In this document: positions 1 to 64,000 of the stretch, in pieces
Position numbering within the stretch: the stretch's first letter is position 1
Layout of the letters: the number at the start of each line of letters is the position of its first letter
Assembly (NCBI GenBank): GCA_016219645.1
Contig: JACRLR010000020.1
Coordinates: forward strand, 62,001 to 126,000
Direction: 5' to 3'
Source of the DNA: Nitrospirota bacterium
Lineage (GTDB): Bacteria > Nitrospirota > Nitrospiria > Nitrospirales > Nitrospiraceae
DNA length: 64,000 nucleotides
Notes under the pieces: model-generated
The model's database searches: none
What the model was told of the DNA's origin: nothing
The model's input: only the letters and a program-made list of their open reading frames with translations
Program-made: the position numbers and the translations under genes

Positions 1-1056
1 GGAGCCAGGGGCAGCAAGCTCGTACATCCGAACGATCACGTGAACCTCGGCCAATCCAGCAACGACGTAATTCCCACGGCGATTCATATTGCGTCCGGGG
101 AAATGATGCAACAGCAGCTCATTCCGGCGCTGACGTTGTTACAGAAAGCGCTCGCGCGCAAAGCCAAGGAGTTCGACAAGGTCGTCAAGATCGGTCGCAC
201 TCACTTGCAAGATGCGACGCCAGTCCGATTGGGCCAGGAGTTTGGCGGGTACGCGCGTCAGATCGAATTAGGCATTCAACGCGTCAAACGAGCACAAGCG
301 GCGCTCGGTGAAGTCGCACTCGGAGGAACCGCCGTCGGCACAGGACTCAATCGCCACCCGAAATTCCCTGCCAAGGTACTGGCTATCATCTCGAAAGAGA
401 CCGGCTGTACATTCATCGAAGCGAAGAACCACTTTGAAGCCCAGTCCACACAAGATTCATTGGTCGAAGCGAGCGGCGAGTTGAAGACGATCGCCGTGAG
501 TCTCATGAAAATTGCCAACGACATTCGCTGGCTTGGCTCCGGCCCTCGCTGTGGACTGGGAGAGATCAACCTCCCGGAGACCCAGCCTGGCTCGTCGATC
601 ATGCCGGGCAAAGTCAACCCGGTGATCGCCGAGTCGGTGACGATGGTCTGTGCCCAGGTCATCGGCAACGATATGACCGTCACAGTGGGAGGGCAGGCGG
701 CTAACTTCGAGCTGATCGTCATGCTGCCGGTGATGGCCTATAACCTCTTGCAGTCCATCGAGCTCCTCTCGACAGCCTCAACCAATTTCGCCGTCAAGTG
801 CATCAACGGCATCAAGGCCAACGAGGAACGTTGCAAGAGCTTGATTGAAGAGAGTCTGGCCATGTGTACCGCCCTGGCGCCGGAGATCGGGTATGAAGCT
901 GCCGCGAAACTGGCTAAGGAAGCATACAAATCCGGCAAGACCGTCCGCCAGATGGCAAAGGAGCAGAAAATCCTCTCAGAAAAACGTCTCACCGAACTAC
1001 TCGACCCCTGGCGCATGACCGAGCCAGGCGGGCCTGTGGGAAGTGCGGGAGGATAG
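1..1056 (+). CDS. fumC: Fumarate hydratase, class II (5' end outside window)
   Basis: This enzyme interconverts fumarate and malate in the (oxidative or reductive) TCA cycle in the cytoplasm. The frame is open from base 1 and reads KLVHPNDHVNLGQSSND, the conserved substrate-site segment of class II fumarases, so the GTG at 40 is an internal valine and not the start. The family signature GSSIMPGKVNPV follows at about 590-630, on the mobile loop that carries the catalytic serine. The C-terminal small domain (EERCKSLIEES to LLDPWRMTEPG) is complete. Roughly the first quarter of the usual ~460 residues is missing because of the window edge. Aspartase and argininosuccinate lyase share the fold, but the SSIMPGKVNP loop with the C-terminal LLDP..MT ending favours fumarase. 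Confidence 0.95.
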   Translation, partial: GARGSKLVHPNDHVNLGQSSNDVIPTAIHIASGEMMQQQLIPALTLLQKALARKAKEFDKVVKIGRTHLQDATPVRLGQEFGGYARQIELGIQRVKRAQAALGEVALGGTAVGTGLNRHPKFPAKVLAIISKETGCTFIEAKNHFEAQSTQDSLVEASGELKTIAVSLMKIANDIRWLGSGPRCGLGEINLPETQPGSSIMPGKVNPVIAESVTMVCAQVIGNDMTVTVGGQAANFELIVMLPVMAYNLLQSIELLSTASTNFAVKCINGIKANEERCKSLIEESLAMCTALAPEIGYEAAAKLAKEAYKSGKTVRQMAKEQKILSEKRLTELLDPWRMTEPGGPVGSAGG

Positions 1057-1201
1057 AAGGTAGACGGGGACGCCATGTTGGGCAGTACGCTGTACGGAAC
1101 TGATCTGGCAAGCTTAGACCGATATTTCTTCCATTTCGCAGTAGCAGCACGGGCTAACCGATGAACGTCTTCACCGACTTCTCAGTTCTCGCCAATCAGC
1201 T

Positions 1202-1231
1202 TTGACAGCGCAAAATCCCCTATGCTAAAGT
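1202..1231 (+). promoter_or_regulatory. Probable sigma-70 promoter of the flavoprotein gene at 1290
   Basis: TTGACA at 1202-1207 is followed after 18 bp by TAAAGT at 1226-1231, with a TG at 1223-1224 that makes an extended -10 (TGnTAAAGT). It lies about 60 bp upstream of the ATG at 1290, in an otherwise featureless gap after fumC. Confidence 0.55.
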
Positions 1232-1289
1232 CCGCGGAACTGTTGGGGTTCTCGTCACTTCTCCGTTCACCTTTTCTAGGAACCAATAC

Positions 1290-2648
1290 ATGAGCAATAC
1301 GAATTCGCATGTAATTCTTCTGGTCGGAGCCGGACCAGCCGGGATGGCAGTCGCGAGCACGTTGGCTAAGGCCGGCCATGAAATTATCATTCTGAACCGG
1401 GATATCAAATTCGGCGGATTAGCTGAATATGGGATTTTTCCCGCAAAACTGAAGCTCCGCGGCGGTCTCAAGAAGCAGTACTGGGAGTTGCTCAATAAAC
1501 CGAACGTCCACTATTTCGGCAATGTCTCAATCGGCAACGGCAAAGACCTCACAGTCGACGAGGTCCGAAACCTTGGCGCCAGCGCGGTCGTGTTTTCGAT
1601 CGGCGCGCAAGGGACCAAGGCCATCGGCGTAGAAGGGGATTCAGCCAAGGGAGTCTTTCACGCGAAAGACGTGGTCTACCATTTCAATCGCCTGCCCGGT
1701 TTCGGCGATCGCCCCTTTGAGATGGGCAAGCACGTGGCCATCATCGGGGCCGGCGATGTGATGGTTGATATTTCCCATTGGCTGGTTCGCTACAAGAAAA
1801 TCGAACGGGTCACCGCGGTTGTGCGGCGCGGGCCGGCCGAGAGAAAGTACAATCCAAAGGAAATTCGTGCGGTCTGCGCCAACATGGATGTGGCAGGCAT
1901 TACCACTGAAGTGGCGCGTATTAAGGATCGCCTTGCCGCGGTCGGACAGAATGCCGACGAGGTCTTGAAGGGACTGACGGACGAATTTATTAAATGTGAG
2001 CCGGCAGTCAGCAACACGAAAATGGGGTTCAAGTTTCTCGCTTCCCCCAAGCGCATCCTGGTCGACAGCAACAATCGCGTGCGCGGGTTGGAGATGGAGG
2101 AGAACAAGCTGGAGCCCAAGGGAAACGACACGGCCGCCGTCGGGCTGAAACAGTACTATGAATTCCCCTGCGACTCTGTGGTTTTTGCCGTCGGTGATAA
2201 AGTCGATGAAACCGTAGGACTCCCGTACAAGAGTGGCATGTTTGTCACGAATCCCACTAAGACCGGGAACGATCCGGATGATTCGCTCTTCCAAGCCTAT
2301 GACGACACGACAGGCAAAATTCTTGACGGAGTGTTTCTCGCAGGCTGGGCTCGCAAAGCGAGCGAAGGATTAGTGGGTGTCGCCAAGCGGGACGGGGATT
2401 GGTGCGCAGAGGTCGTAAGCCGGTATCTGGCAACCAAGCAGCCTGGCAACCCCTCAAAGACCGTTCTCGATAATTTGAAGACGACCCTCAAAAATCGAAA
2501 GAGCCATCCGGTGGACGTGAAGCGTCTACGAGCCCTGGAAGCGGCGGAGAAGGCACATAAGAGTGAGGTCGATTGTATCGGAGAGTTTAAGTACGCCAGC
2601 AACCAGGAGATGATTGGGTTGATCGAGTCTACCTATCCCCCCATTTGA
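1290..2648 (+). CDS. FAD/NAD(P)-binding oxidoreductase, adrenodoxin reductase / GltD-like
   Basis: A 452-residue two-dinucleotide-domain flavoprotein. The FAD site is VGAGPAGMAVASTLAKAGH at residues 11-29 and the NAD(P) site is VAIIGAGDVMVDISHWL near 149-165. Between them, GLAEYGIFPAKLKL and the later VVRRGPAERKYNPKEIR match the layout of adrenodoxin reductase and FprA-type ferredoxin-NADP reductases more than thioredoxin reductases; no CxxC redox pair is seen. The expected reaction is electron transfer between NAD(P)H and a ferredoxin-like partner, or service as a GltD-type small subunit; the partner is not in the window. The start ATG has an AGGA about 9 bp upstream. Its 3' end overlaps nadK by 20 bp tail to tail. 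Confidence 0.75.
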   Translation: MSNTNSHVILLVGAGPAGMAVASTLAKAGHEIIILNRDIKFGGLAEYGIFPAKLKLRGGLKKQYWELLNKPNVHYFGNVSIGNGKDLTVDEVRNLGASAVVFSIGAQGTKAIGVEGDSAKGVFHAKDVVYHFNRLPGFGDRPFEMGKHVAIIGAGDVMVDISHWLVRYKKIERVTAVVRRGPAERKYNPKEIRAVCANMDVAGITTEVARIKDRLAAVGQNADEVLKGLTDEFIKCEPAVSNTKMGFKFLASPKRILVDSNNRVRGLEMEENKLEPKGNDTAAVGLKQYYEFPCDSVVFAVGDKVDETVGLPYKSGMFVTNPTKTGNDPDDSLFQAYDDTTGKILDGVFLAGWARKASEGLVGVAKRDGDWCAEVVSRYLATKQPGNPSKTVLDNLKTTLKNRKSHPVDVKRLRALEAAEKAHKSEVDCIGEFKYASNQEMIGLIESTYPPI

Positions 2649-3489
2649 GCTTTTCTCTGAGTACGTCGTAGTAGTTGCTCTCCGGGAACCGGATCAATTT
2701 GGTCCGATGCTCCGAAGTCTGGATCACAACCGTATCTCCCTGCGTTATCGCTACTCCCACCTGTCCGTCGAGGGTCGCCATCGAGCCGTCATCTTTACTG
2801 GTCAGTGTAACCTCGATCTCGGCGTTGCTAGGCACGATCAATGGCCGATGTGTCAGGGTATGGGGGCAAATTGGCGTGAGGATCAATGACTGCACTGCCG
2901 GATCGATAATCGGACCTCCGGCTGAAAGCGAATAGGCGGTCGATCCCGTCGGGCTGCTGACAATCAATCCGTCGCCACGCAAGTTGGTCACGAACCGTCC
3001 CTGAATTGCAATCTTCAATCCAATCATACGGGCAACCGTGCCCTTGCTGATCACGACGTCGTTCAACACGATCCCTTGCGCGACCGTCTCTCCGCGCCGA
3101 TGGATACGTGTCCGTAGCATGAGCCGTTCATCGAGGACAAAATCATTGGCAAATACCCGTTCGAGCGAGGGATAGAGATTCTCCGGCCTGACTTCCGTCA
3201 AGAAGCCCAGCCCACCCATGTTGACCCCCAGGATGGGAATACCTCGTTCCCCGGCAAGTCGCGCGGCATTGAGCATGGTCCCATCACCGCCTAAGACCAG
3301 AAGTACGTCCGCTTTGCTCGCCAGCAGATTTTCCTGCGAGCCCCCTTGTTCACCAAGGAGGTGCGCCGATGTCGTATCCATCATCACATCGATGCTTCGA
3401 GCCCGGAGCCACGTGACAACATTGTGCAATGTGTTCTTGACTTCTGAGAACTTCGGCTTAGTCAGAATCCCGATGCTCTTGCTTTTCAT
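2629..3489 (-). CDS. nadK: NAD kinase
   Basis: Phosphorylates NAD to NADP in the cytoplasm. The 286-residue length is normal for bacterial NadK. The phosphate/NAD-binding motif GGDGTMLNAARLAG is near residues 68-81, followed by NMGGLGFLTEV, and the second conserved block GDGLIVSSPTGSTAYSLSAGGPI near 173-195. The start is taken at the ATG at 3489 (MKSKSIGILTK) rather than a TTG two codons upstream, because an AGGG lies at a suitable distance. It is transcribed divergently from clpC and overlaps the tail of the flavoprotein gene by 20 bp. Confidence 0.95.
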   Translation of the reverse strand: MKSKSIGILTKPKFSEVKNTLHNVVTWLRARSIDVMMDTTSAHLLGEQGGSQENLLASKADVLLVLGGDGTMLNAARLAGERGIPILGVNMGGLGFLTEVRPENLYPSLERVFANDFVLDERLMLRTRIHRRGETVAQGIVLNDVVISKGTVARMIGLKIAIQGRFVTNLRGDGLIVSSPTGSTAYSLSAGGPIIDPAVQSLILTPICPHTLTHRPLIVPSNAEIEVTLTSKDDGSMATLDGQVGVAITQGDTVVIQTSEHRTKLIRFPESNYYDVLREKLKWGDR

Positions 3490-3539
3490 TGGCAAAACCC
3501 TGTCAGCGCGCTCGTGAAATGCCGATAAAAATCTTCGGG

Positions 3540-3569
3540 ATTGTATCGGGGGGGGTCTTTTGAAGTCAA
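3540..3569 (-). promoter_or_regulatory. Probable sigma-70 promoter of nadK
   Basis: On the minus strand TTGACT (3569-3564) is followed after 18 bp by TACAAT (3545-3540), about 50 bp before the nadK start. The spacer contains a run of eight C residues. With the clpC promoter it fills much of the roughly 300-bp divergent gap 3490-3790; nothing else was seen there except short GCTTCACG-type motifs near 3650. Confidence 0.55.
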
Positions 3570-3696
3570 CGAATCACCCGTATGAGTCATGACGGTTTTG
3601 CCGCGAGGCGAATACGCGGATGCGACATCCTTAGACCTTCGCAAAATACGCTTCACGTTTCACGAGGAACGCGTTCTGTGCGATTGTCGGGTAGCC

Positions 3697-3725
3697 TTGA
3701 CACATAAAACCCTTCTAGTTAGAAT
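3697..3725 (+). promoter_or_regulatory. Near-consensus sigma-70 promoter of clpC
   Basis: A perfect TTGACA at 3697-3702, an optimal 17-bp spacer and TAGAAT at 3720-3725. The ATG of clpC lies 65 bp downstream with an AGAAGGAGG ribosome binding site. No CtsR heptad operator or CIRCE inverted repeat was seen near it, so control of this clpC by those heat-shock repressors is not supported by the sequence. Confidence 0.7.
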
Positions 3726-3790
3726 TAGGCAGATTTTTGATAGGTTTGCGTGTATGGAACCCGTTATAGGCCCACCTAGAAGGAGGCAGG

Positions 3791-6217
3791 ATGTTCGAGC
3801 GATTCACGGATAAGGGTCGGAAGATCATCATCCTTGCACGGGAAGAGGCAGAGCGTCATCAAAACGACTACCTCGGAACCGAGCATCTTGTCTTAGCCAT
3901 TCTCCGTGAATCAGACGGGATTGCCCTGATGATCCTGAAAAAAATGGGGCTCTCCACTGAACAAATCCGTTTGGAAATTGAACGGAATTTGCCGGGAGGG
4001 GGCACGACGATGACTTTTGGGGAGATCCCCTTCAGCCCCCGGGTCAAGAAGGTCATTGAATACGGGGTCGAAGAAGCCCGTCTCCTCGGACACAATCATA
4101 TCGGCAGCGAGCATCTTTTGTTGGGCCTCCTCCGGGAAGAGGAGGGGATCGGCGGGAAGATTCTCCGCAGCTTAGGCGCCAATCTCCTCACCGCCCGACA
4201 ATTAACCGTGACATTCCTGCGCAAGTCCGCTCCGCGCGAGCGTGACCGAAAGAGCAATACCCCCGCGCTTGATGAGTTCGGTCGTGACCTGACACAGCTT
4301 GCCCAGGCAGGACAACTGGATCCCGTCATCGGCCGGGCCGACGAAATCGAGCGGGTGCTTCAGATCCTGAGCCGCCGTTCAAAAAACAACCCCGTTCTTA
4401 TCGGGGAAGCCGGTGTCGGCAAGACCGCCATCGTCGAAGGTCTTGCCCAACGGATAGTCCAGTCCGAAGTGCCGGATAATCTTCTCTCACGGCGCGTGAT
4501 TGCGCTCGACCTCGGTTCGTTGGTTGCTGGAACGAAATATCGTGGCCAGTTTGAGGAACGGCTGAAGGTCGTGATGAAGGAAATCACGCAGGCAGGAAAT
4601 ATCATCATCTTCATCGATGAGCTCCATACCCTGGTGGGAGCGGGGGCGGCAGAAGGATCGATCGATGCCTCGAACATGCTCAAGCCCGCGTTATCGCGCG
4701 GCGAAATTCAATGTATCGGCGCCACGACTCTCGATGAATACCGGAAGCATATTGAGAAAGATGGAGCCCTGAAGCGACGGTTCCAACCGATTCACGTTCA
4801 GCCGCCGAGCAACGATGAAACCGTCCTGATCATCCAAGGGCTTCGCGATCGTTATGAAGAACACCATGGTGTTGAAATCTCAGAAGAGGCCATCCTCGAA
4901 GCGGTCAAGTTGTCCGATCGGTACATTAGCGACCGTTTCCTCCCTGACAAGGCCATCGATTTGATCGATGAGACGGGGTCACGGGCAAAACTGCAGACGT
5001 ACGCCCTGCCATCCGACCTGAAAGCGATGGAACAAGAGCTGAAAAAGGTCTCTCGCGAAAAGGAACTGGCCATCTCGATGCAGAACTTTGAGGAAGCCGT
5101 TCGCCATCGCGAGGAAGAAGAGCGGCTGCGCAAGCTCCTCGATGAGTCCAAACGAGAGTGGAAGAAGAACCAGGAAAAGAACAAGCCGACGATTGGAAAA
5201 GAGGATGTCGCCTATGTCGTCTCCAAGATGACGGGTATTCCGCTCTTCAAGCTCGAAGAGGAAGAATCCAACAAACTGCTCCGCATGGAGGAATTCCTCC
5301 ATAAACGCGTCGTTGGACAGAACGAAGCGATCTCCGCTGTGGCCCGGGCCATCAGGCGATCACGCGCAGGGCTCAAGGAAGCACGAAAGCCTATCGGCTC
5401 CTTTATCTTCCTGGGACCGACCGGGGTAGGGAAAACCGAGCTGGCGAGGACGTTAGCCGAGTTCCTGTTCAACAGTGAGGACTCGCTTATCCGCATCGAC
5501 ATGTCGGAGTATCAGGAAAAGTTCACCAGTTCTCGACTATTCGGAGCCCCGCCCGGGTATGTGGGATATGAAGAAGGCGGCCAGTTGACCGAACGGGTCA
5601 GGCGCAGGCCCTATTCAGTGGTTCTGTTCGATGAGATCGAAAAGGCCCATCCCGATGTGTTCAATATCCTCTTACAAGTATTGGACGACGGAGTACTGAC
5701 GGACAGTCTCGGACGAAAGGTCGACTTTAAGAATTGCGTCATCATCATGACCTCCAATATCGGGACCAAGATGATTCAGAAGGGTGTCTCGCTCGGATTC
5801 CAGAGCACGGAAGGCGATCAGGAGCGCCATAAGAAGGAAGAGGTGTTGGGAGAGTTGCGCCGCTCGTTCAGCCCGGAGTTCTTGAACCGCATTGACGAAG
5901 TGGTGGTCTTCCATCAACTCGACAAGACCCATCTCTATAGTATCCTCGACATTCTCTTGGCTGAACTCAACCTTCGTCTCCTCGAAAAAGGCGTGGAGAT
6001 CGAAGTCGAGGATGACGTCAAGCAGTGGTTGATCAAAGAAGGCTATGAGCCGCTCTACGGAGCCAGACCGATGCGCCGGACGATTCAGCGGGCGATCGGC
6101 GATCCGCTCTCGGAGGAAATGATTAGGGGACGATTCAAGGAATGCCGGAAAATCCGTGTGGTGCTTCGCGACGGTGCTCCGGTATTTATCGAGCAGGAGG
6201 CGATGGCTGGCGTCTAA
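3791..6217 (+). CDS. clpC: ATP-dependent Clp protease ATP-binding subunit ClpC
   Basis: An 808-residue Hsp100 unfoldase that feeds substrates to the ClpP peptidase and disaggregates proteins. The order is a double Clp-N domain (residues 1-145, starting [21 protein letters not shown]), a first AAA+ module with Walker [11 protein letters not shown] near 207-216 and [16 protein letters not shown] as Walker B region, a UVR-type middle domain ([18 protein letters not shown] near 437-454), a second AAA+ module with Walker [11 protein letters not shown] near 545-554, and the D2-small C-terminal domain ([14 protein letters not shown]). The UVR linker and the length mark it as ClpC rather than ClpB or ClpA. 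A strong AGGAGG site and a near-consensus promoter precede it; a stem-loop follows. Confidence 0.96.
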
Positions 6218-6261
6218 TGGTCCAGCCCAACACCTGCCCGCGACGTAATCGCATAGAGTTC

Positions 6262-6303
6262 GACACAGCCCTTGTGGCGCCGGCAGGCCGCAAGGGCTGT
6301 GTC
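6262..6303 (+). terminator. Stem-loop after clpC, probable transcription terminator
   Basis: A 13-bp perfect stem, GACACAGCCCTTG at 6262-6274 pairing with CAAGGGCTGTGTC at 6291-6303, which extends inward through TGGC/GCCG. Only a short ATTTCC follows, so the U-tract is weak. It lies 45 bp after the clpC stop. Confidence 0.6.
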
Positions 6304-6366
6304 ATTTCCAAACTCCGCACATAGCCATGGGATCTCCCCAGTCTGCCCTGCTGTGAACATTTGACC

Positions 6367-7407
6367 ATGACAACCATTTCACCATCGACCTCAACCTGGA
6401 TATCGGGACCAATCCTGGGTATCGAGACGTCCTGCGATGAGACAGCCGCAGCGGTGCTTGCTGCAGACGGCGCAGTTCTTTCGAATGTGATTACGTCGCA
6501 ACACGATGTCCACCAGCGATTTGGCGGCGTCGTTCCCGAACTTGCCTCCCGCGCCCATATTGAATCGATTGAAGCGGTCTCCGCTGAGGCGATAGGACAG
6601 GCGGGTCTCGCATGGACGGAACTTACCGGGATAGCCGTCACCCAGGGACCGGGCCTAGCCGGGGCCCTTCTGGTCGGAGTCAGTTATGCAAAGGCTCTTG
6701 GCTATGCCTTGAACATTCCGGTCGTAGGTGTCAGCCATCTTGAAGGTCACATCGCTTCTGCCTGGTTGAAGGATCCAGCGTTTCCATTACCCAGCGTGGT
6801 ACTGGTTGTCTCGGGTGGTCATACCCATCTCTATTACAAACAGGCTGATGGTCATTGCCGACTTCTGGGCGCTACCAGAGACGATGCGGCAGGGGAGGCC
6901 TTTGACAAGGGCGCTCAATTGCTCCAATTGGGATACCCGGGGGGGCCAGCGATCGATCGTTTAGCCAGGCAAGGAAATCCTGAAGCCATCGCCTTTCCGC
7001 GTTCCCATCTCAAGAAGGGGAGTCTTGATTTCAGTTTCAGTGGTTTAAAGACATCTTTGCTCTATACACTTCAAGTAATGTCTGAGCTATCTCGCGCGGA
7101 GCAAGCTGCCGATCTCGCAGCCAGCTACCAGGAGGCTATCGTCACAATTCTGGTTGAAAAAGCTTTTGCTGCCGTTCGATCAACCGGGGTTCATGCCTTG
7201 GCAGTCGTCGGAGGGGTATCCGCCAATTCCCGTTTTCGTACGTTGCTCGAGCAACGAGCCGCATCAGAATCCGTAGACTTGAGCCTGCCCCCCCTGGCTT
7301 ATTGTACGGACAATGCTGCGATGATTGCGGCAGCCGGGAGGCATTCGCTTCAGGCAGGGCTCAGGGGCACACTGGAAATCGATGCGCACGTCTCACTATC
7401 TGGTTGA
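6367..7407 (+). CDS. tsaD: tRNA N6-adenosine threonylcarbamoyltransferase
   Basis: Transfers the threonylcarbamoyl group from TC-AMP to A37 of ANN-decoding tRNAs, with TsaB and TsaE; the enzyme making TC-AMP (tsaC) is also in this window at 45 kb. 346 residues from the ATG at 6367; a TTG two codons upstream (6361) is an alternative and neither has a strong ribosome site. Kae1/Qri7/TsaD family marks are ILGIETSCDETAAAV near the N-terminus, the metal-binding VSHLEGHIASAW (HxxxH), VVSGGHTHLYY, the switch GDDAAGEAFDKGAQLL-like block (here DDAAGEAFDKGAQ) and VVGGVSANSRFR. The stop is followed at once by a 9-bp-unit palindromic array. Confidence 0.95.
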   Translation: MTTISPSTSTWISGPILGIETSCDETAAAVLAADGAVLSNVITSQHDVHQRFGGVVPELASRAHIESIEAVSAEAIGQAGLAWTELTGIAVTQGPGLAGALLVGVSYAKALGYALNIPVVGVSHLEGHIASAWLKDPAFPLPSVVLVVSGGHTHLYYKQADGHCRLLGATRDDAAGEAFDKGAQLLQLGYPGGPAIDRLARQGNPEAIAFPRSHLKKGSLDFSFSGLKTSLLYTLQVMSELSRAEQAADLAASYQEAIVTILVEKAFAAVRSTGVHALAVVGGVSANSRFRTLLEQRAASESVDLSLPPLAYCTDNAAMIAAAGRHSLQAGLRGTLEIDAHVSLSG

Positions 7408-7410
7408 TGA

Positions 7411-7521
7411 GGTCCATCAGGTCTATCTGATCTGTCTCGTATGTTTGGTCTGACGAAAACTAACCAGATGAACCAGACAGACTAGACAGACCAGACAGAC
7501 CGAATAGACCAGATAGACCGG
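7411..7521 (+). repeat. 9-bp-unit palindromic array, copy a (tsaD-hflX gap)
   Basis: Left arm of 9-mers (GTCCATCAG, GTCTATCTG, ATCTGTCTC, GTATGTTTG) around a GACGAAAAC loop, then a longer right arm of complementary 9-mers (CCAGACAGA, CAGATAGAC type). Member of an eight-copy intergenic family in this window. Confidence 0.8.
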
Positions 7522-7551
7522 GCTTCCATCAACGATAAGGAAACGACGCCC

Positions 7552-9204
7552 ATTCCAGACATCCATGGACAGGTCCTTGGTCTCCGAGCCGGCCAGCTCG
7601 CCATGCTTGAGCGGCTCTATCGTCGGCGCATGCCTGTGGATCAAGTCCTCTCACTTGAAGCGGCAAGAACCCTCGCACAGTTTACGCATGAGATACGCCG
7701 TCCCATCGGACTAGTCATTAACCGGCGTGGGGCAGTGCAGGATGTTCTGGTGGGCGCAGGCGCCGAACCTTCACCGACTATCCTGGCTGCCTACCGGGCA
7801 AGCCCGCGATCGTTGCGGGGCCTCAGACTGATCCGCTCACAGGTGAAGGAACAGGCAATCAGCCAAGAAGATCTCACCCTGCTGGGCCTCCTCCGGCTCG
7901 ATATGATCGGAACCCTGGCAGTGACGCCCCAGGGCGAACCGGGGTTGCTTTCTCTCGCCCATCTCAATCCACCCAGCCCTCAGGGGCAGCTGTACACGGT
8001 GCTGAAGCCTACATTGACGCATCAATGCCCGGTGAGTTTCGAAACGTTCATCCATGAGCTGGAGGCAGACCTCCAACGGCAGGGTGGGTCGCACCGGATG
8101 GCTCAGGGCCAGACAGCCATACTCGTGAGCGCATCACCCAAGAGCAAGAACGAACAGGAAGAGCACCTCGCCGAATTGGCGGAACTGGCTTCTTCCGCAG
8201 ATCTCACCGTGATTGACCGTTTAGTGCAACGCACACAGAGCGGCCATGCCAGATTTCAATTGGGCAGCGGCAAGCTTAAAGATGTGCTGGTGCAGGCCAT
8301 GCAAAAGGGAGCAGATCTCTTGATCTTCGATCAAGATTTGGCTCCGGCGCAGGTGCGCGCGATTGCAGAGATCACCGACCTCACGGTCATCGACCGGACT
8401 CAGTTGATTCTCGATATTTTTGCGCAGCGGGCGCATAGCCGGGAGGGTAAGGTGCAGGTTGAATTAGCCCAACTTCGTTATCTGCTCCCCCGACTCTCCG
8501 GCCAGGGAACGAGTCTCTCACGCTTGGGCGGCGGTATCGGCAGCAGAGGTCCGGGAGAAACAAAGCTCGAAACGGATCGCCGCCGCATCAGAGAACGTAT
8601 CGACCATCTGGAACGGGAGGTCGAGAGCTTTGCGCGCCATCAAGACCAACGGAGATCCCGCCGCACCCGGCAAGAATTCCCGATCCTGTCCATGGTGGGT
8701 TATACGAATGCCGGCAAGTCAACATTGCTCAATATACTGACGAAGAGTCAGGTGAGTACGGCTCCACGCGTCTTTGAGACACTCGACACGACAAGCCGCA
8801 GATTGCGCTTTCCCCAGGGCCGTGAGGTCATCCTCACCGATACGGTGGGGTTTATTCGCGATCTACCGAAAGATCTCCTTGCAGCCTTCCGGACGACATT
8901 GGGCGAACTGCGCGATGCCGACCTCCTTCTCCATGTCGTCGATGCCGGGACAAAAGATCTGGACGCCCATATCGCATCCGTCGACGCCGTGCTTCAAAGT
9001 CTCACGCTCGATCTGCTCCCACGGGTCCTGGTATTCAACAAATGTGACCAACTTCCGCCCGGGCAGGCGGAAATCCTCTGTCGGCGCTACGGTGCAATCG
9101 GGATTTCGTCTCTCCATCCTGAGACCTTGCCCCCGCTGATCCAGCATCTTGAAGAACGGTTGGCTGTGCTCGTCCCGTCCACCTCCCTTGCATCTCGCCC
9201 TTAA
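7552..9204 (+). CDS. hflX: GTPase HflX (ribosome-associated), probable non-ATG start
   Basis: A ribosome-binding GTPase that splits stalled or heat-damaged 70S particles. The N-terminal HflX domain holds the glycine-rich GGIGSRGPGETKLETDRRRI, followed by a coiled segment and the G domain: G1 GYTNAGKST, G3 DTVGFIRDLP, G4 NKCD. The first ATG is at 7603, but the frame is open back to 7486 and reads IHGQVLGLRAGQLA directly before it. That matches how long-form HflX proteins begin (an I-Y/H-G-N-x-x-G-L segment before LERLY.RR), so coding very probably starts upstream. There is no ATG, GTG or TTG there; ATT at 7552 has AAGGA at 7537-7541 ten bases upstream and is my preferred start (550 residues). 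From 7603 the protein is 533 residues. Confidence 0.9.
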   Translation: MPDIHGQVLGLRAGQLAMLERLYRRRMPVDQVLSLEAARTLAQFTHEIRRPIGLVINRRGAVQDVLVGAGAEPSPTILAAYRASPRSLRGLRLIRSQVKEQAISQEDLTLLGLLRLDMIGTLAVTPQGEPGLLSLAHLNPPSPQGQLYTVLKPTLTHQCPVSFETFIHELEADLQRQGGSHRMAQGQTAILVSASPKSKNEQEEHLAELAELASSADLTVIDRLVQRTQSGHARFQLGSGKLKDVLVQAMQKGADLLIFDQDLAPAQVRAIAEITDLTVIDRTQLILDIFAQRAHSREGKVQVELAQLRYLLPRLSGQGTSLSRLGGGIGSRGPGETKLETDRRRIRERIDHLEREVESFARHQDQRRSRRTRQEFPILSMVGYTNAGKSTLLNILTKSQVSTAPRVFETLDTTSRRLRFPQGREVILTDTVGFIRDLPKDLLAAFRTTLGELRDADLLLHVVDAGTKDLDAHIASVDAVLQSLTLDLLPRVLVFNKCDQLPPGQAEILCRRYGAIGISSLHPETLPPLIQHLEERLAVLVPSTSLASRP

Positions 9205-9237
9205 CCGGTTGCACAATCACGCCATTTGGTACCAGCA

Positions 9238-9900
9238 ATGACGACGAAAGCCCTATCATCACCCGATCATCAAAAACGCCTCCGGGAGATTGCCAAGGCG
9301 CTTCAACGTGCGATGAAAAACCCGAAGATGGAGCTCGACCATCGTTCTCCTTGGGAACTACTCGTCGCCACGATCCTCTCCGCCCAATGTACCGACCAGC
9401 GAGTCAATCAGGTGACTCCTGCACTCTTTCGGCAATATCGACAGCCGGCAGACCTCGCAGCGGCCAAGCTCCCTGAACTCGAAGCGATCATTCGTTCCAC
9501 CGGTTTCTTTAAGAGTAAAGCGAAGCATCTTGTGGCCTGCGGCAAAACCGTTACCGAGTGCTTCGGTGAACAGGTCCCGCAGACGATGGATGAGTTGATC
9601 GCCTTACCGGGAGTCGGTAGGAAGACTGCCAACGTGATCCTCGGAAACGCCTTCGGCCAGCCTAGTATCGTTGTCGATACCCATGTGAAACGGGTGGCGA
9701 AACGGCTCGGCCTGACCCAATCGGACGATCCAGACCTGGTCGAGCAGGACCTGCAGCAACTCATACCGCGCCCCCAGTGGACAGCCTTTTCACAGCGCTT
9801 GTTGTTACATGGTCGCTATGTCTGCCTCGCCAGAAAACCTCAGTGCCGTACCTGTCCGATCTACCGGCACTGTACATGGAAGGAGAAAGGCTCCCAATGA
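9238..9900 (+). CDS. nth: Endonuclease III
   Basis: Bifunctional DNA glycosylase/AP lyase that removes oxidised pyrimidines in base excision repair. 220 residues from the ATG at 9238 (a TTG four codons upstream is possible). The helix-hairpin-helix is LPGVGRKTANVILGNAFG, containing the catalytic lysine region, followed by VDTHVKRVAKRLGL with the catalytic aspartate. The C-terminal 4Fe-4S cluster ligands have the family spacing C-x6-C-x2-C-x5-C (CLARKPQCRTCPIYRHC). The stop overlaps the yicC start (ATGA), so the two are translationally coupled. Confidence 0.95.
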   Translation: MTTKALSSPDHQKRLREIAKALQRAMKNPKMELDHRSPWELLVATILSAQCTDQRVNQVTPALFRQYRQPADLAAAKLPELEAIIRSTGFFKSKAKHLVACGKTVTECFGEQVPQTMDELIALPGVGRKTANVILGNAFGQPSIVVDTHVKRVAKRLGLTQSDDPDLVEQDLQQLIPRPQWTAFSQRLLLHGRYVCLARKPQCRTCPIYRHCTWKEKGSQ

Positions 9901-10775
9901 TTCGTAGCATGACCGGATTCGGCCGCCGACAAGCTCCCTGGCAAGACGGGTCCGTGACAGTTGAAATACGATCTGTCAACCATCGTTTTCTGGAGATCGG
10001 CTGCCGCCTTCCCCGACCGTTGAGTCACCTGGAAGACTCCTTCAAGAAGGCGATCCAACAACGCTGTGCCCGTGGGCGCATCGACATCACGGTGTCCCTT
10101 CAAGGCGGCAAAGGCCGAGCAGGAAGTGTCAACCTTGACCAAGCCCTCGCGAAACAGTACTATCAAGTCCTCCGCACCCTCAAGAACTCGCTGAAGCTGA
10201 GCGGTTCCATTGACCTTGCGCTCATATCCGGACTCCGTGACGTCGTATCGGTTTCGGATCAGCCAGCGGAAGATCCGAAGCTGGCCAAAGTTGTTCAACG
10301 GTTGGCCAGCCAGGCCCTGACTGACCTCGCTGCGATGCGGACAGGCGAAGGGAAGGTGTTGGCAGAGGACATGCGCGCGCGGATTGAAACGATCAGGAGA
10401 TATAAGACTCTCGTTGCCGGGCGAAGCCCGTTGCTTGCCCAGGAGACGTATAACCGGATGAAGCTTCGGGTGGAGAAGCTGCTGGTATCGGAAATTCCCG
10501 ACCTCCCGCGACTCTATCAAGAGTTGGCCGTGTATGCGGATCGAGGTGATATTACGGAAGAAATAGTCAGGCTGGACTCGCATATGATACAGTTTGAGCA
10601 GACGCTCAACAGCACAGAACCAGTCGGCAAAACCCTTGATTTCCTGCTCCAGGAAATTGGGCGCGAAGTCAATACGATCGGCTCAAAAGCCAACGATGCT
10701 GAGATCGCCGGTCAGGTAGTTCAGATGAAGGCCGAACTCGAACGTATCCGCGAACAGGTCCAAAACGTCGAATGA
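9897..10775 (+). CDS. yicC: YicC-family endoribonuclease
   Basis: A 292-residue protein starting MIRSMTGFGRR, the characteristic YicC N-terminus (YicC_N domain), with VEIRSVNHRFLEIGCRLPR following and a C-terminal DUF1732 block (KTLDFLLQEIGREVNTIGSKAND). YicC proteins are reported to be RNases acting on RNA hairpins. The start is fixed by the MTGFG motif and by the 4-bp overlap with nth; upstream in-frame sequence is the shadow of nth. Its stop overlaps gmk in an ATGA, as in many bacteria where yicC, gmk and rpoZ travel together. Confidence 0.93.
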   Translation: MIRSMTGFGRRQAPWQDGSVTVEIRSVNHRFLEIGCRLPRPLSHLEDSFKKAIQQRCARGRIDITVSLQGGKGRAGSVNLDQALAKQYYQVLRTLKNSLKLSGSIDLALISGLRDVVSVSDQPAEDPKLAKVVQRLASQALTDLAAMRTGEGKVLAEDMRARIETIRRYKTLVAGRSPLLAQETYNRMKLRVEKLLVSEIPDLPRLYQELAVYADRGDITEEIVRLDSHMIQFEQTLNSTEPVGKTLDFLLQEIGREVNTIGSKANDAEIAGQVVQMKAELERIREQVQNVE

Positions 10776-11506
10776 GCTCAAGCAGTACGACAAGTTCCAC
10801 GGCGCCGGCAGCAGCCCACCCTGACTCCTCGGTGGATCGGCGGGGAATTCTCTTTATTATTTCCGCACCTTCTGGAACGGGAAAAACCACGCTCTGCAAA
10901 CAGCTTGCAGCGAACCTCCCCGGATTGTGGCATTCAATCTCCTATACGACAAGGAAACCGCGGCCAGGGGAAAGGCATGGACGTGAATACTATTTCGTCG
11001 AAGAAGGCATATTTCGGGACATGATCGGCCGAAATGAATTCGTTGAATGGGCCCAGGTCTATGGACAACTCTATGGCACACCGCTGAAATCGTTGACCGA
11101 AAAAATCTCCCAAGGGATTGACGTATTACTGGAAATCGACGTCCAAGGGGCCATGCAGGTTAAGAAACGATTCGAGGATTCTGTGCCGATTTTTATTCTT
11201 CCTCCCTCCATGACCGTCCTCCGGTCGCGACTGCAAACCAGGGCATCCGATTCACCGGAAGAGATTCAACGGCGACTGCACAAAGTGAGAGAGGAGGTGT
11301 GGAGCTACCGGGAGTACGCCTACATCGTCCGAAACCATGACCTCGACCAGTCGCTTGGCGATCTCGAAAGTATCTTCAGATCGGAACGCTTGAAGACGAA
11401 ACGATTGAACATGACCTGGCTCGAGAACAATTTCATTTTCGACGATGACCAGAAACCAGAAGATCGCAAGGATCTTCCCTTACCCAAAGGAGTACCGCTT
11501 CCATGA
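10772..11506 (+). CDS. gmk: Guanylate kinase
   Basis: Phosphorylates GMP (and dGMP) to the diphosphate in nucleotide metabolism. The P-loop SAPSGTGKTTL is near residues 31-41, followed by the GMP-binding SISYTTRKPRPGERHGREYYFV. 244 residues is longer than the usual ~205 because of a Ser/Ala-rich N-terminal extension of about 25 residues and a charged C-terminal tail of about 25. An internal start close to RRGILFIISAP is possible but the ATGA overlap with yicC supports the long form. Its own stop overlaps the rpoZ start. Confidence 0.95.
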   Translation: MSSSSTTSSTAPAAAHPDSSVDRRGILFIISAPSGTGKTTLCKQLAANLPGLWHSISYTTRKPRPGERHGREYYFVEEGIFRDMIGRNEFVEWAQVYGQLYGTPLKSLTEKISQGIDVLLEIDVQGAMQVKKRFEDSVPIFILPPSMTVLRSRLQTRASDSPEEIQRRLHKVREEVWSYREYAYIVRNHDLDQSLGDLESIFRSERLKTKRLNMTWLENNFIFDDDQKPEDRKDLPLPKGVPLP

Positions 11507-11859
11507 TCGACATGTTGAGACTCTTGCCCCAATACACCGCAGAGGAGTTTGACTCACGGCATAGGCTGGCAATCGTTGCAGCCCAGCGGACGAAGCACAT
11601 TTTACAGGGATCACGTCATGCCCCATCACGCTTCACCAAGGAGACAACCATCGCCCTGGACGAGGTTCTCCGGGGACAAGTCAAGTATCTCGTCGGTCAA
11701 GAAGCGCGGGATGCCACGAAGGAGTCGAAGCGCAGCAGAGAAGGTGAAATGGAGCGCGTCGCTTCTATGAGTGGAGACGATGCAAAGGAAATCAAGAAAG
11801 AACTGAGCGTGTATGTCGACGACACCCCTCCGACAGTGGTGAGTGAGAACGAGGAATAA
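11503..11859 (+). CDS. rpoZ: DNA-directed RNA polymerase omega subunit
   Basis: Small RNA polymerase subunit that helps fold beta-prime. 118 residues. The RpoZ/Rpb6 core is DSRHRLAIVAAQRTKHILQGS (residues 17-37), followed by KETTIALDEVLRGQVKYLV. The C-terminal 45 residues are charged and low in complexity, beyond the typical end of omega. Position directly after gmk, with ATGA overlap, is the standard context. Confidence 0.92.
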   Translation: MIDMLRLLPQYTAEEFDSRHRLAIVAAQRTKHILQGSRHAPSRFTKETTIALDEVLRGQVKYLVGQEARDATKESKRSREGEMERVASMSGDDAKEIKKELSVYVDDTPPTVVSENEE

Positions 11860-11871
11860 AAGGAGGACAAG

Positions 11872-13137
11872 GTGGAAAGCTCCGGGCCCATAGGCCAGAC
11901 GTTGGTCGGGAAGCGGATCGTGCTGGGCGTAACCGGCAGCATCGCAGCCTACAAGGCCGTCCTGCTGCTCAGGGCCTTGCTTCGTGAAGGGGCGAGCGTG
12001 CATGTCGTGATGACGCAATCTGCCGTGAAGTTTGTCACCCCCCTGACGTTTGAAGTGCTCTCCGGCCACCCGGTTTCGACAGATCTGTTTGCCGCACATC
12101 AGGAGATGAAACACCTATCATTACCCGAACAGGCAGACGCCATCGTCATTGCCCCGGCCACGGCCAATTGTCTTGCCAAGTCAGCGCTCGGGCTGGGCGA
12201 CGACTTGCTGTCGACTATGCTCCTTACGGCACAATGCCCGTTGATTATGGCCCCGGCAATGGATGGAGGAATGTGGACCCATCCAACTGTCAGAGAGCAT
12301 GTGGAGACCCTGCGTGCCAGGGGAACCGTCGTGGTGGATCCCACTATGGGATTGCTGGCTTCCGGACAAATCGGCCAAGGACGTTTGGCAGATGAAGGTG
12401 TGATTCTAGAGGCACTTCAGACAGCGCTGGCTCCACGACAAGATTGGCGGGGACAACGTATTCTGGTTTCGGCAGGTCCCACGCAAGAGCCCATTGATCC
12501 GGTTCGCTTCATCTCTAACCGGTCCTCCGGAAAGATGGGCTATGCCATCGCCGAAGCCGCTCAGGCAAGAGGAGCCCAGGTCATCCTCGTCACCGGCCCC
12601 ACAGCCCTCCCATCTCCGAAAGGTGTCGAAGTTGTTTCAATCTCCACTGCTGAAGAAATGACGAACGCCCTGTCCACGCGTCTTGCATGGTCCACGGTGT
12701 TGATCATGGCAGCCGCCGTGGCGGATTTTCGCCCCAAACATCCTGTCTCGCATAAGATCACCAAACAAGGGCCCTCAGACCGAACGCTTGATCTCCAACG
12801 CACCACTGACATCCTAAGCTTGCTATCTGCCCAACGGACCACGCAGCTTATGGTCGGCTTTGCAGCGGAGACGACCGATTTGATCGCCCATGCAAAAGAC
12901 AAACTGACAGCGAAAGGGCTCGACCTCATCGTTGCAAACGATGTCACGACCGCGGGGGCCGGATTCGGCAGCGATCAGAACGCCGCCACTTTAATCGACC
13001 GGCAGGGGAACACGACTGAACTCCCGTTGATGCCGAAACGAGCACTCGCGGATGCCATTCTGAGCCATGCACAAGCACTACTCCGCAGCAGAGAATCCGG
13101 TCTGAGCTCCCATGCGGCTAATATGGGAAGAGGCTAG
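11872..13137 (+). CDS. coaBC: Bifunctional phosphopantothenoylcysteine decarboxylase / phosphopantothenate-cysteine ligase
   Basis: Two consecutive coenzyme A steps in one protein: the CTP-dependent ligase (CoaB, C-terminal half) and the FMN-dependent decarboxylase (CoaC, N-terminal half). CoaC marks are VLGVTGSIAAYKAVLLLRAL and the substrate clamp/active-site region APAMDGGMW. CoaB marks are VSAGPTQEPIDPVRFISNRSSGKMG and AAAVADFRPK. 421 residues is normal. The start is GTG at 11872 with an AAAGGAGG site 5-8 bases before it. A later CoA enzyme, coaD, is in this window at 42.5 kb. Confidence 0.95.
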   Translation: MESSGPIGQTLVGKRIVLGVTGSIAAYKAVLLLRALLREGASVHVVMTQSAVKFVTPLTFEVLSGHPVSTDLFAAHQEMKHLSLPEQADAIVIAPATANCLAKSALGLGDDLLSTMLLTAQCPLIMAPAMDGGMWTHPTVREHVETLRARGTVVVDPTMGLLASGQIGQGRLADEGVILEALQTALAPRQDWRGQRILVSAGPTQEPIDPVRFISNRSSGKMGYAIAEAAQARGAQVILVTGPTALPSPKGVEVVSISTAEEMTNALSTRLAWSTVLIMAAAVADFRPKHPVSHKITKQGPSDRTLDLQRTTDILSLLSAQRTTQLMVGFAAETTDLIAHAKDKLTAKGLDLIVANDVTTAGAGFGSDQNAATLIDRQGNTTELPLMPKRALADAILSHAQALLRSRESGLSSHAANMGRG

Positions 13138-13142
13138 CAGTT

Positions 13143-13937
13143 ATGGCTCAAAATCCGATCACCACTGTCAATGCCATGGAACTCGATCGACTGGCTACCC
13201 AATTAGCCAAAGACCCCCATTCCAAAGCGTTCATGCCATTGGCCGAAGAGTATGGGAAGGTCGGCATGTGGCAGGAAGCCGCCGCCGTCCTCGAAGATGG
13301 TTTAAAACTGTACCCCGGCTTCATCACGGCCATGGTCGCGCTGGGACGTGCCTACGATCACCTGGGTCAGGTCACGAAAGCTAAGGCGATTCTAGAAGAA
13401 TCCGTCAAGTTGAGCCCGGAAAACCTGCGCGCGCATCGGACCCTGATCAAGATTTATCAGAGCGAGGGACTCAACGAGTCGGCGCTGCAATCCTGTGCCG
13501 TCATTCTGGCAGCCAATCCACGTGATGAGGAAGCTCGTTCGATTCAATCAGCATTAGGTGGGCCTCTGAGAGAACACAAGGGACCGGCAACGCTGAAGCC
13601 GCCGGCTCCGGCCACGAGCAACCTCTCGACCCAGCAGGCTGCCCGATCGCCCGTTGCTGACGAGATCACAGCTTCCGCCATCCAAACTCCTTCCACCATG
13701 ACAGATCCAGCGGTCGGAGCAACGGAACTGGGTGCGAGCGCGCTCCCCGAACAGGATCAGGCAAAGGAACCGGCCGCGGTGCCTGAACTGGATCTTCACT
13801 CCCTCGACAGGGCAGGGACTCCCCCTCCTTCGCCTCACGCTGATGTCGTGGCTCAGCTTGAAGCCTGGCTTCGCGCCATCGAGTCACGTCGTCACGATCG
13901 AGACGACACGCCCCCATCGGACCCCAAGTTTTCCTGA
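13143..13937 (+). CDS. TPR-repeat protein, function unknown
   Basis: 264 residues, five bases after coaBC. Residues about 10-135 form three to four tetratricopeptide helices (PLAEEYGKVGMWQEAAAVLE, GFITAMVALGRAYDHLGQVT, NLRAHRTLIKIYQSEGLNES), a protein-interaction scaffold. The C-terminal half (about 140-264) is rich in Pro, Ala, Thr and Glu and looks disordered, ending with a short helix (ADVVAQLEAWLRAIESR). No signal peptide or membrane segment is seen. Partner and role cannot be told from sequence; the tight spacing places it in the same operon as coaBC. Confidence 0.8.
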   Translation: MAQNPITTVNAMELDRLATQLAKDPHSKAFMPLAEEYGKVGMWQEAAAVLEDGLKLYPGFITAMVALGRAYDHLGQVTKAKAILEESVKLSPENLRAHRTLIKIYQSEGLNESALQSCAVILAANPRDEEARSIQSALGGPLREHKGPATLKPPAPATSNLSTQQAARSPVADEITASAIQTPSTMTDPAVGATELGASALPEQDQAKEPAAVPELDLHSLDRAGTPPPSPHADVVAQLEAWLRAIESRRHDRDDTPPSDPKFS

Positions 13938-14043
13938 CTTCTTCATACGTTTGACCGGTCTGAGGCAGACTGCTACAATGCCGCTCTGCTGGACTCTCTC
14001 GCGAGAAATCATCCTCATGTATCCAGCCTATGAATAGACTGAC

Positions 14044-14595
14044 ATGCTACGAATACTGGTCTTACACGGTCCGAATCTGAATCTCCTCGGGACCAGGGAA
14101 CAATCAATTTACGGCACCCTGTCCCTCGAAGTTCTGAACAGGGCTATCACAAAACTGGCGAAGGAGTTGCCTGTTGAGGTGAAGCAGTGTCAGTCAAATA
14201 GCGAGGGGGAGCTGGTTACCTGGATTCAAGAAGCTCGGACGAGATACGACGGAATTATCATTAACCCGGCCGCTTATACCCACACGAGCGTCGCAATCCG
14301 TGATGCGATCGCGGCTGTCGGTCTGCCGACAGTGGAAGTGCATCTTTCCAATATCCATCAGCGGGAAAAATTCCGTCATCGGTCGTTTATTGCAGGAGTC
14401 GCTCTTGGGCAGGTCACCGGCCTGGGCCCAACCGGGTATCTCCTTGCGCTCCGTGGGCTACATGACCATTTAATCGCATCCAGACTCCAAAAAATGGCGC
14501 CCCCGCCGGTAGCTTCGCAGCGGAGGGCCAAAGGGACAAGACCCTCGCGGAGCCGATTCAATGACCGAACAGAGTCTGAAGGGAGTATCGAGTGA
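14044..14595 (+). CDS. aroQ: 3-dehydroquinate dehydratase, type II
   Basis: Third step of the shikimate pathway. The N-terminus [23 protein letters not shown] is diagnostic, with the catalytic tyrosine in the SIYG turn and the catalytic histidine in [18 protein letters not shown]. The core ends at about residue 148; 183 residues in total gives a basic, Arg/Ser-rich C-terminal tail of about 35 residues that type II enzymes (about 145-150 residues) normally lack. The tail may be functional or simply unconstrained sequence before the GTGA overlap with efp. Confidence 0.95.
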
Positions 14596-15152
14596 TTTCC
14601 ACAACCGATTTTCGCGGTGGCGTGCGCCTGATGGTTGATAACCAGCCGTACTATATCGTCGAGTTTCAGCATGTCAAACCAGGCAAGGGTGGGGCATTCG
14701 TGCGGACGAAGCTGAAGAGCTACCTTTCAGGCAATGTATTGGATCGGACCTTCCGCTCCGGAGAGCGGTTCGAGGAACCGAATCTCGAAGAGCGGACCAT
14801 GCAATTCCTGTATGCGACCGGCGACGCCTACACCTTTATGGACACAGAAACCTTCGAACAGCTGACGTTCGACAAGGGCAAGCTCGGACAAAACGCAGAC
14901 CTCTTGAAAGAAAACATGATCGTGAAGATCCTTGTGTACGAGCATCGCCCAATCGACGTCGAACTACCCAACTTTATCGAACTGAAAGTCAGCGATACTG
15001 AACCAGGATTTCGCGGAGACACAGCCACAGGCGGCACGAAGCTCGCAACCGTTGAAACCGGAGCCACGATCAAGGTCCCCCTCTACCTGGAAAGCGGGAC
15101 TGTCATTCGGATCGATACCCGTACGAGAGAGTATGTGGAGCGTGTTCGGTGA
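14592..15152 (+). CDS. efp: Elongation factor P
   Basis: Helps ribosomes past polyproline stretches. 186 residues starting at GTG 14592, which overlaps the aroQ stop. The KOW-like N-domain reads [20 protein letters not shown], and the loop that reaches the peptidyl-transferase centre is [12 protein letters not shown] with Lys32 at the tip. The C-terminal OB domains end [17 protein letters not shown]. No modification enzyme (EpmA, EarP) is encoded in the window, so whether Lys32 is modified is unknown. Overlaps accB by 4 bp. Confidence 0.96.
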
Positions 15153-15721
15153 GCACTCCAAAGTCGAGTAAGTCGAAGAAGGGCAGAGCTCCGGCTATCC
15201 TGCCCCAGGCTTTGACTGAACCACCGAGTGGGCAGGGCATACGCCCCTTGTCAGGGGAACAGACTAGGCATATCCAAGAACTGATCGATCTGCTCAAGAA
15301 GAACAATCTGACCGAACTGGAGCTGGAACGCGAAGGCCTCAGGATCCGTGTGCGCAACGAAGTGGGGGTCAAGGCTGTTACAGCCAATGTCCTCGACCAA
15401 GCCACGCCAGGCCCGGCAGCGGCATCGCAACCGTCCGCCACAATCAATACACAGGCCGAAGTTACGCCCGGCATGATTACCGTTCCATCACCGATCGTCG
15501 GAACGTTCTACCGCTCCCCCTCGCCCGATGCTGATCCCTATGTTGAAGAAGGCGATTACGTGAAGAAGGGGCAGGTCCTCTGCATTGTCGAAGCAATGAA
15601 GTTGATGAATGAAATCGAGTCGGAGGTCAATGGGCGGGTCACGAAAATTTTGGCCGAAAGCACCAAGCCGGTGGAATATGGCCAGGCGCTCTTCCTTATT
15701 GATTCGACAGCCACGCCTTAG
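15149..15721 (+). CDS. accB: Acetyl-CoA carboxylase biotin carboxyl carrier protein
   Basis: Carries the carboxybiotin between biotin carboxylase and carboxyltransferase in fatty acid synthesis. 190 residues from GTG 15149. Biotinylation motif [10 protein letters not shown] with Lys151 as the modified residue. Residues about 36-70 form the helical dimerisation segment, followed by an Ala/Pro linker (about 84-105) and the biotinyl domain (about 108-188). The N-terminal 30 residues are Lys/Ser/Pro-rich. accC follows after a repeat element, and accA is at 57 kb. The window also has bioD, so part of its cofactor synthesis is local. Confidence 0.95.
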
Positions 15722-15799
15722 CAGGCTGCAGAAAAACTCAGTCTATACGTAACAGCACCGCTGAAACCTCACAGAATGGCGCTGATGTTACAATAGCTC

Positions 15800-15951
15800 A
15801 GGATGCTCAAAAAGACCGTCCAGCAAGGCCGCAGCGAGTGAAGAAGGCTTAGGGCGAGGTTACGGTTAAGCGTCGAGCCGATTCTGGCTTGCTCAACCTT
15901 AACCTCAACCTTAACCTTCCGATAACGCCGGCGAACTTTTTCAGCATCCTG
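15800..15951 (+). repeat. MITE-like inverted repeat (family 2), accB-accC gap
   Basis: Outer ends AGGATGCTCAAAAAG and CTTTTTCAGCATCCTG pair; the left arm continues CCGTCCAGCAAGGCCGCAG as in other copies at 21.4, 47.2 and 51.3 kb. The interior differs from those copies: it holds a CTTAACC-rich stretch at 15897-15918, giving about 152 bp instead of 126. An alternative accC start at 15889 would lie inside it and is rejected. Confidence 0.75.
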
Positions 15952-15996
15952 TTAGGAGCCCGTCCCTCTTCCTGTGATCCACATCGGAGTATCTGC

Positions 15997-17337
15997 GTGT
16001 TCAAGAAAGTCTTGGTAGCCAATCGCGGGGAGATCGCGTTTCGGATCATTCGAGCCTGTAAGGAACTCGGCATTAAGACCGTGGCGATCTTTTCCGAAGC
16101 CGACGCAGCAAGCGTCCATGTCCGGGCCGCTGACGAGAAGGTCTGTGTCGGACCTTCAGATGCCGCCCTCAGCTACCGGAATATTCCTAATGTCCTGAGC
16201 GCCGCCGAGATCACTGGAGCGGATGCCATCCATCCCGGCTATGGGTTCCTCTCAGAAAACGCCCACTTCGCCGAAGTCTGCGAGTCCATTGGCATTAAAT
16301 TCATTGGCCCCACGTCCGAACACATCGCACTCCTGGGCGACAAAGCCAAAGCACGAGAAATTGTTGCCCACCGGGGCCTCCCTGTCACACCTGGCAGCCC
16401 CGGTGAGTTGAAAAGTGAACAGGGAGCCCTCGACGCAGCCGGGAAGATCGGTTACCCCGTCATTATCAAAGCCTCAGCCGGTGGGGGAGGCCGCGGCATG
16501 CGCGTGGTCAATAAGGCTGAGGATCTTGCGCGTGCGTTTCAAGCCGCACAGGCTGAGGCAAAGACTACATTCGGCAACGACGCTGTCTACCTCGAACGGT
16601 ATTTTCTCGAGCCCCGCCATATTGAAGTGCAAATTGCCGCCGACCATCGTGGGCATGTGGTGCATTTCGGTGAACGCGACTGTTCAATTCAACGGCGACA
16701 TCAAAAGTTGGTTGAAGAAACCCCCTCGCCAGCCGTCGACGAAAAACTTCGCCGGGAAATCTGCCGCGTCGCGATCGAAGCCGTCAAGGCCGTGCACTAC
16801 AGGAATGTCGGCACTGTCGAATTTTTACTCGACAAGGATCGCAACTTCTTTTTCATGGAGGTCAATACCCGCATCCAAGTCGAGCATGCCATCACGGAAA
16901 TGGTGACCGGTCTTGACCTCATCAAGGAGCAAATCAGGCTTGCTGATGGGCAATCCCTTTCCGTCAAGCAGCAAGACATCAAGCTGAATGGACATAGCCT
17001 AGAATGCCGCATCAATGCCGAAGACCCTGAAAAGTTCACTCCTTCCCCAGGGATGATCACCCGATATAACGCGCCGGGCGGATTCGGTGTGCGCGTTGAC
17101 TCGGCCATGGAATCGAACATGATGGTCGCCCCGTTCTACGATTCGTTGATCGCCAAAGTGATTACCCATGGAAGGGATCGGCAGGAATCCATCGCTCGCA
17201 TGCGCCGCGCCCTCGACGAATTTGCAATCGAGGGTATCAAGACAACGATCCCACTGCACAAACGCATTCTCGCCGACCCCGATTTCCAAAAAGGGCATGT
17301 CTCGACGACGTTCCTTGAGCGGTTCCTAGCCGGTTAG
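15997..17337 (+). CDS. accC: Acetyl-CoA carboxylase, biotin carboxylase subunit
   Basis: ATP-dependent carboxylation of biotin on AccB, the first half-reaction of acetyl-CoA carboxylase. 446 residues, the usual length. The start is GTG at 15997 (FKKVLVANRGEIAFRIIRAC) with GGAG eight bases upstream. The frame stays open to an ATG at 15889, but those 36 codons lie in a repeat element. ATP-grasp features: glycine-rich IKASAGGGGRGMR near 157-169, ERDCSIQRRHQKLVEE, and the metal-binding EVNTRIQVEHAITE. Confidence 0.96.
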   Translation: MFKKVLVANRGEIAFRIIRACKELGIKTVAIFSEADAASVHVRAADEKVCVGPSDAALSYRNIPNVLSAAEITGADAIHPGYGFLSENAHFAEVCESIGIKFIGPTSEHIALLGDKAKAREIVAHRGLPVTPGSPGELKSEQGALDAAGKIGYPVIIKASAGGGGRGMRVVNKAEDLARAFQAAQAEAKTTFGNDAVYLERYFLEPRHIEVQIAADHRGHVVHFGERDCSIQRRHQKLVEETPSPAVDEKLRREICRVAIEAVKAVHYRNVGTVEFLLDKDRNFFFMEVNTRIQVEHAITEMVTGLDLIKEQIRLADGQSLSVKQQDIKLNGHSLECRINAEDPEKFTPSPGMITRYNAPGGFGVRVDSAMESNMMVAPFYDSLIAKVITHGRDRQESIARMRRALDEFAIEGIKTTIPLHKRILADPDFQKGHVSTTFLERFLAG

Positions 17338-17346
17338 GACTCTATT

Positions 17347-17622
17347 CTACTGCTTCTGTTTCCCTGCCTCTTGAGATGACGATTTCCCCGAACCCTGCTC
17401 TGTGATCTTCTTGAATGCGCTCCCAATCGCAGATCCCATCTTGGGAATCTCTTTCTCTATGTTCTGAGCCGCACTCTTGATTCCTCTCCCGAGGTCGTCC
17501 ACCGTGATGCCTTTACTCCCTTCGGTGTTCTGTCTGTCGGCAGAACTCGACGGAACCGTCGTGATTGCTTCGATAAACCCGATCACGAATAGTGCCGCAA
17601 TGATCATGACCATCCGGTGCAT
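17347..17622 (-). CDS. Small exported protein, unknown
   Basis: 91 residues from the ATG at 17622 (a TTG eight codons upstream is possible). The N-terminus MHRMVMIIAALFVIGFIEAI is a signal peptide or membrane anchor. The mature part has an amphipathic stretch (GITVDDLGRGIKSAAQNIEKEIPKMGSAI) and a Gln/Ser/Lys-rich tail. No cysteine at a lipobox position. The middle resembles small apolipophorin-like helices of envelope proteins, but I do not recognise a family. It ends 10 bp from accC, tail to tail. Confidence 0.6.
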   Translation of the reverse strand: MHRMVMIIAALFVIGFIEAITTVPSSSADRQNTEGSKGITVDDLGRGIKSAAQNIEKEIPKMGSAIGSAFKKITEQGSGKSSSQEAGKQKQ

Positions 17623-17723
17623 AACAGCCCCCCGCCTGTGCTCCAAACTATTGGAGAGAAGAGATGCTCATTGCAGAAGGATTGCAGAAAAGCGAACGAT
17701 CGGTCAGAGAGACAGCAGGTAAC

Positions 17724-17927
17724 TCATGAGCAAGTCTCATTCATCTCTTTGCGGACCAGTTCCTCAGCTTTCAGCCAGTCTTCCACGTCGCGTTCCACCT
17801 GTCGCCCACGCCGCTCATAGAGTTCATAGGCTTTTTTCGCAATCCGCTCTCTCACCTCATCCGAATACTTCTGCATGGATTCAGGTTCATGTGCCACACG
17901 CTCGACGCCGGGACTTTTCGTCTTCAT
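17724..17927 (-). CDS. DUF2934-family small protein
   Basis: 67 residues from ATG 17927, chosen because GGAG lies eight bases before it; an ATG at 17933 is the alternative. The core ERIAKKAYELYERRGRQVE followed by RDVEDWLKAEELV is the DUF2934 pattern (helix, x-R-x-x-A-Y-E-x-W/Y-E-x-x-G, then D-x-x-x-W-L-x-A-E). The family is small, cytoplasmic and of unknown function. Confidence 0.7.
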   Translation of the reverse strand: MKTKSPGVERVAHEPESMQKYSDEVRERIAKKAYELYERRGRQVERDVEDWLKAEELVRKEMNETCS

Positions 17928-18062
17928 GGACATCACTCCATAGGACGACTGAGTCTTCATCCTAGGAACAAGGAAGCAACCTGTCAAGCTGCATAGACTT
18001 GTGCACCGACCTTGCATCCTCGATCTCAGCACACCTACAATAGATGGTTCTGCGAGGCCCCT

Positions 18063-18551
18063 ATGCCCTTCACAGTTGGTCTCTTCTTTCGCTTCCTTGC
18101 CCCATGTTCTAGGGCTTCGACTGCAGGTTCATCCCTAACACTGTCACAGGTGTACTTGCTGGGCTTCTGTGTATGGATCACGATCCTGATCCCGAATGGC
18201 GGGCCAGTGCATGCTGGATGGGAGTTGGCGAGTGGCAACGACGCGTCGAAACTGACCGTGTATGTCGACCGAGACACTATTCAACGCAGCGGGAAACTGG
18301 TGAAGATGTGGCAATTGTTCGACTATCAGACAGTCCAAACTGTCGCAGGCGATTCGCTGCTCTCTTACCAGCGGTACAACGAATACGACTGCGCAGGAGA
18401 GCGTACGCGTGTGCTTGCTTATACCTGGTTTTCGAGCAATATGGGGCGCGGGCGGGTGGTGTATAAAACCACAGAAGCACAACTGTGGGCATCGATTGTC
18501 CCACGAAGCATCGATCACACTCTCTGGAAAGTGGCCTGCAGTAAACAGTGA
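18063..18551 (+). CDS. Surface-adhesin protein E-like exported protein
   Basis: 162 residues from ATG 18063, preceded by GAGG. A hydrophobic segment near residues 31-47 (SQVYLLGFCVWITILI) serves as signal sequence or anchor. The mature domain has the layout of the surface-adhesin E fold: TVYVDRDTIQRSGKLVKMWQLFDY, then YNEYDCAGERTRVLA, then a Gly-Arg turn and a final WKVACSK. The two cysteines (EYDC and VAC) probably form a disulphide. Role unknown; periplasmic or surface location is inferred. A GC-rich hairpin starts directly at its stop codon. Confidence 0.6.
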   Translation: MPFTVGLFFRFLAPCSRASTAGSSLTLSQVYLLGFCVWITILIPNGGPVHAGWELASGNDASKLTVYVDRDTIQRSGKLVKMWQLFDYQTVQTVAGDSLLSYQRYNEYDCAGERTRVLAYTWFSSNMGRGRVVYKTTEAQLWASIVPRSIDHTLWKVACSKQ

Positions 18552-18552
18552 G

Positions 18553-18647
18553 AGGGAGTGGCCAGGTGCCCTTTTTGCTCGCAGAACGCGCACGCTCAGA
18601 AGGTGCTCGTTCGATGCGCGCAGTGAAGGGCAGCCTGGCCACTCCCT
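18553..18647 (+). repeat. GC-rich hairpin repeat (family 3), copy 1
   Basis: AGGGAGTGGCCAGG at 18553-18566 pairs with CCTGGCCACTCCCT-type sequence ending at 18647; inside are TGCTCGCAGAACGCGC and the family motif in reverse, CGATGCGCGCAGTGAAGG. It begins two bases after the preceding stop codon. Confidence 0.75.
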
Positions 18648-18682
18648 CCAAAAATGGTATGGGAAGTAGAAGCGCAAGAAGA

Positions 18683-18932
18683 GGGCGGGCACCCTGTCCT
18701 TCACTGCGCGCCTCGAGCAACCATCACCCATTCAATTGATCCCTCCAAGCTTGCTCGTTTCTCTCTCAGGGATGGGGGCTGATGGATCTTCTACTGCGCG
18801 CGTCCAACGAGGCCCTCTTAATTCTTCGCCTTCTCAAGAGGGGGGCAGGCAAACCGTCCTTCACTGCGCGCATCGAGCGACCACTGCTTCATCGTGGGGG
18901 CTCTGCGAGCAAGAAGGATGGTTGGCTGCCCC
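18683..18932 (+). repeat. Composite of family 3 hairpins (broken copy plus complete copy)
   Basis: From 18683 a left arm (GGCGGGCACCCTGTCCTTCA, CTGCGCGC), then at about 18769 the left half of a second element (GGGATGGGGGCTGATGGATC, CTGCGCGCGTCCAACGAGG) whose right half is missing, then a complete hairpin at 18841-18932 with arms GGGGGCAGGCAAACCGTCCTT and AAGGATGGTTGGCTGCCCCC. The same order, complete, is seen at 53495-53715. Together with copy 1 this fills the roughly 430-bp gap 18552-18987, where no gene is supported. Confidence 0.7.
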
Positions 18933-18987
18933 CCTCGCATTCCTTCCCCTGCTGGCGGACTCGGCCAACGGCCTGCTAGAGTGAGTG

Positions 18988-19890
18988 ATGGCAACCGTCA
19001 TATTCAAAACTCTTTCCAGCCGGAAGCGCGGTGGCATGACTATAGGAGAGGCCATCCGACGTCTAACGTTAGGGGAGATGTTCCAAGGTGCGGCAGAATT
19101 GGTCGCTCTACTCAGCCTGTTCGTTGCGATCATCATCTGGCTTATGGTCCGGTTCCAACCACATCCGGACGTCCATATTGGCGTTGCCTTGTACTCATAC
19201 GAGCGCGGTTTTACTGTGGAAGAAACTACCAAAACCACTCTCTCGCAGATGCAGGACCTTGTTTCCAACTGTACACTTTGGCGATTTCCACCGACCCTAC
19301 AAGACCACCGTGCCAAGACCACCGATCTCCACTCATGGGTATTGAGCAAGATCCGACTGGACAACCCGTCAGATCAAAGCCTGACCAATCTCCGTATGGG
19401 GGTGGTCAGCCGCCTCCATAATGCGTCCACAGCGTTGACTGCGACTCCGCACGTCGACGCCACAGGTAGGCTTGAGTCAACGTCTCAAGAAGGCCTCCAC
19501 AAGTATGTCATCTCTATCGCAGGCCTTGCACCTTATTCATCGGTGATTCTCAGTCTGCAGACTCCCATGAACGACAATTTACGGCGTGTCTTGTCTCAGG
19601 AACATATCACCGTTCGTCTACCGGCGGTGTTCCTCTCAGCAGACCAGGCATGGAATTTCCACCCGACTGTGACACCCATTAATGCCTCAACCATGCTGAA
19701 AGCAGAGGCTGAAATCCGCACAGGTCAGCGAGGAGCAGCAGTGACTGAGAAGGTTGAAAAGATGATTCTGGAATCCTCTGATCGAGACCTGTCAGCCGAA
19801 GACCTGTCCAATCGACTCCTTCCATCTGCGCCTCATTGCCAAGAAGGAACAGGAGGCCGCCTGGTAGAATTTGTCGGCACAAATGAATAG
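18988..19890 (+). CDS. Membrane-anchored protein, unknown
   Basis: 300 residues from ATG 18988; a GTG one codon upstream is possible. One strong membrane segment near residues 37-55 (AAELVALLSLFVAIIIWLMV) is preceded by a basic N-terminus, so the bulk is probably outside the cytoplasm. The rest has beta-rich spacing (KYVISIAGLAPYSSVILSLQTP) and a helical C-terminus. No catalytic motif or known domain is recognised. It stands alone between hairpin repeats and thiE. Confidence 0.6.
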   Translation: MATVIFKTLSSRKRGGMTIGEAIRRLTLGEMFQGAAELVALLSLFVAIIIWLMVRFQPHPDVHIGVALYSYERGFTVEETTKTTLSQMQDLVSNCTLWRFPPTLQDHRAKTTDLHSWVLSKIRLDNPSDQSLTNLRMGVVSRLHNASTALTATPHVDATGRLESTSQEGLHKYVISIAGLAPYSSVILSLQTPMNDNLRRVLSQEHITVRLPAVFLSADQAWNFHPTVTPINASTMLKAEAEIRTGQRGAAVTEKVEKMILESSDRDLSAEDLSNRLLPSAPHCQEGTGGRLVEFVGTNE

Positions 19891-19965
19891 CTCCCACTAG
19901 CATCCTTCGATAAATATTCTCCCCTTCTGGAATCTTCTCCATCATTCCGCCTAGAATACCAATGT

Positions 19966-21382
<1,417 letters not shown>

Positions 21383-21434
21383 TCAGACCAGAACTTCGTT
21401 GGTCTGCACGTCACGGCAACAGGAACATACCGTA

Positions 21435-21562
21435 CCGGACGCTCAAAACGTTCGTCCAGCAAGGCCGCAGCCGAAGAAAGCACCGGAGACGTAGCCTCTG
21501 GGCTACGTTGAGGATGCTTTCGAGGTGAGAACGAAGCTGGCGAGCGTTTTCAGCGTCCGGTT
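21435..21562 (+). repeat. MITE-like inverted repeat (family 2), bioD-SDR gap
   Basis: Ends CCGGACGCTCAAAACG and CGTTTTCAGCGTCCGG pair exactly except one base. An inner hairpin CGTAGCCTCTGGGCTACG sits at 21490-21507. The right tip runs into TTA at 21561-21563, which is the stop codon of the SDR gene read on the minus strand. Confidence 0.85.
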
Positions 21563-22313
21563 AAAGGCTTCGGCTGTCACAGTTCCAAACCTGTCCTGAG
21601 ATCCCCGTGAGTCCCGCCAGATGGACGATGGTGGTTGCCACTTCTTCGATCGCCGGAGGACGGCGTAGTGCGTGATCCATCCAGCCCTCGCCATCAGGGA
21701 ACACCCCCTCGGTCAAGGCTGTTTTGTGCCATCCCGGCAGCACGAGATTTACTTGGATATTCTGCGATCCCCACTCGAGCGCCGCTGTCTTGACCAGTCC
21801 GATCAGTCCGGCTTTCGACGTCGCGTAGGCAGCTTGGCCGGTAGCCCCATGAAATCCCGTATGGGAACCGAGCACAATAATGGCGCCACCTCCGCGGGCC
21901 AGCAATGGAGGTGCCATGGCGCGGACACAGTGAAATGTACCGGTCAGGTTCGTGGCCACTATCTCAGCCCATTCCTGTTCCCGCTCTTTGAGTACGAGGC
22001 TGCCTCCCCCGATCCCCGCATTGCAGACAAACACCGATGGAGCCGGTCTGAGCCGGGAGGAAGCTTCCACCATCTGTTGCACGTCAGAGAACTCGCGAAT
22101 ATCCGCCTGGTAGAGTGCCCCAGCTCCACCCGCAGACACGACTTGCGTCAGCGTCTCCTCAGCCCCTGACTTGTTTCGATAGTAATGGATCCCGATAGAC
22201 CAGCCGGCCACAGCAAAGGCCAGACTGATCGCACGACCAATCCCCCCGGACGCGCCGGTCACAAGGACGGCCTGTTTCTGGTTGATTTGGTTCATTTTGT
22301 TTGTTTGGTTCAT
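21561..22313 (-). CDS. Short-chain dehydrogenase/reductase (FabG-like)
   Basis: A 250-residue classical SDR using NAD(P)H. Marks: cofactor loop TGASGGIGRAI near residues 19-29, NAG in VFVCNAGIGG, catalytic Ser in VLGSHTGFHG, and YATSK with the catalytic Tyr and Lys. C-terminal LPGWHKTALTEG and a final VWNCDSRSL. It resembles 3-oxoacyl-ACP reductases; the substrate cannot be named. The first 12 residues (MNQTNKMNQINQ) are encoded by a 9-bp palindromic array, so the start is uncertain: ATG at 22313 or 22295, neither with a ribosome site. Confidence 0.85.
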   Translation of the reverse strand: MNQTNKMNQINQKQAVLVTGASGGIGRAISLAFAVAGWSIGIHYYRNKSGAEETLTQVVSAGGAGALYQADIREFSDVQQMVEASSRLRPAPSVFVCNAGIGGGSLVLKEREQEWAEIVATNLTGTFHCVRAMAPPLLARGGGAIIVLGSHTGFHGATGQAAYATSKAGLIGLVKTAALEWGSQNIQVNLVLPGWHKTALTEGVFPDGEGWMDHALRRPPAIEEVATTIVHLAGLTGISGQVWNCDSRSL

Positions 22314-22374
22314 CTAGTTGGCCCGGTATATCTCGTTTGTCTTGTGACTTCACTCCAAGAAACCAAATAAACTA
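22278..22374 (+). repeat. 9-bp-unit palindromic array, copy b (overlaps SDR start)
   Basis: Units GTTGATTTG, GTTCATTTT, GTTTGTTTG, GTTCATCTA, then degenerate GTATATCTC, GTTTGTCTTG, and a short right arm AAACCAAATAAACTAAGG. The left arm is part of the SDR reading frame. The right arm is shorter than in other copies. Confidence 0.7.
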
Positions 22375-22538
22375 AGGAAGGTCTGATTAATTCATGTTTG
22401 CACGAAGAACTCTGTTCCTGGGTGGATCAACGGGGGCAAACAGGTGGGAATCCGCTGGTCCGAGCGCGTCTTTCTCGGGGTTAGCCCGCTGTCGGGCCGC
22501 CCGGAACCTCGCTGCTGCTTGTAGGAAGCATCTGGTCC

Positions 22539-23390
22539 ATGCCTGTTGCAGCGGAAGATGCCGGTATCATCGCCCAGTCCGCAGACTATTTTCCCGATCA
22601 GGTCGGGAACGAATGGCGCTATCGCGGCCAGATTACCGAAGGGCCTCTGCAAACGGTCGAGCATAAGTTTTTCTCCAATGTGTCCTCCGTCACCGGAACG
22701 AAAGCTCTCAAGGGTGTGACGGTCACCGTATACCACGATACCAATCCTGGTAACCATGGGCCTTCGGACAGCTTCTACCGCCGCGACACGGCCGGCATCG
22801 TCTATTACGGCTCTGAACCGGGCACACCGTTCGAAAAACAGCTCGTGCCTTATCAGATCGTTCGCTTTCCGATGAAGATTGCGTCTTCCTTTGCGCAATT
22901 CAACCGCAAGGGAGTGGACTTCGGTACCGACCTGAATCAGGACGGTATCAACGAAAAGGCCGACGCTCAGGGTGACTCAACGGTGGTGGGACAGGAATCA
23001 GTTACTGTGCCCGCCGGTGAGTTTAAGGATGCGGTGAAGGTGGAGGCGCGTATGCAGATGCAGATCCATCTCTCCGGCTCAAAGAAGACCGTTCTCGGGA
23101 CCGATGTGATGACTGCCTGGTTTGTGAAGGGAGTGGGCCTAGTCAAGTATGTCGAACGGCAGGATCTGTCGCCATTGGATGATCGAGGCATGGTCACAGA
23201 CATTATGGAAGAATTGGAATCGTACGAGGTCAAGCCGCCGAAGGCATCACTCGGGAGGGGTGAATCCCCGACGGAGGGTTTGTTCACTGACAACCCGAGC
23301 CACGACGAATTGCGTCAGGTACTCCTCACCTCCGGCTTTCGCTCCGACTCCGGAAAGCCGATGGCCCCCGAACGGTTGCCGACCGACTAA
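22539..23390 (+). CDS. Unknown protein, probably exported; N-terminus unclear
   Basis: 283 residues from the first ATG at 22539 (MPVAAEDAGIIAQSADYFPD). Upstream in the same frame, LLLVGSIWSMPVAA looks like the end of a signal peptide with an AxA-type cleavage site, but the frame closes at a TAG (22482-22484) with no usual start codon between, so the beginning is lost, frameshifted or uses a rare start. The mature part is beta-rich with repeating V-T-V/Y patterns (GNEWRYRGQI, ESVTVPAGEFKDAVKV, GVGLVKY), like periplasmic proteins of unknown function found widely. The last 48 codons are antisense to the 3' end of putA. Confidence 0.6.
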   Translation: MPVAAEDAGIIAQSADYFPDQVGNEWRYRGQITEGPLQTVEHKFFSNVSSVTGTKALKGVTVTVYHDTNPGNHGPSDSFYRRDTAGIVYYGSEPGTPFEKQLVPYQIVRFPMKIASSFAQFNRKGVDFGTDLNQDGINEKADAQGDSTVVGQESVTVPAGEFKDAVKVEARMQMQIHLSGSKKTVLGTDVMTAWFVKGVGLVKYVERQDLSPLDDRGMVTDIMEELESYEVKPPKASLGRGESPTEGLFTDNPSHDELRQVLLTSGFRSDSGKPMAPERLPTD

Positions 23391-26204
23391 TGCTCCGGTG
23401 ATCGGACGATTGAGATAGAGATTCCCGACATCAAATGTTTCCTGAGCCAGTTCAAGATTCGCGGGGCTTCGTGAGTAGACACCCCCGGTCAGTGCGTAGG
23501 CCGTCGAGTTAGCCAGTGTCAGCGCATCTTGGTAGGACGCGGCTTGCATGACCGCAAGGATCGGCCCGAAGATTTCCTCTTGAGCAATCCTATGTGTCGG
23601 CAGCACATCAACAAAAACCGTTGGAGCTATGTACCAGCCGGGGCCTGTCACTGACCCTTCCACCAATACACGTGCTTCCTTTTTTCCTATTTCGACATAT
23701 TCTTGAATCTTGGACTGCGCCCGGCCGTCAATCACCGGCCCGACCTGTGTGCCGGGCGCATCAGGACTTCCAACCTTCAGGCTCAACACCGCTTCTTTAA
23801 GCCGATTGAGGAAATTGTCGTAGATCGTAGCGTGGACAATCGCACGCGAGCAGGCAGAGCATTTCTGCCCTCCATAGCCGGTAAACGATGAGAGGACGCC
23901 GGCGATCGCATCATCGAGGTCCGCTGTCTCGTCCACGATAATTGCATTTTTTCCTCCCATCTCTGCCAAGACACGCTTGACCATCTGTTGCCCTGGCATC
24001 AGAGTAGCAGCCTCCTTCAGGATGCTCAGGCCCACGTCTTTCGAGCCGGTAAAGGCCACCGTCGCGATATCGGGATGGCATACTAACGCACGCCCGATGT
24101 CAGGCCCGCCCGGCAGACAACACACTACCTCTTCGGGGACACCGGCTCTCCGTAAGATTTCCGTAAGCCAGTACCCCATCATGGACGAACGCTCTGAGGG
24201 TTTAAACACGACGGCGTTCCCGGTCACGAGTGCAGCCGATACCATCCCGGTTGGGATGGCCAATGGAAAATTCCATGGGGCGACGACAGCCGTCACTCCT
24301 CGCGGACTATACAGCCGCTGGTTCAGTTCGCCAGGTTCCTGTCCCAGTCGTTTCGGGACAGCGAGTCTCTGCCAGTTCGCCGCATAAAACTCCAGAAAGT
24401 CTATCGCCTCTGCGAGGTCCGCATCTGCTTCTCGCCAGGGCTTTCCACATTCCAATATCTCCCATGCGGCCAACTCATCGCGCCTGGCTCTCATGAGCGC
24501 TGCAGCAGTACGCAGGATTTCTACGCGCTGTTCCGTTGGCGTATCACGCCAGGATTTCCCAGCCTGAACTGCCCGGCGCACCGCCTCTTCAACATCCTCA
24601 ACACGTGCGCTAGGCACCTGGCCCACAAGTTCATTCGGGCGTCCCGGGTTGCGAGACTCGATGGGAGGCCCGCTCAGAGCTACCCCTCCGGACGACGGCG
24701 TCCACTGCCGGCCCAATTGGGACCGCACATGCGCCAGCGCATTCTGCATCGCTGTTCGGCTCTCGGCCCGAGAAAAATCATGCTGCGGTTCATTGTGAAA
24801 GTGCTGTACTTCGGCTTCGTGGGATCGCTGTTTCTGACTCAACCCCTCCAACACAGGCGGAGCCAGCAATGTGCTCAGGGGCTGCGATTCCACATACTCT
24901 TTCCTCAAGAATGACTCGTTTGAGGTATTTTCCAGCAATCGCCGCACGAGATACGCCATACCTGGAAGCAGATCGCCCACCGGGGTATAGAGTCGCAACC
25001 GCCGCCCAAGCTGTGTGACGGCCTGCTGAAATGGTTCGGCCATTCCAAAGATCATCTGGTATTCCCATGTCTCTCGAGAAAGCCCGAACGACTCAGCAGT
25101 CGCTTCGATGTAAGCCAACGTCCGGAGATTATGTGTCCCGAAGGCAGGGCGAATCAGTGACGTCTGAGACAACAGAAGCTGCGTGAGCGATTCATAGTTC
25201 GCATCCGTTTCACCCTTCTGTTCAAAGAGAGGAACAACCCAGCCTCGTTGCCTGTAGCGAATCGTATCCGAATCCCAGTAGGCCCCTTTCACCAATCGAA
25301 TCGTGATGGGAACTCCACGCTGACGGACCCAGGCCAAGAGCCTGTCAATATCCTCGGCTGTCTCCCGATGGTATGCCTGTAATGCGAGACCCGCGTATGG
25401 AAAGGTCCTATAAGAAGGTTCCGTGAAAAGCCTGGTGAAGATCTCCACCAACAAGGTTTTTGTTTCGGCCTGTTCCATATCAAAAATCAACGAAGCGGGG
25501 AGGCGCATCGCGAGATCAAGAATGGGCCGAAGCCGTGCCGTCACCGAGAGATAACTCCCTTCTGGATCGATTGGGTCAAGGTGCGGCGAGAGGGCGGAAA
25601 TCTTGATGGAGAGCTGGACCTTCGGTATTGGCCCGAGATGGTCCTGCTCCAGTAAGGAGATCGCCGGCCAGACAGCCGTTTCTTGCGCGAGCAGGTTGAG
25701 GGCTTCCAGACAACGATCGCGGTACCGATCAGCCTCACAATCGCTCATGGTTGTCTCGCCCAATAAGTCGACCGACCAGGCCCGCCCATGCTGCCAAAGA
25801 TCTCTCAATCTGGGCGCTGCCTCCTTGAGGGTGGCTCCGGCAATGAAGGTGCGCCCCATATGCTCAACCTGTCCTCTGATCGCTTTGCCGCTGAGTTTGG
25901 CCCCCAGGCTGGTGGCGGACATGGCTTTGAGCCCCCAGTGGCTGCCGAAGAGCGCTGTGTCTCCATCGCCCAAATACTCGCGAGCCAAGGTGACCACCTG
26001 TTCGTCGTCTATAATTGAGGGGAGGACATCGATGAAGCGAAACAGCTGTGCCTTGAAGCGGCTGTCCTGCATCGCCAGGTTGAGAGCCTGGTTCGACCAC
26101 CAGCGTCCCTCGAAGAGAGTCGGAGTTCGACCAGCAGAAAGGCGAGCAAGCCGTTCACCAAAGCGGTAAATCGCAGGTTCGAGAGGGGAAGGTAGTAATG
26201 GCAT
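23247..26204 (-). CDS. putA: Bifunctional proline dehydrogenase / L-glutamate-5-semialdehyde dehydrogenase
   Basis: Oxidises proline to glutamate in two steps. 985 residues: the flavin-dependent proline dehydrogenase barrel is in the first ~480 residues (LIFDMEQAETK, IRLVKGAYWDSD, FGTHNLRTL) and the aldehyde dehydrogenase in the rest, with VAPWNFPLAIPTG, catalytic Cys in GGQKCSACSR and the general base Glu in LAEMGGKN. The C-terminus (VVSEQTLRRGF) is the normal family end. No ribbon-helix-helix DNA-binding domain precedes the barrel, so it should not act as its own repressor as in E. coli. Its 3' end overlaps the unknown gene by 144 bp; its 5' end faces the desaturase gene. Confidence 0.95.
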   Translation of the reverse strand: MPLLPSPLEPAIYRFGERLARLSAGRTPTLFEGRWWSNQALNLAMQDSRFKAQLFRFIDVLPSIIDDEQVVTLAREYLGDGDTALFGSHWGLKAMSATSLGAKLSGKAIRGQVEHMGRTFIAGATLKEAAPRLRDLWQHGRAWSVDLLGETTMSDCEADRYRDRCLEALNLLAQETAVWPAISLLEQDHLGPIPKVQLSIKISALSPHLDPIDPEGSYLSVTARLRPILDLAMRLPASLIFDMEQAETKTLLVEIFTRLFTEPSYRTFPYAGLALQAYHRETAEDIDRLLAWVRQRGVPITIRLVKGAYWDSDTIRYRQRGWVVPLFEQKGETDANYESLTQLLLSQTSLIRPAFGTHNLRTLAYIEATAESFGLSRETWEYQMIFGMAEPFQQAVTQLGRRLRLYTPVGDLLPGMAYLVRRLLENTSNESFLRKEYVESQPLSTLLAPPVLEGLSQKQRSHEAEVQHFHNEPQHDFSRAESRTAMQNALAHVRSQLGRQWTPSSGGVALSGPPIESRNPGRPNELVGQVPSARVEDVEEAVRRAVQAGKSWRDTPTEQRVEILRTAAALMRARRDELAAWEILECGKPWREADADLAEAIDFLEFYAANWQRLAVPKRLGQEPGELNQRLYSPRGVTAVVAPWNFPLAIPTGMVSAALVTGNAVVFKPSERSSMMGYWLTEILRRAGVPEEVVCCLPGGPDIGRALVCHPDIATVAFTGSKDVGLSILKEAATLMPGQQMVKRVLAEMGGKNAIIVDETADLDDAIAGVLSSFTGYGGQKCSACSRAIVHATIYDNFLNRLKEAVLSLKVGSPDAPGTQVGPVIDGRAQSKIQEYVEIGKKEARVLVEGSVTGPGWYIAPTVFVDVLPTHRIAQEEIFGPILAVMQAASYQDALTLANSTAYALTGGVYSRSPANLELAQETFDVGNLYLNRPITGALVGRQPFGGHRLSGVGAKAGGEEYLTQFVVARVVSEQTLRRGFTPPE

Positions 26205-26260
26205 CGTTACCTGACTGGCGGTGAGACAGAGAGGTTTTAGTATACACTGACAGCATTCTA

Positions 26261-26289
26261 TTGATACATCCGTGAAAAGTCTGTATGAT
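26261..26289 (+). promoter_or_regulatory. Probable sigma-70 promoter of the desaturase gene
   Basis: TTGATA at 26261-26266, a 17-bp spacer and TATGAT at 26284-26289, about 70 bp before the ATG. A TATACT on the minus strand at 26244-26239 could be the -10 of putA, placing two divergent promoters close together, though no good -35 accompanies it. Confidence 0.6.
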
Positions 26290-26359
26290 GCGTAACGTAT
26301 TATTCCTTCCCCTCGAACAGGCCCATTGTAGCATCGGCTGAATACTCTAAGGAGAGGTT

Positions 26360-27232
26360 ATGCCCGCAACGACGAACGAAGCCACGAGTGAAATTACACG
26401 GACCGAAGACGTATTTGAGCCGTTAAACTTTGTGCTCTTCTTAGCCATCGTTGTCGCCACGCTCGTCGGCATTCCGCTCTATGGGTATTACGTCGGGTTC
26501 AGCCTCTTTGACTGGGTCTTATCCGCAGTCATGTATATCGTCACAGGCATGGGCATCACCGTCGGCTATCACCGGCTGGTCTCACACCAGAGTTTCGAAT
26601 GCCCGGATTGGGTTAAGGCTACGATCCTTGTGGCCGGTGGGTGGGCCATGCAGAACTCTGCGCTGAAGTGGGGCGCCGACCATATCCGCCATCACGCCAA
26701 GACCGATGAGGATGAGGATCCCTACAACGCTACAAGAGGATTCTGGCATAGCCACTGTGGCTGGCTCTTTTACGACACCCCCTATCGCGCACAGAAGTAC
26801 GAGATTCGTCTGCGCCGTGACCCGGTCGTGATCTGGCAAGATCGCTACTACTGGCCGATCGTAGTGACGGGTTTGCTGCTTCCCTTTCTCCTTGGTGTCT
26901 GGCATGGAGGGTGGCAAGGTGGCATCGGCGCTTTCCTATTGGGCGGGCTCTTCCGAATGTTCATGGTGTTGAACTCCACCTTCACGATCAATTCACTCTG
27001 TCACATGGTCGGTTCACAGCCCCACAGCACGAAGGACAGCAGCCGCGACAGCTGGCTGGTCTCCTTCGTCAGTTTCGGCGAGGGATATCATAACTTTCAT
27101 CACACCTATGCGCGCGATTTCCGTAATGGACCGAAATGGTACAATTTCGACCCCTCGAAATGGATTATTTACACCCTCTCCCTGCTCGGACTCGCGAGCA
27201 ATCTGCGCCGCAACGATCCCAGCGTCGGATAA
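26360..27232 (+). CDS. Acyl-CoA (delta-9 type) fatty acid desaturase
   Basis: A membrane di-iron enzyme that puts a double bond into fatty acyl chains. 290 residues with the three histidine boxes of the stearoyl-CoA desaturase family: HRLVSH near residue 72, HIRHH near 110 (DHIRHHAKTDEDEDPYN), and HNFHH near 246 (GEGYHNFHHTYARDFRNG). Hydrophobic pairs flank the boxes (LNFVLFLAIVVATLVGIPLYG; VVTGLLLPFLLGV). The start ATG has AAGGAGAGG upstream. The acceptor (CoA, ACP or lipid) cannot be told. Confidence 0.92.
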   Translation: MPATTNEATSEITRTEDVFEPLNFVLFLAIVVATLVGIPLYGYYVGFSLFDWVLSAVMYIVTGMGITVGYHRLVSHQSFECPDWVKATILVAGGWAMQNSALKWGADHIRHHAKTDEDEDPYNATRGFWHSHCGWLFYDTPYRAQKYEIRLRRDPVVIWQDRYYWPIVVTGLLLPFLLGVWHGGWQGGIGAFLLGGLFRMFMVLNSTFTINSLCHMVGSQPHSTKDSSRDSWLVSFVSFGEGYHNFHHTYARDFRNGPKWYNFDPSKWIIYTLSLLGLASNLRRNDPSVG

Positions 27233-27403
27233 GCCTCGCCGCCCTCTTCCCCCATTGAGCCACCACCCGTAGCGCAATAGACCCATTTTCTTTCCGGCCC
27301 TCCTTCGCTTATGATGGAGTAGCTAGCCGTCCTCGCCGTTCGTGAAGCGTGAAACGTCCGAATCCGAAAACGAACGACGCTTCACGCGATACGCTTCACG
27401 GGT

Positions 27404-27445
27404 TTCGAGAACGCCGCTGGATGACTTTTTTAAGATCCTGCTAGA
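27404..27445 (+). repeat. Partial family 2 element upstream of mrp
   Basis: The right end only: GAGAACGCCGCTGGATGAC, TTTTTTAAGATCCTGCTAG, closely following the right arms at 21.5 and 47.3 kb. The left side instead has GTGAAGCGTGAAACG paired with CGCTTCACG (27340-27400). A decayed or recombined copy. Confidence 0.45.
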
Positions 27446-27458
27446 AGAGGAGCGCTTC

Positions 27459-28331
27459 ATGGCTGATACACATCCCGCTGGGCCCCAGACGAGTCAAGGG
27501 AAAGAGAGCATCATTCCCGATGTTAAATACGTCATCGCTGTCAGCAGCGGTAAGGGAGGGGTCGGCAAATCCACCGTCGCTGTCAATCTCGCAGTCGCCA
27601 TGGCACTCACCGGCGCCAAGGTTGGACTGCTCGACGCAGATATCTATGGTCCGAACATTCCGATGATGATGGGCGTGACCAAGCCCCCGGAGCAGAGAGA
27701 CGGCAAGATCGCCCCGGCAGAAAGTCATGGAATCAAACTCATTTCCATGGGCTTCTTTGTACCGGAGGAAACGGCCGTCGTGTGGCGAGGCCCGATGGTT
27801 CACACCGCCATTCAGCAACTGTTCCGCGACGTGCTCTGGGGCGAACTCGATTACTTGATCATCGACCTGCCCCCAGGCACCGGAGACGCACAGCTCACCT
27901 TGACCCAGTTGGTTCCCTTGACCGGAGCCGTCACCGTCACGACGCCGCAGGAAGTCGCCCTCCACGATGTGCGCAAGGGCATGATGATGTTTCAGAAAGT
28001 CAATGTGCCACTTCTCGGTATTGTCGAAAACATGAGCTACTTCCTCTGCGGCCACTGCGGTGAACGTACCGAGATCTTCTCCCATGGGGGCGGGGAACGG
28101 GCTGCAGCCAAGCTGGGCGTTCCCTTTCTTGGTCGTATCCCGATTGATCCGGCCATTCGCGACGGCGGCGACTCTGGCATGCCGATCGTCGTAGCCGATC
28201 CGGCTTCTCCACAATCGGCAGCATTCAGGGACATTGCTCACAAGATTATCGCGGAAATCAGCGGCTCCGGGAAGGGCAGCCCGTCGATTGAAAGTCTGCT
28301 GAGTAAAATCAAGAAGCCGTTTGCATCCTAG
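27459..28331 (+). CDS. apbC: Mrp/ApbC-type P-loop ATPase, iron-sulfur cluster carrier
   Basis: 290 residues from ATG 27459, chosen because GAGGAG precedes it; the frame is open further upstream but that part lies in repeat sequence. Deviant Walker [18 protein letters not shown] near residues 30-46, switch [24 protein letters not shown], and the C-terminal cluster-binding pair in [20 protein letters not shown]. The family assembles and hands over 4Fe-4S clusters, which fits the downstream radical-SAM lipoyl synthase and other Fe-S enzymes. The DUF59 N-terminal domain of some Mrp proteins is absent. Confidence 0.92.
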
Positions 28332-28441
28332 ATGGGACCTTCCCTTCCATCGACAATACTTGTGTTCACCGAAACGGACCGCTCGATGAGGGGGATGTCG
28401 AGGGTTGAGTCAACACTCAGCAACCATGCATAATGACTAGC

Positions 28442-29407
28442 ATGGACAGAGCTGATCTCTTCTCACTTTTTCGCCAAATGCTGCTGATCCGCCGGTTCGA
28501 AGAAAAATCGGCAGAGATGTATGCCCTCGCGAAAATTGCCGGGTTTCTTCATCTCTATATCGGTGAAGAGGCCATTGCGGTCGGGGCCATCGCCGCGCTT
28601 CGACCGGATGACTATGCAATCAGCGCCTACCGCGACCACGGCCACTGCCTCGCCCGCGGTTCCGACCCAGGCCTAGTCATGGCTGAGCTGTTCGGCAAAG
28701 CGACGGGCCTCTGCCAGGGCAAAGGCGGCTCTATGCACCTGGTAGATGCCCCGCGTCGGTTCATGGGTGGCTATGCCATTGTTGGAGGCCATCTTCCACT
28801 TGCCACAGGCTTCGCTTTCGCAACCAAGTATCGAACACTCGACCTGGTGACCGCCTGTTTCTTCGGTGAAGGGGCAGTCCCAAGCGGCCAAGCACACGAA
28901 GCGTTCAATCTGGCCGCCCTGTGGAAACTCCCTGTGATCTTCATCTGCGAGAATAATCGGTACGGCATGGGAACCCCGGTTAAACGGGCGATCGCACTGT
29001 ACGAGGATGTTGCGGAGACCGCCCGCTCCTACGGTATTAGGGCTGAGCGCGTGGATGGCATGGATGTGCTCGCGGTGCGCAATTTAATGAATACAGTTGT
29101 CGAGCAGGTACGAGGGGGGCAGGGTCCGTTTTTCATCGAAGCGATGACCTACAGATTCATGGGCCACTCGATGTCCGACCCGGCACATGGCCATTACAGA
29201 ACCAAAGAGGAAGTCGATGACCAACGTAGGCGGGATCCGCTTACCATCTTGAAACAGACCATCCTCAACAACAAGCTGGGAATTGAAAACGACTTCACAC
29301 AGCTTGAGCAGGAAATCGGCGAGGTCGTAATGGCTGCGGTCAAATTTGCAGATGAGAGTCCTTTCCCCGCGCCATCGGAGCTTTACAATCATGTTCTGGC
29401 TGAGTAA
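28442..29407 (+). CDS. pdhA: 2-oxoacid (pyruvate) dehydrogenase E1 alpha subunit
   Basis: Thiamine-diphosphate half of the E1 component, decarboxylating pyruvate or a similar 2-oxoacid. 321 residues from ATG 28442; another ATG lies three codons upstream at 28433. Marks: YRDHGHCLARG, the GKGGSMH block, and the ThDP/Mg motif starting FFGEGAVPSGQAHEA and ending ICENN (GEG rather than GDG). Substrate could also be acetoin, since AcoA proteins look alike. A TTGAGT and a CATAAT 18 bp apart lie at 28405-28434, right at the start. pdhB follows after a repeat element. Confidence 0.92.
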   Translation: MDRADLFSLFRQMLLIRRFEEKSAEMYALAKIAGFLHLYIGEEAIAVGAIAALRPDDYAISAYRDHGHCLARGSDPGLVMAELFGKATGLCQGKGGSMHLVDAPRRFMGGYAIVGGHLPLATGFAFATKYRTLDLVTACFFGEGAVPSGQAHEAFNLAALWKLPVIFICENNRYGMGTPVKRAIALYEDVAETARSYGIRAERVDGMDVLAVRNLMNTVVEQVRGGQGPFFIEAMTYRFMGHSMSDPAHGHYRTKEEVDDQRRRDPLTILKQTILNNKLGIENDFTQLEQEIGEVVMAAVKFADESPFPAPSELYNHVLAE

Positions 29408-29664
29408 CAGGCTGCTTAAACAGCGTACTAGTCTCACCCGTCTACCCCGGCGGCTATTTCACCCGCCCACCCTGAGGCTGCCAAGACAGCCTCTTTACCC
29501 AGGGCCGCGCCTTTCCGCAGGCAAGACCGCAGCGAACTATCGCTTAATAAGGGGTGGCTGGGATGATCCCAACTGCGCGCGTCCACCGAGCACTGCTTCA
29601 TCGTGCGGGGTGCGCGAGCACAGGGATCGTCCCAGCTACCCCGCCCCCTGTTTCAGCAGCCGTC
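29408..29664 (+). repeat. Composite repeat: family 2 ends around a family 3 hairpin, upstream of pdhB
   Basis: Outer ends CAGGCTGCTTAAACAG and CTGTTTCAGCAGCCG pair. Nested inside at 29551-29642 is a hairpin with arms GGGGTGGCTGGGATGATCCC and GGGATCGTCCCAGCTACCCC and the core motif CTGCGCGCGTCCACCGAG. The outer element begins directly at the pdhA stop codon and ends 10 bp before pdhB. Confidence 0.8.
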
Positions 29665-29674
29665 AGGTCGTCGC

Positions 29675-30652
29675 ATGGTGATGTCTTATCGGGAAGCGCT
29701 AAACCAGGCCATGCGGGAGGAGATGCGTCGGGATTCCCGCATCTTTCTGATCGGGGAGGAGGTCGGTTACTACCAGGGAGCCTTCAAGGTCAGTAAAGGG
29801 TTTGTCGAGGAATTCGGCCCACAACGGGTCGTGGATACGCCCATTACGGAAGCAGGCTTCACCGGCCTGGCAATCGGCGCCGCTATGGCGGGATTGCATC
29901 CTATTGTCGAGCTCATGACCATGAATTTTGGGATAGTGGCATTGGATCAGATCGTCAACAACGCCGCAAAAATTCGGTATATGTCGGGAGGCCAGCTGTC
30001 GGTGCCACTTGTGATTCGCGGACCGGGCAGTGCAGCCCATCAGTTAGGCGCGCAACATTCCCAGAGTCTGGAGGCCTGGTTCTGTCACGTGCCGGGATTG
30101 AAAGTGATCGCTCCCGCGACGCCTCATGACGCGAAGGGTCTGCTGAAGAGCGCGATCCGGGACAAGGACCCTGTCATCTTTATCGAAGCGCAACTGCTGT
30201 ATGGAACGAAGGGGAATGTCGGAGATGGTGAGTACACGATCCCTATCGGAGTCGCCGACATTAAACGTGTCGGACGCGACGCCACGATCGTCGCCTATTC
30301 GAAGATGCTCTTGCTGGCACTCGAGGCGGCCGATCAGCTGAGTCGAGAGGGCATCAACGTCGAGGTCATCGACCCTCGTACCCTCAAGCCATTGGACCTC
30401 GCCACAATCGTCACCTCGGTCAAAAAGACGGGGCGGCTCGTGATCGTCGAAGAGGGGTGGCGGTTTTGCGGGCTGGGTGCGCAGATTGCCGAAAGTGTGT
30501 ATACGGCGGCGTTCGATTTCCTGGACGCCCCCATCAAGCGGGTCACCGGCGAAGATGTGCCGATGCCCTACAGCCGCCCATTGGAAGATGCCGCCATTCC
30601 TGACAAGGGGCGCATCATCGAGGCCATCAAAGCGGTGTGCGGCGCTCCCTAA
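29675..30652 (+). CDS. pdhB: 2-oxoacid (pyruvate) dehydrogenase E1 beta subunit
   Basis: Partner of PdhA in the alpha2-beta2 E1. 325 residues from ATG 29675 (MVMSYREALNQAM); ATG 29681 is equally plausible. Upstream in-frame codons lie in repeat DNA and are rejected. Marks: GEEVGYYQGAFKVSKGF, DTPITEAGFTGLAIGAAM, and the C-terminal transketolase domain ending PDKGRIIEAIKAV. Active-site histidine region in GAQHSQSLEAWFCHVPGL. Confidence 0.93.
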   Translation: MVMSYREALNQAMREEMRRDSRIFLIGEEVGYYQGAFKVSKGFVEEFGPQRVVDTPITEAGFTGLAIGAAMAGLHPIVELMTMNFGIVALDQIVNNAAKIRYMSGGQLSVPLVIRGPGSAAHQLGAQHSQSLEAWFCHVPGLKVIAPATPHDAKGLLKSAIRDKDPVIFIEAQLLYGTKGNVGDGEYTIPIGVADIKRVGRDATIVAYSKMLLLALEAADQLSREGINVEVIDPRTLKPLDLATIVTSVKKTGRLVIVEEGWRFCGLGAQIAESVYTAAFDFLDAPIKRVTGEDVPMPYSRPLEDAAIPDKGRIIEAIKAVCGAP

Positions 30653-30672
30653 CCATAGGAGGCACGATTACC

Positions 30673-31041
30673 ATGTCGTCACAGCCCGAGGCTCTCAGTC
30701 ATATCGAGATCACGGAAACACTCGTTCGCCTCTATGTATTCCTGACGCAGTATCTCGATCGCTGCCTGGATGAGGGAGCCAGAAGAGCATACCCGGATGA
30801 GGAACTGCACGCGCATCTCGCCAAGACACGCGCGACGATGGCCGACATCCTCGCGGTGAATCCCGTGGTCAAAAGCAAAGTCGAGAAGGAGTGTCAAGAG
30901 GTGCTCGCCCTCGGCACTGCGATCTTAAAAGGCGGTCATGAACAAACTTCGGCAATGGAGCCAATGCAGGCGCGGCGCGCAATCCTCAGAAACAAGACCA
31001 TCGCATTGAGCGATCTGCTGGCGGTGTTCAGAGCGCTCTGA
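30673..31041 (+). CDS. Unknown small helical protein in the pdh cluster
   Basis: 122 residues from ATG 30673, with TAGGAGG 11 bases before it. Predicted all-helical and soluble, no Cys. Segments such as TLVRLYVFLTQYLDRCLDEG and VVKSKVEKECQEVLALGTAI have heptad-like hydrophobic spacing. No family recognised. It sits 20 bp after pdhB and before the gap leading to pdhC, so co-transcription with the dehydrogenase is likely. Confidence 0.65.
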   Translation: MSSQPEALSHIEITETLVRLYVFLTQYLDRCLDEGARRAYPDEELHAHLAKTRATMADILAVNPVVKSKVEKECQEVLALGTAILKGGHEQTSAMEPMQARRAILRNKTIALSDLLAVFRAL

Positions 31042-31053
31042 AAGAAGGGCCCA

Positions 31054-31140
31054 TGGTTTGTTTGGTTTATTTAGTTTGTTTGGTTGCTCTGGATCAAACA
31101 ACTACACAAACCAGATAAACCAGATGGACCATATGAACTG
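31054..31140 (+). repeat. 9-bp-unit palindromic array, copy c (inside pdh cluster)
   Basis: Left arm GTTTGTTTG, GTTTATTTA, GTTTGTTTG, GTTGCTCTG; short loop; right arm CAAACCAGATAAACCAGATG. Starts 12 bp after the stop of the upstream gene and ends 12 bp before the next start. Confidence 0.8.
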
Positions 31141-31152
31141 GGCCAGACAGTC

Positions 31153-31512
31153 ATGTCAGACCAGATACAGGAGAAACATCAATTAGCCGGCTTCGATACA
31201 CGAGAACGGGGTTTCAGTAGGCCGGTCCTATTTGAACGAACCGACGGGGGATATCAAGCGATTCTACGCTATGAGACGACGCATGTCGTGACCGTCGCAC
31301 GAGCCACACCGGTTGCTGCGTTAGAGGAATTAATCGGCATGCTCCAAGAACAGGGCTACACGCAACTCCGCAGTCAACTGAGTGTCAAAGAAGGCACCTA
31401 TCTTGGTTCTCAGGAGCCTTGGGTCGAGTACCCAGACCCCGAGCAGCAGCCTGATATGCCAGGTGGATTGATCGGCAAGTTCTTCGCATTGTTTCGCCGC
31501 TCTAATATTTAG
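31153..31512 (+). CDS. Unknown small protein in the pdh cluster
   Basis: 119 residues from ATG 31153 (MSDQIQEKHQ); the frame opens upstream but that part is palindromic array. One alpha/beta unit (FERTDGGYQAILRYETTHVV, then VAALEELIGMLQEQGYTQLRSQ) followed by an acidic loop (WVEYPDPEQQPD) and a basic hydrophobic end (LIGKFFALFRRSNI). No family recognised. Co-oriented with pdhA, pdhB, pdhC and lipA. Confidence 0.65.
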   Translation: MSDQIQEKHQLAGFDTRERGFSRPVLFERTDGGYQAILRYETTHVVTVARATPVAALEELIGMLQEQGYTQLRSQLSVKEGTYLGSQEPWVEYPDPEQQPDMPGGLIGKFFALFRRSNI

Positions 31513-31553
31513 TTAAATGGTACCGTTGATTGAAAGACAATTCCAAATCTTAA

Positions 31554-31766
31554 GGATGCTCAAAAAGGCCATCAGTCACACCCGCCTAACCAGAGGCGTG
31601 CCAAGACGCGCCTCTGTCCCGGGCGAGGCCGCATCAAACAATCACTTTATAAGGGGTGGCTGGGATGATACCAACTGCGCGCGTCCAACGAGGGCCTTCT
31701 CAGGCCGCGCGTTGCGCGAGCACAGGGATCGTCCCAGCCACCCCGCTCATTTTTTTCAGCATCCGT
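31554..31766 (+). repeat. Composite repeat: family 2 ends around a family 3 hairpin, upstream of pdhC
   Basis: Outer ends GGATGCTCAAAAAGG and TTTTTTTCAGCATCC. Nested at 31653-31744 is the hairpin GGGGTGGCTGGGATGATACC to GATCGTCCCAGCCACCCC with CTGCGCGCGTCCAACGAGG and CGCGCGTTGCGCGAGCACAG inside. Same architecture as 29408-29664, about 2.1 kb upstream, in the same orientation. Confidence 0.85.
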
Positions 31767-31777
31767 GAGGGCCTTTT

Positions 31778-32980
31778 ATGGCTAGTCGCGTCGTAATGCC
31801 AAAATTGACCGACACGATGGAAGAGGGCGTCCTTCTTGCGTGGAAAAAACGCGAAGGAGATCCGGTGGAAGCAGGGGATGTGCTCGCTGAAATCGAAACC
31901 GATAAGGCCATCATGGATCTCGAAGCCTTCGCATCCGGCATCCTGCGCAAGGTCCTGGTACAGGAGGGCGCAACCGTGATGTCCGGTACGTTGATCGGCG
32001 TCATCGCTGGAGCGGATGAGGACATCAATCCGGCATTGACCGATGCAATCACTGCCGCGCCATCGGTGGGTGGAGGAACGAAGACCAGCGTGCCGTCTGC
32101 TGCCGGCCCAACACCCACCTCACCCAGGAGCAGCCAAGAAACTCGTGTGCCTGCATCGCCCCGCGCCAAGGCTGTGGCTGCCGACAGAGGCATCGATCTT
32201 TCCACCATCACCGGGACCGGTCCTGGTGGGCGAATCGTGGAGGAGGATGTCATGAAAGCCCAGGTAGCGATAACGCGGAGTCTGTCAGCCGGAACAGACC
32301 AACCGCTGAGCCAGATGCGGAAAGCCATCGTACGAGCCACGACACAGAGCAAAGCACCGATACCGCACTTCTATTTGACAAGCGAGATCAATATGGAGCG
32401 TGCAGAGCAGTTCCGCAATCAGTATAAATCCGACCGAGTGATGCATCCATCCATCACCGACCTGCTGATCAAAGCCGCAGCGATCGCCCTCACCCGCCAT
32501 CCGGAAATCAATGTATCATTCATTGGTCATGCCATCAGGCGACATGAGCGCGTCGACATCGGCATCGCCGTCGGCATCGATGATGGTTTGATCACACCGG
32601 TCATTCGCAATTGCAGTGTGAAGTCGCTAGGTGACATCTCGAACGAATCGAAGACACTGATCGATCGAGCCAGAAACCAACATTTGCAGCCACAGGAATA
32701 TACGGACGCCACCTTCTCGATCTCAAATTTGGGAATGTTCGACGTAGAAAACTTCATTGCGGTCCTCATCCCCCCTCAGGCCGCATCCATTGCTGTCGGC
32801 TCCATCCGGGATGTCCCTGTCGTCAAAGAGGGCAGGATCGAGGCTGGTCGGCGCATGAAGGTGACATTATCCTGCGACCACCGGGCTCTGGATGGTGTGC
32901 AGGGGGCTGGCTTCCTGAAAGAGTTCAAACACATCCTTGAACATCCCTCGGAGTTGCTCCCATCGAAGGAAACTCCATGA
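31778..32980 (+). CDS. pdhC: Dihydrolipoamide acyltransferase E2 component
   Basis: Core of the 2-oxoacid dehydrogenase complex, moving the acyl group from E1 via lipoyl-lysine to CoA. 400 residues: one lipoyl domain (1-78) with Lys43 in EIETDKAIMDLEA, a Pro/Ser/Thr linker, a peripheral-subunit-binding domain at about 127-165 (VPASPRAKAVAADRGIDLST, GPGGRIVEEDV), and the catalytic domain ending SCDHRALDGVQGAGFL with the active-site His and Asp. An E3 (lpd) gene is not in the window. Stop overlaps lipA (ATGA), so the lipoyl acceptor and its lipoyl synthase are translationally coupled. Confidence 0.94.
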   Translation: MASRVVMPKLTDTMEEGVLLAWKKREGDPVEAGDVLAEIETDKAIMDLEAFASGILRKVLVQEGATVMSGTLIGVIAGADEDINPALTDAITAAPSVGGGTKTSVPSAAGPTPTSPRSSQETRVPASPRAKAVAADRGIDLSTITGTGPGGRIVEEDVMKAQVAITRSLSAGTDQPLSQMRKAIVRATTQSKAPIPHFYLTSEINMERAEQFRNQYKSDRVMHPSITDLLIKAAAIALTRHPEINVSFIGHAIRRHERVDIGIAVGIDDGLITPVIRNCSVKSLGDISNESKTLIDRARNQHLQPQEYTDATFSISNLGMFDVENFIAVLIPPQAASIAVGSIRDVPVVKEGRIEAGRRMKVTLSCDHRALDGVQGAGFLKEFKHILEHPSELLPSKETP

Positions 32981-33909
32981 GCTTTATCCCTCTTGATCAA
33001 CTTCGATCTTCTCGTACTGATTCCTCTGCCGCTATCAGCCTTCAGCCTTCAGCCTGGACCCGACCCCGTCTCCCGCCCTGGTTCAAAATTGAAGCTAAGA
33101 CCGGTCCCGACTATCTCGATATCAAACGGACCATGGACCGGCTCAAGCTCCATACCATCTGTGAAGAAGCGCGATGCCCGAATCGATGGGAATGTTGGAA
33201 TGCACGCACTGCGACATTCCTTATCTTGGGCGATATCTGTACAAGACGCTGTCACTACTGCTCAGTCGAAACAGGCCGACCACTCGCGGTAGATCACGAA
33301 GAACCTAGGCGAGTCGCAGCAGCAGTCCAGGCATTGGGCCTTCGCCATGTCGTGATCACATCGGTAAACCGGGATGAACTGGAAGATGGAGGCGCCGCGG
33401 TCTTTGCCCTAACAATCAAGCAGGTCAGATGGTTCAGCCCACACTGTACGATTGAAGTCTTGATTCCGGATTTTGAAGGGAACGGCGCGGCAATTGTGAG
33501 GGTTTGCAACGAAAAGCCCGATATTCTGAATCACAACATCGAAACTGTGCGGCGGTTATTCCCGGCGATCAGGCCACAAGGGAAGTATGATCGGTCGATC
33601 CATTTACTCGATAGGGCGAAGCAGCAGGGAATGACGACAAAGTCCGGTTTGATTCTTGGAATGGGGGAAACATTGGACGAGGCCCGCGAAGTGATGCGCA
33701 ACCTCCGCTCCGTCGGCTGCGACATCATGACCATCGGCCAATATCTCCAACCGACAAGAGAGCATCTGCCCGTTGCACGATTTTACGACCCCAGCGAGTT
33801 TGCATTGTTAAAAGAGGAGGGGATAGCCATGGGCTTCCGCCACGTCGAATCAGGCCCGTTGGTGCGCAGTTCCTACCACGCCGAACAGCAGACAGCCCAC
33901 GAAATCTAG
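32977..33909 (+). CDS. lipA: Lipoyl synthase
   Basis: Radical-SAM enzyme that inserts two sulfurs into octanoyl-lysine on E2 and H proteins. 310 residues. Auxiliary cluster ligands C-x4-C-x5-C in CEEARCPNRWECW and radical-SAM cluster C-x3-C-x2-C in CTRRCHYCSV. Later blocks HNIETVRRLFPAIRP and GLILGMGET are family-typical, and RSSY near the C-terminus supplies the conserved serine ligand. The N-terminal 35 residues are variable. No lipB is visible. Confidence 0.96.
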   Translation: MSFIPLDQLRSSRTDSSAAISLQPSAWTRPRLPPWFKIEAKTGPDYLDIKRTMDRLKLHTICEEARCPNRWECWNARTATFLILGDICTRRCHYCSVETGRPLAVDHEEPRRVAAAVQALGLRHVVITSVNRDELEDGGAAVFALTIKQVRWFSPHCTIEVLIPDFEGNGAAIVRVCNEKPDILNHNIETVRRLFPAIRPQGKYDRSIHLLDRAKQQGMTTKSGLILGMGETLDEAREVMRNLRSVGCDIMTIGQYLQPTREHLPVARFYDPSEFALLKEEGIAMGFRHVESGPLVRSSYHAEQQTAHEI

Positions 33910-33914
33910 AAGTC

Positions 33915-34604
33915 ATGCAATTAGCGGGGAGCCACGACAACATCGTCATCATCAGCGCCCATCCGGATGATATGGAAATCGGTATGGGCGGGACGGTCGC
34001 CAAACTGGTGGAGTCCATGGCTGCGATCACGTCTGTCGTCGTGACGAACGGTGGCCGGTCATCGAATCCCTTCGCATTGACGGAGCAGCGAATGGCCGAA
34101 CTAAGAAGGGAGGAAGCCCTCCGTAGCAGCGGCGTATTGGGAGTGACAAACGTGGTTTTTTGTGACGCACCGGATGCGGCAGAAGAGATCAATACGACGG
34201 ATGTCAAACGAAGACTCGTCGAGTTGCTCGATCGCTTACAGCCAACCGAAGTCTATACGCTGGACGAGGAACGGGACCGGCATCCGGCCCACCGTCTCGC
34301 CGGTAAGCTGGCAAGGGAAAGCGTCCTTGAAGCCGGTATCGTCTTAAGAGGTGGCATCTGGGCGTATGAAATCTGGGGGCCTTTCGCGACCTGGGACCGT
34401 CTTGAGTACATTGACCACTATGTGGCTAAGAAGATGGCCGCCATCGCCGAGCATCGGAGTCAGATAGCCACGATCCCATATGGGGAAGGAGTCCTGGGAT
34501 TGAATCGATGGCGAGCCGTCTTCGCCGATCCCAAGGCAAACGCCCCGGCAGGTCAGTATGCGGAAGTCTTTCGACGGATCACGATCGCTCCTCTTTCTAC
34601 ATAA
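33915..34604 (+). CDS. PIG-L/LmbE-family deacetylase (BshB-like)
   Basis: 229 residues, five bases after lipA. Zinc-binding AHPDDMEIGMGGT near residues 15-27 and the third ligand in RDRHPAHRLAG. The family removes N-acetyl groups from GlcNAc-linked small molecules, for example in bacillithiol or mycothiol synthesis, or from other glycoconjugates. The substrate cannot be named; no bshA or bshC homologue is in the window. Confidence 0.85.
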   Translation: MQLAGSHDNIVIISAHPDDMEIGMGGTVAKLVESMAAITSVVVTNGGRSSNPFALTEQRMAELRREEALRSSGVLGVTNVVFCDAPDAAEEINTTDVKRRLVELLDRLQPTEVYTLDEERDRHPAHRLAGKLARESVLEAGIVLRGGIWAYEIWGPFATWDRLEYIDHYVAKKMAAIAEHRSQIATIPYGEGVLGLNRWRAVFADPKANAPAGQYAEVFRRITIAPLST

Positions 34605-34660
34605 ACTCCATTTGCCGCCCTGTCTCTAAACCTTGTCCGAATGTGAGGAGAAGGCCAGCG

Positions 34661-35716
34661 TTAGATTAGGAGGTCAACGGAGGACGTAGGCAGATAATCG
34701 GCAATTGCCTCAAATCTCTTGTGTTTTCGCGTAAGATACATACTCTCATCAACTCCATCATAGAGCACGTGATAAAGTTTGACGCAGGGTAATCCGCTAT
34801 ACCGAAAATAATACGAAGGGTTCTTGCTACGGGTCGATTTATGAATGGTCCTATCGGGCAATCCAAGATCAACTAAATGGTGCACGAGCTGTTCAATGAA
34901 ATCCTTTGAGCCACTTACGTAACTTGCGCATGGCTTGTAGATGTCATTCTCCTCCAAATAAACCGATCCATCACCGTCCCAGCAGCCTCGGATAAAATGC
35001 CTGATTAGCCCAGATGGGATTTTGGGAAACCTTAACGTGAGACTCTTGTTCTCCGTGAGACCGAGAGCTTGGAGGTCCCGGTAAATATCTAGGTTATCTA
35101 TGACCATCGTATGAAGTGCTCCGGCAATCCCATGAGCAGGGCGATAACGTATTAATGCGTTACTTCCCATGAGTGCCCGCACTTTCTCCAATAATTCTGG
35201 TTCTTTCTGACAAATCGTGACACGAAACTTGACTGGGCCATTCGGTTTAACAAGACAGCCATCCGTATAGATAACGCCGAGGACATAGGCCATTGCAGGC
35301 GTCCAAGTCCTGAAAAACAATTCACTTACAAACCTTTTTCCGTGAGTGATTGTGGAGCCAAGGGAATAAACTTCTGAGTTGTATGAAATCTTTCCCTGCT
35401 GAAGAGCAAGACCCCTTGCGTCACTTTTCGTTCTAACGGCAAGTGCGTACTTTCTCAATAGTTTGTATACGTACTGACGGGTGCAATCGTATTGCCGAGC
35501 AATGTCGTTGAGTGATAGGCCGGATTTGTACTTCTGTTCTAAATCTTCTTTAGTAATAGGAATTGGTAAATGACTTCCTATTCTCCGCGTGACATGTGAT
35601 TTATGTCGCTTCTCCGCCGCAGCATCGTAACAGGAACCGCAGAGTCCTCTGGCTTTGTGATAATGTTCATTGGTGCCACAGGACTTACATTTGTCGTGGC
35701 CTTTTGCCCAGCTCAT
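34661..35716 (-). CDS. Free-standing LAGLIDADG homing endonuclease-like protein
   Basis: 351 residues from ATG 35716 (a GTG one codon earlier is possible). Order: zinc ribbon with C10-x2-C13 and C26-x2-C29 (CKSCGTNEHYHKARGLCGSC), a helix-turn-helix near 66-91 (GLSLNDIARQYDCTRQYVYK), and a duplicated LAGLIDADG core with motif 1 at 142-155 (MAYVLGVIYTDGCL) and motif 2 at 238-252 (LIRHFIRGCWDGDGSV), both keeping an acidic residue at the catalytic place. The DNA is visibly richer in A and T than its neighbours, which suggests transfer. No split host gene, intein junctions or intron were recognised around it. Activity is inferred from motifs only. Confidence 0.8.
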   Translation of the reverse strand: MSWAKGHDKCKSCGTNEHYHKARGLCGSCYDAAAEKRHKSHVTRRIGSHLPIPITKEDLEQKYKSGLSLNDIARQYDCTRQYVYKLLRKYALAVRTKSDARGLALQQGKISYNSEVYSLGSTITHGKRFVSELFFRTWTPAMAYVLGVIYTDGCLVKPNGPVKFRVTICQKEPELLEKVRALMGSNALIRYRPAHGIAGALHTMVIDNLDIYRDLQALGLTENKSLTLRFPKIPSGLIRHFIRGCWDGDGSVYLEENDIYKPCASYVSGSKDFIEQLVHHLVDLGLPDRTIHKSTRSKNPSYYFRYSGLPCVKLYHVLYDGVDESMYLTRKHKRFEAIADYLPTSSVDLLI

Positions 35717-36008
35717 CACTGCCTCACTTCAGTGGTATGAGACAAGACATTGCACAGCGAAGCGGTGCAAGGGACAAGCATAGAGACCTGCAGGGAGGCT
35801 CATTGTATGGAAAGGGATGAGCAAATCGCAAGGCGGTCGTGAAGAAGAAATGTTAGTGTTTCTCAGTGTTGACTTCTAATATACACGGGTCCATTGAAAT
35901 CTTTGAGCCACGAGGGTAGGGTGGTGGAGTGAGGAACCTGTAGCTGTGGTGGGATTAACACAAGAGTTAACATAATCGTTCTTATCAGACATAAGAGAAT
36001 TTCCATTT
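35717..36008 (+). other. Non-coding gap beside the endonuclease gene
   Basis: About 290 bp, AT-richer than average like the endonuclease gene. I see no gene, repeat or convincing promoter. It may hold one boundary of the acquired segment. Confidence 0.4.
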
Positions 36009-36641
36009 ATGTCGCTTGAACTACTCGGTCGCATCCAACAGGAACTGTCGATCACCGGAAGCGCCATCTACGAAACCGTCATGGCGCTGGCAGAACGAAC
36101 CAACCGCAAGGTACAAGTCCTCAGATTACACAGCCAGGCGTCAGCCCTCATCAATCAGATCGAACAGGTTCATGGCGATCTCGGACGTCAGATCGCCACG
36201 CTCTGCGCCAAGCGCCCCCTCGAAAGCGGATTGTCACTTCCTCCATCCGATGAATTAGACCATGCGCTCGGCCAGGCTAGCGGTCGCGTTCAGCAGCTCA
36301 AACAAACCCTGTTCACCGTTGACAGCCAAATACGTGAGCTCAAGCTGGAAACGATTCACCAGGAGCTTCTCACCCTGCAACAGGACCTGAGTCTTCGCGC
36401 AGCTGCTATCGAACGGGTTACTATCGTCCGGGGATCGCCGTTTATTGGAAGGGCACTCGCTGAGGTGACACTACCCGCCTCGATTCGTCTCGTCACTGTC
36501 CTCCGGGGACCATTTCTGATACCGCCTGATACTGGCCTTGTGCTTCGGGCTGACGACATTCTGGTCATCATCGGACTACAAGCTGACCTCGAGCAGGTTG
36601 CCTCAGAGTTCATTCCAGCTCGAAGCGCGACGCTGGTATAA
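36009..36641 (+). CDS. Coiled-coil protein with a C-terminal TrkA-C (RCK-C) domain
   Basis: 210 residues. Residues about 1-125 are helical with long coiled-coil character (QIEQVHGDLGRQIATLCAKR; QQLKQTLFTVDSQIRELKL). Residues about 135-205 read as a TrkA-C domain: VTIVRGSPFIGRALAEVTLP, then VTVLRGPFLIPPDTGLVLRADDILVIIG. TrkA-C normally follows an NAD-binding RCK-N domain or ends a transporter; neither is here and there is no membrane segment. It may sense a small ligand (nucleotides such as c-di-AMP bind some RCK-C domains), but that is inference. Confidence 0.7.
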   Translation: MSLELLGRIQQELSITGSAIYETVMALAERTNRKVQVLRLHSQASALINQIEQVHGDLGRQIATLCAKRPLESGLSLPPSDELDHALGQASGRVQQLKQTLFTVDSQIRELKLETIHQELLTLQQDLSLRAAAIERVTIVRGSPFIGRALAEVTLPASIRLVTVLRGPFLIPPDTGLVLRADDILVIIGLQADLEQVASEFIPARSATLV

Positions 36642-36688
36642 ACCATTTGGCTCGCGCGCTCTTGCCAGTCTCAATCATGAGGGCTGGT

Positions 36689-36803
36689 AGCCCGCATTAT
36701 TCATGGCTCTCCTGAGTACGCCTCAGGTCCTCCGGGCTCCGCGCGCCGGTCTCACGACGCGGCGTGGCATTTTCCCTACGAACAGTCATGAGTAATGCGG
36801 GCT
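36689..36803 (+). repeat. 115-bp palindromic element (family 4)
   Basis: AGCCCGCATTATTCATG at 36689-36705 pairs with CATGAGTAATGCGGGCT at 36787-36803 (two mismatches). The middle holds TACGCCTCAGGTCCTCCGGG and a CGCGCGCCGG segment. Only one copy in this window. It ends 17 bp before the degP start. Confidence 0.75.
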
Positions 36804-36820
36804 AGGCTTCACCCTCATCC

Positions 36821-38248
36821 ATGATGTACAATTTGATGAAGTATTGCACTATGCGATTGCCACACATTCTCATCTGCCTCCTCTGTGTCGCCTGGGTCAA
36901 TACTCGTTCGATTGCCGTCGCTGACGCTGCTACCCCACCGACTGACTCTCCGGGCCTCCTCCTCCTCGAAGAAATTCAAACCGTCATTACGAATCTGGCC
37001 GAATCGACAAAACCCTCCGTGGTAAATCTCATCCCCCTCTCTGGAACTGGCCGTGGACGCGAGCTGCCAGCTGAGCGGGCTCCTAATGCTTCAGGATCAG
37101 GGTCCGGTGTCATTATCGATGCTGAAGGACACATCATCACGAATAATCATGTCATCGGCGATGCAACAGAACTTGAGGTGCGCCTTTCCGATAGAACTAA
37201 GCTGATTGCCCGGGTCGTCGGGAAGGATCCGGATACGGACCTGGCTGTCCTTAAGGTGACGGCCGACCGTCCTCTTCCCAGCGCAAAATTTGGGGATTCC
37301 TCAACCGTGCGCGTCGGCCAATGGGTGCTTGCCGTCGGGAATCCCTTCGGGCTGGACCGAACCGTCACCCTCGGCGTCGTGAGCGGAATCGGGCGAGAAA
37401 ACATCAACCTCTCGCGATACGAAAATTTCATTCAAACGGACGCGTCGATCAATCCGGGCAACTCGGGAGGCCCTCTCTTCAATCTGCGCGGCGAAATCAT
37501 CGGCATCAATACCGCCATCATTAACTTCGCCCAAGGCATTGGCTTTGCCATTCCCTCCAACATGGCCAAGCAAGTTCTTCAGCAATTGCTCGCTCAGGGG
37601 CGGGTGACGCGAGGCTGGCTCGGCGTCGGAATCCAACCGCTCACGGTGGAGTTGGCCCGAAAGTTCGAGGTCACCGAAGGCGCAGGGGTGTTGGTCAACG
37701 AAGTATTCGAAACGAGCCCGGCTGCGGCAGCAGGCATCAAACCCGGCGACATTCTAACCCGAATCGACGACACCGTGATCGACACACCGAACCGGCTCTC
37801 CCGCGTCGTGGCAGGATTACTTCCTGGCACGACGACCAAGGTTGAAATTGTCCGCGACCAGCAGCGACTGGTGCTGGACGTCTCTCTGATTGAACGTCGA
37901 GACCAGGTCGTGGCCGCCTCTCTTTCGCAATCACAGGCTCAAGCTCCCCAGGCACGCGCCGACAGCATTCTTGGTCTCGACGTGCAAGATCTGACGCCAA
38001 GCCTTGCTGATACATTCAAACTGCAGGAAAGCCGAGGGGTGCTCATCGCGAAAGTCGCACCCAATAGTCTCGCCCAGGCTGAAGGGCTCCACGAGGGAGA
38101 TCTCATCAAGGAAGTGAACCGTGTTGAGGTGAGGTCGGTCGGAGAATTCAACGGCGAAGTCTCCAAGATCCGGCCAGGCGAAACGGTCCTGCTCCGCCTG
38201 CTGAGAGAAGGGCGTGCCTTTTACGTCGTGCTCAAGCCGACCAACTAG
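36821..38248 (+). CDS. degP: Periplasmic serine protease, DegP/HtrA family
   Basis: Protein quality control protease/chaperone. 475 residues as given; ATGs at 36836 and 36851 are alternatives, and the last gives a typical signal peptide (MRLPHILICLLCVAWVN to ADA). Trypsin-like domain with His110 (ITNNHVIGDA), Asp140 (DPDTDLAVLK) and Ser215 (NPGNSGGPLFN), then two PDZ domains (about 265-360 and 390-470; GWLGVGIQPLT, ILGLDVQDLTPS). Two PDZ domains fit DegP/DegQ rather than DegS. No clear ribosome site. Confidence 0.93.
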   Translation: MMYNLMKYCTMRLPHILICLLCVAWVNTRSIAVADAATPPTDSPGLLLLEEIQTVITNLAESTKPSVVNLIPLSGTGRGRELPAERAPNASGSGSGVIIDAEGHIITNNHVIGDATELEVRLSDRTKLIARVVGKDPDTDLAVLKVTADRPLPSAKFGDSSTVRVGQWVLAVGNPFGLDRTVTLGVVSGIGRENINLSRYENFIQTDASINPGNSGGPLFNLRGEIIGINTAIINFAQGIGFAIPSNMAKQVLQQLLAQGRVTRGWLGVGIQPLTVELARKFEVTEGAGVLVNEVFETSPAAAAGIKPGDILTRIDDTVIDTPNRLSRVVAGLLPGTTTKVEIVRDQQRLVLDVSLIERRDQVVAASLSQSQAQAPQARADSILGLDVQDLTPSLADTFKLQESRGVLIAKVAPNSLAQAEGLHEGDLIKEVNRVEVRSVGEFNGEVSKIRPGETVLLRLLREGRAFYVVLKPTN

Positions 38249-38249
38249 C

Positions 38250-38340
38250 CTGGTTTGTTTGGTCTATCTGGTTTGTCTGGTTTTTGGGTTGGACGAACCC
38301 AACCAGATAAACCAAATCAACCGACAAACAAAACAACCCA
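38250..38340 (+). repeat. 9-bp-unit palindromic array, copy d (between convergent degP and EF-G-like gene)
   Basis: Left arm GTTTGTTTG, GTCTATCTG, GTTTGTCTG, GTTTTTGGG; loop TTGGACGAACCC; right arm AACCAGATAAACCAAATCAA and further CAAAC units. It starts right after the degP stop and ends just before the stop of the opposing gene. The cleanest copy for seeing the 9-bp period. Confidence 0.85.
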
Positions 38341-38349
38341 TCTGTTAGG

Positions 38350-40449
38350 TCAGTGTGCAGCCGCGTGAGTCTCCACCTTGTGTGCCTCAACAATCCGAGC
38401 CACAAGCTCGCGAGGCACTTCGTCATAGCGCGCAAATTCCATCGCGTAACTGCCCTGTCCCGCCGTTAAGGAATTCAGCGCCGTGGCATACGGGAGCAAC
38501 TCTGCCATTGGGACGAGCGCTGTGATCTGTTCCGTCTGGCCTTTTGACTCCACATGGAGAATCCGCCCTCTCCGAGCGTTCAAGTCCCCGATGACACTCC
38601 CGATGTGATCCGCTGGAGCCTCAACCTCCACCGTCATGATCGGCTCTAACAAGACGGGATGCGCTGTCTCTAATGCCTTCTTGAACCCCATCGACGCGGC
38701 GATCTTGAAGGCCATCTCTGACGAGTCGACTGCATGGTATGATCCATCATACACTGCGACCCGGCAATCGACGACAGGAAACCCCGCCAAACTGCCGTGA
38801 TACATGGCTTCAACCACCCCCTTCTCGACCGCAGGAATAAAGTTGCGCGGGATGGCGCCGCCGACCACCTTGTTCTCAAATTTGAATCCTTCCCCGCGCG
38901 ACAGGGGTGTGACCTCCAGCCAGCAATCACCGTACTGACCATGTCCTCCGGTTTGTTTTTTATATTTCCCCTGGGCCTGTGCCATGGCGCGGATGGTTTC
39001 GCGATAGGGAATCTTCGGCATATGAAGCACCACTTCTGCACCGTATTTCCTGCGCAGCTTTTCGAGCGCAAGATCAATGTGCAATTGGCTCATCCCACTT
39101 AACACCATTTCCTTTGTGTCGGGATGTCGCACAAATTCAAGCGTCGGATCCTCTTCGATCAATTTATGCAACCCAAGACTGATCTTTTCAATGTCGGCAT
39201 TCGACTTAGGCTCGATTGCAAAGGACAGGACAGCGCGTGGAAGCACCGGTTTCGGATAACAAATGGGAGCATGTTCATCACAGAGCGTATCGCCAGTCTG
39301 CGTGTCTTTGAGTTTGCCGATGGCCACGATATCCCCTGCCCCGGCCGAAGGGACGATCGTATGTTTCTTCCCCAGCAAGGTGTAGAGGTGTCCGCTCTTC
39401 TCTTTGCTGCCTCGAGAACTGTTGAAGACCGTCGAGTCTGCGTGAAGAGCCCCAGACAAGATTCGCAGATACGACAACCGACCGACAAATGGGTCGATTA
39501 AGGTCTTGAAAACGACCCCTGAAAACGGATCCTCCTGAATGGCACGGCGGGTTACCGTCGCTCCGGTATTTGGATGCAGGCCTTCCCATGGAGTTCTTAC
39601 CGTCCGGTCCATCGGCGAAGGCAACAATCCAACAATCGCATTGAGGAGAGGAATAATCCCGATGTTCCTGATCGCAGATCCAGCAAAGAGCGGGATGATC
39701 GTGCCTCCCTGGACACCAAGTCGAAGCCCTTTGATCATGTCCTCCTGCGCCAACTCACCTGCAGCAATGTACTGTTCCAATAATCGATCATCACACTCCG
39801 CTGCCCCCTCCTGAACCAGCCTCCGTGCCTCCCCCATCATGATCTTTGCGTTTTCTGGAATCGGCAACGGCTGAGCGACAGGGACTTCCTTGGACGAAGC
39901 GATGACACTCGGTTGAAGTAGATCCAACACCCCTTCCAGCTGAATGCCACTTCCAAGAGGCAAGGACATCGGCAAGGGTGTGATCCCAAGGTCGCGCTGG
40001 CACAGGGCAACAATCTCCTCGATGGAAGCGCTATCTTTGTCCAATTCGTTGAGGAACATGAGGCAAGGTAAGCCCAGCCCCTTGATGCGAGACCACACTC
40101 TGATGAGCTCGCTCCGCACCCCCGATGCAGCACCCACGACCAGAATGACCGCGTCCACCGCTCGCAACGCCATAATGGTCTCCCCAATAAAGCTCAGCGC
40201 GCCTGGAGGGTCAACGAGATTGATGGTGGTGTGATTCCAGGAACAACGGAGGAGACTGGTACTGACTGAGCTGCGCCGGTGAAGTTCTTCTGGCTCGAAG
40301 TCCGAGATGGTCGTACCTTGTGCAACCGACCCAAGGTGAGGGATAGCGCCGGTGGTAAAGAGCATGGCCTCAGCCAACGAAGTTTTCCCGACACCGACAC
40401 TGGAGATCATGGCCACATTTCTGAGTGACTCGGCAGGTAGCTGACTCAT
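38350..40449 (-). CDS. Elongation factor G-like GTPase (EF-G paralogue)
   Basis: 699 residues from ATG 40449, with AAGGAGG upstream; the longer open frame runs through a palindromic array and is rejected. EF-G domain order is complete, ending GQGSYAMEFARYDEVP. The GTPase motifs depart from canonical EF-G: G1 SSVGVGKTS, G3 DPPGALSF instead of DTPGHVDF, G4 NELDKD instead of NKMD. This matches the EF-G-like (FusA2-type) group, which is not the main translocase; ribosome recycling or stress roles are suggested for relatives. Domain IV contains GGHGQYGDCWLEV. radC is upstream on the same strand. Confidence 0.9.
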   Translation of the reverse strand: MSQLPAESLRNVAMISSVGVGKTSLAEAMLFTTGAIPHLGSVAQGTTISDFEPEELHRRSSVSTSLLRCSWNHTTINLVDPPGALSFIGETIMALRAVDAVILVVGAASGVRSELIRVWSRIKGLGLPCLMFLNELDKDSASIEEIVALCQRDLGITPLPMSLPLGSGIQLEGVLDLLQPSVIASSKEVPVAQPLPIPENAKIMMGEARRLVQEGAAECDDRLLEQYIAAGELAQEDMIKGLRLGVQGGTIIPLFAGSAIRNIGIIPLLNAIVGLLPSPMDRTVRTPWEGLHPNTGATVTRRAIQEDPFSGVVFKTLIDPFVGRLSYLRILSGALHADSTVFNSSRGSKEKSGHLYTLLGKKHTIVPSAGAGDIVAIGKLKDTQTGDTLCDEHAPICYPKPVLPRAVLSFAIEPKSNADIEKISLGLHKLIEEDPTLEFVRHPDTKEMVLSGMSQLHIDLALEKLRRKYGAEVVLHMPKIPYRETIRAMAQAQGKYKKQTGGHGQYGDCWLEVTPLSRGEGFKFENKVVGGAIPRNFIPAVEKGVVEAMYHGSLAGFPVVDCRVAVYDGSYHAVDSSEMAFKIAASMGFKKALETAHPVLLEPIMTVEVEAPADHIGSVIGDLNARRGRILHVESKGQTEQITALVPMAELLPYATALNSLTAGQGSYAMEFARYDEVPRELVARIVEAHKVETHAAAH

Positions 40450-40460
40450 GGGGCCCTCCT

Positions 40461-40550
40461 TGTTGTTCATTTGGTCTGTTTTGTTTGTCTCGTTTGTTTG
40501 GTTAAACGAAAAAACCAGATAAACCAAACAAACCAAACAAACCAGACTTG
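40461..40550 (+). repeat. 9-bp-unit palindromic array, copy e (radC to EF-G-like gap)
   Basis: Left arm GTTCATTTG, GTCTGTTTT, GTTTGTCTC, GTTTGTTTG; loop TTAAACGAAAA; right arm AACCAGATAAACCAAACAAA continuing CCAAACAAACCAGAC. It lies between two minus-strand genes, within 12 bp of the EF-G-like ribosome region. Confidence 0.85.
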
Positions 40551-40576
40551 TTACATTGTTGCAATTCTCCCTTCGC

Positions 40577-41293
40577 TCAAGTGTTTGTACCCTGGTTGGG
40601 TAGCCAGCCTTGGTCCGCAAAGCTGACATAGCGTCCATCACCCACCACGAGATGATCAAGAACCCGAATACCGAGTATGTCCCCGGCTGACACCAGGCGC
40701 GCGGTCAGAACACGGTCTTCCTGGCTCGGCGTAGGATCCCCGCTGGGGTGGTTGTGTAGAAAGATGACTGCCGCCGCTGATTCTCGCACCGCGAGCGTGA
40801 AGACTTCCCGTGGATGCACAATGCTGAGTGTCAGGCTGCCTTCCGATACTGTCACATCACGCATCATGGCATGCTTCGCATCCAGTAAAATAACTTTGAA
40901 GATTTCGTGACGCAGATCGCGCAGGGCCGGGTGGAAATGCGCGAAGAGGTCACGGCTGGAGGTAATCTTTGTCCCTTTGGTCAACGGACAAGCGAGGGCA
41001 CGCTTTCCCAATTCAAGAGCCGCTTTCAGTTGGGCTGCCTTGGCCTCCCCCACACCTGGGACTGCACAAAGTTCTTCAATTCCACATTGCGCGAGGCCTC
41101 CGACACCTCCGAGCCGATCCAGAACATCCATCCCAACCTTCACAGCTGAAGACCCTTGACGGCCCACTCGGAGGAGAATGGCCAAAAGTTGAGCATTGGT
41201 GAGTGTCTGTGGGCCCTGAGCCAGTAGCCTCTCGCGCGGCCGTTCTGTTTCAGGCCATTGCGTGATGCCCTGGCCCCCTTTCTTGCTGGCCAT
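40577..41293 (-). CDS. radC: RadC-family JAB1/MPN (JAMM) domain protein
   Basis: 238 residues. N-terminal UPF0758 helical part with a helix-hairpin-helix (LCAVPGVGEAKAAQLKAAL), then the JAMM metalloprotease-like fold with the zinc motif FLHNHPSGDPTPSQED and the upstream glutamate in VSEGSLTLSIVHPREVF. Historically called DNA repair protein RadC, but its biochemical role is not settled. Reads toward the EF-G-like gene across a palindromic array. Confidence 0.92.
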   Translation of the reverse strand: MASKKGGQGITQWPETERPRERLLAQGPQTLTNAQLLAILLRVGRQGSSAVKVGMDVLDRLGGVGGLAQCGIEELCAVPGVGEAKAAQLKAALELGKRALACPLTKGTKITSSRDLFAHFHPALRDLRHEIFKVILLDAKHAMMRDVTVSEGSLTLSIVHPREVFTLAVRESAAAVIFLHNHPSGDPTPSQEDRVLTARLVSAGDILGIRVLDHLVVGDGRYVSFADQGWLPNQGTNT

Positions 41294-41473
41294 TCATACC
41301 CCCGAACAAAAAATTGACACTCTGAACGTTTTGGTACTAGACATCCCCCCTTCGGTAGCCGCCTGCTAACAAATACGTACCCCTAAACTGTTGAAATTAC
41401 GTACAGCCAACAAATGGTGCAGTAATTGCTTTTGAACGCCTGCAGCAACTCACAGCAACCCTGGGAGGATTCG

Positions 41474-41647
41474 ATGGAATGCCCGAAGTGTAAAGGCCTC
41501 ATGATGCTCGAGCGGTTCTCCGACTTCTTTTTAATATTTTACGCCTGGAAGTGCATCAACTGCGGAGCGATCATTGATCGCACCATTTCAAATAATCGGC
41601 GAAAGAGCTTGGCCGCTCGGAAGCCCCAGGCGGTAGCGACCCCCTAG
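41474..41647 (+). CDS. Small zinc-ribbon protein
   Basis: 57 residues from ATG 41474, with GGGAGG five bases before it. Two CxxC pairs, MECPKCKG and CINCGAIID, spaced by an aromatic stretch (FSDFFLIFYAWK), form a zinc ribbon. The tail is basic. A TTGACA at 41314-41319 lies upstream but its -10 is poor. Role unknown; similar tiny ribbons occur in many bacteria. Confidence 0.65.
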   Translation: MECPKCKGLMMLERFSDFFLIFYAWKCINCGAIIDRTISNNRRKSLAARKPQAVATP

Positions 41648-41933
41648 CATAATTGCCATTCGTCTCATTGGAGTATGTGGCCATCTCGATCAGGACGAAT
41701 GGCCGACCCCCTTTCGCTCATGCATCGCTGCTGCCCTTGACAGGCAAATGACCCTCGGCATTATAGGGACAAGTACGAAAGTCGTCAAAACCCTTCCATT
41801 GCCATTCTTCCACCTGCCCTGGCACCGCATCAGTACCACCACACACTAGGCACCTCGCTCATTCGGTTATCTTGACCCCTTCAAAAACGCTATGTTAGAG
41901 TCAATTGCTCCAGGGATGTTGCTCACCTAAAAT
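41648..41933 (+). other. Intergenic stretch before rsmD
   Basis: About 285 bp. Only a weak promoter-like pair is seen (TTGACC at 41872-41877 and TTAGAG 17 bp later). No gene, repeat family member or RNA structure recognised. Confidence 0.3.
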
Positions 41934-42506
41934 ATGCGTGTTATTGCCGGATCTCACCGAGGTCGCCGCTTGAGCGGGCCAGAAGGAACTGAGCTGCGTC
42001 CCACATCCGACAAGGTTCGCCAGGCCATTTTTTCAATTCTTGGGACCCAGATAGTAGGAGCTCGCTTTCTTGATTTGTACGCTGGTACCGGTGCCGTCGG
42101 GATCGAAGCACTGAGCCGCGGAGCTTCAGCCGTCACCTTTGTTGAATCAGATCCCAAGGTCACGCAACTGTTACAGAACAATCTACGGACCTGTCAGTTG
42201 CTCGGCCGAGCCCAGGTTCATCTAGGACAAACCGCAGCATTCCTCGATCAGCAAGACTCCTGGGATAGCCCCTATGATGTACTGTTTGCAGATCCGCCCT
42301 ATGCGGCTCTGGATGAGTTAGAAGTTATGATGCATTCCTGGAGGCCCGGACTGCTCTCGGAGCATGCCACAATGATTTTCGAACACGATTCTCGGACGGA
42401 ATTGCCCGCGACAATAAACCATGCCTCCCTTCTACGGCGATATGTCTATGGCGATACGGCACTCTATCTCTACGGTTTGTCGACCGCACAATCGAGCGCT
42501 TCATGA
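41934..42506 (+). CDS. rsmD: 16S rRNA (guanine(966)-N(2))-methyltransferase
   Basis: SAM-dependent methylation of G966 in 16S rRNA. 190 residues. N-terminus MRVIAGSHRGRRL followed by LRPTSDKVRQAIFSIL, SAM loop FLDLYAGTGAVGIEALSRG, and the catalytic DPPY in VLFADPPYAAL. Stop overlaps coaD in an ATGA, the common rsmD-coaD pairing. Confidence 0.95.
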   Translation: MRVIAGSHRGRRLSGPEGTELRPTSDKVRQAIFSILGTQIVGARFLDLYAGTGAVGIEALSRGASAVTFVESDPKVTQLLQNNLRTCQLLGRAQVHLGQTAAFLDQQDSWDSPYDVLFADPPYAALDELEVMMHSWRPGLLSEHATMIFEHDSRTELPATINHASLLRRYVYGDTALYLYGLSTAQSSAS

Positions 42507-42991
42507 AAATTGGTATCTATCCAGGAACGTTCGATCCCATTACCCACGGACACACCGACATCATCACCCGTAGTTTGCGGGTATTTGACAAGGTGGTCGT
42601 GGCTGTTGCACCCAATCAATCCAAGCACCCGCTCTTCACCCTGACAGAACGACTGGACATGATTCGCATCGTCATGGAGAAGATGAAACAGGTCGAAGTG
42701 ACCCATTTCGATGGCCTCCTTGTGGACTTTGTCCGGCGATACGGTGGTCATGCGATCATTCGTGGCCTGCGGGCGATCTCGGACTTCGAACACGAATTTC
42801 AGATGGCGCTCATGAATCGCAAGATTGCCAAACAGGTTGAGACCGTATTCCTCATGCCCAGCGAAGAGTATTCATATTTATCCTCAACCATCATTAAAGA
42901 GGTGGCCAACCACGGGGGAGCGCTCACGGAGTTTCTGCATCCCGAAGTTGCGCGCCAACTGCAAAACCGGATTAGGAGCTTGAAAACATGA
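42503..42991 (+). CDS. coaD: Phosphopantetheine adenylyltransferase
   Basis: Penultimate step of coenzyme A synthesis. 162 residues. Nucleotidyltransferase motif GTFDPITHGHTDII, then RGLRAISDFEHEFQMA and the C-terminal SSTIIKEVANHGG. Overlaps rsmD by 4 bp upstream and the aminotransferase by 4 bp downstream. Works with coaBC at 11.9 kb. Confidence 0.96.
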   Translation: MKIGIYPGTFDPITHGHTDIITRSLRVFDKVVVAVAPNQSKHPLFTLTERLDMIRIVMEKMKQVEVTHFDGLLVDFVRRYGGHAIIRGLRAISDFEHEFQMALMNRKIAKQVETVFLMPSEEYSYLSSTIIKEVANHGGALTEFLHPEVARQLQNRIRSLKT

Positions 42992-44181
42992 AGCTTGCTG
43001 CACGAGCGGGGCGAATTACCCCCTCCCCCACCTTAGCCATGGCCGCAACCGCAAAGGCAATGGTCGCACGCGGGATTGACGTCGCCGATTTTTCGTCTGG
43101 AGAGCCTGACTTCGACACACCGGAACCGGTCAAAGCCGCAGCAGAAGCCGCAATTCGCGCGGGGTTTACGAAATACACGCCCTCATCAGGCATCGACGAA
43201 CTGCGGCAAGCGATTATCGACAAACTTCAGGCCGAGCAGGGAATCCGGTACGAAAAGTCTCAAGTACTCGTCTCGTGTGGCGCCAAACATTCACTCTACA
43301 ACCTTGCCGAAGCGCTCCTTGAAGCGGGCGACGAAGTCATCCTTCCCGTTCCCTATTGGGTCTCCTATGCCGACCAAACCCTCCTGAACGACGCGACGCC
43401 GGTGTTCTTTCCGACCCGTGAGGAAGACGGGTACGCCATTGATGTCCATGATTTGGAACGGTTCATTACAGTCCGCACCAAGGCCATTATCATCAATAGC
43501 CCCTGCAATCCAACAGGGGCAACCTACGATCGGAAGACACTTGAACGCCTCGCTGAGCTGGCACTCCGTCGGGATCTTCTTCTTATTTCAGACGAGATTT
43601 ACGAAAAGGTCATTTACGACGGCGTGACACACACGAGCATTGCTTCATTAGGACCGGAGATCGCAGCCCGTACCGTCCTGATCAATGGTGTCTCCAAAGC
43701 CTATGCGATGACTGGATGGCGGATCGGCTATGCCGCTGGTCCTAAAGACCTCCTGAACGCCATGGCAAACATTCAGAGTCAGAGCACGTCCAATCCCTGT
43801 TCGATTTCACAGAAAGCTGCTGTCGTCGCCTTGCGTGAAGGTGGTGCGTTTACAGAAAAAATGGTGTTAGAGTTTGATCGACGGCGACGTACCATAGTCG
43901 AGCGTCTGAATGCGATGCCCGGCGTTCGCTGTCGAATGCCTACCGGTGCATTTTATGCGTTTCCCAATGTGGGTGGGCTGCTCGGACGACAAAGCCCAAC
44001 CGGAACAGTCGCAACGCCGACCGATCTGGCAAACTACTTGCTTCAAGAATCCAGGGTCGCCGTGGTGCCTGGTGAGCCATTTGGGAGCACCCAGCATATT
44101 CGACTGTCCTATGCCACCAGTATGGACACGATCGTCCGAGGAATGGATCGTCTCGACGCGGCGTTCAAACAGCTGACTTAA
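42988..44181 (+). CDS. Class I aminotransferase (aspartate / prephenate type)
   Basis: PLP-dependent aminotransferase, 397 residues. Marks: FSSGEPDFDTPEPVK, SCGAKHSLYNLAEAL, INSPCNPTGATYD, DEIYEKVIYDG and the PLP-lysine SKAYAMTGWRIGYAAG, with the carboxylate-binding Arg in IRLSYATS. These fit the Ib subgroup that includes thermophilic aspartate and aspartate/prephenate aminotransferases; whether it also makes arogenate cannot be told. Translationally coupled to coaD. Confidence 0.9.
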   Translation: MKLAARAGRITPSPTLAMAATAKAMVARGIDVADFSSGEPDFDTPEPVKAAAEAAIRAGFTKYTPSSGIDELRQAIIDKLQAEQGIRYEKSQVLVSCGAKHSLYNLAEALLEAGDEVILPVPYWVSYADQTLLNDATPVFFPTREEDGYAIDVHDLERFITVRTKAIIINSPCNPTGATYDRKTLERLAELALRRDLLLISDEIYEKVIYDGVTHTSIASLGPEIAARTVLINGVSKAYAMTGWRIGYAAGPKDLLNAMANIQSQSTSNPCSISQKAAVVALREGGAFTEKMVLEFDRRRRTIVERLNAMPGVRCRMPTGAFYAFPNVGGLLGRQSPTGTVATPTDLANYLLQESRVAVVPGEPFGSTQHIRLSYATSMDTIVRGMDRLDAAFKQLT

Positions 44182-44193
44182 CGGAAGAAGACC

Positions 44194-44280
44194 GTTATTT
44201 CGTTTATTTGGTTTGTCTCGTTTGTTTGGTTGACTGAGACTAACTGGACAAACCAAATCAACCAAATAAACAAAACAAAC
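44194..44280 (+). repeat. 9-bp-unit palindromic array, copy f
   Basis: Left arm TTATTTC, GTTTATTTG, GTTTGTCTC, GTTTGTTTG; loop GTTGACTGAGACTAAC; right arm CAAACCAAATCAACCAAATA and CAAAC units. It begins 12 bp after the aminotransferase stop and ends 24 bp before the next start. Confidence 0.85.
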
Positions 44281-44304
44281 CCGGCCAGTTGGAGGAAAGG
44301 AAAC

Positions 44305-44694
44305 GTGCCTATCTACGAGTACCAGTGTGAGGCCTGTGCGGAAAGGTTCGAAATCAAACAAGGTATGAAGGACGACCCGCTCACCGTCTGTCCACAATGC
44401 GGGAAGCGTGTGCAGCGACTGATTTCATCGCCCGCCATCATGTTTAAGGGGAGCGGATGGTACGTCACTGATTATTCGGACAAACTGAAGCCGTCACCGG
44501 GCAATGAAGCACCGGCGCCGACAGCCGGAGAAAAGAAAGAGGCAACGCCAAGCGCATCAGAAAAGACGACAGCGACAAGTCCCGCGACGCCAGCTCCTTC
44601 CTCCACGCCCGCTCCCGCAAGCACCCCAGGAAGCACGACTTCCGGCCCGTCAAACACAGCAACAGCCGCGCCATCCTCCCCTACAACCAAATAG
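44305..44694 (+). CDS. FmdB-family zinc-ribbon protein
   Basis: 129 residues from GTG 44305, preceded by GGAGGAAAGG. The N-terminal domain (PIYEYQCEACAERFEIKQ, then VCPQCGKRVQRLIS, FKGSGWYVTDY) is the FmdB/Zn-ribbon_8 type with two CxxC pairs. The C-terminal half is a disordered Ala/Pro/Ser/Thr tail. Often annotated as a regulator but of unproved function. An upstream in-frame ATG lies inside a palindromic array and is rejected. Confidence 0.85.
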   Translation: MPIYEYQCEACAERFEIKQGMKDDPLTVCPQCGKRVQRLISSPAIMFKGSGWYVTDYSDKLKPSPGNEAPAPTAGEKKEATPSASEKTTATSPATPAPSSTPAPASTPGSTTSGPSNTATAAPSSPTTK

Positions 44695-44714
44695 CTTGTA
44701 CAGGAAAGGCCCCG

Positions 44715-45140
44715 TTAGCGCGCGCGCGTATCCTTGGCTGGGGCTGGCGCTTTCTTCTTGGTAGCGGGAGCCTTCGGCTTGGTCTTCGTCGTGGGCTTGA
44801 CGGCAGGAGCTTTCGGTGCTGCTACTTTTGCCGACTTCGCCAGCCGTCCCTGCGAAGCGGTCAAACTATTTTGCAAGCTGTTGATCATCACCGACTTATC
44901 ACGACTCGCCCGAGAGAGGTCATCGACTTGGGCCTGCAAATCATCTTTCGCCTTCGTAATGGATGCAAGTTGATTCTGCAATTGCGTCTTTTCCATGGTC
45001 ACCATCTGCAGTTCAGAGCGCAGCTGCTCGATTTGTGTTTGAAGGGCCGGGGGCCAGTAATCGCACCCGGATAAACCCATCGAGACTACCGTCACAGCCA
45101 CCACCGCAACGAGATTACGGACCATCATTGTTTGAGTCAT
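44715..45140 (-). CDS. Coiled-coil lipoprotein
   Basis: 141 residues. Signal peptide with lipobox LSGC (VVAVTVVSMGLSGC), so lipid-anchored, in the periplasm. Residues about 33-105 form a coiled coil (LQTQIEQLRSELQMVTMEKT), like small Lpp-type or septum-associated proteins. The tail is Lys/Ala/Pro-rich (APATKKKAPAPAK) and could bind peptidoglycan or nucleic acid charge. AAAGGAG precedes the ATG. Last gene of the minus-strand purH-purD-tsaC run. Confidence 0.75.
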   Translation of the reverse strand: MTQTMMVRNLVAVVAVTVVSMGLSGCDYWPPALQTQIEQLRSELQMVTMEKTQLQNQLASITKAKDDLQAQVDDLSRASRDKSVMINSLQNSLTASQGRLAKSAKVAAPKAPAVKPTTKTKPKAPATKKKAPAPAKDTRAR

Positions 45141-45176
45141 CTCATTCTCCTTTCCACGAGAACGGTACCGCCGACT

Positions 45177-45845
45177 TCATAGGCACTCTGCTTCCAGATG
45201 CAGGCCGGAGACAGCCAACTGTGATGCGATGGCCTCTCGTCCGATTAGCCCATTGCGAATAATTCTGATCGAGCCTTGAACATCGATAACTGTGGACGGT
45301 TGCCCCCCAGGAGTCGGCCCGCCATCAATGATCAGATCAAGCACTTCCCCAAGGCAGTCCTGGACTTCTTCAGCTGTCCTGGGAGGCGGCATACCTTCAC
45401 GATTCGCACTGGTACCGGTCACTGGCCCGACGCGACGCAAGAGATCCACCAAAGGCTCACACCCACTGAGGCGGATGCCGACTGAGCCAGTTCCCGCAGT
45501 CACCGCATGGGAGAGTCCCGGTGCGGCAGGAAAGACGATGGTGAGCGGTCCTGGCCAGAAGGCATCCATCAGTGCTTGTGCTGCTCGTGGAATGGTCTGA
45601 ACGAACGGGGCCAATTGATGCCTCTCCCCAATCAGCACGAGAATCGGTTTGCCCTCCGACCGGCCCTTGACCGCCCACAACCTGGCAAGTGCCTGCTCAT
45701 CGAACGGCGCCGCAGCAAGGCCGTAGAAACTTTCCGTTGGCAGAGAAATCAGCCCGCTCTCACCAAGGACACAACGAACCCGATCAGCAAGCACAGGAAC
45801 GGTGGCCGCCACGTAGCGCTCAATCTTTGCCATGGCAGGAACCAT
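45177..45845 (-). CDS. tsaC: L-threonylcarbamoyladenylate synthase (Sua5/YrdC/YwlC family)
   Basis: Makes TC-AMP from threonine, bicarbonate and ATP for tRNA t6A37; the transferase TsaD is at 6.4 kb. 222 residues. Marks: LISLPTESFYGLAAAP, ARLWAVKGRSEGKPILVLI (the KxR ligand region), FWPGPLTIVF, VGIRLSG, GPVTGTSANREG, and the STVIDV near the end. No Sua5 C-terminal domain. The start may be ATG 45845 or 45833. Sixteen bases after purD on the same strand. Confidence 0.9.
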   Translation of the reverse strand: MVPAMAKIERYVAATVPVLADRVRCVLGESGLISLPTESFYGLAAAPFDEQALARLWAVKGRSEGKPILVLIGERHQLAPFVQTIPRAAQALMDAFWPGPLTIVFPAAPGLSHAVTAGTGSVGIRLSGCEPLVDLLRRVGPVTGTSANREGMPPPRTAEEVQDCLGEVLDLIIDGGPTPGGQPSTVIDVQGSIRIIRNGLIGREAIASQLAVSGLHLEAECL

Positions 45846-45860
45846 CAGGCCGATATTGCA

Positions 45861-47135
45861 TTACGCATGGCGCACAAATGCGCGATGCGCAATATCCGTC
45901 CGATAGTGGGCATCTTGAAATGAAATCATCCGGGTCACGCGATAGGCTTCCGCTTGTGCCTCTGCCAGGGTCTTTCCACATCCCGTGATCCCCAAGACCC
46001 TGCCCCCGGCCGTCACGATCTCGCTGCCGGTACGTCCTGTACCAGCATGAAACACCATCGACTCCTTATTGGTCTCAGCGGGCAGTCCGTGAATCGTACG
46101 ACCAACCTCGTACGCACCAGGATAGCCTCCCGATGTCATCACGACGCATACCGCCGTCTCATTATGCCAGTCCACGACCAGCTGATCGAGCCGATGTTCG
46201 ACCACAGCCTCGACGATCTCCAGGAAATCAGTCTTGAGTAAGGGCAGTAGGACCTGTGTCTCCGGGTCCCCCATTCGAGCGTTAAACTCTAGAACGTACG
46301 GTATCCCTTGCACGACCATGAGACCGGCATACAAGACGCCATGAAACGGACAACCCATGCGCGAGAGAGCTTGGACGGCAGGATAGAGAACCCGCTTGGC
46401 CACCTCTTCGCACAAAGCCACAGTGCCTAGAGGCGCAGGACAATAAGCCCCCATGCCTCCGGTATTGGGCCCGGCATCGCCATCGCCTAGTCGCTTATGG
46501 TCTTGCGCCGGCAACATCGGCACCACCGTCCGGCCGTCCGTGAAGGCCATGATCGTCAGTTCCTCGCCGTCCAGAAACTGTTCGATCAACACCCGCTGAC
46601 CAGCCTGACCAAACACGGCATACTCCATCGAGTCGCGGACGGCCTGTCTCGCCTCTTCATGCGTCGTTGCAACCACCACCCCCTTCCCTTGCGCCAATCC
46701 ATCAGCCTTCACCACCACGGGAAGTTCATGCTGATCGAGATAGGCCAAGGCAGAGGCAACCCGATCGAAACTTTGCGCCCTCGCCGTGAGAATTCTCGCG
46801 CTGGCCATCACCTCTTTAGAAAAGGCTTTGCTCGCTTCGATCCGTGCTGCGCCTTTCGTCGGGCCGAATATTTTCAGCCTTGACTGGCGAAATTCATCGA
46901 CAATGCCCAACGCGAGCGGAGCTTCGGGTCCCACGACCGTCAGATCGATTTTCTCTGACTGGGCGAACGTCTTCAGCCCGGCAACGTCATCTGCCTTAAT
47001 CGGCACACAGGTTGCGAGCGATTCAATTCCTGCATTGCCTGGCGCAGCGTATAAGGTAGGTTTGCGGGGACTGCGCGCGAGCGCCCACACCATCGCGTGT
47101 TCGCGTCCGCCACTGCCGACGACAAGAATTTTCAC
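45861..47135 (-). CDS. purD: Phosphoribosylamine-glycine ligase (GAR synthetase)
   Basis: Second step of purine synthesis. 424 residues. Starts MKILVVGSGGREHAMVWAL; ATP-grasp features VVVKADGLAQGKGVVVA and EFNARMGDPETQVLLPLL. Full length. A family 2 repeat separates it from purH upstream on the same strand. Confidence 0.96.
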   Translation of the reverse strand: MKILVVGSGGREHAMVWALARSPRKPTLYAAPGNAGIESLATCVPIKADDVAGLKTFAQSEKIDLTVVGPEAPLALGIVDEFRQSRLKIFGPTKGAARIEASKAFSKEVMASARILTARAQSFDRVASALAYLDQHELPVVVKADGLAQGKGVVVATTHEEARQAVRDSMEYAVFGQAGQRVLIEQFLDGEELTIMAFTDGRTVVPMLPAQDHKRLGDGDAGPNTGGMGAYCPAPLGTVALCEEVAKRVLYPAVQALSRMGCPFHGVLYAGLMVVQGIPYVLEFNARMGDPETQVLLPLLKTDFLEIVEAVVEHRLDQLVVDWHNETAVCVVMTSGGYPGAYEVGRTIHGLPAETNKESMVFHAGTGRTGSEIVTAGGRVLGITGCGKTLAEAQAEAYRVTRMISFQDAHYRTDIAHRAFVRHA

Positions 47136-47167
47136 TGGATAGCCTTCAGCGTGAAGTCTTTCTTCGG

Positions 47168-47294
47168 AGGATGTTCAAACGGCTTTCCAGCAAGGCCGCA
47201 GGCGAAGGTAAAACCGGAAGCGTAGCCTCAGGGCTACGTTGAGGATTTTGCCGAGCCGAGAACGACGCTGGAGAGTCGTTTCAACATCCGTTAG
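47168..47294 (+). repeat. MITE-like inverted repeat (family 2), purH-purD gap
   Basis: Arms GGATGTTCAAACGGCTTTCC and GGAGAGTCGTTTCAACATCC (complementary with few mismatches) and an inner hairpin CGTAGCCTCAGGGCTACG at 47221-47238. The right tip CCGTTAG includes TTA at 47291-47293, the stop codon of purH on the minus strand. Confidence 0.88.
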
Positions 47295-48844
47295 TGGCGG
47301 AAGTGGCGCATGCCCGTGAGGATCATCGCGAGCCCATGTTCATCCGCGGCCTTGATGATCTCAGCATCACGGATCGAACCCCCAGGCTGTATGACCGCCG
47401 TAATCCCGGCTTGCGCTGCCGCATCCAGTCCATCACGGAAGGGAAAGAAGGCATCCGATGCCATCACGCAGCCCTTCACCGGCATTTGCGCCTTCATTGC
47501 CGCGAGCTTGACGGAATCGACCCGGCTCATCTGGCCGGCACCGATCCCGATCGTCTGGCCCGGCTTGGCATAGATAATCGCGTTCGACTTGACATGCTTG
47601 CAGACCTTCCAGGCGAAGGCACAGGCTGCGTATTCCTCATCCGTCGGTTTACGCATCGTCGGGACTTGCAAGGCGCGTATATCCGTCAGCACACCCAAAT
47701 CCCGACCCTGCACAATCAACCCGCCGACGAGTTTCTTCAGATCGAGGCCCTCCTGCTTCACTTTCGTGAGCGGGCCGACATCCAGCAGTCTCAGATCTTT
47801 CTTCCGCTTCAGCTCTGCCAGCGCATCATCTGAAAAACCAGGCGCAATGACGACCTCGACAAACGTAGAGGTAATCTCTTTGGCAGCCGCCAGATCTACC
47901 GCCCGATTAAAGGCAATCACGCCTCCAAATGCAGAGATCGGATCGGTCTCGCGAGCCTTCACATAGGCTTCCATCGGCGTGGTCCCAAGCGCAGCGCCAC
48001 AGGGATTGTTGTGCTTGATGATCGCCACGGCACAGTCGTCATACTCTTTGGCGAGTTCGAGCGCCGAGTTCGCATCGAGAAAATTGTTGTACGACATGGC
48101 TTTGCCATGCAGGATTTTCCCCCGCGAGACCGACGGTTCGTTGGAATTCAGTTCGCGGTAGAACGCACCCAACTGGTGCGGATTCTCGCCATAGCGAAGT
48201 GTCTCCGCCAACTCGAATTGCAGCGACAATATTTTCGGGAACTTGGTTTCGCTACCCTGAACCTGCTTTTCGAGATAGGCGGCAATGAGACTGTCGTAGC
48301 GGGCCGTATGTTGAAACACCTTCATCGCCAGCTCGCGCCGTAGTTCGTGCGACACAGTCCCGCCCTTTGCCGCATCGAGCACACGCTGGTAATCGGCCGG
48401 GGCCACGACCACCAGAACATCTTCGTGGTTTTTGGCGGCGGACCGCAACATCGATGGGCCGCCGATGTCGATATTCTCAATGGCCTCTTCAAATGAACAA
48501 TTCGGTTTCGCGATCGTCGCCTCGAAGGGATAGAGATTGACCACGACGACGTCGATTGGGCCAATCCCCTGCTGCTCCATCTGCTCAACATGCGCCGGAA
48601 CTGTCCGCCGACCGAGCAGCCCCCCATGGATCTTCGGATGGAGCGTCTTCACCCGGCCATCGAGAATCTCCGGCGAACCAGTGTACGCTGCCACATCCGT
48701 AACCTTCACACCGGCATCGCGCAGAGCCTTCGCGGTTCCGCCGGTTGAAAGAATTTCAGCACCAAGCGCTTCCAGTCCCTTGGCCATCTCGACAACACCG
48801 GTCTTATCTGAAACACTTATCAATGCCCGCTTGATGCCGGCCAT
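47291..48844 (-). CDS. purH: Bifunctional AICAR transformylase / IMP cyclohydrolase
   Basis: Last two steps of IMP synthesis. 517 residues: N-terminal MGS-like cyclohydrolase (RALISVSDKTGVVEMAKGLE, EILSTGGTAKALRDAGV, GRVKTLHPKIHGGLLGRR) and C-terminal transformylase with the catalytic KH pair in AIIKHNNPCGAALG. AAGGAGT precedes the ATG. Its stop codon lies in the tip of a repeat element. Confidence 0.97.
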   Translation of the reverse strand: MAGIKRALISVSDKTGVVEMAKGLEALGAEILSTGGTAKALRDAGVKVTDVAAYTGSPEILDGRVKTLHPKIHGGLLGRRTVPAHVEQMEQQGIGPIDVVVVNLYPFEATIAKPNCSFEEAIENIDIGGPSMLRSAAKNHEDVLVVVAPADYQRVLDAAKGGTVSHELRRELAMKVFQHTARYDSLIAAYLEKQVQGSETKFPKILSLQFELAETLRYGENPHQLGAFYRELNSNEPSVSRGKILHGKAMSYNNFLDANSALELAKEYDDCAVAIIKHNNPCGAALGTTPMEAYVKARETDPISAFGGVIAFNRAVDLAAAKEITSTFVEVVIAPGFSDDALAELKRKKDLRLLDVGPLTKVKQEGLDLKKLVGGLIVQGRDLGVLTDIRALQVPTMRKPTDEEYAACAFAWKVCKHVKSNAIIYAKPGQTIGIGAGQMSRVDSVKLAAMKAQMPVKGCVMASDAFFPFRDGLDAAAQAGITAVIQPGGSIRDAEIIKAADEHGLAMILTGMRHFRH

Positions 48845-49098
48845 GGTTCAACTCCTTCGATCGACCCAAAATGGAGAGTAAAATTCGACTCGCGATGGGC
48901 CGGCGCAGGATAACAAATGGGTCCCCGAAGTTCAAGGAGACGCGTAGCAGCCCCCTTTCACTCAGTGAACCAGTGTCGCGTGCCTACCTAACAGAACCTT
49001 GCGCAAGAAATCTGAAATGAGGGACAATCTCGTCTGGCATGAGCCGACGCAGTATGGTAGGGTCTCAACTATTGAGAAGTCTGTCCTCGAGCTGACTC

Positions 49099-49977
49099 AT
49101 GATGCGTGCAGCGATTCTTGCCGCAGGCGCTGTTGCACTGACCATCCTTGCCTTCCTCTGTCTTCCACGCGACCTTCCCCCACCTGCAGCATCGACCTCC
49201 CCTGTCCCTGCCAGTTTCCATGCGCAATTAGAACAGGGAACCCTGACTCTCCGTGGCTCGCTCCCCACTCAGCGCAGTAAGGCAGCAATCCTTCAGCGCG
49301 CGAAAGAACTCTATGGAGCAACTCCTGGCCGTGTCGTCGATAAGTTATCAGTGGATACGGGAGTAGGTCCCGCAGCCTGGGTCGACAATGTTCCCAAGGC
49401 TCTCCCCATATTAGGCCACATGACAGAACGTGGTTCTATCATCATCGATGGGCGCTCGGTCGTCCTCAGTGGCCGAGTGAACAGTGACCGTGCCAAAGCC
49501 ACCCTGCTCCGGGATGTGGCTCCTCTGACACAGACAGGACTCACGCTGGAAGATCATACTCTGGCGGTTCAAGGACCGGTACAGGCTCCGGTCCAGACCC
49601 CCGCCTCATCGCTCCAAAAGAAGTTGAACGAGGTTCTCTCTCATGCCTCAATAGAGTTTGATTCAAATACCGCAACCATAACCCCCCGCAGCCGCGCCAC
49701 ATTGGACCAGTTGGTCACGCTCTTACGCCGGGCCCCCCATACCACGATTGAGATTGGAGGCCATACAGACCGCTACGGGCAGGCGGACTATAATCTTCAT
49801 CTCAGCCGACTTCGCGCCGAGGCCGTGCGTCGTTACTTCATCAGCCACGGCCTCACCAATCAGTTTACATCCGTCGGCTATGGCGCCTCACGACCATTAT
49901 CGGCAGCAGAAACGCGGGCCGGCCTTCAACACAATCGTCGCATCGAATTGCGAGTAAAAGGAGTTGGCGACCTATGA
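49099..49977 (+). CDS. BON/OmpA-domain envelope protein
   Basis: 292 residues (ATG 49099; ATG 49102 also possible). N-terminal membrane anchor or signal (AAILAAGAVALTILAFLCL). Residues about 40-165 contain two BON-like repeats (TLTLRGSLPTQRSKAAILQR; SIIIDGRSVVLSGRVNSDRA). Residues about 185-290 are an OmpA peptidoglycan-binding domain (IEFDSNTATITPRSRATLDQ, IEIGGHTDRYGQADYN, SVGYGASRPL, NRRIELRV). This layout resembles the ArfA/Rv0899 group. Its stop overlaps the next gene (ATGA). Confidence 0.82.
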   Translation: MMRAAILAAGAVALTILAFLCLPRDLPPPAASTSPVPASFHAQLEQGTLTLRGSLPTQRSKAAILQRAKELYGATPGRVVDKLSVDTGVGPAAWVDNVPKALPILGHMTERGSIIIDGRSVVLSGRVNSDRAKATLLRDVAPLTQTGLTLEDHTLAVQGPVQAPVQTPASSLQKKLNEVLSHASIEFDSNTATITPRSRATLDQLVTLLRRAPHTTIEIGGHTDRYGQADYNLHLSRLRAEAVRRYFISHGLTNQFTSVGYGASRPLSAAETRAGLQHNRRIELRVKGVGDL

Positions 49978-51299
49978 CGATACTCTTCGGCCAGATCCTG
50001 GGGTGTCTCTTCATCGCAGCAGGCATCGGCGGTGTGATCGGATGGCTGCTGCAATACTTGTCTGCCCGGCAAACGACGCAGCAGTTCAGAGACGTAAGCG
50101 CAACCCTGCGGCTCAAAGAACAGCGGCTCGAAAAGGCTCAGTACGAATTGAAAGTTCAAGCCGCATCGATGCACATGCTCGAAAGCAAGGTCATGGACTC
50201 GGAGGCGCTCGTTCAGTCGAGCAGTCAGAAACTCTCGGAACAAAACGACCGCCTCCGGGCACTTGAAGAGGAATTGGCTGTTCGCACGCAGAAGTTGGCA
50301 TCCCTGGAAGTGGGAGAATCCTCGATTCGCCGTCGTACAACCGAGTCTGACGAGGCCGCCGCCAGACAGGCGGAAACAATCCAGCAATTCAACCTCGCAC
50401 GGCAGAACGCTGAGCAGGCCCTGGAATTGAATACACAGGAACGGCACGAACTTCAGCATCGGGTCACGGAGTTGGAAGCAGCCGTCCAAGAGGTTGCGCT
50501 GCTACGCGCACGCGTGGAAGAGCTTGAACCGGCTCAAGGACGCGTCCATTGGCTTGAAGTCCAACTGTGCGATCGAGACACTGAGCATCGAGCAGCACTG
50601 CACCAGCTCGACAACCAATTGGCTGAACGAGACAGGCGAATCAGCGAACTCGAACGTCTCCAGCCCCTATTGAAAGAGCAAGAGACGGCACTGGCCCAGT
50701 GGGAAACACAATATGCCCAGACCCTCACCCAGCACGAAGCCCAGATCGCCCAGCTGCAACAACAGTTCGCGGCACAAGACCACCTCACCGCCCAGCTTCA
50801 GCTTAATGAAGAGGCCCTGCATGAACGAGACACACGGATTGACAACCTCCAGCGACAAGTTCAAGAACTCGAATCACAGAAGCTAGACCTGGTCGGCCAG
50901 GCAAAGATGGTGGGAGAAAAGGAAGAAGAAATCGCCCGCCTCCGAAAACGCCTCGTCGAAGTGCGGGCCGCCCTCCGCATCAAAGCCGATGGTGGCACCA
51001 CGGCTCCCCGCCAAACCCGTCAGAGTGGAAGTCAACTGAGTCTACAGATGGAGCAGGCGCAAGCAGCCATAGCCCAACAGAAAGACGATCTGAGTAAGAT
51101 TCACGGCATCGGTCCTGCCTTCGCCAAGACGTTGAACAAGATGGGATTGCACACCTATATCCAAATCGCACGCTGGAAGCCGGAGGACATCGACAAAGTC
51201 GCCAAGAAACTCTACACAGCCCCCGAACGGATTAAACGGGATAGGTGGATCGAGGAAGCCAAGAAGGAACATTACCGCAAGTACGGCGAGCGTCTCTGA
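49974..51299 (+). CDS. Membrane-anchored coiled-coil protein with C-terminal helix-hairpin-helix
   Basis: 441 residues. One N-terminal membrane helix (FGQILGCLFIAAGIGGVIGW). Residues about 40-330 form a long coiled coil rich in Gln, Glu, Leu and Arg. Residues about 370-441 are a flap-endonuclease-like H3TH domain (LSKIHGIGPAFAKTLNKMGL, then ARWKPEDIDKVAKKLY), the kind annotated as 'predicted 5' DNA nuclease' although only the DNA-binding helices are present and no nuclease residues. Coupled to the BON/OmpA gene, which suggests a joint role spanning wall and membrane. Confidence 0.75.
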   Translation: MTILFGQILGCLFIAAGIGGVIGWLLQYLSARQTTQQFRDVSATLRLKEQRLEKAQYELKVQAASMHMLESKVMDSEALVQSSSQKLSEQNDRLRALEEELAVRTQKLASLEVGESSIRRRTTESDEAAARQAETIQQFNLARQNAEQALELNTQERHELQHRVTELEAAVQEVALLRARVEELEPAQGRVHWLEVQLCDRDTEHRAALHQLDNQLAERDRRISELERLQPLLKEQETALAQWETQYAQTLTQHEAQIAQLQQQFAAQDHLTAQLQLNEEALHERDTRIDNLQRQVQELESQKLDLVGQAKMVGEKEEEIARLRKRLVEVRAALRIKADGGTTAPRQTRQSGSQLSLQMEQAQAAIAQQKDDLSKIHGIGPAFAKTLNKMGLHTYIQIARWKPEDIDKVAKKLYTAPERIKRDRWIEEAKKEHYRKYGERL

Positions 51300-51425
51300 C
51301 AGGATGCTGAAAAAGTCCGCCAGCATCGTTCTCGCATCGTTCAGACCTTCAACGTACCCAGAGGGTACGCCTCGGGCCTTCACTCGCTGCGGCCTTGCTG
51401 GACGGCCTTTTTGAGCATCCCGCTA
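51300..51425 (+). repeat. MITE-like inverted repeat (family 2), reversed orientation
   Basis: 126 bp. Ends CAGGATGCTGAAAAAG and CTTTTTGAGCATCC; inner hairpin CGTACCCAGAGGGTACG at 51353-51369. Compared with the copies at 21.4 and 47.2 kb the left and right halves are exchanged. The left tip touches the stop of the plus-strand gene; the right tip CGCTAAA includes CTA at 51423-51425, the stop of the minus-strand gene. Confidence 0.9.
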
Positions 51426-53342
51426 AAACAATTTCCCCTTCATCAGCGCGATCACGCTCCTCATCGTCACCTGGTCGTCGTCGAATCCGCCGTGAGTCGT
51501 GCTCTTTGTCTCCTTGCCTGGCGCCGCCCAACTATAAACATTTGCCAACTGCTTCGATGCCATCATATCGTTGAAATATTTTTCCAAGCCCAATATCGGC
51601 GTTGTCCGTCCCTGTTCGAGCGACTGCGAAACAAGATAGAGCAGTGAACGGCTGTAGCCAAGGATCGGTTTGCACGTCGGGTCTTTTTGTTCCATATCGT
51701 CGGAGAGATGGAACTGATTGAACCGCTTGACCTTGCCGGCTTTAATGGCTGAAAGGACTGTCTCCTCGAAGAGGTCGACTCGCACCGCCGGAGCCATGAA
51801 GTTCACAGTCTCGAACGTCCAACCCTGCTCTCCCATTCGATGGACCACATGACTGTGCAAGATAGAACCAGCCGAATGGCCGATGAGATGCAGGCGCACC
51901 TTGGACAGATCGGCAAAGTAGGGCGATTGTTGGCAGGCCCTGTAGAGCTTCATGCCTCCACTGTCGGCTGTACTGGAGATGACATCCGCATTTTGTTTCA
52001 TCTCATTCCAGATCGCCGTCCCTGGCCTGGCCAGTAGTTTTTCGAGCCGCTCATTCCACCAACTCTTGGCGCCGTCGAAGAATCCGCCGGTCGGACGCTC
52101 CTGGCCCTTGAGGACATCCTCAAGGCGTGCCTTGAGCGTGGACCAGAGGTCCGTCTCCCACATCATAAAGATGGGGAAGATCTTCTGTTCATACAGAGCG
52201 GGAATCCATTTTCCTGCGGTTTCCCCCGCATCATCTTCGGACGTGAGACCGCCATGCGCGTAAATCGCAATGTCGACGGCGTCGTTCTTGCCCAACCCCC
52301 ATGCTGCTCGAGCCATGCCGAGATGGTCCGTGACCAGCGCCGTGAGGTCGGATTCCTGTGTGCGAAAATCACCGGTGTTACTGAGACGGCCATTGTTCTC
52401 CATATCGATGATAAAGGGGCTAATCTCGCGTTTGCGTAACGAAGGCTCGCCGGCCAGCTGCACCCTACCGGCATCCAGACGCAGGGTGGGCGAGTGTGCA
52501 ATCATCAGATGCAACTCAGTCACTACCCCAAGTTGGGCCACCCAACAGTCCATGGCATGGTCGAGCCAGTCTTCATACGATAATACGGCGCGACCCTCCG
52601 TTCCCCAAGCAGTCCCCCACGAGTTATGGATAATGAACCCGTCTTGGTTATAGCCGACGATCGCAAAGGCATGGCCGCCGTCACTGGGGCTTGCCTTGCG
52701 ATCTGGAATCATCCAGTACCCGGCTTTGGAATGTGCTGTCTGCTTGAATCCCTCTTCCCAACCTGAATGACACACGGCACTGGCATAGAGAATACCGATC
52801 TCGTTGAGTGCGACGTGCATATCGGTAACCGATCGCGTGTCGACGCGGTAGTAGGCCCCGAGCGGACGTTGCACGGCATCGAGCCACCAATCGTCCGAGC
52901 ATTTTGTGACATGGGGACTCGGCATGGTCTCCGAGGGCCACAGCTTGTCCGAGCAGGCCCCGTGTTTGTACCAACCTTTCATCGCCCCGCGCAGGCTCGA
53001 TCCTGTGTCGATATCCGGCGCCCCGGGAAATTCATCGTAACGCCGCGCCATCGAATACAACATGAAGGGTGAGACGCAACAATCCTTCCGCTTACGTTTG
53101 GCTGCTTGCTGGAGGTGACAGACAACCGTGGCTAGTGCGAATCCCGTACAGGCGTTGGTATGTCCCTGATCAAGCACCGGGATGTCGGTCTTTGGCTCGA
53201 ACGCCAAGTCCGGCACAACCGCAACCGGCGGCATATAGAGTCTGTCACGTAGATCAAGCCGGTCGGGGACCACGTTGCGTATCGGGATACCTGCAGCGGA
53301 GGGCTTCCTCGGCTTTCCAGCTGTCGCTTTGCCCCTTGCCAT
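51423..53342 (-). CDS. Papain-like (C1) peptidase fused to an alpha/beta-hydrolase-like domain
   Basis: 639 residues with AAAGGAG before the ATG and no signal peptide, so probably cytoplasmic. N-domain (about 25-275): papain order of oxyanion Gln59 and nucleophile Cys65 (PVLDQGHTNACTGFALA), His224 (SDGGHAFAIVGY) and Asn240 (NSWGTAWGTEGRA). C-domain (about 310-639): a strand-turn YAHGGLTSE at 361, the nucleophile elbow LHLIGHSAGS with Ser490, a late acidic pair D548/D549, and His617 (TTHGGFDDD), which could complete a Ser-Asp-His triad. The two catalytic modules are each complete by motif. I know of no named family with this pairing; substrate and role are unknown. No clear partner gene; it faces the H3TH gene across a repeat. 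Confidence 0.8.
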   Translation of the reverse strand: MARGKATAGKPRKPSAAGIPIRNVVPDRLDLRDRLYMPPVAVVPDLAFEPKTDIPVLDQGHTNACTGFALATVVCHLQQAAKRKRKDCCVSPFMLYSMARRYDEFPGAPDIDTGSSLRGAMKGWYKHGACSDKLWPSETMPSPHVTKCSDDWWLDAVQRPLGAYYRVDTRSVTDMHVALNEIGILYASAVCHSGWEEGFKQTAHSKAGYWMIPDRKASPSDGGHAFAIVGYNQDGFIIHNSWGTAWGTEGRAVLSYEDWLDHAMDCWVAQLGVVTELHLMIAHSPTLRLDAGRVQLAGEPSLRKREISPFIIDMENNGRLSNTGDFRTQESDLTALVTDHLGMARAAWGLGKNDAVDIAIYAHGGLTSEDDAGETAGKWIPALYEQKIFPIFMMWETDLWSTLKARLEDVLKGQERPTGGFFDGAKSWWNERLEKLLARPGTAIWNEMKQNADVISSTADSGGMKLYRACQQSPYFADLSKVRLHLIGHSAGSILHSHVVHRMGEQGWTFETVNFMAPAVRVDLFEETVLSAIKAGKVKRFNQFHLSDDMEQKDPTCKPILGYSRSLLYLVSQSLEQGRTTPILGLEKYFNDMMASKQLANVYSWAAPGKETKSTTHGGFDDDQVTMRSVIALMKGKLF

Positions 53343-53494
53343 GAGAAACTCCTTTCAGGATCTGTATAGACACCGATCCAGAGTCTGCTCGTTAAAATTT
53401 GTGCTGAAGAGAACGTCATCCGTATTATTGAAGCATTCCCTCACCCCGTCAAACATCATTCAACTATCATTCTCCCTCTCTCAGGGACCGGAGC

Positions 53495-53715
53495 TGGGGG
53501 AGTGGCCCAGGCTGCCCTTCACTGCGCGCATCGAACGATATGTATGCTACCTCCAAGCGTGCTCGTTTTCTCTCTAGGGATGGGGGCTGATTGATCTTCC
53601 GCTGCGCGCGTCCAACGAGGGGAGTCCTCGACCGCGCGTTGCGCGAGCATAGAAGATCATCAGGCTCCATCCCGTCCTCTGTTCTGCGAGCAAGAAGGGC
53701 ACCTGGCTGCTCCCC
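53495..53715 (+). repeat. Nested family 3 hairpins upstream of dnaE
   Basis: Outer arms GGGGGAGTGGCCCAGGCTGC (from 53496) and GGGCACCTGGCTGCTCCCC (to 53715). A second, complete hairpin with arms GGGATGGGGGCTGATTGATC and GATCATCAGGCTCCATCCC occupies 53577-53673. It is the main content of the 417-bp gap 53343-53759; no gene or clear promoter is seen there. Confidence 0.82.
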
Positions 53716-53759
53716 GCTTCTTCGTTTGACATCCCCTCCCAGCACTCCTAGAATCCGGC

Positions 53760-56700
53760 ATGGCTTCGTCCTTTGTGCATCTCCATCTCCATACCCAGTT
53801 CAGTCTTTTAGACGGTGCGAATCAGATCGAGCCGCTCGTGCAACAGATCAAGGCCTTTGGCCAGCCGGCTGTCGCCATGACCGATCATGGCAATATGTTC
53901 GGCGCCATCGAGTTCTACCGGAAAGCCACAGATGCGGGCATAAAGCCCATCATCGGCTGCGAAGCCTACATGGCGCTGGGTAGCCGGCATGCGAAGAAAG
54001 ACAGCGGGCTCGCCCACAATGACTACTACCACCTGATTCTCCTTGCTCGAAACCTCACCGGCTATCAGAATTTGATCAAACTAGTAAGCAAAGCATACCT
54101 TGAAGGATTCTACTATAAGCCGCGGATGGACAAGGAGATTCTAAAAGAGCACCATGAAGGACTGATCGCTTTGTCCGGCTGCTTGAGCGGCGAGATTCCT
54201 TACCTGATCGGCCAGAAAGACATGGTCGGCGCGATGGCTGTGGCTAGTGAGTTTCAGGAAATATTCGGCAAGGAGCACTTCTATCTCGAAGTACAGGCGA
54301 ACGGGCTGGAACACCAACGAGTGGCAAATACCGGCTTGCTCGAGATTGCCAAGAAGATGGATATCCCTCTGGCCGGCACGAACGATTGTCACTATCTCAA
54401 AAAAGAAGACTGCCGCCCGCATGAGCTGATGCTGTGTCTCCAAACCGGCAAGACCATCAGCGACAAGACGCGCATGAGGTTCGATACGGATCAGCTCTAT
54501 GTGAAATCGACAGAAGAAGTGACGGCTGCCTTTATCGAATTCCCCAATGCCGTTGCCAATACCTGCCGGATTGCAGACAACTGCGACCTTCAACTCGCGC
54601 TGAATACCACACATCTTCCGCAGTACACAGTTCCCGAAGGCTTCACGCGAGAAACCTATTTGGAGCACCTGGCGCTGAAGGGGTTGGCGGCCAGATTGCA
54701 AGAACGATCCAGCCAGATCCTGCCGGTCACCTATGAGCTTCGCCTGCGTGAGGAACTGACGATCATCTGCTCGATGGGATTTGCCGGCTATTTTCTCATC
54801 GTATGGGACATCATCAAGTTTGCACGCTCACGCAATATTCCGGTCGGCCCAGGGCGCGGGTCCGCCGCCGGGAGCCTCGTCGCTTACGCGCTGCGCATCA
54901 CGGACCTCGACCCCCTTGTGTATGCGCTTCTCTTCGAACGGTTCCTGAATCCCGAGCGTGTCTCGCTTCCGGATATCGACATGGACTTCTGCATGGAACG
55001 CCGGGGCGAGGTCATCAATTATGTGGTCGACAAGTATGGCAAAGATCATGTCGCCCAGATCATTACCTTCGGGACGCTTGGAGCAAAAGCCGCAATCCGT
55101 GATGTGGGGCGTGTGCTGGAAATCCCTTATGCCGAAGTCGATCGCGTGGCCAAACTCGTGCCGAATCAGCTCAACATGACGCTCCAGCAGGCACTGGACC
55201 AAGAACCGAAGCTGCTCGAGCTCGTTGAGACCGACACAAGGGTCAAAGAACTGATGGGCATTGCCCGTTCACTCGAAGGGCTGGCCAGACATGCCTCGAC
55301 TCACGCCGCCGGCGTGGTGATTTCTGAAGGTCCCCTCACGGACCACGTGCCGCTCTATAAAGGAGCCAACGATGAAATTGTCACCCAATATTCGATGGGA
55401 GACGTCGAAAAAATCGGGCTCGTCAAATTCGACTTTCTGGGCCTCAAGACTCTGACTATGATCAAACGGGCCGAGACGTTGATCAATGAACGGCATTCCG
55501 GACAGCCACCGTTGGTCATGGAACAGATACCATTCGACGACTCCAAGACCTTTGCCCTCCTTTCCTCGGGAAAAACAATCGGTCTCTTTCAGCTGGAAAG
55601 CTCCGGGATGCGAGACCTGCTGACCGGCCTGAAGCCGGACCGCTTCGAGGACATCATCGCCATTATCGCGCTCTATCGTCCCGGCCCAATGGACTTGATT
55701 CCTGACTTCATCAAACGCAAGCAGGGCAAGATTCCAATCGTCTACGAGGTGCCGGAACTCGAACCGATCTTGAAGGACACCTACGGGGTCATCGTCTATC
55801 AAGAACAGGTGATGGCGATCGCCAACAAGGTGGCGGGCTTCTCGCTGGGCCAAGCCGACATCCTCCGACGCGCGATGGGCAAGAAGAAGCCGGAGGAGAT
55901 GGAGAGGCTGCGCGCCCAGTTCCTCGCCGGCGCCAAAACGAACAAGATCCCGGAAAAGAAGGCGGACAAGCTCTACGAACTGATCCAGAAATTCGCCGGC
56001 TACGGCTTCAACAAATCGCACGCCGCCGCCTATGCCGTCATCTGCTATCAAACCGGCTATTTGAAAGCGCACTATCCGACCGAGTTCATGGCTGCCCTCA
56101 TGACCACCGACATGGGCAACGCCGACAAACTCGTCGCCTACTTCACGGAATGCCGTGACCTCAACATCAAGGTCCTGCCTCCTGACGTCAACGAAAGCTA
56201 TAAGAACTTCACCGTGGCGGAGCATGCCATCCGGTTCGGCTTGGCAGCCATCAAGAATGTCGGCGAGGGCGCTGTCGAATCAATCATCGCGATTCGGAAT
56301 CAAGCGGGCCCCTTCAGATCTTTCTTCGACTTCTGCCGACGCGTCGATCTCCACAAAGTCAACAAGAGGATGCTGGAAGGGTTGATCAAGACCGGCGCCT
56401 TCGATTCGACCGGCGCGAAACGTTCTCAATTGGCTGCGGTCCTGGATCAAGCTGTCGAAGACGGTGCGGCAGCACAGCGGGAACGGGAGCTGGGGCAGAC
56501 GAACATTTTCGGGGATGAGCTGGGAGGGCGAGACTCGGCCGAGCATCCAGCCATGCCGCCTCTGCCCAACATTCCTGAATGGGACCAATCCGAGCGACTG
56601 AAACAGGAGCGGGAGTTGACCGGTTTCTATATTTCGTCCCACCCTCTGGCTCGCTATGAGGCTACCATCCAGGCACTCGCGACCGCCTCGACCATGAACC

Positions 56701-57221
56701 TGCCGGAATTGCCGGACGGTCGGGAGGTAAAACTCTGCGGTATTATCACGACCGTAAAGAGCATGCTGACCAAGAAGGGCGACCGGATGGCCTATCTGAC
56801 CCTGGAAGACCTCCAAGGCGTGGTTGAAATCATCGTCTTTCCGGATCTCTATAAACATGCCGCAGACTTGCTTGTCCCGGAACGACTCGTGCGCATCACC
56901 GGCACAGTAGACCGGGGAGAGAAAGGCACGAAGATTCGAGGGAGTAAAATTGAACCCCTCGTTGAGCTGCAGACCCAAACCATCAAGCGAGTCCATATAC
57001 GACTGGTGGATCACCCCAATATGACAGAACAGTTGCCGCGCCTCCGCGAGGTCATTGGGCGTCACCCTGGAAATACGACCGTTTCGCTCACGTTCCTGAT
57101 GGATTCAGCGCTGGAAGCCGAAACGGCCCCCCTCCCCCGTCTCACGGTCACCCCCAGTGAACGATTTGTGGAAGATGTTGAAGAAGTGCTAGGCAAAGGT
57201 GCCATTTTTCTGCTATCGTAG
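53760..57221 (+). CDS. dnaE: DNA polymerase III alpha subunit
   Basis: Replicative polymerase catalytic subunit, 1153 residues. PHP domain at the N-terminus (FVHLHLHTQFSLLDGANQIE), polymerase palm with PDIDMDFCMERR (catalytic Asp pair) and GRGSAAGSLVAYALRITDLDP, a helix-hairpin-helix later in the fingers (AIRFGLAAIKNVGEGAVESI), and a C-terminal OB fold (VKLCGIITTVKSMLTKKGD). The type is DnaE1, not DnaE2 or PolC. A palindromic array follows the stop and accA comes next. Confidence 0.97.
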   Translation: MASSFVHLHLHTQFSLLDGANQIEPLVQQIKAFGQPAVAMTDHGNMFGAIEFYRKATDAGIKPIIGCEAYMALGSRHAKKDSGLAHNDYYHLILLARNLTGYQNLIKLVSKAYLEGFYYKPRMDKEILKEHHEGLIALSGCLSGEIPYLIGQKDMVGAMAVASEFQEIFGKEHFYLEVQANGLEHQRVANTGLLEIAKKMDIPLAGTNDCHYLKKEDCRPHELMLCLQTGKTISDKTRMRFDTDQLYVKSTEEVTAAFIEFPNAVANTCRIADNCDLQLALNTTHLPQYTVPEGFTRETYLEHLALKGLAARLQERSSQILPVTYELRLREELTIICSMGFAGYFLIVWDIIKFARSRNIPVGPGRGSAAGSLVAYALRITDLDPLVYALLFERFLNPERVSLPDIDMDFCMERRGEVINYVVDKYGKDHVAQIITFGTLGAKAAIRDVGRVLEIPYAEVDRVAKLVPNQLNMTLQQALDQEPKLLELVETDTRVKELMGIARSLEGLARHASTHAAGVVISEGPLTDHVPLYKGANDEIVTQYSMGDVEKIGLVKFDFLGLKTLTMIKRAETLINERHSGQPPLVMEQIPFDDSKTFALLSSGKTIGLFQLESSGMRDLLTGLKPDRFEDIIAIIALYRPGPMDLIPDFIKRKQGKIPIVYEVPELEPILKDTYGVIVYQEQVMAIANKVAGFSLGQADILRRAMGKKKPEEMERLRAQFLAGAKTNKIPEKKADKLYELIQKFAGYGFNKSHAAAYAVICYQTGYLKAHYPTEFMAALMTTDMGNADKLVAYFTECRDLNIKVLPPDVNESYKNFTVAEHAIRFGLAAIKNVGEGAVESIIAIRNQAGPFRSFFDFCRRVDLHKVNKRMLEGLIKTGAFDSTGAKRSQLAAVLDQAVEDGAAAQRERELGQTNIFGDELGGRDSAEHPAMPPLPNIPEWDQSERLKQERELTGFYISSHPLARYEATIQALATASTMNLPELPDGREVKLCGIITTVKSMLTKKGDRMAYLTLEDLQGVVEIIVFPDLYKHAADLLVPERLVRITGTVDRGEKGTKIRGSKIEPLVELQTQTIKRVHIRLVDHPNMTEQLPRLREVIGRHPGNTTVSLTFLMDSALEAETAPLPRLTVTPSERFVEDVEEVLGKGAIFLLS

Positions 57222-57237
57222 TCTCTAACTCAAGACT

Positions 57238-57325
57238 GTTATTTGGTTTGTTTAGTTTATTTGGTTCATCAGGTTCGTTTCTTTCAACCAAAAAACCAAA
57301 CAAACCAGATCAACAAAACAAACCA
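57238..57325 (+). repeat. 9-bp-unit palindromic array, copy g (dnaE-accA gap)
   Basis: Left arm TTATTTG, GTTTGTTTA, GTTTATTTG, GTTCATCAG, GTTCGTTTC; right arm AACCAAAAAACCAAACAAAC and CAGATCAACAAAACAAACC. Starts 16 bp after the dnaE stop and ends 11 bp before accA. Confidence 0.82.
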
Positions 57326-57336
57326 CTTAGACGCCT

Positions 57337-58299
57337 ATGCACGATTATCTCGAATTTGAAAAGCCGATTCGCGAGATCGAAGAAAAGATCGAAAAACTGG
57401 CAACCGCTCCTGCCGGAAAATCGCAGGATGAAATCCGTAAGCTGCGGATCAAACTGGCTCAGGTCGAGCATAGCCTTTATAGCAAACTGACTCCCTGGCA
57501 GCGAACGCAACTCGCCCGTCACCCCCAACGACCCAGTACCCTCGATTACATCGGTTTTCTATTTAGGGATTTCCTTGAACTCCATGGCGACCGTTCATTC
57601 GGCGATGATCGTGCCATTGTCGGAGGCTTTGCCACATACAACGATCGGTCGATCATGGTTATCGGCCATCAAAAAGGGAAGACCCTCAAAGAACGGATGC
57701 AACGAAACTTTGGAATGCCGAACCCCGAGGGCTATCGAAAAGCCTTACGCCTGATGAAGATGGCCGAAAAGTTTGGGCGCCCGATCGTGACCTTTATCGA
57801 CACGCCTGGCGCCTACCCTGGCATCGGGGCAGAAGAGCGCGGCCAAGCTGAAGCCATCGCCCGCAATTTATTTGTAATGTCCCGTCTCGCAGTCCCGATT
57901 ATTTCCATCGTGATCGGCGAAGGAGGCAGCGGCGGAGCACTGGCATTAGGCGTTTCTGATCGTATCCTGATGTTGGAACATGGTGTCTATTCAGTTATCT
58001 CGCCGGAAGGCTGTGCCGCCATATTGTGGGATGACCCGGCGAAAGTTCCCGATGCCGCCTCTGCCCTGAAGATGACAGCGAAAGATCTCGTCGATCTCCA
58101 TATCGTCGATGAAGTGATTCCGGAACCCCTCGGGGGAGCCCATCGGGATCTCAATGCCATCACCGAACGTATCGCCAAGTCCCTCAGCAACCAGCTTGCC
58201 CAACTCAATGACCTTCCTCTCCCTCAACTGCTGGCACAACGTGACCAGAAATACCGATCCATCGGAACTGTCAACGGACTCGCTGCCGCTGTTCGATAA
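57337..58299 (+). CDS. accA: Acetyl-CoA carboxylase carboxyltransferase alpha subunit
   Basis: Transfers the carboxyl group from biotin to acetyl-CoA, with AccD (not in the window); AccB and AccC are at 15-17 kb. 320 residues. Helical N-terminus YLEFEKPIREIEEKIEKL, then RPSTLDYIGFLFRDFLELHGDRSFGDD, FIDTPGAYPGIGAEERGQAE, and the glycine loop IGEGGSGGALALG. The last 29 bp overlap the opposing flavoprotein gene. The dnaE-accA order is common in bacteria. Confidence 0.96.
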   Translation: MHDYLEFEKPIREIEEKIEKLATAPAGKSQDEIRKLRIKLAQVEHSLYSKLTPWQRTQLARHPQRPSTLDYIGFLFRDFLELHGDRSFGDDRAIVGGFATYNDRSIMVIGHQKGKTLKERMQRNFGMPNPEGYRKALRLMKMAEKFGRPIVTFIDTPGAYPGIGAEERGQAEAIARNLFVMSRLAVPIISIVIGEGGSGGALALGVSDRILMLEHGVYSVISPEGCAAILWDDPAKVPDAASALKMTAKDLVDLHIVDEVIPEPLGGAHRDLNAITERIAKSLSNQLAQLNDLPLPQLLAQRDQKYRSIGTVNGLAAAVR

Positions 58300-59536
58300 A
58301 CGCTGCAGCCGCGGCGCCCGCAACCAGCCCACTGGCTAAGCAGGCAGTCAATAAGTACCCTCCCGTCGGCGCTTCCCAATCCAACATTTCACCGGCGCAA
58401 AACAGGCCCGGACACGCACGGATCATCAGCTGATCATTAAGCGCCTCGAAAACAACCCCGCCGGCCGTGCTGATCGCTTCCTCCAGCGGGCGCGCTGCCA
58501 CGAGTCGCAGCGGTAAGCACTTAATGACCGAGGCCAGACGCGCCGGGTCCTTGAGATCTTCTTTCGCGATCACTTCACGAAGCAGCCCCGCTTTCACACC
58601 TTCGATATGGGCCTGCCGTTGAAGATGGGTCGCCATTGTGCGTTTGCCGCGAGGCTTCGATAAGTCGTGGGTCAGGTCGTGGACATCGCGATCGGGTGCC
58701 AGATCGAGATACAAGGTGGCCGTGCCCTTTACCAGAATTTCGTCGCGTAGAGCGGTAGCCACGGTATAGATCACCCCGCCTTCCACTCCGGTCTCCGTGA
58801 TCACAAATTCTCCCCGGTGCCGGGATTCAGCGCCGTCATCATTCCGCACGACAACCGCCACAGATTTGACCGGGTGCCTGGCAAACCTTTTCAGGAAATG
58901 CTCGCTCCAGCCCACGTCGAAACCACAGTTCGCCGGTAGCAACGGCGCAATGTGAAGTCCTCGTTTCGCCAGCAGCGGCACCCATGAAGCGTCGGACCCG
59001 AGTTTTGGCCAACTGCCTCCTCCGAGCGCGAGTACCACCGCGCCGGCCTGGACAGACCGGTGTTCCTTCGGCGTGGCAAAACGCAGAGCCCCCTGCTCGT
59101 CCCAGCCAATCCACCGATGACGCATGTGAAATCGAACACCAGCCTGGCGCAACCGGCGCAGCCACGCGCGCAGCAACGGCGCTGCTTTGAGATCAGTGGG
59201 AAACACGCGCCCGGAAGAGCCGACAAACGTTTCGATGCCGAGGCCACGGGCCCAGATCCGAACCGCATTAGGTCCGAACGACGAGAGCAGCGGCGCGATT
59301 TCCGCATGCCGAGCCCCATAGCGCGAGAGAAACCTGTGAGAGGGCTCCGAGTGCGTCAGATTCAGGCCGCCTTTACCAGCCAGGAGAAACTTTCGACCGA
59401 CCGATGCCATGGTGTCATAGAGATCGACCGGCACCCCGGCAGCACTCGCCGCCTCCGCAGCCATGAGCCCGGCCGGCCCTCCTCCGATAATAGCAATGCT
59501 CTTGTTTGAAGACTCACGTGGCATTGAATCGATCAT
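58271..59536 (-). CDS. BaiN/RdsA-family (HI0933-like) flavoprotein
   Basis: 421 residues from ATG 59536; ATG 59524 is the alternative, and the upstream in-frame 15 codons look non-coding. FAD loop IAIIGGGPAGLMAAEAASAAG near the N-terminus, GRKFLLAGKGGLNLTHSE (the conserved K-G-G-x-N-L/N block), ALGGGSWPKLGSDASW, and the C-terminal FAD contact CAGEMLDWEAPTGGYLLTAC. The family takes in 3-dehydro-bile-acid reductases and many members of unknown substrate; the GSSGRVFP variant fits the TIGR03862-like subgroup. Overlaps accA by 29 bp. Confidence 0.87.
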   Translation of the reverse strand: MIDSMPRESSNKSIAIIGGGPAGLMAAEAASAAGVPVDLYDTMASVGRKFLLAGKGGLNLTHSEPSHRFLSRYGARHAEIAPLLSSFGPNAVRIWARGLGIETFVGSSGRVFPTDLKAAPLLRAWLRRLRQAGVRFHMRHRWIGWDEQGALRFATPKEHRSVQAGAVVLALGGGSWPKLGSDASWVPLLAKRGLHIAPLLPANCGFDVGWSEHFLKRFARHPVKSVAVVVRNDDGAESRHRGEFVITETGVEGGVIYTVATALRDEILVKGTATLYLDLAPDRDVHDLTHDLSKPRGKRTMATHLQRQAHIEGVKAGLLREVIAKEDLKDPARLASVIKCLPLRLVAARPLEEAISTAGGVVFEALNDQLMIRACPGLFCAGEMLDWEAPTGGYLLTACLASGLVAGAAAAAFIEQRQRVR

Positions 59537-59693
59537 ATCTCGGGCACTACGCATGAACAACGTGAGCCGAGCCACCGACACCTATACAGAGCAAGACCCT
59601 ACGCTGAGAGCTGGAAGGGGTCAAGAGAGGCAGGAGCAGCAGAAGGAATTATGGCGATTCCACTCTTCCAAGAAGCTATAATCGCTAACAACG

Positions 59694-60008
59694 ATGGATG
59701 AGCAAGAGCCAGTACAAGTGGTCGAGCTTCGAGTCAGCTACCGCTATGCCACCGCTCACCCTTGGGTGGTGCAGGCCATTGGAGGATTCTTATCCGCATA
59801 TTTCATGGAATACCCGGGATTTCGCGTGCAACGACATTTCGAAGACCTGGAGTCAGGCACATACCTATGGATATGCGAGGTGCCGACGGCCATGAAGGTT
59901 CTCAGGCTCTTGAAGCGGCTGAAGGAAGATCTTCCCCCCTGCCATACCCAAGAAATCGCCACCGACCCGCCCACGCGACCTCGCTATCTCATCGATTGCC
60001 CCGAGTGA
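59694..60008 (+). CDS. Unknown small protein
   Basis: 104 residues, ATG 59694, no strong ribosome site. One alpha/beta pattern: VVELRVSYRYATAHPWVVQA, then FRVQRHFEDLESGTYLWICE (beta hairpin), then MKVLRLLKRLKEDLP (helix). No signal, membrane segment or known motif. Alone on the plus strand between two minus-strand genes. Confidence 0.55.
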   Translation: MDEQEPVQVVELRVSYRYATAHPWVVQAIGGFLSAYFMEYPGFRVQRHFEDLESGTYLWICEVPTAMKVLRLLKRLKEDLPPCHTQEIATDPPTRPRYLIDCPE

Positions 60009-60009
60009 G

Positions 60010-60081
60010 ACAGGTTGGTCTGGCTTATTTGGTTCATCTGGTTAGTTTTGTTCGACCAAACAAACGAGACAAACCAAATAC
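60010..60081 (+). repeat. 9-bp-unit palindromic array, copy h
   Basis: Left arm GTTGGTCTG, GCTTATTTG, GTTCATCTG, GTTAGTTTT; centre GTTCGACC; right arm AAACAAACGAGACAAACCAA. It starts directly after the stop of the small unknown gene and runs to the galE terminator-like stem. Confidence 0.8.
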
Positions 60082-60100
60082 CCCTCTGCGCGTCGAGGGG
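60081..60100 (-). terminator. Short stem-loop at the galE 3' end
   Basis: CCCCTC and GAGGGG pair around an 8-base loop, directly after the galE stop codon on the minus strand and followed by TATTTGGTTTGT, a loose T-rich tract supplied by the array. Plausible but weak terminator. Confidence 0.4.
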
Positions 60101-61120
60101 TCAGCTTGTATACCCGTTGGGATTGCCGCTTTGCCAGCGCCAGGCATCGGCACACATCGAGTTGAGCCCGCGCTCCGCCCGCCAGCCCAATAACTCCAAT
60201 GCACGTTGCGGTTCGGCATAGCAAGCGGCAACGTCGCCGGAACGTCGGGGTGCCATTTTGTAAGGCACCGGCTGCCCGCTTGCCTGTTCAAATGCCCGTA
60301 CAATATCCAACACACTGTAACCAATACCTGTACCCAAATTCACGGTCAGACATCCGGTCAGCTCTCGTGATCGCTCCAGAGCCGTCAGTGCTTTGAGGTG
60401 ACCCAAGGCCAAATCCACCACATGGATATAATCCCGCACCCCGGTCCCATCCGGAGTGGGGTAATCATGACCCCACACGCTAAGATAGGCCCGTCGCCCC
60501 ACCGCCACCTGCCCGACAAAGGGCAACAAATTATTGGGAATGCCCTGAGGGTCTTCCCCGATCAATCCACTGGTGTGGGCGCCAGCCGGGTTGAAATATC
60601 GCAGTATGCCGATTCGCCAGGATGCGTCGCTGCCGTGCAGATCGCGCAAGATCTCCTCGATTATCAACTTCGTACGGCCATAGGGATTGGTGGCAGAGAG
60701 CGGGTGATCTTCCGTAATCGGCAATCGAATCGGGTCACCATAGACGGTGGCGGAGGAACTAAACACCAGAGTCTTCACCCCGCACTCCCCCATCCCTTCC
60801 AGGAGGCGGAGGGTACCGACTACGTTGTTGTCGTAGTAGGCCAGCGGCTGTGCCACCGACTCCCCCACAGCCTTGAGCCCGGCGAAGTGAATCACCGCGC
60901 TGGCCCCGCTCTCGCGCAGCGCTCCCACGAGCACAGAGCGGTCTCGGATGTCGCCTCGAACCAGGCGGAGCTTTTTCCCGGTGATCCGTTCCACCCGAAC
61001 TAATGCTTCGGGATGACTGTTGGAGAAGTTGTCGAACACTGTGACGTCGTAGCCTGCAGCAAGCAGCTCCACGCAGGTATGTGATCCGATATAGCCGGCA
61101 CCACCGGTGACAAAAATCAT
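60101..61120 (-). CDS. galE: UDP-glucose 4-epimerase
   Basis: Interconverts UDP-glucose and UDP-galactose (Leloir pathway, surface sugars). 339 residues from ATG 61120 (MIFVTGGAGYIGSHTC); a GTG two codons upstream is possible. NAD loop GGAGYIGS, catalytic Ser in SSSATVYGDP, YxxxK in NPYGRTK, and RYFNPAGAH. C-terminal GDVAACYAEPQRALELLGW is typical of GalE. Confidence 0.94.
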   Translation of the reverse strand: MIFVTGGAGYIGSHTCVELLAAGYDVTVFDNFSNSHPEALVRVERITGKKLRLVRGDIRDRSVLVGALRESGASAVIHFAGLKAVGESVAQPLAYYDNNVVGTLRLLEGMGECGVKTLVFSSSATVYGDPIRLPITEDHPLSATNPYGRTKLIIEEILRDLHGSDASWRIGILRYFNPAGAHTSGLIGEDPQGIPNNLLPFVGQVAVGRRAYLSVWGHDYPTPDGTGVRDYIHVVDLALGHLKALTALERSRELTGCLTVNLGTGIGYSVLDIVRAFEQASGQPVPYKMAPRRSGDVAACYAEPQRALELLGWRAERGLNSMCADAWRWQSGNPNGYTS

Positions 61121-61301
61121 AGGCACCTATTTCACGGAGAAATGATAGGAGCCTATCGAGGTAGAGGCCCAAGGTCAAGAATCGATTGGAATCAAGCCGA
61201 AGAGTCATTCCTGTGGTCTGTCTGCCCTCCCTGAACAAGCCAGTGCAGCATGGCTCAGGTCAACAAGCATAACAGCCCTGATAGACTCCATCCCGGCATG
61301 C

Positions 61302-62681
61302 TCAGTTCTGAGGCTTCGCTGATGCTGTCGGCGCGGATTCGTCGGAAAATTTCTTTCGGAGAAGTTTCCGTCCGAGTATCGTAATCCCCAACGCGAGACC
61401 CAGCGAGACGGGAACGAACAAGGCCGCTGCAATATCCGCACTACCGAGCCACCCCATCTCATAAAGTCCTTTGAAGATATAGGCCATGAGTCCGCTAAGA
61501 TAATAGGCGATTACAATAACCGACAACCCTTCGACCGTATACTGGAGGATCGCTTGGCTCTTCATTGTCTTATCAACACTGGCCAAGAGTGTCAGATTCT
61601 GGGATTGGAGCATGAGATCAACGCGAGCGCGAATGATGGAAATGACTCCTTCAAAACCGCTGCGAAGGGTTTCAATACGCTTCAGAAGCTGTTGATAGCC
61701 CTCCGCCACCCCCGTAATTCCGCTCAGAACATAGTCCGACACCGGGCGATACGGTGAGAGTGTGCGTTCCTCGAGCGACGCCAGCGTCCGGTGGACGATC
61801 TTGTCGTAGGGAACAGAGGAAGACAGCTCGAAATGCAACCTGCCGGCTAACCGGGTCGTTTTCAACAAATCTTGCGTCAGCCCGTTGAGCCACCGCTGCA
61901 GCGTCAGGGAATCGGCATGGGCGATATGTCCGGTGATGATTTCACGCTGCTTCAAATGCACCTGCTCAAATTTGTAGGCCTGATCGATAGCGGCCATAAA
62001 CAACGGCTTTTGCATGAGTAACAGATGGTAGTAGGTTTCAATTCTGACAATCGCATCGACAATGTCTTTCAGGTGAGACCTGCTGGACCTGCCGGACCCG
62101 ACACTGACCCAATAACGTTCTCGTCCATGTTCATCCGGCGTGAAGCTGGTAACCAGCGCAGTCTCCTCATCGAGAATATGGCTGCCGTACAGGACCGGGC
62201 CTGGAAACTGCGGACGCAATACCTCACTGGCCGGCAACGGCTCGGTTATGAGCAGGATATCCAGGTGGCACACTTCCGCACCGAGCGGAGTAATTGGAAA
62301 CCGATACTGCGGAAACGCCATCGGGCCGCAGGTTATCTTCCCAGTCTGGTCGGAAGGAATGTGCCAGATTTGATAGCTGTAGTACTCTGTGTGCGCCTCC
62401 CAGATCACGATCAGCCGATCACCGGTCTCCGCCGCCTTCACACCATACCCAAACTCATCACGAACGAGCGTCACATCCGGAGGGATATTGTAGGCCTCCA
62501 GAAGATATCTGAACTCATTCCGACTCGCCGGTCGTTGCATCGGCGGGTCGTTCATGCGAAACGCGATATAGTGCACATGCGCAGGGGCTCGCAGCCACTC
62601 AGCTAAGGGCATCTGCGGCCGTTCGTGCAGCTTCCGCATCAATTCACCGGTATCCGGCTTAGTCGTCTCAGGCTCGGCCAT
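61302..62681 (-). CDS. DUF3422-family membrane protein
   Basis: 459 residues. The N-terminus has the DUF3422 pattern LHERPQMPLAEWLRAPAHVH. A long soluble alpha/beta region follows (about 40-200), then a helical region (about 220-375) with coiled stretches, and two C-terminal membrane helices (SVIVIAYYLSGLMAYIF near 385-401; FVPVSLGLALGITIL near 425-440). Function of the family is unknown; some relatives are described as possible membrane-anchored sensors. No partner gene is evident. Confidence 0.82.
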   Translation of the reverse strand: MAEPETTKPDTGELMRKLHERPQMPLAEWLRAPAHVHYIAFRMNDPPMQRPASRNEFRYLLEAYNIPPDVTLVRDEFGYGVKAAETGDRLIVIWEAHTEYYSYQIWHIPSDQTGKITCGPMAFPQYRFPITPLGAEVCHLDILLITEPLPASEVLRPQFPGPVLYGSHILDEETALVTSFTPDEHGRERYWVSVGSGRSSRSHLKDIVDAIVRIETYYHLLLMQKPLFMAAIDQAYKFEQVHLKQREIITGHIAHADSLTLQRWLNGLTQDLLKTTRLAGRLHFELSSSVPYDKIVHRTLASLEERTLSPYRPVSDYVLSGITGVAEGYQQLLKRIETLRSGFEGVISIIRARVDLMLQSQNLTLLASVDKTMKSQAILQYTVEGLSVIVIAYYLSGLMAYIFKGLYEMGWLGSADIAAALFVPVSLGLALGITILGRKLLRKKFSDESAPTASAKPQN

Positions 62682-62881
62682 ATGAGCACCCTACGAGGTG
62701 GATAAGGGATAGAAAACGGCGTCAGGCTACTGTCTTGTCGGCAGCTCTGTCAATCGATTGAGAGTGAATCTCTAACGACTTCAGCCGCCGACCGAGCTTC
62801 AGAACCAATTGATGTCGTGATGGCCCTTTATCCCTTCGGTCGTGGATAGACACTCGCGCGGCCTCATCCATGACAATCGGC

Positions 62882-64000
62882 TTATGACCGCGCCATTTCC
62901 GGCCTGCTGAAAACTTTGAGCCAGAGAAATCCACCGGCTCCCGCTGTCACAGAAGCGACCAGAACAGCCATCTTTGCAGCGTTTATTACATCCGCATTTC
63001 CGGTAAAAGCAAGATTGGCAATGAAAATTGACATCGTAAATCCGATACCGCCGAGGATTCCCGCTCCTGAGATATGCCGCCAATTCAAATCGGACGGCAA
63101 GCGGGATAGGCCGCTTGCCACAGCAAGAAAACACAAGAACGTCACACCCAAGGGTTTACCCAGAAGTAAACCGACGATAATGCCGATGCTGTTCGTGCTC
63201 GCCAGGTTGGACATCCAGTCCGTACCGACAACGACGCCCGTATTTGCCAATGCGAAAATCGGCAAGATAACGAACGCAACGGGCTTGTGCAAGAAACCTT
63301 CGAGCTGGTGGGAAGGTGACTTCAGGTCGTTATCGTTGTGAGAGAATGGGATTGCAAAGGCAAGCAGCACGCCGGCAATCGTCGCGTGAATGCCTGACTC
63401 CAGCATCAGGAACCACATCAACGCGCCGCCAAGCACATACGGGACGAGGGACATGACCCGGAAAAGCCGATTCAACACAACCAGCAGGATCCAAATCCCC
63501 AGAGCGCCGACAAGATACCAAACTGACAGTTGCGTCGTGTAGAAGGCGGCGATAACAACGATCGCACCCAAATCGTCTATGACAGCGAAGGCCACGACAA
63601 ACACTTTCAGCGACGCGGGAACACGGTTTCCGAGAATGGCCAGGACGCCAAGTGTAAACGCAATGTCCGTAGCCATCGGAATTCCAAATCCGGCTTGCGT
63701 TGATGTTCCTGCATTGATCGACAAATGGATCAGTGCTGGGGCAACCATCCCGCCGGTCGCCGCAACGATCGGTAGCAGTGCGTTCCTGAACTGTGCCAGT
63801 TCCCCGTTATACAATTCGCGTTCGAGTTCCAATCCGATGAATAGAAAGAAAATCGCCATCAGCCCGTCGTTGACCCAATGCTCAAGGCTAAGCCCTCCGA
63901 CATACACGTGCCAGACACTCACATATGTTGCGCCGACTGAGGAGTTTGTCACCAAGAGCGAGGACAGGGTGCAAATAATCAGCAGAATGCCGCTCGACTT
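62882..64000 (-). CDS. nhaA: Na+/H+ antiporter NhaA (5' end outside window)
   Basis: Inner-membrane sodium/proton antiporter. The frame is open to base 64000 and reads SGILLIICTLSSLLVTNSS before the first start-like codon (TTG at 63955), matching the first membrane helix of NhaA, so the true start is outside. Marks: WVNDGLMAIFFLFIGLELERE, GIPMATDIAFTLGVLAILGNRVP and VVAFAVIDDLGAIVVIAAFYT (the D-D transport pair region), ILPIFALANTGV, KPLGVTFL and GIGFTMSIFIA. About 15 to 20 N-terminal residues are missing. Confidence 0.95.
   Translation of the reverse strand, partial: KSSGILLIICTLSSLLVTNSSVGATYVSVWHVYVGGLSLEHWVNDGLMAIFFLFIGLELERELYNGELAQFRNALLPIVAATGGMVAPALIHLSINAGTSTQAGFGIPMATDIAFTLGVLAILGNRVPASLKVFVVAFAVIDDLGAIVVIAAFYTTQLSVWYLVGALGIWILLVVLNRLFRVMSLVPYVLGGALMWFLMLESGIHATIAGVLLAFAIPFSHNDNDLKSPSHQLEGFLHKPVAFVILPIFALANTGVVVGTDWMSNLASTNSIGIIVGLLLGKPLGVTFLCFLAVASGLSRLPSDLNWRHISGAGILGGIGFTMSIFIANLAFTGNADVINAAKMAVLVASVTAGAGGFLWLKVFSRPEMARS

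Follow-up and report, generated by a model that had tools for sequence, protein, structure and literature searches.

The window, the whole 64-kb stretch of DNA that was analysed, belongs to contig C20 of a Nitrospira-type genome of 3.65 Mb in 71 contigs (G000). From the Pfam matches of its neighbours, element 4, at positions 38250 to 38340, lies in the gap between the ends of a DegP-like protease gene (+) and fusA/EF-G (-), with a stop codon on either side, and starts 1 bp past that of the protease gene. A two-arm profile HMM, in which the GT arm and the AC arm have nine phases each and may be joined by a linker, found exactly eight such elements in the window and nothing besides. All eight sites reported in the initial annotation were recovered in this way, without extra matches. 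TRF and inverted-repeat searches recovered the same sites independently of the HMM. The elements were as follows.

7397 to 7519, no strand assigned: element 1, C-type (GGTCTGTCT) units, HMM score 54
22277 to 22375, no strand assigned: element 2, with the GT arm long and the AC arm short, HMM score 38
31054 to 31138, no strand assigned: element 3, in a co-directional gap, HMM score 41
38250 to 38340, no strand assigned: element 4, GT arm, centre and AC arm, HMM score 40
40463 to 40547, no strand assigned: element 5, between radC (-) and fusA (-), HMM score 54
44195 to 44281, no strand assigned: element 6, after an aminotransferase gene and before a zinc-ribbon protein gene, HMM score 48
57239 to 57325, no strand assigned: element 7, between dnaE and accA, HMM score 48
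60013 to 60080, no strand assigned: element 8, in the gap where a 104-aa ORF (+) and a sugar epimerase/dehydratase gene (-) converge, HMM score 33.5

Genes were called with a purpose-written codon-usage finder, in which starts are approximate and stops reliable. The elements had been described as lying outside conserved gene bodies. This held for most of them, but element 1 overlaps the final bases of tsaD, with an hflX-like GTPase gene next. Elements 3, 6 and 8 start 13 bp past the stop of a 134-aa ORF, 14 bp past the stop of the aminotransferase gene and 5 bp past a stop, respectively. Element 2 lies upstream of a short-chain dehydrogenase gene (-), and no stop codon is ahead of it.

The site of element 4 was occupied in genomes G108 and G135 and empty in G249 and G214. 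Orthologs of elements 5 and 8 were present in G108 and G135, and that of element 6 in G108, G249 and G135. The site of element 2 was filled in L099, L118 and G249. Element 3 was missing in G249, where the gap measures 43 bp compared to 111 bp in the window, and the site of element 1 was empty in G249 and carried a decayed remnant in G216. Element 7 was common to G000, G108, G249, G197, G214 and G135, with a varying number of units, and was missing in G216, G375, G333 and others. In G197 (L204) the asymmetric apex GGTTGAACGAAACTAACC of the dnaE-accA element pointed the opposite way from that of its orthologs, as would result from recombination between the arms.

Other repeats were also observed. 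One of them, GCAGGATGCTGAAAAAG (and GCAGGATGCTCAAAAAG), is likewise dispersed and was located at 15799-15814 and 15936-15951 and at many sites in L160-L198. In an 844-kb sample of G000 it occupied 37 loci, often adjoining 9-mer elements, and its sites were not conserved (3/25). A third type, ACGCTTCACG/CGTGAAGCGT, was found at 27328-27413 and in the upstream flank of L324; it had 28 loci in the sample, also adjoined an element in a Desulfobacterota MAG, and its sites were not conserved either (2/16). Intergenic imperfect inverted repeats with arms of 20-21 nt, unrelated to the 9-mer unit, were present at 21434-21561, 31653-31744 and 36688-36804.

Structure, abundance and distribution of the arrays

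The unit was refined to N-G-T-Y-N-R-T-Y-T, and its profile was identical in both arms (498 left-arm and 519 right-arm units). Position 2 was G in 97-98% of the units, and T was found at position 3 in 97-99%, at position 7 in 96% and at position 9 in 92%. Positions 4, 6 and 8 were Y, R and Y, while positions 1 and 5 were loose. The unit was originally given as GTYYRTYTG, but position 5 is T, C or G instead of Y, and just 72% have the first G. Two arms were found in 104 of the 125 elements in the 844-kb sample, and these elements had a median length of 92 bp with arms of mostly four to five units. The earlier figure was four to six units per arm; the range is 1 to 13. Unit number is unconstrained, and the counts in the two arms of an element were uncorrelated (r 0.02). 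The two facing arms had further been described as separated by a short loop. The facing arrangement was found, but the spacing of the arms is variable: about half of the elements share a common central register, GGTTNAACC, and the remainder vary. T-type (GGTTTGTTT) and C-type (GGTCTGTCT) elements could be distinguished, and the type was correlated between the arms of one element (r 0.62). The order of the arms was invariant, with the GT arm first; the AC-first form did not occur in 396 genomes. Almost all motif 11-mers (272/276) were located inside elements, and the four outside compare to two expected from codon-shuffled genes.

The 844-kb sample represents 23% of G000. In this sample the HMM detected 125 elements, one per 6.75 kb, compared to a single one after local shuffling, from which a copy number of about 540 (roughly 500) was extrapolated for the whole genome. 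An exact palindrome pattern gave 74 matches across G000 and none for the reversed control. These counts put the arrays far above chance. With a period of 9 bp, or three codons, the arrays can be read as open frames such as LVCLVYLV, and the explanation of these peptide readings as a consequence of the period stands. That the arrays themselves are chance low-complexity tracts or coding repeats is almost certainly wrong and has been refuted: one shuffled match stands against 125, about 90% or more of the elements are intergenic, purines, although synonymous in a Val codon, are avoided at position 4, and position 1 is unrestricted. A coding repeat was also rejected because the substitutions do not match codons. 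A G-quadruplex was rejected because the leading G of the unit is not constrained. The arrays are real and under-described.

Of 396 genomes drawn from the whole phylum, 27 carried the exact palindrome pattern, and these 27 belong to one family; none of the 396 carried the reversed (AC-first) control. At the genus level it occurred in 30 of 32 genomes with 0-96 strict copies each. Strict counts are too low: G077 had 6 strict copies in total but 7 HMM elements within 60 kb. In a scan of 84,980 species genomes, all but one of the matches listed were titled Nitrospira or Nitrospirae/Nitrospirota. The exception was one Desulfobacterota MAG (titled Deltaproteobacteria) with elements on two contigs, and none of 60 relatives of this MAG contained elements. 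The arrays are found chiefly in one Nitrospira genus and sporadically in the rest of its taxonomic family; beyond that family they were missing from the sampled genomes apart from this MAG. The elements in the MAG may derive from either horizontal acquisition or early spread. At L068:2934-3267 (L325) of the MAG, three consecutive 9-mer elements take up the space that separates a pilM-like from a pilN-like gene. In IMG/VR one contig was found, whose element is flanked by another Nitrospira-type repeat. This contig carries tail-protein-like genes and begins with a Nitrospira-type composite of the ATGCTGAAAAAG repeat and a 9-mer element (L285:60-172); it may stem from a Nitrospira phage or from an assembly junction. 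In plasmid collections the search matched stretches of just 37 bp in two Flavobacterium plasmids, and phage collections gave no match.

On a DnaE-AccA tree, the densely occupied genomes G197, G135, G000, G108 and G249 fell into one clade together with the sparse genomes G214 and G216. G216, the sister of G000 on this tree, had 4 elements per 100 kb compared to 11-16, with low scores, and several of its orthologous sites were lost or decayed. Relaxed constraint in G216 is suggestive only, as the sample of 64 units is small. G085, G153 and G214 were likewise sparse. The sparse and decayed elements of G216 indicate that the array system is dispensable.

Site retention, motif constraint and spread

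Sixty-four elements from other genomes were mapped by their flanks to the G000 sample. Fifty-two of these sites were occupied in G000, and 55 with a looser pipeline, while 100 of 539 G000 gaps (19%) contain an element, the share expected by chance. The two other dispersed repeats, taken from the same sequences and mapped in the same way, were retained at 3 of 25 and 2 of 16 sites (5/41, 12%). Fourfold-degenerate sites in the window region differed at 44-52% between G000 and G108, G249, G135 or G214, and 43-48% of these differences were transitions. In 50 pairs of orthologous elements the differences amounted to 2.6% at position 2, 2.8% at position 3, 5.5% at position 7, 8.8% at position 9 and 14.6% at position 4, compared to 24-28% at positions 1, 5, 6 and 8. 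At position 8, 97 of 105 differences (92%) were transitions. The constraint is strong and specific to motif positions, and it applies to both arms. When uniform mutation of 10-15% was simulated, positions 2 and 3 fell to about 0.87-0.91 in the re-detected elements, compared to 0.97-0.99 observed, and many elements vanished, so that detection bias does not explain the constraint. Concerted evolution or gene conversion among copies could mimic part of it. Orthologs had a mean alignment score of 96.6 and paralogs of 72.2. The ortholog was the best match among 113 sample elements in just 12 of 51 cases, which indicates a large turnover of units within sites. Unexpectedly, the element behaves as a maintained motif, and most sites are old.

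The elements have nevertheless been copied. Some whole-element copies were 92-94% identical and had unrelated flanks, which shows that elements were copied to new places. Flank words were shared no more often than in random element pairs, giving no sign of target-site duplication, and no inverted extension into the flanks was found. Transposases of the Y1 family (Y1_Tnp) were searched for in the 32 genus genomes. No elements were present near 29 Y1 loci of the other genus genomes, up to about 1.5 kb on each side. Among the 13 genomes that have 50 or more strict copies, 9 had a Y1 match, compared to 10 of the 19 others; four genomes with 53-93 strict copies had no Y1 match, and three of these four were less than 82% complete. 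The sole Y1 match of G000 is a 324-aa open frame at C20:51681-52004 (L254), 10 kb upstream of the window. A 9-mer element lies 335 bp away from this gene, a pairing that was not found in other genomes. Mobilisation by RAYT was rejected, as no element lay near the Y1 loci of the other genus genomes and Y1 matches were not tied to copy number.

These data bear on the explanation that the arrays are selfish, REPIN- or MITE-like repeats without host function, of which near-stop copies survive as the least harmful, and whose units are kept uniform by copying, slippage and gene conversion. Whole-element copies with unrelated flanks, patchy copy number, the single positive Desulfobacterota MAG without positive relatives (0/60), subfamilies by unit type and apex, and the poor sequence memory of many orthologs agree with it. 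It is nonetheless a somewhat doubtful explanation, since 86% of the sites were kept despite near-saturated neutral sites, compared to 12% for the two other repeats, since particular motif positions are constrained within inherited copies, and since neither a RAYT association nor a target-site duplication was found.

Position at gene ends and pairing of the arms

Simple gene calls placed about 90% of the elements in intergenic stretches; among the remainder, several were due to start-codon errors. Gene ends are the favoured place. Elements in co-directional gaps start a median of 12 bp past the stop. The initial annotation had stated that most copies begin within about 20 bp of a stop codon. 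In co-directional gaps this was true of 63-65%, namely 45 of 72 elements in G000, where uniform placement would give 30.5±2.9, and 58 of 89 elsewhere, where it would give 37.9±3.1; in the window the element at 22277 does not follow a stop. In convergent gaps of other genomes a stop was at most 28 bp away from all 34 elements, and many elements spanned the entire gap. Convergent gaps were occupied more often than divergent ones (51/161 compared to 33/187, p 0.003). The polarity of the apex showed no bias relative to the genes (22 same, 17 opposite). The 3' arm was about 5 nt longer than the 5' arm in both data sets (p 0.03-0.05), which may merely reflect trimming at the stop codon.

As the elements are packed tightly past stops, a protein on the outward arrays might form a polar roadblock at which transcription (or replication) from either side stops or is insulated. 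The often exact fill of convergent gaps, the higher occupancy of convergent gaps, the invariant GT-first order, by which the motif orientation is equal from both directions, and the lack of an intrinsic-terminator signal above chance in the scanned stretch around the elements are consistent with such a barrier. Elements were also present within likely operons, for example between the pilM-pilN-like pair of the Desulfobacterota MAG; those in divergent gaps were equally constrained, and the gene-proximal arm was if anything the shorter one. We consider a gene-end barrier unlikely. A role solely as terminator was rejected, as the elements in divergent gaps are constrained equally.

The arms were predicted to fold strongly, with a mean of about -37 kcal/mol, and together with the position past stop codons this would suit an RNA hairpin in mRNA 3' regions, acting as a terminator or exonuclease block. 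The REP hairpins between malE and malF are an analogue at the RNA level. The arms pair because both are built from one motif, and no sign of selection on RNA pairing was found. Compared with foreign right arms, the own right arm had no advantage in duplex energy (p 0.93), and in Watson-Crick alignment the difference between own and foreign arms gave p 0.08 overall, with the own arms of T-type elements slightly worse. Oriented by transcription, U·G and G·U pairs numbered 112 compared to 132 for C·A and A·C, so that wobble pairs were not in excess. The base profiles of the 5' and 3' arms were identical, without asymmetry in the direction of transcription, and no T run or U-tract followed the elements in their flanks. 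A scan for intrinsic terminators from 37 to 47 kb gave a signal below the shuffled expectation. Element-free dnaE-accA spacers showed no replacement hairpin, their mean z of -0.28 being equal to that of control gaps. Without an own-arm advantage, a G·U bias, an asymmetry with transcription, a U-tract or a substitute hairpin, the RNA reading is highly improbable, and an RNA hairpin was rejected. The term "palindromic" was accordingly appropriate for inverted arrays of one motif, but not for a co-evolved hairpin, as own arms pair no better than foreign ones; exact hairpin pairing is unconstrained. The constraint was equal in co-directional, convergent and divergent gaps, which speaks for a role at the DNA level that is independent of the direction of transcription.

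Related repeat families and possible function

As originally proposed, the arrays are not CRISPR, as the units abut without spacers, and not simple REP elements, being about 92 bp long with tandem units in each arm and without a RAYT link. Nor could they be assigned to a described family: Rfam gave no matches to the element, and no published description of 9-mer arrays was found in openly licensed papers; one may exist elsewhere. REP, BIME and REPIN sequences of the GTAG and CGTC superfamilies occur in E. coli and Pseudomonas (PMC3733652, PMC2817692, PMC3116915). The REP superfamilies have lengths of 20-40 bp and stems of 5-13 bp, and the GTAG class is linked to RAYT (PMC3733652). The Nitrospira arrays resemble them as hundreds of intergenic inverted repeats, many past stops, that are clade-specific and patchy in copy number. 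Unlike them, the arrays are about 90 bp long with a 9-bp tandem array in each arm and no adjoining RAYT, their sites are conserved between species, and the pairing of the arms is not maintained. In a survey of REP-like sequences, N. moscoviensis appears in a generic palindrome-count table, and the main text does not describe the 9-mer family (PMC12306157). The nearest precedent found is BrickBuilt, a MITE of Porphyromonas gingivalis with a minisatellite of a 23-bp unit and 19 copies in the type strain (PMC4596501). Both are intergenic dispersed elements with a body of short tandem repeats; BrickBuilt has one array with leader and tail in one species, whereas the Nitrospira family has a 9-bp unit, two facing arrays and about 500 copies.

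DNA uptake sequences (DUS/USS) are motifs of about 9-12 bp that have copy numbers in the hundreds and are often found at gene ends in inverted form. They are single motifs that are also found in genes, whereas 272 of 276 Nitrospira motif copies lie within arrays. A DNA uptake sequence was rejected because the motif is not found singly. MraZ is a protein that reads short tandem motifs along duplex DNA. It serves here as an analogy only, as its single operators have a 10-bp period and belong to one operon, while the Nitrospira arrays are inverted and number in the hundreds.

The reading that we favour, at somewhat less than even confidence, is that the arrays are dispersed repeats which arose by copying of whole elements and are now selected as inverted tandem arrays of a 9-bp recognition motif in duplex DNA. 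The family would have been mobile in the past, and a putative sequence-specific protein would bind the units along each arm, so that the element would form a two-armed protein-binding platform of about 90 bp at the DNA level. Its role would probably lie in chromosome architecture or topology, and placement past stop codons would leave promoters undisturbed. Several observations count against binding sites: strict copies range from 0 to 96 per genome with wide variation between close species, the system is dispensable, as in G216, near-identical copies indicate that spreading has continued, units within sites turn over widely, and simple binding sites do not demand an invariant GT-first order. 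A more specific form, in which the arrays are a clade-specific punctuation of the chromosome, is rather unlikely. In this case a dedicated putative DNA-binding protein would recognise the outward arrays at the ends of several hundred genes and form a two-way barrier or a topological anchor there, and loss of the protein would lead to decay of the arrays. The best candidate for the putative binder would be a gene that was lost together with the arrays in the sparse lineages.

Dispersed repeats of bacteria are commonly interpreted either as selfish elements or as RNA hairpins. Maintained and selfish repeats can be separated by comparing site retention with that of other repeats in the same genomes and divergence at motif positions with that at silent sites. 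For a family of about 500 copies in comammox and related Nitrospira, inherited positions and base-by-base constraint on the motif, together with free pairing, point to a function at the DNA level. As Nitrospira are central to nitrification and genetically hard to study, the arrays offer a clear and testable target.
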